A DNA stretch of 38,686 nt from an uncultured Bacteroidales bacterium (GTDB lineage Bacteria; Bacteroidota; Bacteroidia; Bacteroidales; Paludibacteraceae): positions 1-38,686 of the forward strand of contig ONHW01000023.1 in the NCBI GenBank assembly GCA_900317745.1. Reading direction: 5' to 3'. The notes below the pieces were generated by a model that worked only from the letters and a program-made list of their open reading frames with translations, was not told where the DNA came from and made no database searches. The position numbers were made by a program, and so were the translations under genes. How positions within the stretch are numbered: the first letter of the stretch is position 1; each line of letters opens with the position of its first letter. This document shows positions 1 to 38,686 of the stretch, piece by piece.

Positions 1-18
1 AGAGGGTCCCACTGTGTG

Positions 19-135
19 TTACTTGTGGGAGCCCTGAGGTTTAGGTTTAATGGTAACAATCGTGCCCTTTCGGACAAATAAGTCTCGGGTTAACCTGCTC
101 TCAATTCGCTTTTGCCTTCGTCTTGCCCTCGTCAT
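19..135 (-). CDS. Possible 38-residue basic small protein (uncertain)
   Basis: A short open frame lies about 55 nt downstream of a consensus leftward promoter. It encodes 38 residues, very rich in Arg and Lys (starting MTRARRRQKR and ending KPQGSHK). I do not recognise the family. The basic composition could suit a nucleic-acid-binding peptide or simply reflect chance. The same transcript may instead be a non-coding RNA or the leader of a gene beyond the edge. The only support is position behind the promoter; I see no distinctive ribosome-binding site, which is normal for Bacteroidota. Confidence 0.2.
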   Translation of the reverse strand: MTRARRRQKRIESRLTRDLFVRKGTIVTIKPKPQGSHK

Positions 136-196
136 GCGGCCGTCTTGAGTTAAGCGGGAGAGGCAGATGCGTTGGAGCGGTAACCGAAAGACGGTG

Positions 197-228
197 CAAA
201 GATACGGCAAAGATTTGATAAAAGCAAA
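197..228 (-). promoter_or_regulatory. Bacteroidetes-type promoter firing leftward
   Basis: Read on the minus strand, TTTG (228-225) is followed by a 20-bp spacer and TATCTTTG (204-197). This matches the Bacteroidetes -33/-7 consensus exactly, so transcription should start near 190 and run left out of the window. What it drives is unclear: either the short ORF at 19-135, a non-coding RNA, or a gene beyond the left edge with a leader of at least 190 nt. Confidence 0.7.
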
Positions 229-390
229 TAATCGCTTTCGCAAATCTCAGCAGAATGAGATTTTCGCTATTTGTCGGGTAATCTTTGTCCCGTGCGAGTC
301 TGTACGTGCCTCGAGACGTGTGCCGTCGGTGCCGATTGCTGCTGCCGTGGTCGGCGAGGAGCTGCCAGAGGTGGTCGAAGGTTAGCATAG

Positions 391-419
391 GAATTATAAA
401 TTAAAAATTACGAATTAAA
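391..419. repeat. Heptamer array of AATTANN units
   Basis: Four consecutive 7-bp units in perfect phase (AATTATA, AATTAAA, then AATTACG, AATTAAA). The last two are repeated at 488-501 as the start of the second copy of the 82-bp hairpin unit. It belongs to the 7-bp-period arrays found at many gene edges in this window. Confidence 0.6.
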
Positions 420-573
420 AAGGTGGTGGTGTAATGGCAGACGTTGTGCCAACGGTGAAGGGACTATAGGGATGCCATTACACCACCAATTACGAATTAA
501 AAAGGTGGTGGTGTAATGGCAGACGTTGTGCCAACGGTGAAGGGACTATAGGGATGCCATTACACCACCAATT
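406..573. repeat. Tandemly duplicated 82-bp hairpin unit
   Basis: Two copies, 406-487 and 488-569, appear identical, followed by the first four bases of a third. Each contains a perfect 16-bp inverted repeat (arms 424-439 and 473-488 in copy 1: TGGTGGTGTAATGGCA and its complement) around a 33-nt loop. Each copy starts with two AATTANN heptamers. There is no coding potential. The identity of the copies suggests recent duplication; the long stem could be a small RNA hairpin or a recombination substrate. Confidence 0.75.
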
Positions 574-646
574 CTATTTTATTTTTCTTTTTTGGTTCTT
601 TTTTCTTTTGAGATCGCCCAAACTTGGTCGATTTATACTATCCCGG

Positions 647-1050
647 ACTCGGGGTTTAAAGCCCCGAGCACAGGACACTGAACACTCAGCCATGCGGATG
701 GAGGGGGAGCCATGCGGTGCGGGGCCCCGGTTTACTCGGTACTGACGCCCCGAGCAGCCAACGAAGAGACTGAACGCGGCGGAATACCGCCGGGGACTGA
801 ACACCGGCTGCGCTACCTAACTCGGGGTTGAAAGCCCCGAGCACAGAACACTGAGCGCTCAGCCATGCGGATGGAGGGGAAGCCATGCGGTGCGGGGCCC
901 CGGTTTACTCGGTACTGACGCCCCGAGCAGCCAATGAAGATACTGAACGCGGCGGAATACCGCCGGGGACTGGACACCGCTGCGCTACCTAACTCGGGGC
1001 TGAAAGACCCGAGCACAGAACACTACCGCGGCGGGAGAGCGCCGCGCACT
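647..1050. repeat. Hairpin-rich tandem repeat, ~172-bp period, 2.2 copies
   Basis: Copies begin at 647, 820 and 992 (periods 173 and 172); the third is cut short after about 35 bp and passes into a different GC-rich hairpin (GCGGCG/CGCCGC, about 1028-1047). Each full copy holds a CTCGGGG-N7-CCCCGAG hairpin (648-668 in copy 1), a GC-rich middle with two AGCCATGCGG words, and a CGGCGG-AATA-CCGCCG hairpin (777-792), followed by the word ACACCG(G)CTGCGCT. Related modules recur at 22494-22590. Several short open frames cross the region, but they follow the repeat phase and are not convincing genes. Confidence 0.75.
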
Positions 1051-1056
1051 AAACGG

Positions 1057-1245
1057 CTACACGAACGCGATGGTGAATCCTCGCTTGATGGACTCGGATG
1101 CGGGATGTCCATCCGCCAGTTTCTCGGCTGTGCGCTTGACGGCGGCTTCTACCTTCTGGCGCAGGGCGTCGATGGTGGCTTTGCTCTCGTTCTGGCTCAG
1201 CATGGCGCTGAACATCCGGTCGATTACTGAAAAATCTGTTGTCAT
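1057..1245 (-). CDS. 62-residue helical protein of unknown function
   Basis: The frame encodes 62 residues, mostly charged and helix-forming (starting MTTDFSVIDRMF), with no signal peptide or membrane segment. I do not recognise the family. It is supported by a consensus leftward promoter at 1311-1342 that gives a leader of about 60 nt and has no other obvious target. The leader contains a perfect 14-bp palindrome, GGCTACCGGTAGCC (1277-1290), which could be an operator or an RNA stem. Downstream the transcript runs into the hairpin-rich repeats at 647-1050. A small regulatory or toxin/antitoxin-like role is conceivable but nothing in the sequence shows it. Confidence 0.55.
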   Translation of the reverse strand: MTTDFSVIDRMFSAMLSQNESKATIDALRQKVEAAVKRTAEKLADGHPASESIKRGFTIAFV

Positions 1246-1276
1246 AATTTTTGTTGTTCAATAGGTTAAAAATTAT

Positions 1277-1290
1277 GGCTACCGGTAGCC
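1277..1290. promoter_or_regulatory. Perfect 14-bp palindrome in a leader
   Basis: GGCTACCGGTAGCC reads identically on both strands. It lies between the predicted start site (about 1304, minus strand) and the start codon of the 62-aa gene, where a dimeric regulator or an RNA stem could act. Confidence 0.4.
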
Positions 1291-1310
1291 TTGTTTTTGA
1301 AATTTCGATG

Positions 1311-1342
1311 CAAAGGTAGTACAAAAAAATGAGACCCGCAAA
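1311..1342 (-). promoter_or_regulatory. Promoter of the 62-aa gene
   Basis: Minus-strand TTTG (1342-1339), a 20-bp spacer and TACCTTTG (1318-1311) match the Bacteroidetes consensus. The -33 element lies in the loop of the terminator hairpin at 1327-1356, so the terminator of the upstream operon and this promoter overlap. Confidence 0.7.
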
Positions 1343-1356
1343 ATTGGGTCTCATTT
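1327..1356 (-). terminator. Rho-independent terminator of the surface-protein operon
   Basis: Arms of 11 bp (1327-1337 and 1346-1356, AAATGAGACCC and its complement) flank an 8-nt loop. On the minus strand the hairpin is followed directly by a run of T residues, as expected for intrinsic termination of the operon ending at 1528. Confidence 0.7.
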
Positions 1357-1360
1357 ATGC

Positions 1361-1436
1361 AGTAAAGTGCAGTAAAGTGCAGTAAAGTGCAGCCGATTGC
1401 AGAAAAAATGCAGAAAAAAGTGCAGCCGATTGCAGC
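1361..1436. repeat. Decamer tandem repeat and related TGCAG words
   Basis: Three exact copies of AGTAAAGTGC (1361-1390) are followed by two copies of a segment containing AGCCGATTGCAG separated by TGCAGAAAAA-type units. The repeat lies between the 350-aa gene and the terminator, in the 3' untranslated region of the leftward operon. Confidence 0.7.
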
Positions 1437-1527
1437 GTTATCTGTTGCGTTCCTGGGCGAACTGCCGGTACTTCATCGTACGTCTTGAGCAGAACCAAAC
1501 CCTTGGAATCCTTGTCGCCAAAGAGCG

Positions 1528-2580
1528 CTATTGCTGATATTCCGTAGGCGGGATATCGGGCTTGTCGCAGTTGATATACAAGGTGTCGTAGATATACACG
1601 GTGTCGCGTGTGTGTACGGTGGGCAGCATGTCGGGGAACTCCTCGGCAAGGCGGCGAAGTTCGCGGCGTTTCTGCTCGTCGGTCTTGCCGGTCCAGACGG
1701 ACAGTCCGAGTTTGATACCCGCCGTCCACGGGTGCAGAGCGGTGACGGTGTTCGTGCCGATCAGTCCGTGGTACTCGGGCATGAACGTATAACCGTTGCG
1801 GCTGTTGGCAAAGCCAAGAGCGGTCAGCCGGCTGACAGGCGTGGCTAAGAGGTCAGTGACCGTATATTGTCCGTAGGCACTGATGATCAGTTCGGTGTGG
1901 GCACCGCAACGGATCGTGGTGCCCAACTCCATATACACGGCAGCGTTCCAGCGGTTGAGGTGCTGCAAAAACGATCCTTGCTGCGGCACATCGGTCTGCT
2001 CGGTAATGAATCTGTCGGGCAGGTCTTGCAAGGTCAGATCCCAATACGGGTAATAACCCGAGTGGGTGACAGAACCCGAGTGATGGCGGTAGTCGGCAAA
2101 CAGTGGAATCTGCAGTTTGGCTCCGAGTGCGGCATACACGCCGGCACGAGGGTTGTTGCGTCCGTAGTGGTGCAGCGTGAATCCCAAAGGAATCTCGAGC
2201 AGGTACGTCTCCTGTTGTTCGTACCAGTCGGCAAACGTCATACGGTGTTCGTATTGGTCACCCGAAGCATCGGTAAGCAGATCCTGCCAGACGTAACTGC
2301 CGGTGAGCGAGGCAACCGATCCGAGACGTGTGAGTTGAACGCCCGTTTGCAGACCCGTCCCGGGAACGAAGAACCAGGTGTAGCCTAATCCTGCGGACCA
2401 CGTATAGGCGGGATACTGCCTGCCGCCTTGCAGGTCGTAGCCCAGACTGCCTATACCTCCGCCGGCGGTGATATCAATGTTGTGTGACATCTTTGCCCTG
2501 ACAGGTGCAGCCTCAGGGATTTCCGATGCTTGCGCGGCAAGCGTGCCGCACAGGGCTATGGATAGCAAGAACTTTTTCAT
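1528..2580 (-). CDS. Outer-membrane beta-barrel protein (PorT-like/OmpA-barrel-like)
   Basis: The 350-aa protein has a clear signal peptide (MKKFLLSIALCGTLAAQAS). Alternating aromatic and small residues (for example YTWSAGLGYTWFF, GVYAALGAKLQIPL) suggest an outer-membrane barrel of roughly 8-12 strands over residues 30-300. The C-terminal 50 residues are charged, then carry DTVYIYDTLYI, a pattern often seen before OmpA-like domains in Bacteroidota, but no peptidoglycan-binding domain follows. The start codon overlaps the stop of the GLUG gene in ATGA, indicating translational coupling. It is the last gene of an operon of surface proteins, so it may anchor or export them; that role is inferred from position. 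Exact family not identified. Confidence 0.75.
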   Translation of the reverse strand: MKKFLLSIALCGTLAAQASEIPEAAPVRAKMSHNIDITAGGGIGSLGYDLQGGRQYPAYTWSAGLGYTWFFVPGTGLQTGVQLTRLGSVASLTGSYVWQDLLTDASGDQYEHRMTFADWYEQQETYLLEIPLGFTLHHYGRNNPRAGVYAALGAKLQIPLFADYRHHSGSVTHSGYYPYWDLTLQDLPDRFITEQTDVPQQGSFLQHLNRWNAAVYMELGTTIRCGAHTELIISAYGQYTVTDLLATPVSRLTALGFANSRNGYTFMPEYHGLIGTNTVTALHPWTAGIKLGLSVWTGKTDEQKRRELRRLAEEFPDMLPTVHTRDTVYIYDTLYINCDKPDIPPTEYQQ

Positions 2581-5459
2581 TGTACAATCAGTTTATGGTT
2601 AGCGGAAATATATATACCCGGTGCAGCAGGTTTGCCGCACGGTCGTCCGTCGATGGTGTAGTAGCACTCGGGTTGTGCGGTGCTGTGCGTATTATCCAGC
2701 GCGTCAGGCGTATAGTCATAGACGCATGAGCGGTACAATAGTCCATCGGATCCGGTCATATATACCTGATACGCGCCGTTCAGTCCGCCGGGTTCGCGGT
2801 AGTATTGTCCGGTAGCGTCAGGGATGAGTGTGCCGTTCTTGTACCACTGGTACGCCACAAAGTGCAGGTCGGTTGAGTCTGTCGGATTGCCGTTGCCGGG
2901 GTTGTTGTCCACAAACAGCAGGTCGTCCCACTTCTGATGCACAAAACCGTCGGTGAGCAACGTGAACGGGAAGAAGTGCGTCGAGCCTTTGCATGCCGTA
3001 CCATTGGTGTAGAACGTGAGCGAGATATAGAACGTACCGATCGGTGCATTGGCGGGCAGAGGGATAACAATGGTGCTGTCCTCCGGCAGTTCGGCTGCAA
3101 GCACGCTTACGAAGCCTGCCTGCTGCGCATCAGACGGAAAAACCAGATCGTAGAGGTCGGGCTCGCCTTCGGTCACAGTGAAACGGATGGCAAGGGCGGT
3201 ATCGCTCCGGCACAAGTCAACCACAGGATCGAGTTCCACTACGGGGCAGATAACCTGACAATCCTCGCTCGTGCCGTCGATAATGATGGTTACGGTACCT
3301 GCACTGGTTGCCCAGTCGGAGAAGCCGCTGTTGTCCTTCACCTGCCGGCTGAAGATATACGTGCCGCCTTCCGCCATGGGGAAGGATTGTACAGGCAGTG
3401 AGGCGGTGTCGCTGTGGAAGATAGGCTCGCCGTTGCACAGCCAGCGGTAGGTGTAGTGTCCGTTGCCGCCGGAGGCTGTATCCGCCTCGGCGAGTGTGCC
3501 GGTGTAGCGAGGATGGCAGAGCGTGACGGTGAACGAATCGATGGCTCCCGGTTCAACGGCCGCCAGCACATAAACCTTGTGCTCCGACTCCGATTCGATA
3601 GGTGTGGTGTTGCACGATTCGTCGCTTGCCCTGCGTGTGAACGTGTATTCGCCCGGTTCGGTGAAGGTGAAGTTGAGCGTGTCGGCTGCGGCTACAGAGC
3701 CATCGATATATACGGGATTCTTCGTGCCGGACGGTGTGACGGCTTTCCACAAGTAACTGAATTCGCCTGCACCGCCTGTAGCAGGCTGCTCGCTGCGGAT
3801 GGTGAATGTTTGCGGCACGCCGTAGATCGTGTCGGGTTCGTCGAACAGTTTGCCTGCATCGAACGGGTTGAGAACAGTCAGGTACAAGCGTCCGGGCGAT
3901 TCGGTCCAGTCGGTGGTACACTGGTAGTCGTGCGCGTAACGGCGGAAAGCGTATGTGCCGGACACGTCAGTAGGCAAATCCCGTTTGCGGTACTCGTTGT
4001 GACTGAGGTAAACTGTGTCCATCGGAATGTGTGCCAGCGGATGGTGCTCATCGTCGTACACTACGGTATCGCGAATAACCATGTAGCGGTAACACATGTT
4101 TCCGTCCTGCTCATCGTCCTTGCCGCCAAGCGGTTCTTTGCCGCCGTTGGCTTTCAGAATATTGACGTTCTCCTCGCGCCAGCAGGCGGTAACCGTGCCC
4201 TCCATCTTGCCTGCATCGAACTTCTCGTAGCCTTTGACAATGGCATAAATCTGCTTGCTCGTACTGCCTTCAGTCATGGTGAGAATAACCTCCTGATTGC
4301 CGCAGGGACGAACGACCTGTGCGCTGTTGGCATTCTGGATGTGAATAACATCCTCGCCGGAAGAGATCCATACGGAACTGCTGCCGCCCAACAACTTGAA
4401 TGACTTACGCGGCAGGTTGCCTTGCATAGGCGCGCCAACGCCCTCGGCACGTTCGACAGGCAGATTGTCGGCGTCAAGGAGGATAGCGTTGGTGGAGACG
4501 CGTGCTGCCTCATGATCGCCGAAGCACTTCAGGCGCGGGTAACGGTAGTAACTGTTGGTGACGCAATCCCACTCGCTGCGGTTAGTGTACGGATTGGCGG
4601 CGGAGAAGAACGTGGCGGACTTCTCGATGGCGTACTGCGTGTTGTCGAGCACATCGGCTGTGCCGTAGCCGGTAGCATAGGTGCGCGTCACTTGCTGGTC
4701 GAAGCATATTTGTGTGAGGTTGGCTGCGGCTGCTTCGTTCAGTCCGAACAATGCGCCGGCGTGCTCGGCACCCTTGCAGTAACCGGCGTTATAACACTCG
4801 TTGAGAGTAGCCGTGCTCTTGTTCACACCGACTAATCCGCCCACATGGCTGTTGGCATCGGTGATAATGCCGCAGTTGTAGGCAAATTCCAGTTTGCCGT
4901 AGTTCGTGCCGATCAGTCCGCCGATGTTATCGCCGTTGTGGGCGATGATCTGCGCCATATTGAAGCAGTGGTGCAGTCGTCCGCGGTTGATACCGATGAA
5001 AGCACCTACATTGCTTGTGGCGTCTGTCATGATCTGTCCCTGCGCAATGCCGAGGTTATGAACGAGTGCTTCAGCACCTGTCTCGGCAATCAGTCCCGCT
5101 GCCGTAGGAAAGGAGTTGAGGATATACAGGTTGTAGATGACGTGGTTGTTGCCGTCCAGTTCGCCGCGAAAAGGCATAGCGGCTGAGCCGACAGGTTCCC
5201 AACTCGGCGGCAACTCCTGCGTGCCGCCAAGGTCAAGGTCGGCGTCCAGACGGATACGTTTGCCGGCAAAGTCGTCTGTGCGGCTCTGCTGCGCTATCCA
5301 GGCGAGGTGCTCGGGCGCGGTAATGACGTACGTGGCGCCGCTGATAGCAGGGGCTTGTGCAGTGCCGTTCCACGGCGCGGAAACAGCAGCAAAGGAATGG
5401 GTGCCCCCTAATGCCATGCTTATTAGCACAGCATTTACAAGTGCAAAGATATGTTTCAT
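2577..5459 (-). CDS. Secreted GLUG-repeat surface protein with sorting-like tail
   Basis: About 960 aa from the chosen start, MKHIFALVNAVLISMALGG, which begins a signal peptide; an in-frame ATG 13 codons upstream would spoil the signal. Residues about 30-110 carry the usual GLUG-protein lead-in (LDGNNHVIYNLYI). At least four GLUG motifs follow (GGLIGTNYGK, GGLVGVNKST, GAFIGINRGR, GALFGLNEAA). The middle and C-terminal half hold Ig/PKD-like repeats with the pattern YxYxWLCNG. The last 28 residues (YTIDGRPCGKPAAPGIYI...) resemble degenerate Bacteroidota sorting tails. Likely a cell-surface adhesin or matrix protein. It is coupled by ATGA overlap to the downstream barrel gene and lies 31 bp after a BspA gene. 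Confidence 0.8.
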   Translation of the reverse strand: MKHIFALVNAVLISMALGGTHSFAAVSAPWNGTAQAPAISGATYVITAPEHLAWIAQQSRTDDFAGKRIRLDADLDLGGTQELPPSWEPVGSAAMPFRGELDGNNHVIYNLYILNSFPTAAGLIAETGAEALVHNLGIAQGQIMTDATSNVGAFIGINRGRLHHCFNMAQIIAHNGDNIGGLIGTNYGKLEFAYNCGIITDANSHVGGLVGVNKSTATLNECYNAGYCKGAEHAGALFGLNEAAAANLTQICFDQQVTRTYATGYGTADVLDNTQYAIEKSATFFSAANPYTNRSEWDCVTNSYYRYPRLKCFGDHEAARVSTNAILLDADNLPVERAEGVGAPMQGNLPRKSFKLLGGSSSVWISSGEDVIHIQNANSAQVVRPCGNQEVILTMTEGSTSKQIYAIVKGYEKFDAGKMEGTVTACWREENVNILKANGGKEPLGGKDDEQDGNMCYRYMVIRDTVVYDDEHHPLAHIPMDTVYLSHNEYRKRDLPTDVSGTYAFRRYAHDYQCTTDWTESPGRLYLTVLNPFDAGKLFDEPDTIYGVPQTFTIRSEQPATGGAGEFSYLWKAVTPSGTKNPVYIDGSVAAADTLNFTFTEPGEYTFTRRASDESCNTTPIESESEHKVYVLAAVEPGAIDSFTVTLCHPRYTGTLAEADTASGGNGHYTYRWLCNGEPIFHSDTASLPVQSFPMAEGGTYIFSRQVKDNSGFSDWATSAGTVTIIIDGTSEDCQVICPVVELDPVVDLCRSDTALAIRFTVTEGEPDLYDLVFPSDAQQAGFVSVLAAELPEDSTIVIPLPANAPIGTFYISLTFYTNGTACKGSTHFFPFTLLTDGFVHQKWDDLLFVDNNPGNGNPTDSTDLHFVAYQWYKNGTLIPDATGQYYREPGGLNGAYQVYMTGSDGLLYRSCVYDYTPDALDNTHSTAQPECYYTIDGRPCGKPAAPGIYISANHKLIVQ

Positions 5460-5490
5460 AGGAGTGTGTTTACCCGATACGCAGCAGGTT

Positions 5491-7521
5491 CTATTCAATC
5501 CGATGTCCGGATACGGTGAATGTACCTGTAGGCGTGATCAGTAGCAATTTGCCGTTAATGATTGACCATTGACAGTTAGCAGCCGGTGTGTTGCAGCCGG
5601 GTAGTGATATACCCGTAAAGACTGATGCATCCGGGTCGCCGGGTATGATAGGCGGTGTGGGCAGAACCTCGTTGCCGTCGGGTTGCTTGAGGTTGCCTTC
5701 GAAACCTGTAGTGGCAAAGTCGCCGGCATAGACGTGAATAGGTGTTCCCTGTTCATCGAGTACGGAGAGAATGTACGTGTAACGCGACGCTTCGTCCAGA
5801 CCCGTCACCTTGAACGACAGTGTATAAGGCAACTCACCTGCCTCCTGCCTGTTGCGCTTGGGAGCGAAGGATATGCCGAGTAGTTGTCCGCGGTTGCCGA
5901 GCGTCAGGTGGCAGAACACGTTTCCGTCCTTGTAGATGTCAATCTGGTAGGTGTTTGCCAGAGAGTCGGTCGGCCACGTAAAGTCTGCTGTCGTCTCGGC
6001 GGCATCCACAATCACCGTGCGCTGAACCATTGCGGAGTCGGGCGTGTCGTTCATGCGGAAACGTCCCCAATACGGATGTTCGCGGTAGAGTCGGCGGCTA
6101 TCCGGCAACACGCTCAGCCATGCGCTGTCGGGTATATCTGCCAGCGTACCTTCTGACACAGCAGGAGGAGTGGATGCCCAAATGGTTATATGGGTGATGG
6201 CACTGTCCCCCTTGAACGCATTGTCGCCTATCAGTACTACGTTCTTTCCTATGGACAACTCTCTTAGCGAGGACCAGTTCTCAAAAGCGTTCGTGCCGAT
6301 GGAAATAACTTTGTCGGGGATGACGAGCGAGTCTTGCAGTTTAATGCCGGAAAAAGCACTACCGCCTACCATCGTCAGTTCGGTCGGCAACACGATAGAG
6401 TCTATGTTCGGACATCCCGCGAAGGCGTTATCACCAATCGTGCTGATGCCGGCAGGCATCTCCACACGGGTGAGTGCCGTACAACCATTGAAAGTGGATG
6501 AATTGATTGCTTTCACTTTCTCCGGAATGGTAATATGCTTGATTTTCGTACACCCCTTGAATGCCTCCTGGTGAATAGCCGTCAGCGTAGAGGGCAGGAT
6601 AACTGTGTCCAGTTGGTTATTTGAGGAAAACGCACCTGCACCGATATATTTGCAGCCTTCGGGCAGCACTACTTTCTTCATCCGTACCTGCTGGCACAGC
6701 TTGGCGGGCACAAACTCCACATCCGGACCGAAGATAAATTCCCCGTTCCAATAATCATACAGATTGTAGAATACCGACGATGAAGCCGGCGGATTCTTGG
6801 CATTCCAGACAATCACAGGATTAGAGTGGAGACACCATGAGATCTGTTTGCTGGAACGGAAAGTAGCAGGGAAGAATAGTGTGTCCTGAAGCGGAATTGT
6901 CGCTACACTATTCTGGTCATATACCGCACCATTGGGTTCTCCGTCAAAGATACTGCCGTCGATCACCTCCAGGCACTCCGACCAGCGGACGGATTTCAGT
7001 GCGTAGCAGTTCCTAAACGCCATCTGACCGATATACTTGACGCCCTTTCCCAAGTCGCATTTGACCATCGTCGTGCAGTTGCTGAAAGCGTATTGTCCTA
7101 CCGTGTCCACCGAGTTAGGCAGTTTGATGTCCTTCAGTTTGTAACAGCTCTCAAACAGATATGCCGGAATCTTCGTCACGCCTTCGGGTATGTCGCACGC
7201 TGTCAGGTTCCACCAGTCTTGGAATATGGCGCCGCTGAATCCTGTCAATCCTTCCGGCAGACTGATTGTCTTGCAGGAGTTGTACGGATAATAGGTCTTG
7301 TAACTCGTCGCCCATGACGAGGCCTGCAGCACCTGTTTGTTCCACCAGAGGCTGTCCACGGTGTTCTTGAGCACGCCGTAACCCTCGATAGTCATGTGCG
7401 CAGTCTCGGTGTCGTACGACCAGGTCAGGTGCTCGCCGCACACGCCGTTGTACACCGTGGCTTGCACACTGCTGCCAAGCATTGCCAGGCTGACAAGAAT
7501 AATACATACTTTCGTTTTCAT
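5491..7521 (-). CDS. BspA-type leucine-rich-repeat surface protein
   Basis: 676 aa. A signal peptide (MKTKVCIILVSLAMLGSSVQA) is followed by about a dozen LRR_5 (BspA/TpLRR) repeats of roughly 23 residues between residues 60 and 450, for example ITIPEKVKAINSSTFNGCTA. A fibronectin-III-like domain follows (about 490-610, FTWPTDSLANTYQIDIY) and a C-terminal tail (NGKLLLITPTGTFTVSGHRIE). The fn3-like domain and tail are also seen in the neighbour at 7531-9771, so the two are paralogues. BspA proteins bind host matrix proteins or other bacteria; here the role is inferred. The linker before the tail (NCQWSIING) is encoded by a 7-bp-period array at 5553-5580. Confidence 0.85.
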   Translation of the reverse strand: MKTKVCIILVSLAMLGSSVQATVYNGVCGEHLTWSYDTETAHMTIEGYGVLKNTVDSLWWNKQVLQASSWATSYKTYYPYNSCKTISLPEGLTGFSGAIFQDWWNLTACDIPEGVTKIPAYLFESCYKLKDIKLPNSVDTVGQYAFSNCTTMVKCDLGKGVKYIGQMAFRNCYALKSVRWSECLEVIDGSIFDGEPNGAVYDQNSVATIPLQDTLFFPATFRSSKQISWCLHSNPVIVWNAKNPPASSSVFYNLYDYWNGEFIFGPDVEFVPAKLCQQVRMKKVVLPEGCKYIGAGAFSSNNQLDTVILPSTLTAIHQEAFKGCTKIKHITIPEKVKAINSSTFNGCTALTRVEMPAGISTIGDNAFAGCPNIDSIVLPTELTMVGGSAFSGIKLQDSLVIPDKVISIGTNAFENWSSLRELSIGKNVVLIGDNAFKGDSAITHITIWASTPPAVSEGTLADIPDSAWLSVLPDSRRLYREHPYWGRFRMNDTPDSAMVQRTVIVDAAETTADFTWPTDSLANTYQIDIYKDGNVFCHLTLGNRGQLLGISFAPKRNRQEAGELPYTLSFKVTGLDEASRYTYILSVLDEQGTPIHVYAGDFATTGFEGNLKQPDGNEVLPTPPIIPGDPDASVFTGISLPGCNTPAANCQWSIINGKLLLITPTGTFTVSGHRIE
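5553..5580. repeat. Heptamer array inside a BspA gene
   Basis: Four phased 7-bp units (including GATTGAC, CATTGAC) lie in the coding sequence just before the C-terminal tail of the 676-aa protein. The units are degenerate, so a chance origin is not excluded, but position and period match the other arrays. Confidence 0.4.
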
Positions 7522-7530
7522 GATCGCATA

Positions 7531-9771
7531 TTATTTGATTCGGTTCCCTTGTACATCGTACATGCGTCCGTTGTACATCAAATAGATGTGTCCGTCACGG
7601 AGGATCTTGCCGTTCGAACCCTCAAAAGTGCCGGTTTCATCGGATATTTCTTCGATAGCTGTCGGCATGTTTGCACCGAGCGTAGCAAAGGATCCGGAGG
7701 CGTAGAAGATTTCCGTATTATTGGCATCGGAAGCGGTCATCGTGAACCAATAGTCGGTGTCCTCATCCAAACCATTGTAACGGAACGAGAAGGTACCGGT
7801 GGTATTCTTCGCACGACGAGTAGGTGCGTGCTTGGAGAAGTCGATCTCAACGAGCTGTCCTATGGAGTTGAACGTCAGCGTACAAATCTTCTCCGTGCGC
7901 TCTTCATTCGCCCAGATGATGAGCGTGTAGTAACTGGCACCTTCCACGGCCGGCCATGTGAACTGCACGCTGCGCTCGTCGGGTTGCGTCTCTACCTCCG
8001 GCTCTTTTTCCGGCAGTTCCAGAAGTGTGCTGTCCACTTGGATGTTAAAGCCGTTCCAGATGCTATTAGCACGATAGATCTCCGCCAGCGAGTCACAAGG
8101 TACTAAAAGGACGGTTTGGGCTTGATTGAGCAGATTGAAAGGATTGCCCTGCGTCGCAGGCACCGACATCATTGGCGCTACGATCGTATCAAGCAGCGGT
8201 GTGTCATCGTTCCCCAAGTAATAGCCGCCGAACAACTCGTTCTCAATTTGACTCAATCCTTTCGGCAATACCAGTTTACGAAGATTCACCGCTCTGAGCG
8301 AAGAGGAACGCAAGGTGTTTACTTCTTCCGGTAGCACGAACACCTCTCCGTCATGCTTGGGCGGATAAAGTGCCAAAGCTGCCGTGTCTGCCGAATAGAG
8401 CACACCGTCTATCGCGCGGAAGTGCGCGTTGGCTTTCGGCATCCGGATGTACCATAGTGCGGGACATTTATGGAAAGCATAAGCGCCTATCTCTCTGAGA
8501 CTGTCGCCTATCTCAATGATTTCCAGATTATTGCAGATTCGAAATTGTCCTTTACCGATCATGGTACTATTGATGACCGCCTTCTTGAGTTTCGGACTGT
8601 CGGCAAATACCTGTTCACCCATCTGTTTAAGCGAGGAAGGTATCGTTACCTGCTCCATGGCATAAGAGCGGTAGAATGCCTCGTCGCCTATTTCTTCCAC
8701 CGTTTCAGGTATGACATAATGTCTGTTGCTGTCATACTTCCCAAGGCTGTTGGCCTCGAAAGCGTATTCTCCGATAGAGCGCACGTTGGTCATGGTCAGA
8801 TCAACTGCGGAAACAGAGAAAGCACTAGCAGCAACATGCACGACACTTTCCGGCAAAGTGTAAGCGGCATTTATTGCCGCCGGACAACATATTACGGTAT
8901 CCATGTTGATACTCATAAGCATGTTGTTCCATGTAGTGTAGTGCGTGTTGCCTTCCGCAACGGAGATTTTCCGTAATGATCCACCAAAAATTGCCCCGGG
9001 AGTAACATATTCCAACGAAGCCGGTAGATGGAGCGTTTTAATAACAGCATTGAGACTGAACATCAGTCCGTAGTGTTCAATACGCTTCACGCCTTCCGGG
9101 ATGGTAAGGCTCGTAATTTTTGTACAGCCGTAGAATGCACTCTTGTAAATCACCTGAATGCCCGCAGGTATCGTATATGCACCTTGGTAACTATCCGGCA
9201 TCAGCACAAACAGACTGTCGTTGTAAATGGGATCTTGAAGCGCAGGTAGGATATAGAAGGACCACGAGGTCAGCGACTTCACCGAATTAGCAAGGTGTAC
9301 GCGTTGCAAATTGGGCATCTGTTCAAACGAACGTTGCTCAATATACGTCACGCCTTCCGGCACGCGGAACTCAATGAGTCCTGCCTTCCAGAACGCCTCA
9401 AACGGAATCTCCGTAATCGTACTGTCCGGAATGATACAGGAGGTAAGGTTGGTACAGCGAAGGAATGCTGCACTTCCTAAATTCCGCAGGGTTAGAGGCA
9501 AAACAATAGATGTCAGTTGATTGCAATCGGCAAAAGCATTGTCTGCCATACTCGTAACCGCGTAATTCGCGCCCTCGTACGTCACTGTGTCATTAATAAC
9601 GATGTCACCAACAGCGGTGTTGTTACTCTGTATCGCTATTTGTGCTGTCATGGCTGTGTTGTCCAGCGTATAATAAACGCTGTCAATAAAAACCCTTTGC
9701 GCGTAGGCGCATGTTCCTTTTAATAGTAAAAATGCTACAAAAAGCAGACAAAAACAATTTTTCTTTTTCAT
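7531..9771 (-). CDS. BspA-type leucine-rich-repeat surface protein, first gene of operon
   Basis: About 746 aa. I chose the second ATG (MKKKNCFCLLFVAFLLLKG) because it begins a typical signal peptide; another ATG lies three codons upstream. LRR_5 repeats fill residues about 60-570 (for example ITSLTIPEGVKRIEHYG). A fibronectin-III-like domain follows (FTWPAVEGASYYTLIIW, about 600-700), then a sorting-like tail (GKILRDGHIYLMYNGRMYD). It is the promoter-proximal gene of a four-gene leftward operon, driven by the consensus promoter at 9855-9886 with a leader of about 77 nt. No promoter is seen before the next gene, which starts 10 bp downstream. Probably an exported adhesin or substrate-binding protein. 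Confidence 0.85.
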   Translation of the reverse strand: MKKKNCFCLLFVAFLLLKGTCAYAQRVFIDSVYYTLDNTAMTAQIAIQSNNTAVGDIVINDTVTYEGANYAVTSMADNAFADCNQLTSIVLPLTLRNLGSAAFLRCTNLTSCIIPDSTITEIPFEAFWKAGLIEFRVPEGVTYIEQRSFEQMPNLQRVHLANSVKSLTSWSFYILPALQDPIYNDSLFVLMPDSYQGAYTIPAGIQVIYKSAFYGCTKITSLTIPEGVKRIEHYGLMFSLNAVIKTLHLPASLEYVTPGAIFGGSLRKISVAEGNTHYTTWNNMLMSINMDTVICCPAAINAAYTLPESVVHVAASAFSVSAVDLTMTNVRSIGEYAFEANSLGKYDSNRHYVIPETVEEIGDEAFYRSYAMEQVTIPSSLKQMGEQVFADSPKLKKAVINSTMIGKGQFRICNNLEIIEIGDSLREIGAYAFHKCPALWYIRMPKANAHFRAIDGVLYSADTAALALYPPKHDGEVFVLPEEVNTLRSSSLRAVNLRKLVLPKGLSQIENELFGGYYLGNDDTPLLDTIVAPMMSVPATQGNPFNLLNQAQTVLLVPCDSLAEIYRANSIWNGFNIQVDSTLLELPEKEPEVETQPDERSVQFTWPAVEGASYYTLIIWANEERTEKICTLTFNSIGQLVEIDFSKHAPTRRAKNTTGTFSFRYNGLDEDTDYWFTMTASDANNTEIFYASGSFATLGANMPTAIEEISDETGTFEGSNGKILRDGHIYLMYNGRMYDVQGNRIK

Positions 9772-9773
9772 AA

Positions 9774-9805
9774 TTTGCATATGTCAAAAAATATTGTTAT
9801 CTTTG
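9774..9805 (+). promoter_or_regulatory. Promoter of the TPR/HTH regulator
   Basis: TTTG (9774-9777), a 20-bp spacer and TATCTTTG (9798-9805) match the Bacteroidetes consensus exactly. Transcription should start near 9812. It faces the leftward promoter at 9855-9886, so the two 5' ends overlap. Confidence 0.75.
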
Positions 9806-9854
9806 TATCCGAATTGCAAAATTTGGTGTGTACAGACACTTTCGAAAAACAATG

Positions 9855-9886
9855 CAAAGGTACAGCTTTTTTTTGAAAAATGCAAA
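9855..9886 (-). promoter_or_regulatory. Promoter of the BspA/GLUG surface-protein operon
   Basis: Minus-strand TTTG (9886-9883), a 20-bp spacer and TACCTTTG (9862-9855) match the consensus exactly. The predicted start is near 9848, giving a leader of about 77 nt before the first BspA gene. Confidence 0.75.
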
Positions 9887-9923
9887 TTTTGCAGTTGTAC
9901 GAGGCGTATTTTGAGCGAAATAA

Positions 9924-11429
9924 ATGCAGTTGAAAATCAATATATTACAAAATGTGCCGCAAAAAATAGTTGTACGCGCTGTTTTGTGTGTTGTCTTGGG
10001 TGTGACGTTATTCGTCACTTCGTGTCATCTTGGCGGTTTTGATGCCCAAAAGCGCCTTTCAGAGGGTGAAGAATACTACCGGCTGGGTACGAGTTCGAAC
10101 CAGAGCAGCCGATATGAAGAATCGACCACTTACCTGAAGCATGCAGAGGAGGTTTTGCTCAGTATTCAGTCCTCCGAACTCGGAGCTGAAGATTGGCAGC
10201 GGCGGAACCAACTGCTCGGTTACACGTGGTTCTATATGGGTAATTCCTGCGAGAGCGACCAGCTGTACAACGTGGCGCAGGGTTATTACCGCAAGGCTAT
10301 CCCATTGCTGAAGCAAGGTTCGCACACGATGTATCTGGCTTGTGCGTATCGCGACCTGGCTCGCACCATAGCAATATCGCAAGGCGACCGTGACAGTGTG
10401 CTTCTGAACTTCCGCCTTGCCGAGCAGTACGCTCATGCTGCCCAAAGCGAGTTGCTCGTGCTGGATATACAAGCCTACCGCTATCAGTTGTGTTATCCTG
10501 ACAGTGTAGAGCAACGTCTGGCTGTATGCCGCAGGCTGGCGGAGGAGTATGGAGCGCATGCGCGTTACTCGGAGATAGTGGAGATCCTGCTTGCCGAACA
10601 TGCCACCGATTCGGCGGCGTACTATCTGCAACGGTTGCAGCCGAAAGATTCGGCTTACGCCTACTGGTTTGAGCAGAGTTATACCTACCTGAGGAGTAAA
10701 GTGCTTCGCCAGCGCGGGCAGTCGGATACCGCATACGCCTTGCTGCTGGATCTGTATGACCGCAAGATAGATGAGCTGCAACGTGACGCAGGCGCGCGTA
10801 CGTACGCGCTCGCGCTTCAATATGATGTAGAGCGTGAGAAGCAACTCGCCGCCGAGGCACAACGCGAACGAAGGTGGCAACAGGCGGTGTCGGTTATACT
10901 GGTGCTGCTGCTTGTGTTGTCCGTAGTGCTGACGGTAGTGCTGTGGCGCTACTGGCATCAGCGCCGGCGCGAACAGACCGCAGCTATGCAGGCGCTACGC
11001 GAAAAGTATGTGCAGCAACTGCAACTGGCACTCGAGCGGCTGCAACAGAAAGTCAGCCTCACGCGCGAGATAGAGATGCAGCGCATGCGAGGCAAAGAAG
11101 TCGAGTTCCCCAAGTGGCTGCAGACCTATCGCGACGAGCAACTGACAATGAGCAAGGAGAGTCTGAACGAACTGGTGGAGTCCGTCGATAAAGCCTTGGA
11201 CGGAGCAATCAGCCGTCTGCGTGCCGATTATCCGCAACTGACGGAGAGTGATATGCAGTTTGCCATACTCAGTATCATCGGCGCGACGGACAACGACATG
11301 AGTATTCTGCTGAACGTGCAGAAACAGACGATCTACCACCGCCGGCAGATCGTGCGCAAGCATATTGACGCCACGATAGATGATATAGATGCGTGGCTGA
11401 GGGCATACGTATTGAAAATTGAAAATTGA
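9924..11429 (+). CDS. Membrane-bound TPR protein with C-terminal HTH-like region, probable regulator
   Basis: 501 aa. An N-terminal signal sequence ends in VTSC, so it may be a lipoprotein or an uncleaved anchor. Residues about 40-300 form degenerate TPR helices (YYRKAIPLLKQ, YYLQRLQ). A single membrane span follows (about 316-340, VSVILVLLLVLSVVLTVVLW), then a coiled coil (about 345-385). Residues about 430-490 (LTESDMQFAILSIIGATDND, then ILLNVQKQTIYHRRQIVRKHI) look like a divergent LuxR-type helix-turn-helix. This periplasmic-TPR/span/cytoplasmic-HTH layout is common in Bacteroidales. It is divergent from the surface operon, making it a candidate regulator of it; this is inferred. The last codons lie in a heptamer array. 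Confidence 0.75.
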   Translation: MQLKINILQNVPQKIVVRAVLCVVLGVTLFVTSCHLGGFDAQKRLSEGEEYYRLGTSSNQSSRYEESTTYLKHAEEVLLSIQSSELGAEDWQRRNQLLGYTWFYMGNSCESDQLYNVAQGYYRKAIPLLKQGSHTMYLACAYRDLARTIAISQGDRDSVLLNFRLAEQYAHAAQSELLVLDIQAYRYQLCYPDSVEQRLAVCRRLAEEYGAHARYSEIVEILLAEHATDSAAYYLQRLQPKDSAYAYWFEQSYTYLRSKVLRQRGQSDTAYALLLDLYDRKIDELQRDAGARTYALALQYDVEREKQLAAEAQRERRWQQAVSVILVLLLVLSVVLTVVLWRYWHQRRREQTAAMQALREKYVQQLQLALERLQQKVSLTREIEMQRMRGKEVEFPKWLQTYRDEQLTMSKESLNELVESVDKALDGAISRLRADYPQLTESDMQFAILSIIGATDNDMSILLNVQKQTIYHRRQIVRKHIDATIDDIDAWLRAYVLKIEN

Positions 11430-11452
11430 AAGGCAAAAATTGAAAGGTAAAT
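11411..11452. repeat. Heptamer array of ATTGAAA units at a gene end
   Basis: Six phased 7-bp units: four are ATTGAAA, the others GGCAAAA and GGTAAAT. The array encodes the last residues of the 501-aa protein, includes its stop codon, and ends just before the helicase start. Confidence 0.75.
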
Positions 11453-11458
11453 AGAGAT

Positions 11459-12715
11459 ATGTATTTTGACGAACTACCATTGTCCGACGAGGTGCTGGAC
11501 GCATTGTGGGATATGCATTTTGATACGTGCACGCCGGTGCAGGAGCAGACTATACCCGTCATTCTTGACGGTCGTGACGTGATCAGTTGTGCGCAGACCG
11601 GCACGGGCAAGACGGCCGCGTATATTCTGCCGCTGCTGACAAACTTGCAGTACGACCACCACGATCCCGACAAACTGAACGCGATCATCATGGCACCTAC
11701 GCGCGAACTGGCGCAGCAGATTGACCAGCAGATGGAAGGCTTCGGGTACTATGTGCCGTTCTCGTCCGTACCCGTATATGGCGGCAACGACGGCAACAAC
11801 TTCAGCACGCAAGCCAACGGACTGAAGACCGGTGCGGATATAGTGATTGCCACACCCGGACGACTGCTTAGTCACATGAATATTATGGATATAGACTTCT
11901 CGGGCGTGAAGTATTTCATTCTGGACGAAGCCGACCGGATGTTAGATATGGGCTTCTACGACGATATCATGAAGATCGTAGAGCACCTGCCCAACGACCG
12001 GCAGACAATCATGTTCTCCGCCACGATGCCCGAGAACATTCGCCGAATGGCAAAAAAGATCATGCATAACCCTGCGGAGGTGAAGATAGCCATCAGTCGT
12101 CCGCCGGAGAGCATAGCGCAGCGAGCACTATACTGCTACGAGGCGCAGAAGACCCCGTACGTTATTGACCGGCTCAAGGAGGCGGGACTGAAGAAAGTGA
12201 TTCTGTTCGCCGGCAAGAAACAACGCGTGAAGGAACTTGCCGTTCTGCTCGGTAGGCAGGGACTGAACGCCCGCGCCATGCACAGCGACCTGGAGCAGAA
12301 AGAGAGAGACGCGGTAATGCTGGACTTCCGTAACAACAAAGTGGATGTGCTGGTGGCTACAGATATTGTGGCACGTGGAATCGATGTGGATGATATACCG
12401 CTGGTGATCAACTATGACGTGCCGCGCGATGCCGAGGATTATGTGCACCGTATCGGTCGTACGGCGCGTGCGGAGAACAGCGGTGAGGCAATCACGCTGG
12501 TCAGTCCGGAGGATGCGAAGTATTGGGGCAAGATTGAGCGGTTCCTGCAGAAAGAGATACAGCGGCTGACATTGCCGTCCGCCCTTGGCGATGCGCCTGA
12601 CAACAGCCTGTACGCGCCATCCGAACGCGGTGCGCATAAACGCAGTGCGCAGAAACATTCGCATCGCCGCCGTGCCAATAACGGGCGGATGAAAAGAAAA
12701 CCGTTTGTAAATTAG
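11459..12715 (+). CDS. DEAD-box ATP-dependent RNA helicase (RhlE-like)
   Basis: 418 aa, a normal length for the core plus a short basic tail. Motifs in order: Q motif (F-x-x-C-TPVQEQTIP), I AQTGTGKT, Ia PTRELAQQ, Ib TPGR, II DEAD (LDEADRMLDMGF), III SAT, IV-VI including HSDLEQKERD, ARGIDVDDI and HRIGRTAR. The last 40 residues are Arg/Lys/His rich (HKRSAQKHSHRRR), as in RhlE relatives that bind structured RNA. It acts in the cytoplasm on rRNA or mRNA structure. It starts 29 bp after the regulator gene, separated by the heptamer array, and has no promoter of its own that I can see. Confidence 0.93.
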   Translation: MYFDELPLSDEVLDALWDMHFDTCTPVQEQTIPVILDGRDVISCAQTGTGKTAAYILPLLTNLQYDHHDPDKLNAIIMAPTRELAQQIDQQMEGFGYYVPFSSVPVYGGNDGNNFSTQANGLKTGADIVIATPGRLLSHMNIMDIDFSGVKYFILDEADRMLDMGFYDDIMKIVEHLPNDRQTIMFSATMPENIRRMAKKIMHNPAEVKIAISRPPESIAQRALYCYEAQKTPYVIDRLKEAGLKKVILFAGKKQRVKELAVLLGRQGLNARAMHSDLEQKERDAVMLDFRNNKVDVLVATDIVARGIDVDDIPLVINYDVPRDAEDYVHRIGRTARAENSGEAITLVSPEDAKYWGKIERFLQKEIQRLTLPSALGDAPDNSLYAPSERGAHKRSAQKHSHRRRANNGRMKRKPFVN

Positions 12716-12766
12716 ATAGGACTTCCGGAATAAACTGCAGCAAGGCAGATGTTCACCGGACGATTA

Positions 12767-13735
12767 TCACTCCATTCGTTTGCGGAGTTGGGTCTGGTAG
12801 TAGCGTATGTTTACCGCCTGCTGCCGGTCGTCGGCAGAACGAAGGTTATCCAGAACACTCAGTGCACTACCACAAGCCGCATACGCGGCGCCCGGGTCGC
12901 CGAGGATCTCGTACGCTACCGCACAATTAGCCATTGCATACGCTGTGAGCCGCGCGTTACGCTGCGGCTGCGACCAGGCATCGATAGCCTGCTGCCACTG
13001 CTTGCGGGCAAAATACTGCATACCCGGATCGTCCTTACCCAGGTCATACAGATAGCGGTCGGCAGTCTCCATGGTAGGCATCAGGCGTTGTGCCATGTGC
13101 TCGCCCACGTACACGCACATTTCGCTACTTGCTATATCAGCGTCCGGCAGCGCCTCGACTGCTGCGGATTGGCTGAGTGCCTCGCTCTCCCAATACAAGG
13201 TGTCCGCGTACATGAGCGTGCGCGTGTGGAGCGCACCCGACTCGTTGCTGCGGAAGAACAGCGTCCAGTGGGCTGCGGCAATAGCCTGCATGCAGGCGTA
13301 ATACGTATCGTTGTCGGTAGGGAACCCCTCGGTAGAGGGATGAACAATGAGTTGGTTGAGCACCAGCAGCGCCTGGCTCTGGTAGAGCGTGAGCAGACTG
13401 TCCGCCTGCGTGTTGCTGAGCAGTTGTTTGCGGTACAGACTGCCGCTGGTGTTTTGCGAGGTCTCGAGCACCGACGGCAGATAATCCGACCCCTCGAGCG
13501 TTTCGGCGGCAGCCATGAGCGTGTAGAACGCGCCTGTTGGCAGGTCGGGGTGTGCTACGGTGTTGTTCACCAGCAGCAGATCGCTCACCTCGAGCGGCAG
13601 ACTGATCTCCGCCGGGTGGCTGAGTTCGATGGTAGTATGCCACTGCTGTGCACAAACCACCCCTGCTCCCGACAACAGGAGCAGCGCGGTAGCCAACAGG
13701 TGTCGGCAGCGGGTTATAAGTTGCGTATTCGCCAT
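12767..13735 (-). CDS. DUF6340-like exported protein
   Basis: 322 aa with a signal peptide (HLLATALLLLSGAGVVCAQ). The start of the mature protein (ELSHPAEISLPLEVSDLLLVNN) has the pattern of the Bacteroidota DUF6340 family, and residues about 200-310 form TPR-like helices (QQWQQAIDAWSQ, AYAMANCAVAYEILGDPGAAY). Usual members are lipoproteins; here no lipobox cysteine is visible, so it may be periplasmic. The gene overlaps the end of the rsmF-like gene by 22 bp and is surely co-transcribed. Function unknown; the family assignment is from recognised pattern, not a search. Confidence 0.65.
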   Translation of the reverse strand: MANTQLITRCRHLLATALLLLSGAGVVCAQQWHTTIELSHPAEISLPLEVSDLLLVNNTVAHPDLPTGAFYTLMAAAETLEGSDYLPSVLETSQNTSGSLYRKQLLSNTQADSLLTLYQSQALLVLNQLIVHPSTEGFPTDNDTYYACMQAIAAAHWTLFFRSNESGALHTRTLMYADTLYWESEALSQSAAVEALPDADIASSEMCVYVGEHMAQRLMPTMETADRYLYDLGKDDPGMQYFARKQWQQAIDAWSQPQRNARLTAYAMANCAVAYEILGDPGAAYAACGSALSVLDNLRSADDRQQAVNIRYYQTQLRKRME

Positions 13736-15057
13736 TCGTTGGGATAAAGGTTGTTGCAGCGCGAGCCTACGTTCTTGACGAACCCGAGCGGTACGCCGTG
13801 GTAAGTAACCAACAGCAGCCCGAGCGGCAGGTTGGTAAGCGGCAGTGCCTCGGTGCGCAAGTATGCCAGCGCACTCTCCAGATTAAGTTCCAGTTGCGGG
13901 AATGCCTCCAGACGTGTAGCCTTCGACATTGACAGGCTGTGCTGCGGAGCGAAATGTTTGCCACGTTCCTCCGCCAAGCCAAAGCCCAGTGAGATGCACA
14001 GGAAACGTGTGCTCATATAGTCGATCAGCTCTTTGTACTTGGCAGGGTAGGCGGTTATGAACCTGTCGAGTTGCCGCAGTGCCCAATCGTCGGGATGGGT
14101 GAGCCATGAGCGTACGAGTTCGCGGTCCTCGGCGGTGATAGGTGTGCTGTTGGGTTTCTTGGCACGCCTGAGGTTGAGCGGCGCAAAATCTCTGCGGCGC
14201 TTGCGCAGCACGCACAGGTAGAACCCTTCGCCCCGCACCAGATGCGGGTAACAGTGGTAGCCGGCTATACTCTCGGTTATGCCCCAAGAGGGATCCAATC
14301 CGAGCGGCAGAATGTCCGCACCGAGTTCATCGGCTATCCACAGTGCGTTTTCCTCGCACTCATGTCGGTTGAACGTGCAGGTGGAGTAGATAAGAATACC
14401 TCCGGGTTTGAGTGCGTCCCACATATCATGCAGGATCGTTCGCTGCCGGTCAACACACATTCGTACGTTACGTGGCGACCACTCGGCTATGGCCTGCTCG
14501 TCCTTGCGGAACATCCCCTCGCCGGAGCAGGGCGCGTCCACCAGCACACAGTCGAACGTGTTAGGCAGTGCTTCGCCGAACAGAGCCGGTGCGTTATGGG
14601 TGACAACGGTGTTGCCGTTGCCCCACTTTTGGATGTTCTCCGAGAGGATAAACACCCGTTGCCGCACGACTTCGTTGGCTACCAGCAGTCCCTGTGCTCC
14701 CAGGTACTGGCTGATGAGTGTAGCTTTGCCACCGGGCGCGGCGCACAGGTCCAGCACCACGCTGTCCTCGCTCACATATTGCTCCAGTGCGCGCTGGATA
14801 AGCATAGAGGAAGCCTCCTGTACATAGTAGCAACCGGCATGCATCAGCGGGTCCAGCGTGAACTGCGGACGTTCGGACAGATAGTAGCCATCGTAGTGCC
14901 AGGGCACCTCGTCGATATCCGCATCGAACGACAACTCGTCGATCTTGTCGTTGAGACGGATAGAGGTAACGGGCTCCTGCTCCAGGGCATGGAACAATTC
15001 GGGAGCCTGGGCACCCAGCTGCTGTTGCATTATGTCGATAAATTCTACAGGTAGCAT
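13714..15057 (-). CDS. rsmF: 16S rRNA (cytosine-5) methyltransferase, RsmF/NOL1-NOP2-Sun family
   Basis: 447 aa. The SAM-binding motif is VLDLCAAPGGKATLI (about residues 100-114). The two conserved cysteines are in DAPCSGEGMF (Cys177, motif IV) and YSTCTFNRHECEEN (Cys227, motif VI, the expected nucleophile). The C-terminal 150 residues correspond to the RsmF-specific RNA-binding extension (FLCISLGFGLAEERGKHF, LPLGLLLVTYHGVPLGFVK). It methylates a cytosine of 16S rRNA in the cytoplasm; the exact site (C1407 in E. coli) is not provable here. A leftward promoter at 15165-15196 gives a leader of about 100 nt containing a 12-unit heptamer array that ends three bases before the start codon. Confidence 0.9.
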   Translation of the reverse strand: MLPVEFIDIMQQQLGAQAPELFHALEQEPVTSIRLNDKIDELSFDADIDEVPWHYDGYYLSERPQFTLDPLMHAGCYYVQEASSMLIQRALEQYVSEDSVVLDLCAAPGGKATLISQYLGAQGLLVANEVVRQRVFILSENIQKWGNGNTVVTHNAPALFGEALPNTFDCVLVDAPCSGEGMFRKDEQAIAEWSPRNVRMCVDRQRTILHDMWDALKPGGILIYSTCTFNRHECEENALWIADELGADILPLGLDPSWGITESIAGYHCYPHLVRGEGFYLCVLRKRRRDFAPLNLRRAKKPNSTPITAEDRELVRSWLTHPDDWALRQLDRFITAYPAKYKELIDYMSTRFLCISLGFGLAEERGKHFAPQHSLSMSKATRLEAFPQLELNLESALAYLRTEALPLTNLPLGLLLVTYHGVPLGFVKNVGSRCNNLYPNEWRIRNL

Positions 15058-15060
15058 TAT

Positions 15061-15144
15061 AGTCGTTAGTCGAAAGTCGAGAGTCGAAAGTCGAGAGTCG
15101 AAAGTCGAAAGTCGAAAGTCGAAAGCCGAGAGTCGAAAGTGGCT
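15061..15144. repeat. Heptamer array of AGTCGAA/AGTCGAG units
   Basis: Twelve 7-bp units in unbroken phase, most AGTCGAA or AGTCGAG, with drifted units at both ends. It occupies most of the rsmF 5' leader and begins three bases upstream of the rsmF start codon. No stable hairpin is formed by the units themselves. Confidence 0.9.
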
Positions 15145-15164
15145 GCTTTTTACGTTTTCGCCTA

Positions 15165-15196
15165 CAAAGTTACTGTTTTTTTTCTAATTTTGCAAA
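15165..15196 (-). promoter_or_regulatory. Promoter of rsmF
   Basis: Minus-strand TTTG (15196-15193), a 20-bp spacer and TAACTTTG (15172-15165) fit the Bacteroidetes consensus. Start of transcription about 15158. Confidence 0.7.
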
Positions 15197-15235
15197 AAAA
15201 ATCGCAAATAATTATGATTTATCAATATTTTTTTG

Positions 15236-15243
15236 TAACTTTG
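15236..15243 (+). promoter_or_regulatory. -7 element of the UvrD/PcrA helicase promoter
   Basis: TAACTTTG matches the -7 consensus; no good TTTG is found 20 bp upstream, so the -33 half is weak. The predicted start (~15250) rules out a GTG start at 15243 for the helicase and favours the ATG at 15273. Confidence 0.5.
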
Positions 15244-15272
15244 TGGCGTTAAAGTGTAATCTGACCTCAGGA

Positions 15273-17588
15273 ATGCAGTTTATAGACGAGTTAAACGAAA
15301 GTCAGCGTGCCGCCGTTGCGTACAACGATGGTCCGTTGCTGGTGATAGCCGGAGCCGGTTCCGGCAAGACTCGTGTGCTCACCTACAAGATTGCCTACCT
15401 GCTGACTCAGGGTGTACCGGCAGGGCATATACTCGCGTTGACTTTCACCAACAAAGCCGCGCGTGAGATGAAGCAACGTATCATCCGTCTGGTGGGCGAG
15501 GACGTAGGGCGTTACTTGTGGATGGGAACGTTCCACAGCATCTGTTCGCGTATGTTGCGTGCCGAGGCGGAGCATGTAGGTTTCACGCGGGACTTTACCA
15601 TCTACGACGCAGCCGACCAGAAGAGTCTGGTCAAGAAGATTGTCAAGGAGTTACAGCTTGACGACAAGATTTACCGTCCGGGTGCAGTACTCGAGCGGAT
15701 CAGTGCCGCCAAATCGGCGTTTATTTTCCCTGAGGCATACGCACAGAACGAACAGTTTGCGAAGATCGACCGCTTGGAGCGGTTGTACAAGATGCCGTCC
15801 GTCTATGCCGAGTACAACCGCAGGCTGAAGGAGGCTAATGCGATGGACTTTGACGACCTGCTGATGTACACGGTACTGCTGCTGCGCAACAACGCCGAGG
15901 TGCGTGAGCGCTACCAGCAGCGGTTCTGGCACGTGCTCGTGGATGAGTATCAGGATACCAACCATACGCAGTACCTGATCGTCAAACTGCTGGCAGAGCC
16001 GCAGAACCACATTTGTGTGGTGGGCGATGACGCGCAGAGCATATACAGTTTCCGCGGGGCAACAATCGAGAATATTCTTACTTTCCAAAACGGTTACACA
16101 GGTGCCAAACTGTTCAAACTTGAGCGCAACTACCGCTCGACGCAGAACATTGTGAACGCTGCCAATAGTCTTATTCACAAGAACAAAGGGCAGATATACA
16201 AGGAGGTATATTCGGAGAAGGAGGCAGGCGAGCGTCTGCATCTAACCGGCTACAGCACCGACCGTGAGGAGAGTGCCGCCGTGGCACGGCAGATACTCGG
16301 ACTTCACCGGCTGAACAAACGCGACTATGAGGGTATAGCCATTCTCTATCGCACCAATTCGCAGAGCCGTAACCTGGAGGAAGAGATGCGCAAACTCGGT
16401 ATCCCCTATCGCATATACGGCGGCACGTCGTTCTATCAGCGCAAGGAGATAAAGGATGCAATAGCATACTTCCGTCTGGCAGCCAACAACAGCGACAACG
16501 AGGCACTGGAGCGTATAGCCAACGTGCCCAAGCGCAGTATAGGCGACACGACCGTCAGCCGTGTGCGCGAGGCGGCACTGCGGGAAAATGTGTCGATGCT
16601 GCGTGTGATGCAGTCGCCGCAGGTGTATGCGGCAGAGATTGCTGCCGCCACCCAACGCAAACTGCAGGCGTTCGCCGAGATGATCGGACGGTTCACTGCA
16701 GCAATGCAGGAAATGAACGCCTTTGATTTTGCACAACTCGTGCTCAATCAGTCCGGACTGATGGCAGACGCCGCGATGGATGTATCAGCGGAAGGTGTTG
16801 ACCGCAAGGCTAACCTTGAGGAGTTGTTGAGCGGTATTCGCCAGTATGTGGACGACCGTACGGCGCAGAACGAAGATACGCGTATCACCGATTTTATTCA
16901 TGAGGTGAGTCTGCTGACCGATCAGGACGAAGGAACGGACGACACCACCTCGCGTGTAACCATGATGACCGTACACGCTGCCAAGGGATTGGAGTTTCCG
17001 GTGGTATTCATTGTCGGTCTGGAGGAGAACCTCTTTCCTTCACCATTCTGCCAGACGGAGAGCGAACTGGAGGAGGAACGCCGGTTGCTGTACGTAGCAA
17101 TCACCCGTGCCGAGCAGGAGTGCTACCTCACTTACGCAAGCCAGCGTTGGAAAAACGGGCAAGTGAACTTCAGTAACCCGTCACGGTTCCTGAAGGATAT
17201 TGACAGGCAGTATATCCAGCAACTCAGTGCTGTTAGTACGCAACCCTCGCCGTGGACGGAAATGCCGATGCGTTCGTCGTGGGGAGAAACGGCACAACGC
17301 AGTCCGTGGGGAGAAAGACCTGCTCCATCATCGCGTGGCAGAGAGCAGGTGACACCCGTGGCAGCGCGTTTGCTCAAGCCGACCACAGGACTGCGACCCA
17401 AGACCACTGTGCAGGATTCTGTATCCACCGAGTGGAAACAGGGTGACCGTGTGGACCATAAGGTGTTCGGGCAAGGCACTGTGCAGCGTGTATATCGCGA
17501 GAACGATAACGAAAAGATAGAGATAGAGTTTGACACCAAAGGGACAAAAACGCTGCTGCTGGCGTATGCCAAGTTGGAGAGAGTATAG
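15273..17588 (+). CDS. UvrD/PcrA-family DNA helicase
   Basis: 771 aa from ATG at 15273; an in-frame GTG ten codons upstream lies inside the promoter. All superfamily-1A motifs are present: I AGAGSGKTRVLTYK, Ia LTFTNKAAREMK, II VDEYQDTN, III GDDAQSIYSFRGA, IV LERNYRSTQNI, V VHAAKGLEFPVVF, VI RRLLYVAITRAEQ. The C-terminus has the PcrA-type Tudor-like domain (GDRVDHKVFGQGTVQRVYR) that contacts RNA polymerase in PcrA. It unwinds DNA 3'-5' in nucleotide-excision repair, replication and transcription-coupled repair. UvrD and PcrA are functionally equivalent here; the C-terminal domain favours the PcrA name. Its stop codon abuts the 16-bp repeat array. Confidence 0.95.
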   Translation: MQFIDELNESQRAAVAYNDGPLLVIAGAGSGKTRVLTYKIAYLLTQGVPAGHILALTFTNKAAREMKQRIIRLVGEDVGRYLWMGTFHSICSRMLRAEAEHVGFTRDFTIYDAADQKSLVKKIVKELQLDDKIYRPGAVLERISAAKSAFIFPEAYAQNEQFAKIDRLERLYKMPSVYAEYNRRLKEANAMDFDDLLMYTVLLLRNNAEVRERYQQRFWHVLVDEYQDTNHTQYLIVKLLAEPQNHICVVGDDAQSIYSFRGATIENILTFQNGYTGAKLFKLERNYRSTQNIVNAANSLIHKNKGQIYKEVYSEKEAGERLHLTGYSTDREESAAVARQILGLHRLNKRDYEGIAILYRTNSQSRNLEEEMRKLGIPYRIYGGTSFYQRKEIKDAIAYFRLAANNSDNEALERIANVPKRSIGDTTVSRVREAALRENVSMLRVMQSPQVYAAEIAAATQRKLQAFAEMIGRFTAAMQEMNAFDFAQLVLNQSGLMADAAMDVSAEGVDRKANLEELLSGIRQYVDDRTAQNEDTRITDFIHEVSLLTDQDEGTDDTTSRVTMMTVHAAKGLEFPVVFIVGLEENLFPSPFCQTESELEEERRLLYVAITRAEQECYLTYASQRWKNGQVNFSNPSRFLKDIDRQYIQQLSAVSTQPSPWTEMPMRSSWGETAQRSPWGERPAPSSRGREQVTPVAARLLKPTTGLRPKTTVQDSVSTEWKQGDRVDHKVFGQGTVQRVYRENDNEKIEIEFDTKGTKTLLLAYAKLERV

Positions 17589-17772
17589 ACCGCTGCGCTG
17601 ACAGAGTAGAGACCGCCTTCGGCTGACAGACCGCTACGCTGATAGACCGCTGCGCTGACAGACCGCTGCGCTGACAGACCGCTACGCTGACAGACCGCTA
17701 CGCTGACAGACCGCTATGCTGACAGACCGCTGCGCTGACAGACCGCTACGCTGACAGACCGCTGCGCTGATA
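17588..17772. repeat. 16-bp tandem repeat array between the helicase gene and pyrH
   Basis: Eleven copies of GACCGCTNCGCTGACA start at the stop codon of the helicase gene. Copies differ mainly at the central GC/AC/AT dinucleotide; copy 2 is GACCGCCTTCGGCTGACA and a 7-bp interruption separates copies 1 and 2. The period is not a multiple of three and the array is not translated. Two more copies lie after pyrH (18525-18563). There are no unique spacers, so it is not a CRISPR. Confidence 0.9.
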
Positions 17773-17810
17773 GAAGATAGATGAGAGATAATTATCAATT
17801 TTTCAATAAT

Positions 17811-18518
17811 ATGGAGTACAAACGAATCTTACTGAAACTCTCCGGCGAGAGTTTGCAGGGCAAGCAGGGCTACGGCATAGACCCTGAGCGTCTGAAAGAT
17901 TATACGACGCAGATCAAGGCGATAGCCGAACAGGGCGTACAGGTAGCCATCGTGATAGGTGGCGGAAACATTTTCCGTGGGATGTCAGGTGCCCAACAAG
18001 GTTTCGACCGTGTGAAAGGCGATCAGATGGGAATGTTGGCAACGGTGATCAACGCGCTGGCATTGAAGACCTCGTTTGACGCAATCGGTCAACGTGCCCG
18101 GGTGCTCACATCCATCCGCATGGAGCCTATCGGCGAGTTCTACACGAACGACAAGGCTATCCGTCTGCTTAACAAAGGCGAGGTGGTGATCCTGGCAGGC
18201 GGTACGGGTAGTCCGTACTTCACAACCGACACCGGTTCATCGTTGCGTGCACTGGAGATCAAAGCCGATGTGATGCTCAAAGGTACGCGCGTGGACGGTA
18301 TCTACACCGCTGACCCCGAGAAAGATCCTACCGCAACGAAGTTCGATACGATTACTTACGACGAAGTGATTCGCCGCGGACTGAAAGTGATGGACCAGAC
18401 TGCTACCGTAATGTGCAAGGAGAACAAGATGCCGATCTATGTGTTTAACATGGATAAGGTAGGAAACCTGCAAAAGGTTATGGCGGGCGAGAAGATAGGT
18501 ACACTGGTTACTCCGTAA
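17811..18518 (+). CDS. pyrH: UMP kinase (uridylate kinase)
   Basis: 235 aa, the usual length. It phosphorylates UMP to UDP with ATP in pyrimidine nucleotide synthesis; a cytoplasmic hexamer. The ATG at 17811 (MEYKRILLKLSGESLQGK) was chosen because it matches the family N-terminus; an in-frame ATG ten codons upstream adds an unconserved Asn-rich stretch. Amino-acid-kinase motifs: KLSGESL, VIGGGNIFRG, GGTGSPYFTTDTG (the UMP/ATP region) and VDGIYTADPEKD. It is followed by frr, an arrangement often found in bacteria. The 16-bp repeat array precedes it and two copies follow. Confidence 0.96.
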   Translation: MEYKRILLKLSGESLQGKQGYGIDPERLKDYTTQIKAIAEQGVQVAIVIGGGNIFRGMSGAQQGFDRVKGDQMGMLATVINALALKTSFDAIGQRARVLTSIRMEPIGEFYTNDKAIRLLNKGEVVILAGGTGSPYFTTDTGSSLRALEIKADVMLKGTRVDGIYTADPEKDPTATKFDTITYDEVIRRGLKVMDQTATVMCKENKMPIYVFNMDKVGNLQKVMAGEKIGTLVTP

Positions 18519-18524
18519 TATATA

Positions 18525-18563
18525 GACCGCTACGCTGAAAGAAAAAAGACCGCTATGCTGAAA
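18525..18563. repeat. Two outlying copies of the 16-bp repeat
   Basis: GACCGCTACGCTGAAA (18525-18540) and GACCGCTATGCTGAAA (18548-18563) lie between pyrH and frr. They match the array at 17588-17772 except for the last three bases. Confidence 0.8.
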
Positions 18564-18585
18564 GAGCAAAGACTGATAAGGCTTT

Positions 18586-18593
18586 TATCTTTG
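18586..18593 (+). promoter_or_regulatory. -7 element of a probable frr promoter
   Basis: TATCTTTG matches the -7 consensus about 47 bp before the frr start. The -33 half is not recognisable, so strength is uncertain. Confidence 0.45.
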
Positions 18594-18639
18594 CGTCCCG
18601 CAGGACGGTCTTACGACTAACACTTAAAATTAACATACT

Positions 18640-19200
18640 ATGATCGAAGCAAAACAAATCCTCAACGAGGCAGAAGAGTCGATGCAGGCAGCAGTGCTCT
18701 TCCTGGACGACGCGTTGGCACACATCCGTGCCGGCAAAGCGAGTGCACGTATTCTGGATGCAATCCGTATTGATTACTACGGCACAATGTCTCCGCTTGC
18801 CAATGTAGCCACAATCACTACTCCCGATGCACGTACGATCTCCATCCAGCCGTGGGAGAAGAAGTTGATAGGCGAAATAGAGCGCGCTATCATCAATTCG
18901 AATATCGGGTTGGCACCGAGTAACAACGGCGAGGTTATCCGTCTTATTCTGCCGCCGCTGACCGAGGAGCGCCGTCAGCAACTCGCCAAGCAGTGCAAGG
19001 GTGAGGCAGAGAATGCCAAAGTATCGGTTCGCAACGCACGCCGCGACGCGATAGAGTTGCTCAAGAAGCAGGTGAAAGAAGGAATGCCTGAGGACGTAGA
19101 GAAAGATGCAGAGGCTGATGCACAGAAGCTTCATGACAAGTACATCCGCCAGATGGATGAGATCTACGCCAAGAAGGAAAAGGAGATAATGACTGTCTGA
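18640..19200 (+). CDS. frr: Ribosome recycling factor
   Basis: 186 aa, the normal length. With EF-G it splits the post-termination ribosome. Conserved features are the helical N-terminus, the segment [20 protein letters not shown] (RRF has R-x-G-[RK]-[AP]), the beta domain with IQPWEKK and [17 protein letters not shown], and the final long helix with RNARRDA. It begins a tightly packed operon: the outer-membrane gene starts 1 bp after its stop, then rsgA and recF follow with gaps of 5 and 14 bp. Confidence 0.97.
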
Positions 19201-19201
19201 T

Positions 19202-20332
19202 TTGGCTGGTCGCGGATATATAATCCTGCTTCTGGCAGTGTGTGCAGGCGTTGTGCGTCTGTCAGCTGCCGATGTGCAGCCGCCTGCGTCTCCTACGTCG
19301 GTGGACGAAGAGTTGCTGTTGCCCAACTGGCCTGCGATGGCAGTGCCGGTGATCAACTATACGCCGGAGACCGGTTGGGAGTTCGGCGGCGCAGCACAGG
19401 CGTACATCAAACTGTTCAGTCCGCGCACGTCGGTGATACAGATTGGCGGAGCCTACTCGCTGAACAGGCAGTGGTACGTCAATGCGCAGGGTACGCTGTA
19501 TTTCGGTACGGTGCTGCCATGGTTGCTGCAGTTCCGTGCAGGATTCCGCAACTATCCGGATACCTACTATGGCACAGGTGCAGAGCCGAACAAGTCCGGC
19601 ACATACGCCCGTAACGGCACTCCATACGACTCGCAACGCGGGTATGCATTTGTTCAACCGCTGGTGCACGTAGGCAGGAGTTGGTATATAGGTCCGCACG
19701 CCGAGTATCTGTGGGAGCGCACGCGCATGCAAGGAGCCGATGAGTCGGTTACGATACAGATGCCCGGTATAGGCGTTACGGCACAGTTCGACTCGCGCGA
19801 CGAAGTCTATTATCCGCACAAGGGACTGATGCTGAAGGTTAGTGTTACCCACTACAACCGCTGGTGGCGTTCGACATGCGGACTGACAGCGGGGCAGATT
19901 GATTTTCGTCAGTATCTGCCGATAGGCAAGCAGGTAGTGTGGTGCTACCAGGTGCGCGCTGCTATAGCGGCGAGTCTTACGCCCGGTGAGATCCCGTTCC
20001 AGATGTTACCTACGTTTGGCGGACAGGATCTGGTGCGAGGAATACCGTACGGAATGTTCCGCGACAACACGATGGTAGGACTTCAGACCGAACTCCGCTT
20101 TCCTATCTGGCGGTGGATCAGGGCGTGTGCGTTTGTAGGAGCAGGCGATGTGTATGACTATACCCATTGGCAGTGGTCGCGACCAAAGATCGGCTACGGA
20201 CTTGGACTGCGACTGACTATCAACCGTGCAAAGATCAATATACGTGCCGATGTAGCGCGCAACAATATTTATCCCTCGTGGGGCGATATCAAGGGCTACG
20301 GTTTTTACCTGACTGCCACTGAAGCGTTTTAG
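19202..20332 (+). CDS. Outer-membrane beta-barrel protein of the D15/BamA-TamA surface-antigen type
   Basis: 376 aa with an apparent TTG start: a stop lies in frame four codons upstream, and the first ATG would remove the signal peptide (ILLLAVCAGVVRLSAAD). The mature part alternates beta strands. The C-terminal half carries GGQDLVRGIPYGMFRDNT, like the L6-loop region (G-x-x-x-[VL]-RG) of the Omp85/D15 family, then TELRFPIW and barrel strands to the terminal aromatic F. No POTRA domains are present, so this is a barrel-only member, which Bacteroidota often carry. Role in outer-membrane transport or assembly is inferred. Embedded between frr and rsgA. Confidence 0.8.
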   Translation: MAGRGYIILLLAVCAGVVRLSAADVQPPASPTSVDEELLLPNWPAMAVPVINYTPETGWEFGGAAQAYIKLFSPRTSVIQIGGAYSLNRQWYVNAQGTLYFGTVLPWLLQFRAGFRNYPDTYYGTGAEPNKSGTYARNGTPYDSQRGYAFVQPLVHVGRSWYIGPHAEYLWERTRMQGADESVTIQMPGIGVTAQFDSRDEVYYPHKGLMLKVSVTHYNRWWRSTCGLTAGQIDFRQYLPIGKQVVWCYQVRAAIAASLTPGEIPFQMLPTFGGQDLVRGIPYGMFRDNTMVGLQTELRFPIWRWIRACAFVGAGDVYDYTHWQWSRPKIGYGLGLRLTINRAKINIRADVARNNIYPSWGDIKGYGFYLTATEAF

Positions 20333-20337
20333 AAGTT

Positions 20338-21252
20338 ATGAATCTGGTGATAAAAATAACCGGTAGCACCGTGGGCGTGCTGACAGCCGATGGCACGGTG
20401 GCTGACTGCCGTGTCAAGGGTAACCTGCGTATAGCCGGTATTCGCTCCACCAACCCCGTGGCGGTGGGTGACCACGTTACGCTGGAACAACAAAGTGACG
20501 GCACGGCGTGGATCACGTCCGTCTTGCCCCGACGCAATTATATCATCCGCCGTAGCACGAATCTGAGCAAGCAGTCGCATATACTGGCGGCGAACATTGA
20601 TCAGGCGGCACTGCTCGTTACTATCAGCCATCCGCAAACGTCCACCACGTTCATCGACCGTTTTCTTGCCACCTGCGAGGCATACAGCGTACCGGCTATG
20701 TTAGTTTTCAACAAGACAGACCTGTTTACGCCCGACGAACTGCAACAACTTGCCGACCTGCGTGAGTTGTATGAATCGCTGGGCTACCACACCTGTGCTA
20801 TCAGTGCGATGTATGATGATATACAGGCGCTCAAGCAGGAGTTTGTAGGTAAAACAACATTGCTCAGCGGCAACTCGGGTGTAGGCAAATCCACGCTGCT
20901 GAACGCTATCTTCGGCACTACGCTTACCCGTACGGCGGATATCAGCCAGGTGCACGACACAGGTATGCACACCACTACGTTCAGTGAGATGTATCCTCTT
21001 CCCGAAGGCGGCTGGCTAATCGATACTCCGGGAATCAAAGGCTTCGGCACGCTGGATATGCAGAAGGAGGAGGTGGGACATTACTTCCGCGAGATTTTCC
21101 GCATAAGCAGAGACTGCCGCTACTCCAACTGCCTGCACTGCGGCGAACCCGGCTGCGCTGTACTGCCTGAGGTGGGTAAAAGTATAGCCGAGTCGCGCTT
21201 TGACAGTTACCTGAGCGTGCTCAATGATATCAATGAGGATAAGTACCGTTAA
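20338..21252 (+). CDS. rsgA: Ribosome small-subunit GTPase RsgA (YjeQ)
   Basis: 304 aa. An N-terminal OB-fold (about 1-70) is followed by a circularly permuted GTPase: G4 NKTD comes before G1 GNSGVGKST and G3 DTPG. A zinc knuckle is visible (CRYSNCLHCGEPGC, the C-x5-C-x-H-x5-C-like pattern of RsgA, with H in CLHC). It helps late maturation of the 30S subunit in the cytoplasm. Starts 5 bp after the outer-membrane gene and 14 bp before recF. Confidence 0.96.
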   Translation: MNLVIKITGSTVGVLTADGTVADCRVKGNLRIAGIRSTNPVAVGDHVTLEQQSDGTAWITSVLPRRNYIIRRSTNLSKQSHILAANIDQAALLVTISHPQTSTTFIDRFLATCEAYSVPAMLVFNKTDLFTPDELQQLADLRELYESLGYHTCAISAMYDDIQALKQEFVGKTTLLSGNSGVGKSTLLNAIFGTTLTRTADISQVHDTGMHTTTFSEMYPLPEGGWLIDTPGIKGFGTLDMQKEEVGHYFREIFRISRDCRYSNCLHCGEPGCAVLPEVGKSIAESRFDSYLSVLNDINEDKYR

Positions 21253-21266
21253 TCATAACTCAACGA

Positions 21267-22424
21267 ATGACCCTGAACGAACTGCATATCATCAACTTCA
21301 AGAATATCCGCGAGGCAGACTTGACGTTTGCTGACAAACTTAACTGTTTTGTCGGCTTGAACGGTCAGGGCAAGACCAACCTGCTGGACGCTATCTATTA
21401 CCTGAGTTTCACCAAGTCGGCGTTCAATACCGTTGACTCGCAGAATATCCTGCACGAAGCGGAGTTCGCAATGATTCAAGGGGTGTATTCAGCGGACAGC
21501 GATCAGGATGAAACGATGCAGGTGACGTGCGGAATAAGGCGTGGGCAGAAGAAGCAATTCCGGTGCGGAAAGAAAGATTACCAGCGCATGCTGGATCATA
21601 TAGGCCGTATACCGCTGGTAATGGTATCGCCGGAGGACGGTCAACTCATAGCCGAGGGCAGCGATGAGCGGCGGCGGTTCATGGACGTAGTGATCGGACA
21701 GACAGACCGCGCCTACCTTGAGCACCTGAACCTGTATAACGCGCTGGTCAAACAGCGCAATGCCTTGCTGAAACAGTATGGCGATAGCGACCATCCATCA
21801 ATTCCCGATGAGCTGTTTGAGGTGATAGAGATGCAAATGGTGCCGCATGCAACGTATATCTTTGCTCAGCGCAAAGCGTTTGTCGAGGCGTTTGTGCCGC
21901 TCTTTGCCGACTTGTACAAGACGATAGCCGAGGTAGAGGAAATGCCGCAACTGACTTATCGCTCGCAGCTGTTCGACCGCGAACTCGGTGAGGCTTTGCA
22001 GCGCACACGGCAGCGTGATCTGATTCTCGGATGGACCTCGCAAGGCATACACAAGGATGAACTGGAGATGCAACTCGGCGACTATCCGCTGCGGCGGGTT
22101 GGCAGTCAAGGGCAGCAAAAGACTTACCTCATTGCAATGAAACTGGCGCAGGCATTGTACTTGAGCAGTCAGCAGTCGGCAGTCAGCAGTCGGAAACCTA
22201 TACTGCTGCTGGACGATATATTTGACAAACTCGATGCCACGCGTGTGGCACGCATCGTGAATCTTGTTCGCGGTGAGCAGTTCGGGCAGATATTTCTTAC
22301 CGATACAGACAGGCAGCACCTGACGGATATTGTGCGTCCGATAGGTACTATAGATGGTGAAGTGCAGCCTTTAGGCTCAAGCAAAGTGTTCTATGTGAGC
22401 GGCGGAGATTTTCGTGAAGCATAG
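21267..22424 (+). CDS. recF: DNA replication and repair protein RecF
   Basis: 385 aa. Walker A is GLNGQGKTN (about residue 30), the ABC signature is GSQGQQKT, and Walker B is ILLLDDIFDKLD. RecF helps load RecA at gapped DNA. Two oddities. Just before Walker B, four phased 7-bp units (22166-22193) encode SSQQSAVSSR, an insertion-like stretch where relatives have a short variable loop. And the last residues (SSKVFYVSGGDFREA) are encoded by a 40-bp sequence repeated at 23250-23289, where the minus strand encodes the end of the sigma-54 regulator. Last gene of the frr operon. Confidence 0.95.
   Translation: MTLNELHIINFKNIREADLTFADKLNCFVGLNGQGKTNLLDAIYYLSFTKSAFNTVDSQNILHEAEFAMIQGVYSADSDQDETMQVTCGIRRGQKKQFRCGKKDYQRMLDHIGRIPLVMVSPEDGQLIAEGSDERRRFMDVVIGQTDRAYLEHLNLYNALVKQRNALLKQYGDSDHPSIPDELFEVIEMQMVPHATYIFAQRKAFVEAFVPLFADLYKTIAEVEEMPQLTYRSQLFDRELGEALQRTRQRDLILGWTSQGIHKDELEMQLGDYPLRRVGSQGQQKTYLIAMKLAQALYLSSQQSAVSSRKPILLLDDIFDKLDATRVARIVNLVRGEQFGQIFLTDTDRQHLTDIVRPIGTIDGEVQPLGSSKVFYVSGGDFREA
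22166..22193. repeat. Heptamer array inside recF
   Basis: Four exactly phased units alternating CAGTCAG and CAGTCGG. They lie in frame within the coding sequence, translated as part of a Ser/Gln-rich linker before the Walker B strand. Confidence 0.85.
22375..22414. repeat. 40-bp direct repeat, left copy (recF 3' end)
   Basis: Matches 23250-23289 at 38 of 40 positions. Both differences are silent in the recF frame (GTG/GTC, TTT/TTC). The first match base is G of GCTCAAGC; flanking bases do not match. Confidence 0.9.
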
Positions 22425-22493
22425 ACTCTAATGTTCCGTCAAATATGTGAGCACTTTGGGAGCAGCGTGGACGTGAGTGTTGGGGAATGGAAA

Positions 22494-22673
22494 GCGGCGG
22501 AATACCGCCTAAAACTGAACACCGCTGCGCTTACTCGGCGGGAAAGCGAAAGACTCGGCGTTGAAAGCGCCGAGCACAGGACACCAAAAGAATAACCCTG
22601 CTGCAAATATGCAGCAGAAGGGGAAAACGTAAAAAGCAACAACCGGAAACAGACTGCGGCAAGTATGCCGCAG
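22494..22673. repeat. Palindromic repeat modules related to those at 647-1050
   Basis: In order: GGCGG-AATA-CCGCC (22496-22509), the word ACACCGCTGCGCTTAC, CTCGGCG-TTGAAAG-CGCCGAG (22554-22574) followed by CACAGGACAC as at 669-678, then CTGCTGCA-AATA-TGCAGCAG (22598-22617) and CTGCGGCA-AGTA-TGCCGCAG (22654-22673), the last two both followed by AAGGGGAAA. Stem bases differ between copies in compensating pairs, which suggests the hairpins themselves are maintained. Confidence 0.8.
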
Positions 22674-22723
22674 AAGGGGAAAGTGAAGCCAGAATGTAAA
22701 ACGGCAATGAAAGTAAAACGGCA

Positions 22724-23080
22724 ATGAAAGTAAAGTGGACACTGTTGGTGGATGAGGCGAGTGGGGATCTGGATAAAAGACACTATGCACGGCGTATTCC
22801 CGGAAACGGCGAATGGGCTGCAGTGTGCAATAAGCCTGAGTTGAGCGAAAAGACAAAAAGAAAGAAAGCCAATCTGCCCGTGGCGGTGAACTTTAAGTTG
22901 CTGATTGAGACGTGCAAGAGTATATTGAATAATCCCGGTGCCCGTGCAATGTGGCAGGCACGCTACGAGGAAGCCAAGCGCAAGGCAAAAAAGCATAACA
23001 AGCCTATTCAAGGCAGGTTATGTGATTATGTGCGGCACGAAGTAAGCGAGATGCTGAAGAAGAACAGAGGAATCGTATGA
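22724..23080 (+). CDS. 118-residue protein of unknown function in the inserted segment
   Basis: 118 aa, strongly basic, no signal peptide. An N-terminal beta-like part (MKVKWTLLVDEASGDLDKRH) and a Lys/Arg-rich helical C-terminal part (RAMWQARYEEAKRKAKKHNK, then RLCDYVRHEVSEMLKK). I do not recognise a named domain. The outline (short SG-x(2)-x-x-x-x-YxRR start, basic helices with P-x-x-R-x-x-W-x-x-x-Y) recalls small accessory proteins of gut Bacteroidales and is loosely like the 112-aa protein at 37418-37756. The 17 bp before the start are duplicated (22707-22723), giving an out-of-frame ATG upstream. It is the only plausible gene between the 40-bp repeats. Confidence 0.6.
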   Translation: MKVKWTLLVDEASGDLDKRHYARRIPGNGEWAAVCNKPELSEKTKRKKANLPVAVNFKLLIETCKSILNNPGARAMWQARYEEAKRKAKKHNKPIQGRLCDYVRHEVSEMLKKNRGIV

Positions 23081-23124
23081 TTATTAAGCGATTATTGTGA
23101 TGTGGTAGTTATGATGTAGGGTGA

Positions 23125-23168
23125 AGCATATATTCAGCATATATTCAGCATATATTGAGCATATATTA
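23125..23168. repeat. 11-bp tandem repeat, four copies
   Basis: Four units of AGCATATATTN (N = C, C, G, A) run directly into the hairpin at 23166-23196, in the 3' part of the segment between recF and the sigma-54 regulator. Confidence 0.85.
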
Positions 23169-23196
23169 AAACCTCGGGAAAACCCCGAGGTTTTAA
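23166..23196 (+). terminator. Strong hairpin terminator after the inserted ORF
   Basis: A 13-bp perfect stem (TTAAAACCTCGGG, 23166-23178, and its complement at 23184-23196) with a 5-nt loop. A-rich and T-rich arm ends make it usable on both strands, ending rightward transcription from recF or the small ORF and leftward transcription from the regulator. Confidence 0.7.
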
Positions 23197-23249
23197 TGTA
23201 ATAATAAGAACAGTGTCAGGCAGTTATAAATTCAGCGCTAAGTTCAAGT

Positions 23250-23289
23250 GCTCAAGCAAAGTGTTCTATGTCAGCGGCGGAGATTTCCG
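23250..23289. repeat. 40-bp direct repeat, right copy (regulator 3' end)
   Basis: Matches 22375-22414 at 38 of 40 positions, 875 bp away. On the minus strand it encodes the last residues of the sigma-54 regulator (EISAADIEHFA and stop); on the plus strand it still reads as the end of RecF (SSKVFYVSGGDFR). Confidence 0.9.
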
Positions 23290-24433
23290 GACCGGAGAGG
23301 ATGATCAGTCGCTCGACTACGTTTCTGAGTTCGCGGATGTTACCGGGCCAATGGCGTTTCTGCAACGCTGCGATGGCAGCCGGAGCAAAGTGCTTGACAG
23401 CCCAACCTTGTTCCTCGCAGATCTGGGCTGTGAAGAACTCGACGAGTTCGGGTATATCTTCTTTGCGCTCATCCAATGCCGGAACGTGAATGGGAATAAC
23501 GTTCAGTCGGTGGAAGAGGTCTTCGCGGAACGTGCCTTTCTCGATTTCCTTGTGCAGATCTTTGTTGGTGGCTGCAATGACGCGTACGTTGACCTGAATC
23601 GGTTTGTCGCTGCCTACGCGTGTGACTTCACCTTCCTGGAGTGCGCGCAGCACTTTGGTTTGTGCGGCGAGTGACATGTCGCCGATCTCGTCGAGGAAGA
23701 GTGTGCCGCCGTTCGCCTGCTCGAACTTGCCGGCACGGTCTTTTACAGCGCCTGTAAACGAGCCTTTGGTGTGTCCGAACAGTTCGCTCTCAATCAGTTC
23801 GGAAGGAATAGCGGCGCAGTTGCATGTGACGAGCGGCATATCCGCGCGGTTGCTCTGCTCGAACAGCATTCGTGCCACGACTTCCTTGCCTGTACCGTTC
23901 TCACCAGTGATGAGCACGCGCGCCTCGGTTGGTGCAACTTTGGCAATCATTTCGCGGACGTTCTCTATTGCTTTGCTTGTACCGATCATCTGGTACTTGC
24001 TGTTCACTTTTTTCTTCAGGGCTGTGGCTTCGTTGCGCAGTGTGGTTGCTTCATGACGCAACTGCTTGCTGTCGATACCGTGGCGGGTGGTAACGAGCAG
24101 TCGGTTGAGGTCGAGCGGTTTCTCGAGGAAGTCGTAGGCGCCTTGTTTGATACACTCCACGGCTGTTTCGATGTTGCCGTGACCGCTAATCATAACCACC
24201 GGGACGTCGGCACAGTTGCTGTCCGGCTGCTTGAGCGCCGCAAGTAACTCAATGCCGTCCATCTGCGGCATTTTTACGTCGCTGTAGATAAGGTCGTAGC
24301 TGCCGCCTTGCGCCATCTCAATGCCTTGTGCTCCGTTCTCCGCGATATCCACCTTGTATCCCTCGAATTCCAAAGTCTCTTTGAGAATATTGCGAATAGC
24401 GCGCTCGTCGTCTATTACTAAGATTTTTGCCAT
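23252..24433 (-). CDS. Sigma-54-dependent response regulator (NtrC family) without an HTH domain
   Basis: 393 aa. Receiver domain residues 1-120 with acidic pair DD8-9, phosphoacceptor Asp52 (YSDVKMPQMDG) and Lys of EKPLDL. AAA+ domain: Walker A GENGTGKE, sigma-54 contact loop GSFTGA (usual GAFTGA), Walker B GGTLFLDEIGDMS, arginine region FREDLFHRLNV, and WPGNIRELRNVVERLIIL. It then stops after EISAADIEHFA, so the Fis-type DNA-binding domain of classical NtrC is absent. From memory, Bacteroidota homologues also end here, so this need not be a truncation. It probably activates sigma-54 promoters; target and partner kinase are unknown and no kinase gene is nearby. Confidence 0.92.
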   Translation of the reverse strand: MAKILVIDDERAIRNILKETLEFEGYKVDIAENGAQGIEMAQGGSYDLIYSDVKMPQMDGIELLAALKQPDSNCADVPVVMISGHGNIETAVECIKQGAYDFLEKPLDLNRLLVTTRHGIDSKQLRHEATTLRNEATALKKKVNSKYQMIGTSKAIENVREMIAKVAPTEARVLITGENGTGKEVVARMLFEQSNRADMPLVTCNCAAIPSELIESELFGHTKGSFTGAVKDRAGKFEQANGGTLFLDEIGDMSLAAQTKVLRALQEGEVTRVGSDKPIQVNVRVIAATNKDLHKEIEKGTFREDLFHRLNVIPIHVPALDERKEDIPELVEFFTAQICEEQGWAVKHFAPAAIAALQKRHWPGNIRELRNVVERLIILSGPEISAADIEHFA

Positions 24434-24473
24434 ATATGTTGATATATTGAAATATTTCTACCCAAAAACGCAA

Positions 24474-24505
24474 CAAAGATACAACATTTTTTGCAAATAT
24501 CAAAA
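24474..24505 (-). promoter_or_regulatory. Probable promoter of the sigma-54 regulator
   Basis: Minus-strand TTTG (24505-24502), a 20-bp spacer and AATCTTTG (24481-24474), one mismatch to TAnnTTTG. It overlaps the rightward promoter at 24491-24522. Confidence 0.5.
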
Positions 24506-24522
24506 TTTTTTCGTAACTTTGT
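24491..24522 (+). promoter_or_regulatory. Promoter of the thioredoxin lipoprotein gene
   Basis: TTTG (24491-24494), a 20-bp spacer and TAACTTTG (24515-24522) match the consensus exactly. Start of transcription about 24529. Shares sequence with the opposite promoter at 24474-24505. Confidence 0.7.
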
Positions 24523-24540
24523 TGCCTGCATAGTTCATGT

Positions 24541-24568
24541 AAATGGCGAATATCAAATTACAAATAGC
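24541..24568. repeat. Degenerate heptamer array upstream of a start codon
   Basis: Four phased units (including AAATTAC and AAATAGC) end just before the chosen start codon of the thioredoxin lipoprotein. The upstream in-frame ATG at 24543 lies inside it. Confidence 0.45.
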
Positions 24569-24569
24569 A

Positions 24570-25331
24570 ATGAATCGTTTCTGTTACATCATTTTGTGTG
24601 CCGCAGTATTGTTGTCAGCGTGCCGTCGTGAAGATCAGTCTGCCCGTTTGCTGGATGAATATCAGGCACTGGACGAGCGTATCACTGAGCAGTTACAGAA
24701 TGTTGAGTCTCCCGAGGTGGCAGACTCGCTTGTGAACGCGTTTATTGAAGAAGCGTTTGCTCTGCAACAGGCTCAGCCCGAGTCGGAAGCGGCGTATGTC
24801 ATACTCAAAGAACTATATTATCTGCTCGGCCTTGAGCAGAAAGAGCAGGCTTTTGCCGTGCTTGACATGGATAGCCTGGAGTCGCGCGGTTTGCAGCGGC
24901 ACTATGATGCATTTCTGGCTGAACAACGCACGGCAGCAGGGTTGGCGTACACGGATTTTCATGCCGTTCTGCCTAACGGTGAAGCGGCGGCATTGAGCGA
25001 TTATGTGGGCAAGAGCGATTTTCTGCTTGTAGATTTCTGGGCAAGTTGGTGCGGTCCGTGCCGGCGTTCAATGCCCGGAATAAAGCAACTGCTTGCCGAG
25101 CATGCTGATCGTCTGGCGGTAGTCGGCGTGTCGGTGGACGAGAGCGAAGAAGCGTGGCTGAAGGCAGTGGAAGATCTTGAACTCACGTGGCCTCAACTGC
25201 GTGACAATAACGATGAAGGCAATCGGGCTTACGGCATAACCTCTATACCGCACACGGTGCTTATCAGCCGCGACGGCACGATCGTAGCGCATGACCCCGA
25301 GCATGAGCAGATAGAAGAGTTGCTGCGGTAA
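24570..25331 (+). CDS. TlpA/ResA-like thioredoxin lipoprotein
   Basis: 253 aa from ATG 24570, chosen because it starts a compact lipoprotein signal (MNRFCYIILCAAVLLSAC, lipid-acceptor Cys18); the ATG at 24543 adds nine residues encoded by repeat DNA. Residues about 25-130 form an all-helical domain typical of Bacteroidota TlpA-type proteins. The C-terminal 120 residues are a thioredoxin fold with the active site WCGPC (Cys161, Cys164), the family insert VVGVSVDES and the cis-Pro loop SIPHTV. Likely a periplasmic disulfide reductase attached to a membrane, for protein or haem-protein maturation. Own promoter at 24491-24522. Confidence 0.88.
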   Translation: MNRFCYIILCAAVLLSACRREDQSARLLDEYQALDERITEQLQNVESPEVADSLVNAFIEEAFALQQAQPESEAAYVILKELYYLLGLEQKEQAFAVLDMDSLESRGLQRHYDAFLAEQRTAAGLAYTDFHAVLPNGEAAALSDYVGKSDFLLVDFWASWCGPCRRSMPGIKQLLAEHADRLAVVGVSVDESEEAWLKAVEDLELTWPQLRDNNDEGNRAYGITSIPHTVLISRDGTIVAHDPEHEQIEELLR

Positions 25332-25444
25332 AAGCAGCAGGCTATCAGTAACAAGTTATCACAAAAAATCACAACTAAAAACATATCCGCCTGTGCAGGC
25401 AGTTGTGGGCTTGCATGGCATAAACATTTGTACGTTTATCAAAT

Positions 25445-27415
25445 ATGGTAAAAATCACTTTCCCCGACAATAGTGTTCGGGAGTATGAAAACGGCGTTAC
25501 CCCGTTACAGGTAGCAGAAAGTATCAGTTCACGTCTGGCACAAGATATACTATGCGCCAGCATCAAGCCCGCAGGTGCCGGCATCGACACCGAGTGGCAG
25601 ATTGTGGAACTTAATCAGCCAATCTTGGCTGATGCACAGATTAGGCTGCATAAGTGGGAAGATGCCGAGGCCAAACACGCCTTCTGGCACACCTCCAGCC
25701 ACTTGATGGCTGAGGCTCTGCAGGAACTTTATCCGGGCATTCAGTTCGGTATAGGACCGGCTATTGAGAACGGCTTCTACTATGACGTGTTGCCTGCGGA
25801 AGGTCAGGTAATCAAGGATAGCGACTTTCCTGCTATCGAAGCAAAAATGATGGAGTTGCGTGCCAAGAAAGAGCAACTCGTAAAGAAACAGATCAGCAAG
25901 GCAGACGCACTCAAGGCGTTTGGCGACAAAGGTCAGAGTTACAAGTGCGAACTGATCAGCGAGTTGGAAGACGGACATATATCGACCTACACTCAAGGAA
26001 ACTTTACCGACCTGTGCAAAGGTCCGCACCTGGTGAGCACCGAGCCGATCAAGGCAATCAAGGTGCTGAGTTGTGCTGCCGCCTACTGGCGCGGCGATGC
26101 TTCGCGGCCAATGATGACACGAATATACGGTATATCGTTCCCGAAGAAAGCGATGCTTGACGAGTATGTGACTCTGCTGGAGGAAGCCAAGAAACGTGAC
26201 CACCGTAAGATAGGCAAAGAGATGGAACTATTCATGTTCAGCGACATGATAGGCAAAGGTCTGCCTGTATGGCTGCCGAAGGGAACGGCATTGCGTCTGC
26301 GATTGGAAGATTTCCTGAAGCGCATCCAGAAGCGTTACGGCTATCAGCAGGTTATCACGCCGCATATCGGATCGAAGCAATTGTACGTCACCTCGGGTCA
26401 CTGGGATCACTACGGCAAGGACTCGTTCCAGCCTATCACCACTCCCGAGGAAGGCGAGGTATATATGCTCAAGCCGATGAACTGCCCTCACCACTGTATG
26501 ATCTTCAAGAACCAGCCTCGCTCGTACAAGGAGCTGCCGTTCCGCTGCGCTGAGTTCGGTACGGTTTATCGTTACGAGCAGTCGGGTGAGTTGCACGGAC
26601 TGACACGTGTACGTTCGTTTACTCAGGATGATGCGCATATCTTCTGCCGTCCGGATCAGGTGAAGGATGAGTTTATCCGCGTTATGGAGATCATTGAGAT
26701 CATCTTCAAGGCGCTGGATTTCCAGAACTTTGAGGCACAGATCTCGCTTCGCGACCCGAAGAACACAACGAAGTACGTGGGTAGTGACGAGGTATGGGAA
26801 AAAGCCGAGCAGGCTATCATCGATGCTTGCAAGGAGAAGAACCTGCCTGCCCGCGTTGAGTACGGCGAGGCAGCGTTCTATGGTCCGAAGCTCGATTTCA
26901 TGGTTAAGGATGCAATCGGTCGTCGCTGGCAGTTAGGAACGATACAGGTGGACTACAACCTGCCTGAGCGCTTCGAACTCGAATATGTAGGCGAGGATAA
27001 CCAGAAGCACCGCCCTGTAATGATTCACCGTGCTCCGTTCGGTTCGATGGAGCGATTTGTAGCCGTGCTGATTGAGCACACCGCCGGAAAGTTCCCGTTG
27101 TGGCTCACGCCTGATCAGTGTGTTGTATTGCCTATCTCCGAGAAGAGCAACGAGTATGCTCACAAGGTTCAGGAGATATTGGAGGCGCAGGATGTACGTA
27201 CACTCGTAGATGACCGCAACGAGAAACTGGGTCGTAAGATCCGTGATAACGAGTTGAAACATATCCCGTACATGCTCGTTGTGGGCGAGAAGGAAGCCGA
27301 GCAAGGTCTGGTCAGCGTGCGCGTACAGGGTGCCGAGGACAAAGGGCAGATGACTATTCAGGAGTTTGCCGACCTCGTTAAGTCCACCGTGGCGCAGCAG
27401 ATGGCAGCGTATTAA
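25445..27415 (+). CDS. thrS: Threonyl-tRNA synthetase
   Basis: 656 aa, full length. It charges tRNA-Thr in the cytoplasm. Domains: TGS (1-62, [20 protein letters not shown]), N2 editing domain with [11 protein letters not shown] and the zinc/editing motif [10 protein letters not shown], class II core with motif 2 [20 protein letters not shown], zinc ligand Cys in [12 protein letters not shown], motif 3 [12 protein letters not shown], and the anticodon-binding domain ([20 protein letters not shown]). The 113-bp upstream gap contains a short GCCTG-TG-CAGGC hairpin (about 25390-25401) but no consensus promoter that I can define. Confidence 0.97.
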
Positions 27416-27466
27416 GCAAGATGCCGGAGGGCAGGAGTATGCAGCCTGACACCGGCATGTGAAACA

Positions 27467-27499
27467 AAAAACAGCAGAGCGATGAACTCTGCTGTTTTT
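27467..27499 (+). terminator. Strong terminator between thrS and tRNA-Pro
   Basis: Perfect 13-bp stem, AAAAACAGCAGAG (27467-27479) and its complement (27487-27499), with a 7-nt loop. Ends in A/T tracts on both sides, so it can serve thrS (rightward) and tRNA-Pro (leftward). Confidence 0.85.
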
Positions 27500-27544
27500 G
27501 TCGGGATGACAAGATTTCTTTGTGCTTGTCGGGATGACAAGATT
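27498..27544. repeat. Duplicated 3' end of tRNA-Pro (19 bp)
   Basis: A 19-bp sequence (TTGTCGGGATGACAAGATT) occurs at 27526-27544, where it is the T-stem and acceptor end of the tRNA, and again identically at 27498-27516, downstream of the tRNA on its strand. Spacing is 28 bp. This resembles an integration scar, or a slippage duplication. Confidence 0.8.
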
Positions 27545-27602
27545 CGAACTTGCGACCTCCGGTCCCCCAGACCGTTGCGCTACCGGACTGCGCCACATCC
27601 CG
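27529..27602 (-). tRNA. tRNA-Pro (anticodon GGG)
   Basis: On the minus strand a full cloverleaf of 74 nt can be folded: acceptor CGGGATG with CATCCCG, D stem GCGC/GCGC, anticodon loop CTGGGGG (anticodon GGG), T stem GCAAG/CTTGT with loop TTCGAAT, discriminator A. The bottom anticodon-stem pair (A-G) is mismatched. CCA is not encoded. It has its own consensus promoter at 27747-27778 and a terminator at 27467-27499. Confidence 0.93.
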
Positions 27603-27746
27603 GGAACGTCAGCTCCCGCCACCACGGATGCCGCTATGCGACAAAAAACGTGTCGGGGCTTCCGCTCCTTCGAAAAACAACGTTGCACGTTCTTTTTCAA
27701 GGTCACGATGATCATTATGATCGCTGCTTTTTTACAAAAGCGAGTG

Positions 27747-27778
27747 CAAAGGTACTACATTTTTTTTATATATCCAAA
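27747..27778 (-). promoter_or_regulatory. Promoter of tRNA-Pro
   Basis: Minus-strand TTTG (27778-27775), a 20-bp spacer and TACCTTTG (27754-27747) match exactly. The 5' leader before the mature tRNA would be about 138 nt; I see no other gene in it. Confidence 0.7.
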
Positions 27779-27881
27779 TTTTTTTAACAAAAAAAAACGC
27801 TTCGTGGCACAATAGTTGTATTTTGACAAGTCGAGAAACAATCAGAAGCGCAAATATGAGCAATCAGAGGCGCATTTGAGA

Positions 27882-28445
27882 ATGAACAGGAGCATACTAT
27901 ATATGATTACGTGCGCGTGCATGCTGATGGGTTCGGTGTGTGCGGTGCGAGCACAGGAGGCGGAGAATGACACGCTGTACACCGCCATGCTTCACGAGGT
28001 GTACTGCTATGCGCCGATCAAATTCAAGAACAAACAGCAGGAGCGGTTCTACTGGCGCACGGTGCGGGACGTGAAGAAAACGTTGCCTTACGCCAAGCGG
28101 ATTAACCAAGCTATCATCGAGGCGGAGGATACGTTGGCACAAATGACACCGAAGGAGAAACGTCGCTGGTGGCGCAAGCGCGAGCGCGAGTTGTTCAAGG
28201 AGTACGAGAAGGACTTCCGTAACATGACCGCCTCGCAGGGACGAATGTTAATGCTTCTGTTAGACCGCGAGAGTGACCGCACGTCGTACGAACTGATACA
28301 AACGTTCAAGAGCAAGTTTGCCGCCGACTTTTGGCAGTTTGTAGCCAAGTTGTTCAAGAACGACCTGAAAGAAGAATACGACCCGAAGGAAAAGGACCGC
28401 ATTGTGGAACGGATCATAACGCTGGTAGAAGCGGATCAATTATAA
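27882..28445 (+). CDS. DUF4294 family exported protein
   Basis: 187 aa from ATG 27882 (MNRSILYMITCACMLMGSVC, a signal peptide ending near VRAQ); an upstream in-frame ATG at 27816 would bury the signal. The body matches the Bacteroidota DUF4294 pattern: YAPIKFKNKQQERFYWRTVRDV, then KTLPYAKRI and a long Lys/Arg-rich helical segment (KEKRRWWRKRERELFKEYEK). Function unknown; probably periplasmic. A clear promoter is not visible; a weak TATTTTG lies about 60 bp upstream. The terminator at 28581-28606 follows. Confidence 0.8.
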   Translation: MNRSILYMITCACMLMGSVCAVRAQEAENDTLYTAMLHEVYCYAPIKFKNKQQERFYWRTVRDVKKTLPYAKRINQAIIEAEDTLAQMTPKEKRRWWRKRERELFKEYEKDFRNMTASQGRMLMLLLDRESDRTSYELIQTFKSKFAADFWQFVAKLFKNDLKEEYDPKEKDRIVERIITLVEADQL

Positions 28446-28580
28446 GCGGAATTGAACTTCACGGAATAATATACATAGTATATTATAGGTGAGGGTAGGA
28501 TGCGATAAAGGTCCGATAACGGGTCGAAAACGAGCCGATGCAAGACCAACAGACTAAAACGGAAAACGTAGTGTGATACA

Positions 28581-28606
28581 AAAAGAGTGGCGGTTGCCAC
28601 TCTTTT
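28581..28606 (+). terminator. Bidirectional terminator between DUF4294 gene and rpsO
   Basis: Perfect 11-bp stem AAAAGAGTGGC (28581-28591) and complement (28596-28606) with a GGTT loop, ending in A/T tracts. It sits between two convergent genes. Confidence 0.85.
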
Positions 28607-28656
28607 GTTTTGCAGAATTTGCAGGATTACCGCAATTGCAGTGCCGTATTCCGGCA

Positions 28657-28926
28657 TTACTTACGGATACCGAGTTCCTTGATCAGTTCACGATACTTCT
28701 CGATATCTTTCGCCTTCAGGTAGTCGAGCAGGCGGCGGCGTTTACCAACGAGGTTGGTCAGTGCGCGCTCGGTGCCGAAGTCCTTGCGGTTGAGCTTGAG
28801 GTGCTCTGTGAGGTGGTTGATACGGAAGGTGAACAATGCGATCTGACCTTCGGTCGAACCGGTGTCCTGTGCGCTCTTGCCGAACTTGGCGAAGAGCTCT
28901 GCTTTTTTCTCAGATGTCAAATACAT
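28657..28926 (-). CDS. rpsO: 30S ribosomal protein S15
   Basis: 89 aa, the standard length. Binds 16S rRNA early in 30S assembly. Conserved segments include DTGSTEGQIALFTFRINHLTEHL, HL-x-x-N-x-KD-F, and LVGKRRRLLDYLK. It has its own promoter at 29073-29104 and a leader of about 140 nt in which a five-unit heptamer array (28931-28965) ends just before the start codon. In other bacteria S15 regulates its own mRNA through the leader; whether that happens here cannot be seen. Confidence 0.97.
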   Translation of the reverse strand: MYLTSEKKAELFAKFGKSAQDTGSTEGQIALFTFRINHLTEHLKLNRKDFGTERALTNLVGKRRRLLDYLKAKDIEKYRELIKELGIRK

Positions 28927-28930
28927 GCGT

Positions 28931-28965
28931 ATTTACTATTTGGTCATTTACCATTTACGATTTGG
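28931..28965. repeat. Heptamer array in the rpsO leader
   Basis: Five phased 7-bp units (ATTTACT, ATTTGGT, then two CATTTAC and GATTTGG), beginning four bases upstream of the rpsO start codon. Confidence 0.65.
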
Positions 28966-29072
28966 TTGGCAAATGACGGTTAAACAATCACAGCAATGCA
29001 GAATCGCTCGGGTTGCAACATCGCTGCATTTATCGTCGGCGCAATGCCGAGTGCGTTTTTCAAACGCGGGTG

Positions 29073-29104
29073 CAAAGGTACGTTTTTTTTTACATATCTG
29101 CAAA
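29073..29104 (-). promoter_or_regulatory. Promoter of rpsO
   Basis: Minus-strand TTTG (29104-29101), a 20-bp spacer and TACCTTTG (29080-29073) match the consensus exactly. Start of transcription about 29066. Confidence 0.75.
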
Positions 29105-29203
29105 TATCTTTTATCTCCATCGGAACAAATTGTGCTCTTTTACAACATTTTGTCAACACAACTTACTATTTTGCCCTTTTGCCTTATGTTGGATGGCGTT
29201 TTA

Positions 29204-29235
29204 TTTGCATATATGTAATATTTTTCGTATCTTTG
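29204..29235 (+). promoter_or_regulatory. Promoter of the beta-helix protein gene
   Basis: TTTG (29204-29207), a 20-bp spacer and TATCTTTG (29228-29235) match the consensus exactly. Transcription should start near 29242, leaving a leader of about 30 nt; this fixes the gene start at 29274 rather than at any earlier in-frame ATG. Confidence 0.75.
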
Positions 29236-29273
29236 TGTTAAATACCATACACATTCACCTAAATTGTCCATCT

Positions 29274-31169
29274 ATGTTTTTTCGTCCTATCCATTGTTCC
29301 GCGCTGATGTTTGTTTTGCTCTGGCAGGTAACAGTCTATGCGCAGGTTTACCGATTTGCAGACGATGTTCTCGAGCGTGGGTACTACGACCGCCCGTACG
29401 AGCGTTATGAGGCCGAACCCGACTACTGTCAAACCAATGCAACCTTCCTGCCTGCATCCGACAATCAGCGCGACCTGCAGTCCGAAGCGAGTCATCAGCA
29501 GGCGTTGGTGCTACAATCGGCACAGGATAGTGTAAGTTGGGTTGTTGAACGTCCCGGCGATGGATTAACCATACGGTTTTCGCTGCCTGATTCGCCCGAG
29601 GGAACAGGATTGCAAGGTGCCGTAGATGTCTTTGCCGGCGCGGAAAAAGTAGGGACTATAGCCCTTGATAGCCGTTGGGCGTGGCAGTACTGCAATCAGA
29701 ACTATCCGCAGAACGAACCGCTTACCGGAAATGTGATCATACGTATGCGCTTTGACGAGATGCACCTGCGCCTTGCACGTACGGTTAACACCGCCGAAGT
29801 GCTCACCTTGCGCAAGGCTGCCAATGATGAGTTGCCATATACTATCGATTTTATAGAACTTGAGCCCGTTCCCGAACCCGTACTGTTCGGCGATCTGCCT
29901 GCAACCGACAAGGTCGCCTTTGACGGACAAGGTGATATAGCCGACTTCATTGCGCAACATGAGGGAAAGACCATCTATATCCCTGCCGGACAATGGCAGA
30001 CGGCTAAACGCATTTATCTGCGTAACAAGAAAGGCACTCAACTTATCGGTGCAGGAATGTGGTATAGCGAGATCTTCTTCACCGCTCCATCCGACAACCC
30101 CAACACCTACTCCAACCGCGGCATCGAAGCCACGAAAGACAGTTTGCTCGTGCAGGGATTGTACCTCAACACCGCTTGCCGGCAGCGGTACTACAATCAG
30201 CAGGACTCCAAGCAGGTGGGCAAAGCGTTCATGGGCGGTTGGGGTACAGGCTCGGTTATTCGTGACTGCTGGGCGGAACATTTCGAGTGCGGAGGCTGGA
30301 TAGCCGACTACTCGGGTCAAGGCTCGCGCGACCTGCTGGTTGAACACTGCCGGTTCCGCAACAATTATGCCGACGGATTGAACTGCTCGCAGGGCAGTCA
30401 GGGACACACGATACGTCACTGCTCTTTCCGAAACAACGGCGACGATGATATGGCATCCTGGAGCGTTGGCAAGCGTACGGCAGATATAAGTTTCTCATAC
30501 TGCACGGCGGAAAACAACTGGCGTGCATCCTCTCTCGGTTTCTTTGGCGGCACGGCGCCTTCAGCCCACCACCTGGCAATCTACGATGCACTGGAGTCCG
30601 GAGTGCGCGTCAATGCCGATTTTCAGGGAACGGGATTCACTGCCGATGCCATAGTGGATATCCACGACGTGACAATCCTGCACTGCGGATGCGTGAGCGG
30701 TACCAAAGGACAAACCGGAGACTTCTGGGGTAATGCACAAGGTGCGCTCAATATCGGCAACACGCAATACTACAACGTGCCAAACGTACACCTGACGGAT
30801 ATTGATATAACGGATTCGCGAGGTAATGCAGTCTATGTTCGTTCGTCGGGCGGACGTAACGTCAGCGGTCTCGCTCTTGAGCGCGTTACCATCAACGGTG
30901 CCAAAGGGTTCGGAATCTATTACAGCGGTGCAATAGGAGATGTGACGTATTGCGACCTAACCATCAGCAATTGTGCGAAAGGCGAGCAGTCAGCGCACAT
31001 GCCTGCGTATATCATCACCGACTGCAGCACTCCCGTTGAGACTGTGAATCTTGATAATCGGCAGTCGGCAGCGGTCAGCCATTACTACGACCTGCTCGGA
31101 CGTGATCTCGGCACTGAATTGCCACGGGGTTTCCTCCTGCCAATTATCGTTCACCCTATGCAACAATAA
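29274..31169 (+). CDS. Secreted right-handed beta-helix protein, possible polysaccharide-active enzyme
   Basis: 631 aa from ATG 29274, which follows the promoter and starts a signal peptide (MFFRPIHCSALMFVLLWQVT). Residues about 45-195 resemble the CBM35-like module that precedes GH87-type beta-helices (YEAEPDYCQTN, LTIRFSLPDSPEGTGL, GTIALDSRWAWQY). Residues about 210-590 form a parallel beta-helix with repeated H-C-[RS]-FRNN coils (LLVEHCRFRNNYADG, IRHCSFRNNGDDD). The tail (YYDLLGRDLGTELPRGFLLP) is sorting-like. It probably binds or cleaves a glycan outside the cell; alpha-1,3-glucanase or lyase activity is only a guess. A heptamer array precedes the tail. Confidence 0.75.
   Translation: MFFRPIHCSALMFVLLWQVTVYAQVYRFADDVLERGYYDRPYERYEAEPDYCQTNATFLPASDNQRDLQSEASHQQALVLQSAQDSVSWVVERPGDGLTIRFSLPDSPEGTGLQGAVDVFAGAEKVGTIALDSRWAWQYCNQNYPQNEPLTGNVIIRMRFDEMHLRLARTVNTAEVLTLRKAANDELPYTIDFIELEPVPEPVLFGDLPATDKVAFDGQGDIADFIAQHEGKTIYIPAGQWQTAKRIYLRNKKGTQLIGAGMWYSEIFFTAPSDNPNTYSNRGIEATKDSLLVQGLYLNTACRQRYYNQQDSKQVGKAFMGGWGTGSVIRDCWAEHFECGGWIADYSGQGSRDLLVEHCRFRNNYADGLNCSQGSQGHTIRHCSFRNNGDDDMASWSVGKRTADISFSYCTAENNWRASSLGFFGGTAPSAHHLAIYDALESGVRVNADFQGTGFTADAIVDIHDVTILHCGCVSGTKGQTGDFWGNAQGALNIGNTQYYNVPNVHLTDIDITDSRGNAVYVRSSGGRNVSGLALERVTINGAKGFGIYYSGAIGDVTYCDLTISNCAKGEQSAHMPAYIITDCSTPVETVNLDNRQSAAVSHYYDLLGRDLGTELPRGFLLPIIVHPMQQ
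31055..31082. repeat. Heptamer array inside the beta-helix gene
   Basis: Four phased, drifted units (including CAGTCGG and CAGCGGT) encode DNRQSAAVSH just before the C-terminal tail. CAGTCGG is also a unit of the array inside recF. Confidence 0.5.
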
Positions 31170-31233
31170 TGCAACAACTCAGCCGCTATAAAATTTCACA
31201 AAATTACACAAACCTGCAAACTTTGGTAAAATA

Positions 31234-31265
31234 TTTGCTTATTTCACAAAAAAGTTGTATCTTTG
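31234..31265 (+). promoter_or_regulatory. Promoter of the 251-aa secreted protein gene
   Basis: TTTG (31234-31237), a 20-bp spacer and TATCTTTG (31258-31265) match the consensus exactly. The leader is about 112 nt, long enough for regulation. Confidence 0.75.
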
Positions 31266-31383
31266 TATTGAAATTCCACTTGGTGAAATGTTGGAATAGA
31301 AATAAGACCTTAAAAACATCCGTAGAAAGTTCTATTGTGAGAACCCTATACTTTTAATTATTAACCCTTAAATCATTTCAATT

Positions 31384-32139
31384 ATGAAGAAATTCTTCTT
31401 ATTTGCAGCAGCCGCAATGGCAAGTGTTACGTTGTTCGCTCACACGCTGAACAACCCCGTAGGCACTGACGGTCGTTACATCGTTAAGTACGACTGCGCA
31501 GCCGGTCAGTTTGCAGCAGCCAACGACATGGAGTTGGATGAGACTTTCGTGTTCGCTGTTGATGTAACCGGCACATGGCTGGAGAACTGGCTCAAGGACA
31601 CTCCGACAGCCGAGGGTGCCAGCCGCGGTGTAGCTATCAACAAGTGGACCAGTCGCGGTGACGTAAACGGCGACACCAACCGTCTGAAACGAATCGATGG
31701 CAACATCTGGGGTATGACCGTTAACTACGCTCAGATTGCAACCGCTGACTTCAGCGAATCTCTGAAGAAAGACTCCATTCTGTATGTTTACGCTCAAATC
31801 TTCGGTTTTGAGTACACCGACGACAACCCCGGTGCAGGCTGGTGGATGTGGGCTGACCAGGAGGTTGCTACTACGCAGGCTGACGGTTCTGACTGCCTGT
31901 TCACCTTTGCTCCGTACACAGGAGAGAAGACTTCCGCAGAACTGTATGCTGACGACTTTGAGGATGGCGACATTTATGGCTTCGAAGTTACAGGTTACGC
32001 TGCTCCGTGTGTTGACCTTGGAGATGCTGTAGAAACAGTCAAAGCCAACAAGGCAAGCAGTAAGTTTGTTGAGAACGGCATGATTGTAATCATGCACAAC
32101 GGCGTTAAGTATAACGCTCTCGGCGTAGAGGTTAAGTAA
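31384..32139 (+). CDS. Secreted protein of unknown function with sorting-like tail
   Basis: 251 aa. Signal peptide MKKFFLFAAAAMASVTLFAH. The mature protein is acidic and aromatic, with DETFVFAVDVTGTWLENWL, NIWGMTVNYAQI and GAGWWMWADQE, suggesting a beta-sandwich, possibly carbohydrate-binding. The last 25 residues (KFVENGMIVIMHNGVKYNAL...) are a clear copy of the tail K-x-x-x-[DN]-G-x-[IL]-x-[IL]-x-x-[ND]-G-x-x-[YF] also found in the BspA proteins here. No named family recognised. Own promoter upstream and terminator (32155-32185) downstream; codon choice looks biased to GTT/GCT/AAG, as in well-expressed genes. Next to SusC/SusD, so a role in glycan capture is plausible. Confidence 0.7.
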   Translation: MKKFFLFAAAAMASVTLFAHTLNNPVGTDGRYIVKYDCAAGQFAAANDMELDETFVFAVDVTGTWLENWLKDTPTAEGASRGVAINKWTSRGDVNGDTNRLKRIDGNIWGMTVNYAQIATADFSESLKKDSILYVYAQIFGFEYTDDNPGAGWWMWADQEVATTQADGSDCLFTFAPYTGEKTSAELYADDFEDGDIYGFEVTGYAAPCVDLGDAVETVKANKASSKFVENGMIVIMHNGVKYNALGVEVK

Positions 32140-32154
32140 CCCGGCGCAGAACAG

Positions 32155-32185
32155 AAAGCAGTGCGTCAAACCGGCGCACTGCTTT
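32155..32185 (+). terminator. Terminator after the 251-aa gene
   Basis: 11-bp perfect stem AAAGCAGTGCG (32155-32165) and complement (32175-32185), 9-nt loop, followed by T residues. No consensus promoter is visible between here and susC, so susC may rely on read-through or on a divergent promoter. Confidence 0.75.
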
Positions 32186-32254
32186 TGTATTTGCAATGCA
32201 CAGTTTTGTGCTGAACTAACAACAGTATATTATCTCAATTGAGCCCTCGTTACC

Positions 32255-35200
32255 ATGAATCGTTATTTGTTTGTCAATATATTCTTTCTCTTGCTGGCAT
32301 CTGCCGGCTTGCATGCTGCACCGGTCACCGGTATTGTGAACGATGCTTCGGGGGAACCGTTGGTCGGTGCCACGGTAATTATCGTCGGTACAACACAGGG
32401 AACGGTTACGGATGTGGACGGTGCATTCAGCCTGGATGCTTCTGCCGGAGCTAAACTGGAGGTGGCGTACATGGGCTACGCTACCCGCCAGGTGGTGGTG
32501 CAGGCGGGCAAGTCCAACTACATCATTACCCTTCAGGAAGACACCGAGCAGCTGGAAGATGTGATTGTCGTAGGCTACGGCACGCAGCGCCGAAGCGATG
32601 TTACCGGATCAGTGGCTTCCGTTCGTGCTGCCGACGTGGCGGACTTCTCCTCCAAGTCGCTGGCGGAAAGTTTAGGAGGCATGGCAGCGGGAGTACAAGT
32701 AACGAAAGGCAGCGGTGCACCGGGCGAGGCGGCGGATATCATTATCCGTGGCGCAGGTAGCCTGAATGGCATGGCGCCGCTATATGTAGTAGATGGTGTA
32801 GCGCAGGATGCAGGGTTCAACTTCAATATGCGCGATGTGGAATCCATCGAGATACTGAAGGATGCAGGTTCGGCTGCTATCTACGGCTCGAAGGCTGCAG
32901 GGGGTGTCATACTGATTACAACCAAGAAAGGACAATCCGAACGCACACGCATCGACCTCAATGCACGCGTAGGATGGAGGAATATCTCCTCTGATATCCA
33001 TTTGCTCGGCACTCCCGACTGGATTCGTGCCCGCGATGCCTGGGGTACAGGCTCGACGCTTGATGTGTTGGGCGCAACCGATGTCAAAGACCTGCCGAAT
33101 ACCGATTGGATGAAAGTAATGTTCGGCACAGGTCTGGAGCAAGAATATAACATCTCCGCGTCAGGCGGAGGTGAAAAGACAAAGTTTTACCTCAGTTTCG
33201 GTGTGCTGGATGAGAAAGGTACATATATGGACACGCGTGCTACGCGATATTCCCTGCGTGCCAATATTGACCACAAGATGGGCAAACATGTGTCGTTCGG
33301 TGAAGCGGTATATGCATCGATGTCATCGTACAATCCTTCCACTACATCTTCTATCTATAACCACACCATTCCTTTCCGCACCGTGCCTGTTGCCGAGGTG
33401 TTCAATGAGGATGGTGAGTATGCTCAAACACCGATGTCCGTCGGTAGCGGACCTAACTTCGCCGGACTGGAAGCCGCCTACCATGCTTTTCAGGACCGCA
33501 ACTATAATGTGCGCGCACAGGCATACCTCAATGTTGAGTTTGTTCCCGGATTCACTTGGCGCACCACAGGTTCGGTATCGCTGGGCGCGTACTCCAAGCG
33601 GTACTTTACGGAATATAAGGATTTTGGCCCGGTGCAGGTTGGCGTCAACGGCGGCACATTGAACGCTCATTCGGGCACGAACCTTAACCTGATGTTCAAC
33701 TCCGTGCTTACGTACGAGCACACGTGGGTTGATGCGCACCACTTCAAGATTATGGCGGGAACGGAGTGGTGGCGCTACGACGGCTACGACCTCAACGCTA
33801 CTGCGTATGGTTTCTCGGTTCCGGTGGCTTCCTCGATCGCTCTTGCTTCTGCCGGACCTACAAAAGATGCCTCTGACGGCATACCTCAGGAGCGACGCGG
33901 TTCAGCTTTCGCACGACTGAACTATGACTATAAGGGCCGCTACCTGCTTGCTGCCAATTTCCGTGCCGATGCCTCCGACAGATTCGTCAAGAAGCATCGC
34001 TGGGGATTCTTCCCCTCGGTAAACGCCGGATGGCGACTCAGTGAAGAAGAGTGGGTAAAAGAGCCCACTGAATCCTGGCTCTCCAACGCCAAGATACGCG
34101 CCAGTTGGGGCGTGCTTGGCAACGACAATATAGCCCAATACATGTACCTGTCAACATACGCGCTCAGCGGTGTGAGCCATGCGTTTGACAACAGTTCGGT
34201 CGGGCAGACCGGTGCATGGATAGCCGTCATGGGCAACGAAGACCTCAAGTGGGAAGAGGTCAACCAGATGGATGCAGGTATCGATCTCGGGTTCTTCGGC
34301 AACCGGCTCACCGTGACGTACGACTACTATAACCGCCAGACACGCGATATGCTCTACCGTGGATCGCTCTGCCTGACCGGAGGAATGAGTTATTACTTCA
34401 ACTCCGATGACCCGGCAAACACTGTACCCGTATATTTCAATGCCGGTATGGTCAGCAATCAGGGACATGAGGTGTCTATTGGTTGGAACGACAAGCGTAA
34501 CGACTTCAGTTACGGTATCAACGTCAATATGTCGTTCAACTCCAATCTGGTGAAGCAGGTTGGCGACAAACCCGGTGCCACCACTATCGACAAAGGTCTG
34601 GATGCCGCATGGCCGCTGCTCGCACGCACCGAAGACGGCTATCCGATGTCGATGTACTACGGTTACGAGGTGCTGGGAATATTCCGGACGCAGGAGGAGG
34701 TGGACCGCTACAACCAATACGCTCTTGACAAGTGGCGCGAGCAGAACCCTGCTCATCCGTACGGCTATGCGCCCAACGGACAACCACTGTCTGCCGACGG
34801 CAAGGAGATAGGCATCTATTACCAGACGCAATATACCGGCGTAGGTGACCTTATCTATGATGATAATGGCAAGGGACGTGTCACGCCTGCTTCTCGCAAG
34901 TATATCGGCAACCCCTGGCCGAAGATGACCTTGGGCTTGAATATCAGCCTGGCATACAAGGGCGTTGACCTGTCAATGGTCTTTCAGGGTGCTTTCGGCT
35001 TTGACATAATGAACCTGATCAAGCCCTATACGCACATGTTTATGTCCGACAACACCACAGCGGCAATCTTCAAAACATCGTGTTTCGGCAAGGATAATAC
35101 TACCGTAACCGCCGACCCGCGTGTGGCTTTCCTTAGCGAATCCGGCTCTGTGATTGGTGATGGCGCGGCTAACCGCAACTATTCGACGGTTTCCGGCTAT

Positions 35201-35452
35201 CTGGTGGAGAAGGGTAACTATCTCAAACTCAAGAACCTGAGTATAGGTTACACCCTGCCGCAAAAGTACAGCCGCAAAGCAATGATGGAGAAGTTGCGTG
35301 TATATTTCTCTGCGCAGAACCTGTTCACTATCACATCATACACCGGCATTGACCCTGAGATCGGCGGCAACTGCCTGATGTATAATATCGACCACCAGAA
35401 CCGCTACCTGCCTTCACGATTGTTCAGTTTCGGTCTGGATATAGCGTTCTGA
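32255..35452 (+). CDS. SusC/RagA-family TonB-dependent outer-membrane transporter
   Basis: 1065 aa, normal for the family. Signal peptide (MNRYLFVNIFFLLLASAGLHA), a carboxypeptidase-D-like domain (VTGIVNDASGEPLVGATVII, about 24-100), the TonB box and plug entry EQLEDVIVVGYGTQ, the plug domain (SLNGMAPLYVVDGV; VESIEILKDAGSAAIYGSKA) and a large C-terminal barrel ending in FSFGLDIAF. With SusD it imports oligosaccharides or peptides using TonB energy. Its stop codon lies in a heptamer array; susD starts 51 bp later. Confidence 0.95.
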   Translation: MNRYLFVNIFFLLLASAGLHAAPVTGIVNDASGEPLVGATVIIVGTTQGTVTDVDGAFSLDASAGAKLEVAYMGYATRQVVVQAGKSNYIITLQEDTEQLEDVIVVGYGTQRRSDVTGSVASVRAADVADFSSKSLAESLGGMAAGVQVTKGSGAPGEAADIIIRGAGSLNGMAPLYVVDGVAQDAGFNFNMRDVESIEILKDAGSAAIYGSKAAGGVILITTKKGQSERTRIDLNARVGWRNISSDIHLLGTPDWIRARDAWGTGSTLDVLGATDVKDLPNTDWMKVMFGTGLEQEYNISASGGGEKTKFYLSFGVLDEKGTYMDTRATRYSLRANIDHKMGKHVSFGEAVYASMSSYNPSTTSSIYNHTIPFRTVPVAEVFNEDGEYAQTPMSVGSGPNFAGLEAAYHAFQDRNYNVRAQAYLNVEFVPGFTWRTTGSVSLGAYSKRYFTEYKDFGPVQVGVNGGTLNAHSGTNLNLMFNSVLTYEHTWVDAHHFKIMAGTEWWRYDGYDLNATAYGFSVPVASSIALASAGPTKDASDGIPQERRGSAFARLNYDYKGRYLLAANFRADASDRFVKKHRWGFFPSVNAGWRLSEEEWVKEPTESWLSNAKIRASWGVLGNDNIAQYMYLSTYALSGVSHAFDNSSVGQTGAWIAVMGNEDLKWEEVNQMDAGIDLGFFGNRLTVTYDYYNRQTRDMLYRGSLCLTGGMSYYFNSDDPANTVPVYFNAGMVSNQGHEVSIGWNDKRNDFSYGINVNMSFNSNLVKQVGDKPGATTIDKGLDAAWPLLARTEDGYPMSMYYGYEVLGIFRTQEEVDRYNQYALDKWREQNPAHPYGYAPNGQPLSADGKEIGIYYQTQYTGVGDLIYDDNGKGRVTPASRKYIGNPWPKMTLGLNISLAYKGVDLSMVFQGAFGFDIMNLIKPYTHMFMSDNTTAAIFKTSCFGKDNTTVTADPRVAFLSESGSVIGDGAANRNYSTVSGYLVEKGNYLKLKNLSIGYTLPQKYSRKAMMEKLRVYFSAQNLFTITSYTGIDPEIGGNCLMYNIDHQNRYLPSRLFSFGLDIAF

Positions 35453-35490
35453 CATCTGATTGCTGATCGCTGAATACTAACAACTATTAA
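35449..35490. repeat. Heptamer array across the susC stop codon
   Basis: Six phased 7-bp units all starting CT (for example CTGATTG, CTGATCG) begin in the last codon of susC, include its TGA, and fill the gap to susD. Confidence 0.7.
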
Positions 35491-35503
35491 TGGAATGACA
35501 GTT

Positions 35504-37366
35504 ATGAAACGGATATTTACAATACTTGTTATAGCAGCATGGATGCTCACGGGCTGCAAGGACTTTTTCGACATACAGAATCCCCAAACGTTGTCAACGG
35601 ATAACTTCCCCGCTACCATGGAGCAGGTTGACCTGTTGGTCACTGCCGCTTATGCACAGGATCATGCTATCGGTACGTATGCGTTCTACTGGTTCCCGAT
35701 GGGAATCTACCTGTACGACCATACCACGGATATCTACGGCTCGTACGACGAGCGCGCCACTTCGCAGGACAACTACACCGCCATCGATTCGCGATACATC
35801 ACCACCACCTACACCGACCTGTGCAAGTGGATGAAGTTCGCTACCACCGGTATCATGGGCATCAACCGGTACCGTGAGAACGGAGCGACGAAGAGCGAGC
35901 AGGAGGCGTTGGATTTTGCACTCGGCGAGTGCTACTTCAACCGCGCGCTCGCGTACTGGCATGCACAGATCTTCTTCGAACTCCAACCCGACGCCCTCGG
36001 CTTCCCGATCATCGATACGGTCATCTCTGACGTCGAGGCGCTCAAACTCAGCCGGGCTACCGTACGTGACACCTGGACGTTTATGCTCAGCGACTGCAAG
36101 AAAGCCGTAGCACTGCTCACGGGGCACAACGCCAACCCCTTCCGGGCAACGGAGTGGGCGGCCAAAGGACTGCTGGCAAAGATGTACATGCAGTCTCTGT
36201 ATCTCTTCCCCGAGAATGCCGCCGAGGCGCAAACCTTGCTCGAGGATATCATCCACAACAGCGGCAAGACGCTCGCAAGTTACGATGTGTATCAGGATAT
36301 GTTCTTCGGCAACGAGGCTAACGAGCATAACATCGAGTCCCTCTACGAGATAACCATGACCAGCAACTATAATCAGGACGGACCCTGGGAAGGCTACACC
36401 ACCGGCTCGGGCATGCCTATGGTGTATGCGCCGTGGTATGTCGATCTGGATGTACGCTTCCGCAAGGGACGTGAGGATCAGGTTGACCCGCTCACGCAGG
36501 AGAACGACGTGATCATCAGTAAGAAGTCTTCGCAGTGGGGGAACAACTTCATCCACGACCGCAATATCGCACGCTTCGGGTTCGGCAATTTTTACGGCGA
36601 CACCGTGCCGCGACTCACGTTCAATCCCGCCTACGATTTCAACGCTCCCCGTTCGTTGCAGAACTTCCCGTATATGATCTCTATCCCCGGATATGCGGCT
36701 GAGGCTCTGGCAATGAAGAATGACCCTGCTAAGGTTGACCCCCGACTCAAACTCGTAGCCGGACAACCTTATGTTGACAAGTACATCAACGCCAAAGGCG
36801 ACACAACCGTCTATGACCGTTCCTCGGAGGCAAACAACCGACCCGACCGCCTGGCTTGGGCGCATCGCAAATATACGAATATCCGGGGCGTGGAGATGGG
36901 CGCTGCGCCCTATGGCAAGAACGAGTCGTCCGATTGCAACTTCTATGTCATCCGTATGGCGGATATCTATCTCTTATATGCCGAACTCATGGCTGACAAA
37001 AGCCCTGCTACGGCGCTGGAGTATATCAACAAGGTCCACCGGCGAGCGTACGGCTATGCGCCTGACGAAGCGTCACCGGTCGATTATCTCTCGCTCACCG
37101 ACCGCACACGGGCGCTGGAGAGTACCGATCCGCTCGCCAATGACCCGCTCAAATACGAGCGCTGGGCGGAACTGTTTGCCGAGGGACAGTGGTGGTTCGA
37201 TATCCGACGCTGGCGTATCGGACCAAGCGAGGCGGAGTATTACAAGCAAACCTCACACGGACCGATCACATGGAAGGGCGACTGCTCCTACGTCCAGCCT
37301 ATACCGCAACTCGAACTCGAGCGCAACCACAACATGCGCCAGTCGGAAGGCTACGCAGGTATATAA
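35504..37366 (+). CDS. SusD/RagB-family nutrient-binding lipoprotein
   Basis: 620 aa from ATG 35504, chosen because it starts the lipoprotein signal MKRIFTILVIAAWMLTGC; an ATG three codons upstream is possible. Typical SusD features: CKDFFDIQNPQTLSTDNF at the N-terminus, TPR-like helices (ALDFALGECYFNRALAYWHA), and the C-terminal block with RMADIYLLYAELMADKSP, ALEYINKVHRRAYGY and ERWAELFAEGQWWFDIRRW. It forms the lid of the SusC transporter on the cell surface. Substrate cannot be inferred from sequence; the neighbouring beta-helix protein suggests a glycan. Confidence 0.95.
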   Translation: MKRIFTILVIAAWMLTGCKDFFDIQNPQTLSTDNFPATMEQVDLLVTAAYAQDHAIGTYAFYWFPMGIYLYDHTTDIYGSYDERATSQDNYTAIDSRYITTTYTDLCKWMKFATTGIMGINRYRENGATKSEQEALDFALGECYFNRALAYWHAQIFFELQPDALGFPIIDTVISDVEALKLSRATVRDTWTFMLSDCKKAVALLTGHNANPFRATEWAAKGLLAKMYMQSLYLFPENAAEAQTLLEDIIHNSGKTLASYDVYQDMFFGNEANEHNIESLYEITMTSNYNQDGPWEGYTTGSGMPMVYAPWYVDLDVRFRKGREDQVDPLTQENDVIISKKSSQWGNNFIHDRNIARFGFGNFYGDTVPRLTFNPAYDFNAPRSLQNFPYMISIPGYAAEALAMKNDPAKVDPRLKLVAGQPYVDKYINAKGDTTVYDRSSEANNRPDRLAWAHRKYTNIRGVEMGAAPYGKNESSDCNFYVIRMADIYLLYAELMADKSPATALEYINKVHRRAYGYAPDEASPVDYLSLTDRTRALESTDPLANDPLKYERWAELFAEGQWWFDIRRWRIGPSEAEYYKQTSHGPITWKGDCSYVQPIPQLELERNHNMRQSEGYAGI

Positions 37367-37417
37367 GCTGAACAACTTGCCGGGCATGGACGGTCGTTAA
37401 GTAACGTACCACTGCGG

Positions 37418-37756
37418 TCAGCGTTTCCGCCTCTGCCTGTACGCCAGTAGTATGGCTTTGCGTAGTTCGTCGGGGTTATCGATGAGTTGCGGATGGTCTT
37501 TGTAGCGCAAGTATAGTCGCTTGATACGCATGTACAATGCCTTGCGGCGGTTAGCTAACTGTTGCGGTGTGGTCGGGTGGTTGCGTATCTGCTGCTGTTG
37601 TATCTCGTCGATACACTCGTCTATCACCGGCACGCTGCTGTGCGAGCGGATGAACGCAAAGGTCTTCCCCTCTGCGTCCACCCTGTACGTCACACCGCCT
37701 AACGTGCCCGAAAGGCTCTGTGTAGGCTGATCACTCTTGAACGTCACTTTGCCCAT
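37418..37756 (-). CDS. 112-residue basic protein of unknown function, accessory operon
   Basis: 112 aa. The N-terminal third has the pattern SLSGTLGGVTYRVDAEGKTFA, recalling small accessory/phage-like Bacteroidota proteins with SG-x-x-G-x-x-x-YR-x(3)-GKT; the rest is basic and helical (ANRRKALYMRIKRLYLRYKD). Not assigned to a named family. It overlaps the end of the 83-aa gene by 26 bp, so the two are coupled. It is the last of four leftward small genes and converges on susD with a 50-bp gap. Confidence 0.6.
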   Translation of the reverse strand: MGKVTFKSDQPTQSLSGTLGGVTYRVDAEGKTFAFIRSHSSVPVIDECIDEIQQQQIRNHPTTPQQLANRRKALYMRIKRLYLRYKDHPQLIDNPDELRKAILLAYRQRRKR

Positions 37757-37982
37757 CTTGGTCGTCCTTGAAAGCGTAAGGTGATTCGGGATCAGGATTG
37801 AGCCGGTAATCCAAGTAGTCGGAGATGATTTTGTTGACTATCTTCCGGCGCTTCTTAATATTCTTCTTGCAGCCGGCAATGTCGTTGCGAACAAACATCT
37901 CTATAAAGGCATACGTCATGCCGAGCAGCATGATTGTAGCATCTATATACTTCAACTCATGCCTGTCCAGAATCTTGCTCAC
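37731..37982 (-). CDS. 83-residue protein of unknown function, accessory operon
   Basis: 83 aa. One moderately hydrophobic helix (DATIMLLGMTYAFIEMFV, about 14-32) that could be a membrane span, then a strongly basic segment (CKKNIKKRRKIVNKI) and an acidic end (KDDQDGQSDVQE). No recognised domain. Overlaps the next gene by 26 bp. The heptamer array at 38001-38028 lies just upstream of its start codon. Confidence 0.6.
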   Translation of the reverse strand: MSKILDRHELKYIDATIMLLGMTYAFIEMFVRNDIAGCKKNIKKRRKIVNKIISDYLDYRLNPDPESPYAFKDDQDGQSDVQE

Positions 37983-38000
37983 AATGAATTAAAAATTTTT

Positions 38001-38132
38001 TGTTTAGTGTTTAGCGTTTAGTGTTTAGCGTCGTTTGTTAGTTTAGAGTTGGTAGTTTATTGACTTTCAACTACTATACTTCACACTCTTTCAACGACTC
38101 TCAACGCTAAACTCTCAACACTCAACTCCCTC
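38001..38132. repeat. Two heptamer arrays in opposite orientation
   Basis: Left arm: four phased units of TGTTTAG/CGTTTAG (38001-38028). Right arm: seven phased units (38084-38132) such as CTCTCAA and CGCTAAA, the latter being the complement of the TTTAGCG word on the left. The centre contains TTGACTTTCAA, itself nearly palindromic. It fills the gap between the 83-aa and 50-aa genes and ends in the latter's stop codon. Confidence 0.7.
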
Positions 38133-38283
38133 ACATGTGTCTCTCCGTGTGGTTCTTTATATCCCACGCCCGGGTGAGGATGGCTATATCCGAGGCGTAG
38201 GGTATAAGCCATTCAACGGTCTTTTGCAGTTCGTCGTGCGACATCTGGTGAAACAGCGGTTTCAAATCTTCGAATGTTGTCAT
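38131..38283 (-). CDS. 50-residue protein of unknown function, accessory operon
   Basis: 50 aa (starting MTTFEDLKPLFHQ, then VEWLIPYASDIAILTRAW), predicted helical. Its start overlaps the stop of the 123-aa gene in ATGA, which supports real translation by coupling even though it is short. No recognised family. The stop codon lies at the end of the heptamer array. Confidence 0.55.
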   Translation of the reverse strand: MTTFEDLKPLFHQMSHDELQKTVEWLIPYASDIAILTRAWDIKNHTERHM

Positions 38284-38651
38284 GGCTCTATCTCCTTTTC
38301 ACCTGTGCCGTTGTAGATGGCAATCACCATTTGTGCGCCTGTGGGGAACGAGCGTCCGTTGTAGTTGGTCGGCTCGGGTACTTGATAGTCGCTGATCACC
38401 CAGTCAATTCGACCTTTGTACCATGCACCACTCTGTATATCGCGTACGAGCATGCGTTGCGCCACAGGAGACAGCGCGTCCCATAGTTTGCGGGCTATAT
38501 TAAGGTAATCGCCTTGCGGAGTGTATGTATAACCACACATCTCAGTACGTTTTGCGCTGTAAGCGCGTAAAAACTCATCAAACAAACCAAAAGAGGTTTG
38601 GGGTTTCTGCGTCGCGAGTGTCTCGCGCGCAATATTATTATTCCTTTCCAT
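38280..38651 (-). CDS. 123-residue protein of unknown function, first gene of accessory operon seen
   Basis: 123 aa, no signal peptide. Mixed sequence with YLNIARKLWDALSPVAQRML and GRIDWVISDYQVPEPTNYNG. The helical middle and C-terminal strands suggest a compact soluble domain, but I recognise no family. Coupled by ATGA overlap to the 50-aa gene. The start lies 35 bp from the window edge, so any promoter is mostly outside; further genes of the operon may lie beyond. Confidence 0.6.
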   Translation of the reverse strand: MERNNNIARETLATQKPQTSFGLFDEFLRAYSAKRTEMCGYTYTPQGDYLNIARKLWDALSPVAQRMLVRDIQSGAWYKGRIDWVISDYQVPEPTNYNGRSFPTGAQMVIAIYNGTGEKEIEP

Positions 38652-38686
38652 TTCTTTATTTATTTCTTTTATAGGGGGTACGGGGG

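Follow-up and report, generated by a model that had tools for sequence, protein, structure and literature searches.

A repeated 40-bp gene end between recF and a sigma-54 response regulator gene, and the genus-wide gene-array family represented between its copies

How can recF and the gene of a sigma-54-dependent response regulator end in nearly the same 40 bp when 835 bp of other DNA lie between the two ends? The question is posed by a stretch of 38,686 nucleotides from an uncultured Bacteroidales bacterium (contig ONHW01000023.1; the window), whose genome, G000, is compared here with the sister species G001 and with the closest relative, L149 (record CALZOG010000078.1). Positions 22375-22414 and 23250-23289 are identical at 38 of 40 bases with an offset of 875, exactly where a preliminary description had placed the repeat; the best score in 60 dinucleotide-preserving shuffles of the repeat region was at most 26 of 40. 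Pfam backs the identity of both genes. recF occupies 21267-22424 of the plus strand and uses the left copy as part of its end, while the regulator gene runs from 24433 down to 23252 on the minus strand and ends in the right copy. The RecF end is similar to those of genus-mates, which take the form K[IV]F.V..G.., and the regulator end, taken as natural from the outset, matches I[ST]..D[IV]..[FY]A, the type found in most of the 30 regulators read; both genes therefore have natural ends here. The two mismatches (22397, G/C; 22412, T/C) are silent in RecF and change the regulator frame, as had been noticed. A RecF end had also been read on the plus strand of both copies. This holds for the left copy; the right one is RecF-like for about 13 codons only and has lost the stop, with GAG at the position where G001 has TAG.

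The relatives point to an overlap as the source of the shared end. Among the genus-mates G001-G036, searched for both genes with E-value cut-offs of 1e-20 and 1e-120, both were found in 30 of 36; by the coordinates as read, they are adjacent, co-directional and at most 190 bp apart in 20 of these 30, and tail-to-tail in a single one, G001. The relative orientation in the lineage of G000, L149 and G001 thus differs from that in most genus-mates that have both genes together. In G001 the convergent frames share bases, with no insert between them: RecF ends in ..KVFYVSGGDFRAG and the regulator in ..EISAADIEHFA. Such an overlap is no longer present in G000 and L149. The orientation has thus changed in this lineage, and an overlap has arisen. 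The junction comparison that the preliminary description had proposed supports its reading of an overlap that was opened.

Traces of that overlap are visible in recF itself. Across the overlap stretch, RecF of G000 is identical to that of G001 at 36 of 38 positions, against about 76% in the rest of recF (P 0.004 at 77%), as expected if double-coding constraint outlasted the split of the two species. Beyond the shared 11-mer, recF still agrees with the G001 overlap at 11 of 20 bases, the TAG stop included (p 0.004), and its end past the 40-bp repeat (22415-22424) is similar to that overlap as far as the stop. Both observations favour an ancestral overlap, of which the last 16 or so codons of recF would be the remnant. 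An origin of the junction from an overlap is, on these comparisons, well supported.

The interval between the copies contains what had been described, namely palindromic repeats, one small basic ORF, 11-bp repeats and a terminator-like hairpin, and no recombinase was found among the ORFs of the insert, again as described; the 118-aa ORF has no Pfam match. REP-like palindromic repeats at 22440-22690, with 30 more matches elsewhere in the genome to the part at 22482-22640, are followed on the plus strand by the gene of the 118-aa basic protein (22724-23080; 27 K+R, 13 D+E). Behind it, repeat analysis places an array of four 11-bp units, AGCATATATT[C/C/G/A], at 23125-23168, and the hairpin lies at 23162-23200, between the ORF and the regulator gene. 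L149, whose flanks are 93-95% identical to those of G000, has the same insert between the same two genes. There the stretch corresponding to 22440-22690 is largely replaced, while ORF and array are 93% alike, with dN 0.02 and dS 0.28 in the ORF, the mark of purifying selection. Because of this difference, the 835 bp are not one cassette: the palindromic part turns over, and the stable part is the 118-aa ORF with the repeats behind its stop codon. No match to the motif that we take to be the Bacteroidetes-type promoter was found between 22425 and 22723, and the window copy of the gene may be transcribed from upstream. Elsewhere in the window, a second cluster of REP-like palindromes lies at 406-1000, with direct repeats at spacings of 82 and 172-173 bp, and a tandem array of units of about 16 bp (GCTGACAGACCGCTAC) at 17622-17790.

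If the insert were a mobile cassette with gene ends as its site, as had been proposed, its other copies should be telling. Leaving out five weak or partial protein matches of 47 (one of them in G028), 42 copies were used, i.e., the window copy and 41 others, 40 of them in other genomes and one more in G000; several flanks are cut by contig ends. The neighbouring genes are mostly different from copy to copy. A duplicated gene end is seen at none of the 41, and a long flanking direct repeat at one, L125 in G021, where 82 bp recur with one mismatch (4934-5015 and 6727-6808), once at -123 and once about 1.3 kb past the gene. This repeat lies between genes, includes a hairpin and a promoter box, and has further genes enclosed by its two copies. 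REP-like repeats of 35 bp occur at L131 and one of 23 bp at L118, and the remaining copies have at most 18. Gene ends are therefore not a regular site, a mobile cassette that uses them finds no support, and a long target duplication, found at one of 41 copies with some flanks cut by contig ends, was rejected as a hallmark of the element. Features of an insertion sequence or transposon were likewise not found: no transposase was seen in the insert, no inverted repeat joins its ends, and target duplication is not regular. The best Y1_Tnp match in the genome scores 21.5 bits (E 4e-4), below the 23-bit cut-off; with no IS1634-type match in this 95.6% complete assembly either, neither a RAYT nor a long-duplication insertion sequence is at hand as a mover.

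The closest relative complicates the account. L149 has nearly the same left copy as G000 and a different right end: its regulator ends in EISANDIDLFA, and the region is shorter by 36 bp, which in G000 fall at 23220-23255, an approximate position in the alignment. When the right ends are set in register, 9 of 37 bases differ and the next 56 are identical. All nine changes are assigned to L149 and none to G000, since the right copy of G000 equals G001 across the stretch. The dS of 0.28 represents a high synonymous divergence, so nine differences in 37 are not extreme in total. L149 thus has the insert without the right copy, and for this reason an insertion footprint is too simple a reading of the duplication. 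Of the original proposal, an insertion that duplicated the overlap, the ancestral overlap is supported by G001 and the insertion footprint only in part. Duplication by insertion is plausible, though contested by L149.

We give an even chance to the following course of events, reconstructed from the alignments. The common ancestor of G000, L149 and G001 would have had the recF/regulator overlap. The event that brought in the segment would then also have copied the overlap, some 40-50 bp; only such an event could leave both genes whole, and selection, rather than an element-specific cut, would then explain the length of the duplication. From then on, constraint on each copy would have been limited to its own gene: the left copy would have gained the two RecF-silent changes, the right copy lost the RecF stop, and the right copy in L149 been rewritten further. 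The overlap is present twice in G000, one copy per gene. Against this course of events stand the missing right copy in L149, the uneven split of nine differences against none, and the fact that duplication is not the rule around other copies of the insert's gene. The bases before TCAAGC also tell against it: they are GC in both G000 copies and GA in the left copy of L149 and in G001, which hints at later copying within G000.

A doubtful alternative separates the duplication from the entry of DNA. The overlap would have been tandemly duplicated by slippage, and several events would then have gathered DNA in the neutral gap: REP-like repeats, the gene-array unit and the terminator. This suits the composite content between the copies, the turnover of the REP-like part between G000 and L149, and the lack of a regular long duplication around other copies. 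A bare tandem duplication, however, occurs in no genome seen; genomes with the two genes tail-to-tail number only three. The alternative shares the ancestral overlap with the preferred reading, and the probabilities of the two overlap.

It is unlikely that L149 instead retains the ancestral state of the insert-bearing lineage, in which case the regulator end of G000 would have been overwritten later by a copy of the recF end, the shared GGCGGAGATTT being the place of a template switch or of gene conversion, and the overlap in G001 would be due to a separate deletion. Such overwriting would explain why L149 lacks the right copy, why the differences are concentrated beside the 36-bp length difference (nine in register, then none) and why both G000 copies have GC. 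A second site speaks against it: GTG stands in both left copies, of G000 and L149, and GTC in the right copy of G000 and in G001, so that an extra back-change is needed; this pattern speaks for a right copy made at insertion and rewritten in L149. Later overwriting also leaves unexplained the regulator-coding 11-mer in recF of both G000 and L149 and the likeness to G001 past it, and it needs the same junction twice.

Transposition by an element with long, variable target duplications is highly improbable. IS1549 and IS1634, for which target duplications of 8 to 514 bp have been reported (PMC2266710), would provide for the length of the repeat, and an 82-bp repeat does enclose L125 along with other genes. 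Yet the IS1634-family transposase model (NF033559) has no match in the genome, the insert ends are not joined by an inverted repeat, and the other 40 copies have no such repeat. That repeat and insert are not genuine and arose in assembly is scarcely credible: the genome is a draft and both copies are visible in G000 only, but a separate record, L149, carries the same insert at the same place, and the two copies differ at two bases, each fitting its own gene.

Whatever opened the overlap, the more important result is the gene-array family to which the stable part of the insert belongs. Relatives of the protein were found in 32 of 101 genomes, all of one genus. In GTDB 108 loci were matched, and the best 80, which were kept, carry titles of Paludibacteraceae, Bacteroidales or Bacteroidia, with ruminant gut as the source of many. 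When 393 genomes of the order were searched, four had matches: three belong to this genus, and the fourth, G260, is a distant relative (E 3e-8). No array follows within 500 bp of the G260 match, nor of a weak match in the genus-mate G050. After removal of 21 repeated entries from 122, 101 distinct copies were read. The sequence they share before the start codon mostly begins within 160 bp of it, behind the array the likeness mostly stops within 40 bp, and long shared flanks occur in 87 of 2463 pairs. Varied neighbours and short shared flanks mark the family as dispersed.

The array accompanies the gene almost without exception. Of the distinct copies, 98 have 200 bp or more of sequence downstream; a period-11 array lies within 300 bp downstream in 92 of them and upstream in 1. 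Other periods appear in at most 8 copies each, except 22, the double period, with 27. Four 11-bp units can be fitted at 36 or more of 44 agreeing positions in 96 of the 98 (32 and 33 in the two misses), a fit made with no separate null. In 89 of the 96 the array is oriented as the gene, with a median of 47 nt from stop codon to array in forward copies, and in seven it is inverted (L111, L155, L156, L141, L142, L226 and L227; part of the L111 flank is inverted too). The unit types include AGCATATATTS, AGCAYCCGATS, AGCAYCCATTS, AGCATACGATS, AGGTTCCAATS, AGGTCACGATG and AGGTCAGTATC; over ten distinct array types, a dyad within the unit is not significant (p 0.95). By these comparisons, the conserved part of the insert is a 118-aa gene with four 11-bp direct repeats, a member of a genus-wide dispersed family.

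Gene and array have diverged together. Protein distance and array distance are correlated with a Mantel r of 0.72 (n=96, L220 and L225 being left out as they have no full array), a value reached in 0 of 2000 permutations, the largest giving 0.16; the copies are related and not independent samples. In 1500 random pairs of the 88 forward copies, those at a protein distance of 0.1-0.3 have arrays that are 85-92% identical, against 46-47% in the spacer between stop codon and array and 50% for random 44-mers. With arrays so alike and the spacer at the random level, the covariation is more than mere linkage. Array type is best predicted by 14 protein columns; half of them are clustered (50, 54, 56, 58-60 and 64), the others being 7, 36, 76, 110, 113, 115 and 118, a ranking confounded by descent; columns 50-64 may form a recognition helix.

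Most likely, to judge from this covariation, the protein binds its array sequence-specifically. The ligand would be the array as DNA or perhaps as RNA: the inverted arrays argue for DNA, whereas the orientation of gene-less arrays to promoters, considered below, leaves RNA possible. The seven inversions among 96 arrays at the same time count against binding. In Pfam, PHROGs, NCBIfam, PADLOC, PDB and Rfam, nothing convincingly related to the protein or its relatives turned up. The weak matches were not taken as kinship, the best of them being PADLOC HEC-07 (E 0.0026, for L094), PHROG 4628 (E 0.006, for L138), SLX9 (E 0.015, for L145), a PDB match at E 0.39 and an Rfam match at E 0.008, far below the gathering score. 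A viral origin was also considered and rejected, as none of 20 pattern matches was a relative.

Arrays also occur on their own. Of 101 genomes, 23 contain a three-unit array pattern, every one of them a member of this genus, and none contains its reversed control; 54 gene-less loci among the matches listed for this pattern were studied; tblastn with 12 family proteins found the gene at none of them. Within 260 bp, the promoter motif points towards the array in 21 of the 54 and back in 3, while 33 have no such motif upstream; in the window the motif is enriched, with 12 occurrences against 0.55 expected. Two gene-less loci of G042 are 90-96% like the gene copy in two blocks, a 5' one with the promoter and a 3' one with the array, the gene being absent between them, and one locus of G014 retains a stub of the gene start. 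In the 40 loci that could be compared, the 14 in genomes with no linked array being left out, gene-less arrays differ from the linked type of their own genome by 0.9 mismatches on average, against 2.3 under permutation (P 0.0005); four in G014 and one in G020 are off the linked type, and differences of one or two bases occur in others, among them some in G032. The promoter-array cassettes may thus be internally deleted relatives to which the protein could also bind. The two-block relation is not found in every genome compared, e.g., only the 3' block is common to gene-less locus and gene copy in G041 and G059, and this, with the 33 loci that have no promoter motif and the exceptions in G014 and G020, weighs against such a reading.

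Single loci depart from the common pattern in their own ways. G028 has nine array places of one type (L265-L273); its sole protein match is weak (E 3e-5), with no array in the next 420 bp. At L300 (G001:C77), an 11-bp array that has a promoter motif to itself stands 54 bp before an ORF, presumably gyrA from its first residues. At L286 (G059:C5), an array directly precedes a 504-aa ORF that, by its beginning, we take to be a response regulator.

Tentatively, and at less than even chance, the family may represent a selfish unit of a new kind: a small protein without recognisable recombinase features would spread with promoter-array cassettes, and in trans with them, by sequence-specific binding to four 11-bp iterons. 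About ten array types would have co-diverged with their proteins in one genus, with two to three orthogonal pairs able to coexist per genome. No description of such a gene-array family was found in the open-access literature, which is not proof of absence. The locus itself offers a natural experiment in uncoupling overlapping genes, with the overlap in G001, a copy per gene in G000 and an altered end in L149. If binding holds true, it would in addition become possible to test directly how such a repeat family spreads without a recognisable mobilising enzyme.

Several known systems resemble the family in part. REP/REPIN elements and their RAYT proteins share with the family dispersed short repeats, a linked protein gene and non-autonomous copies. 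The protein described here, however, has no Pfam match and its genome no Y1_Tnp match over the cut-off (21.5 of 23 bits), and the array is direct, not palindromic; the separate REP-like repeats at 22440-22690 do contain palindromes. In type III toxin-antitoxin systems, antitoxin RNA repeats stand before an endoribonuclease toxin gene, and the ToxI unit is roughly 36 nt. The likeness to ToxIN lies in a protein gene with a repeat array (PMC8860590); here the array is behind the gene in 96 of 98 copies, with a period-11 array upstream in one, its unit is 11 nt, it is inverted in 7 of 96, and the protein, itself without a Pfam match, has weak PADLOC matches for one relative only (HEC-07, E 0.0026). 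The TAACTGA repeats of a few Bacteroidetes, likewise short tandem direct repeats in intergenic regions, have been proposed as protein-binding sites (PMC4679880). Their unit is a fixed 7 bases, they mostly lie just before start codons in the main genome, and the account of them consulted describes no linked cognate gene (PMC4679880).

The ParMRC system likewise has a small protein and direct repeats, a pairing that the family would parallel. In plasmid R1, ParR requires two or more 11-bp repeats, and homologues from different ParR families bind no parC but their own (PMC9426499). No sequence relation to it was found; of the window neighbours, RecF, the regulator and RsgA were searched, and none is of ParM type. 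The array here lies behind its own gene, on chromosomal contigs, and is dispersed. By analogy, the best inference is an iteron-like array with its own sequence-specific nucleic-acid-binding protein, in logic like ParR and parC; if the predicted binding is true, the genus would hold a ready-made collection of orthogonal protein-site pairs.
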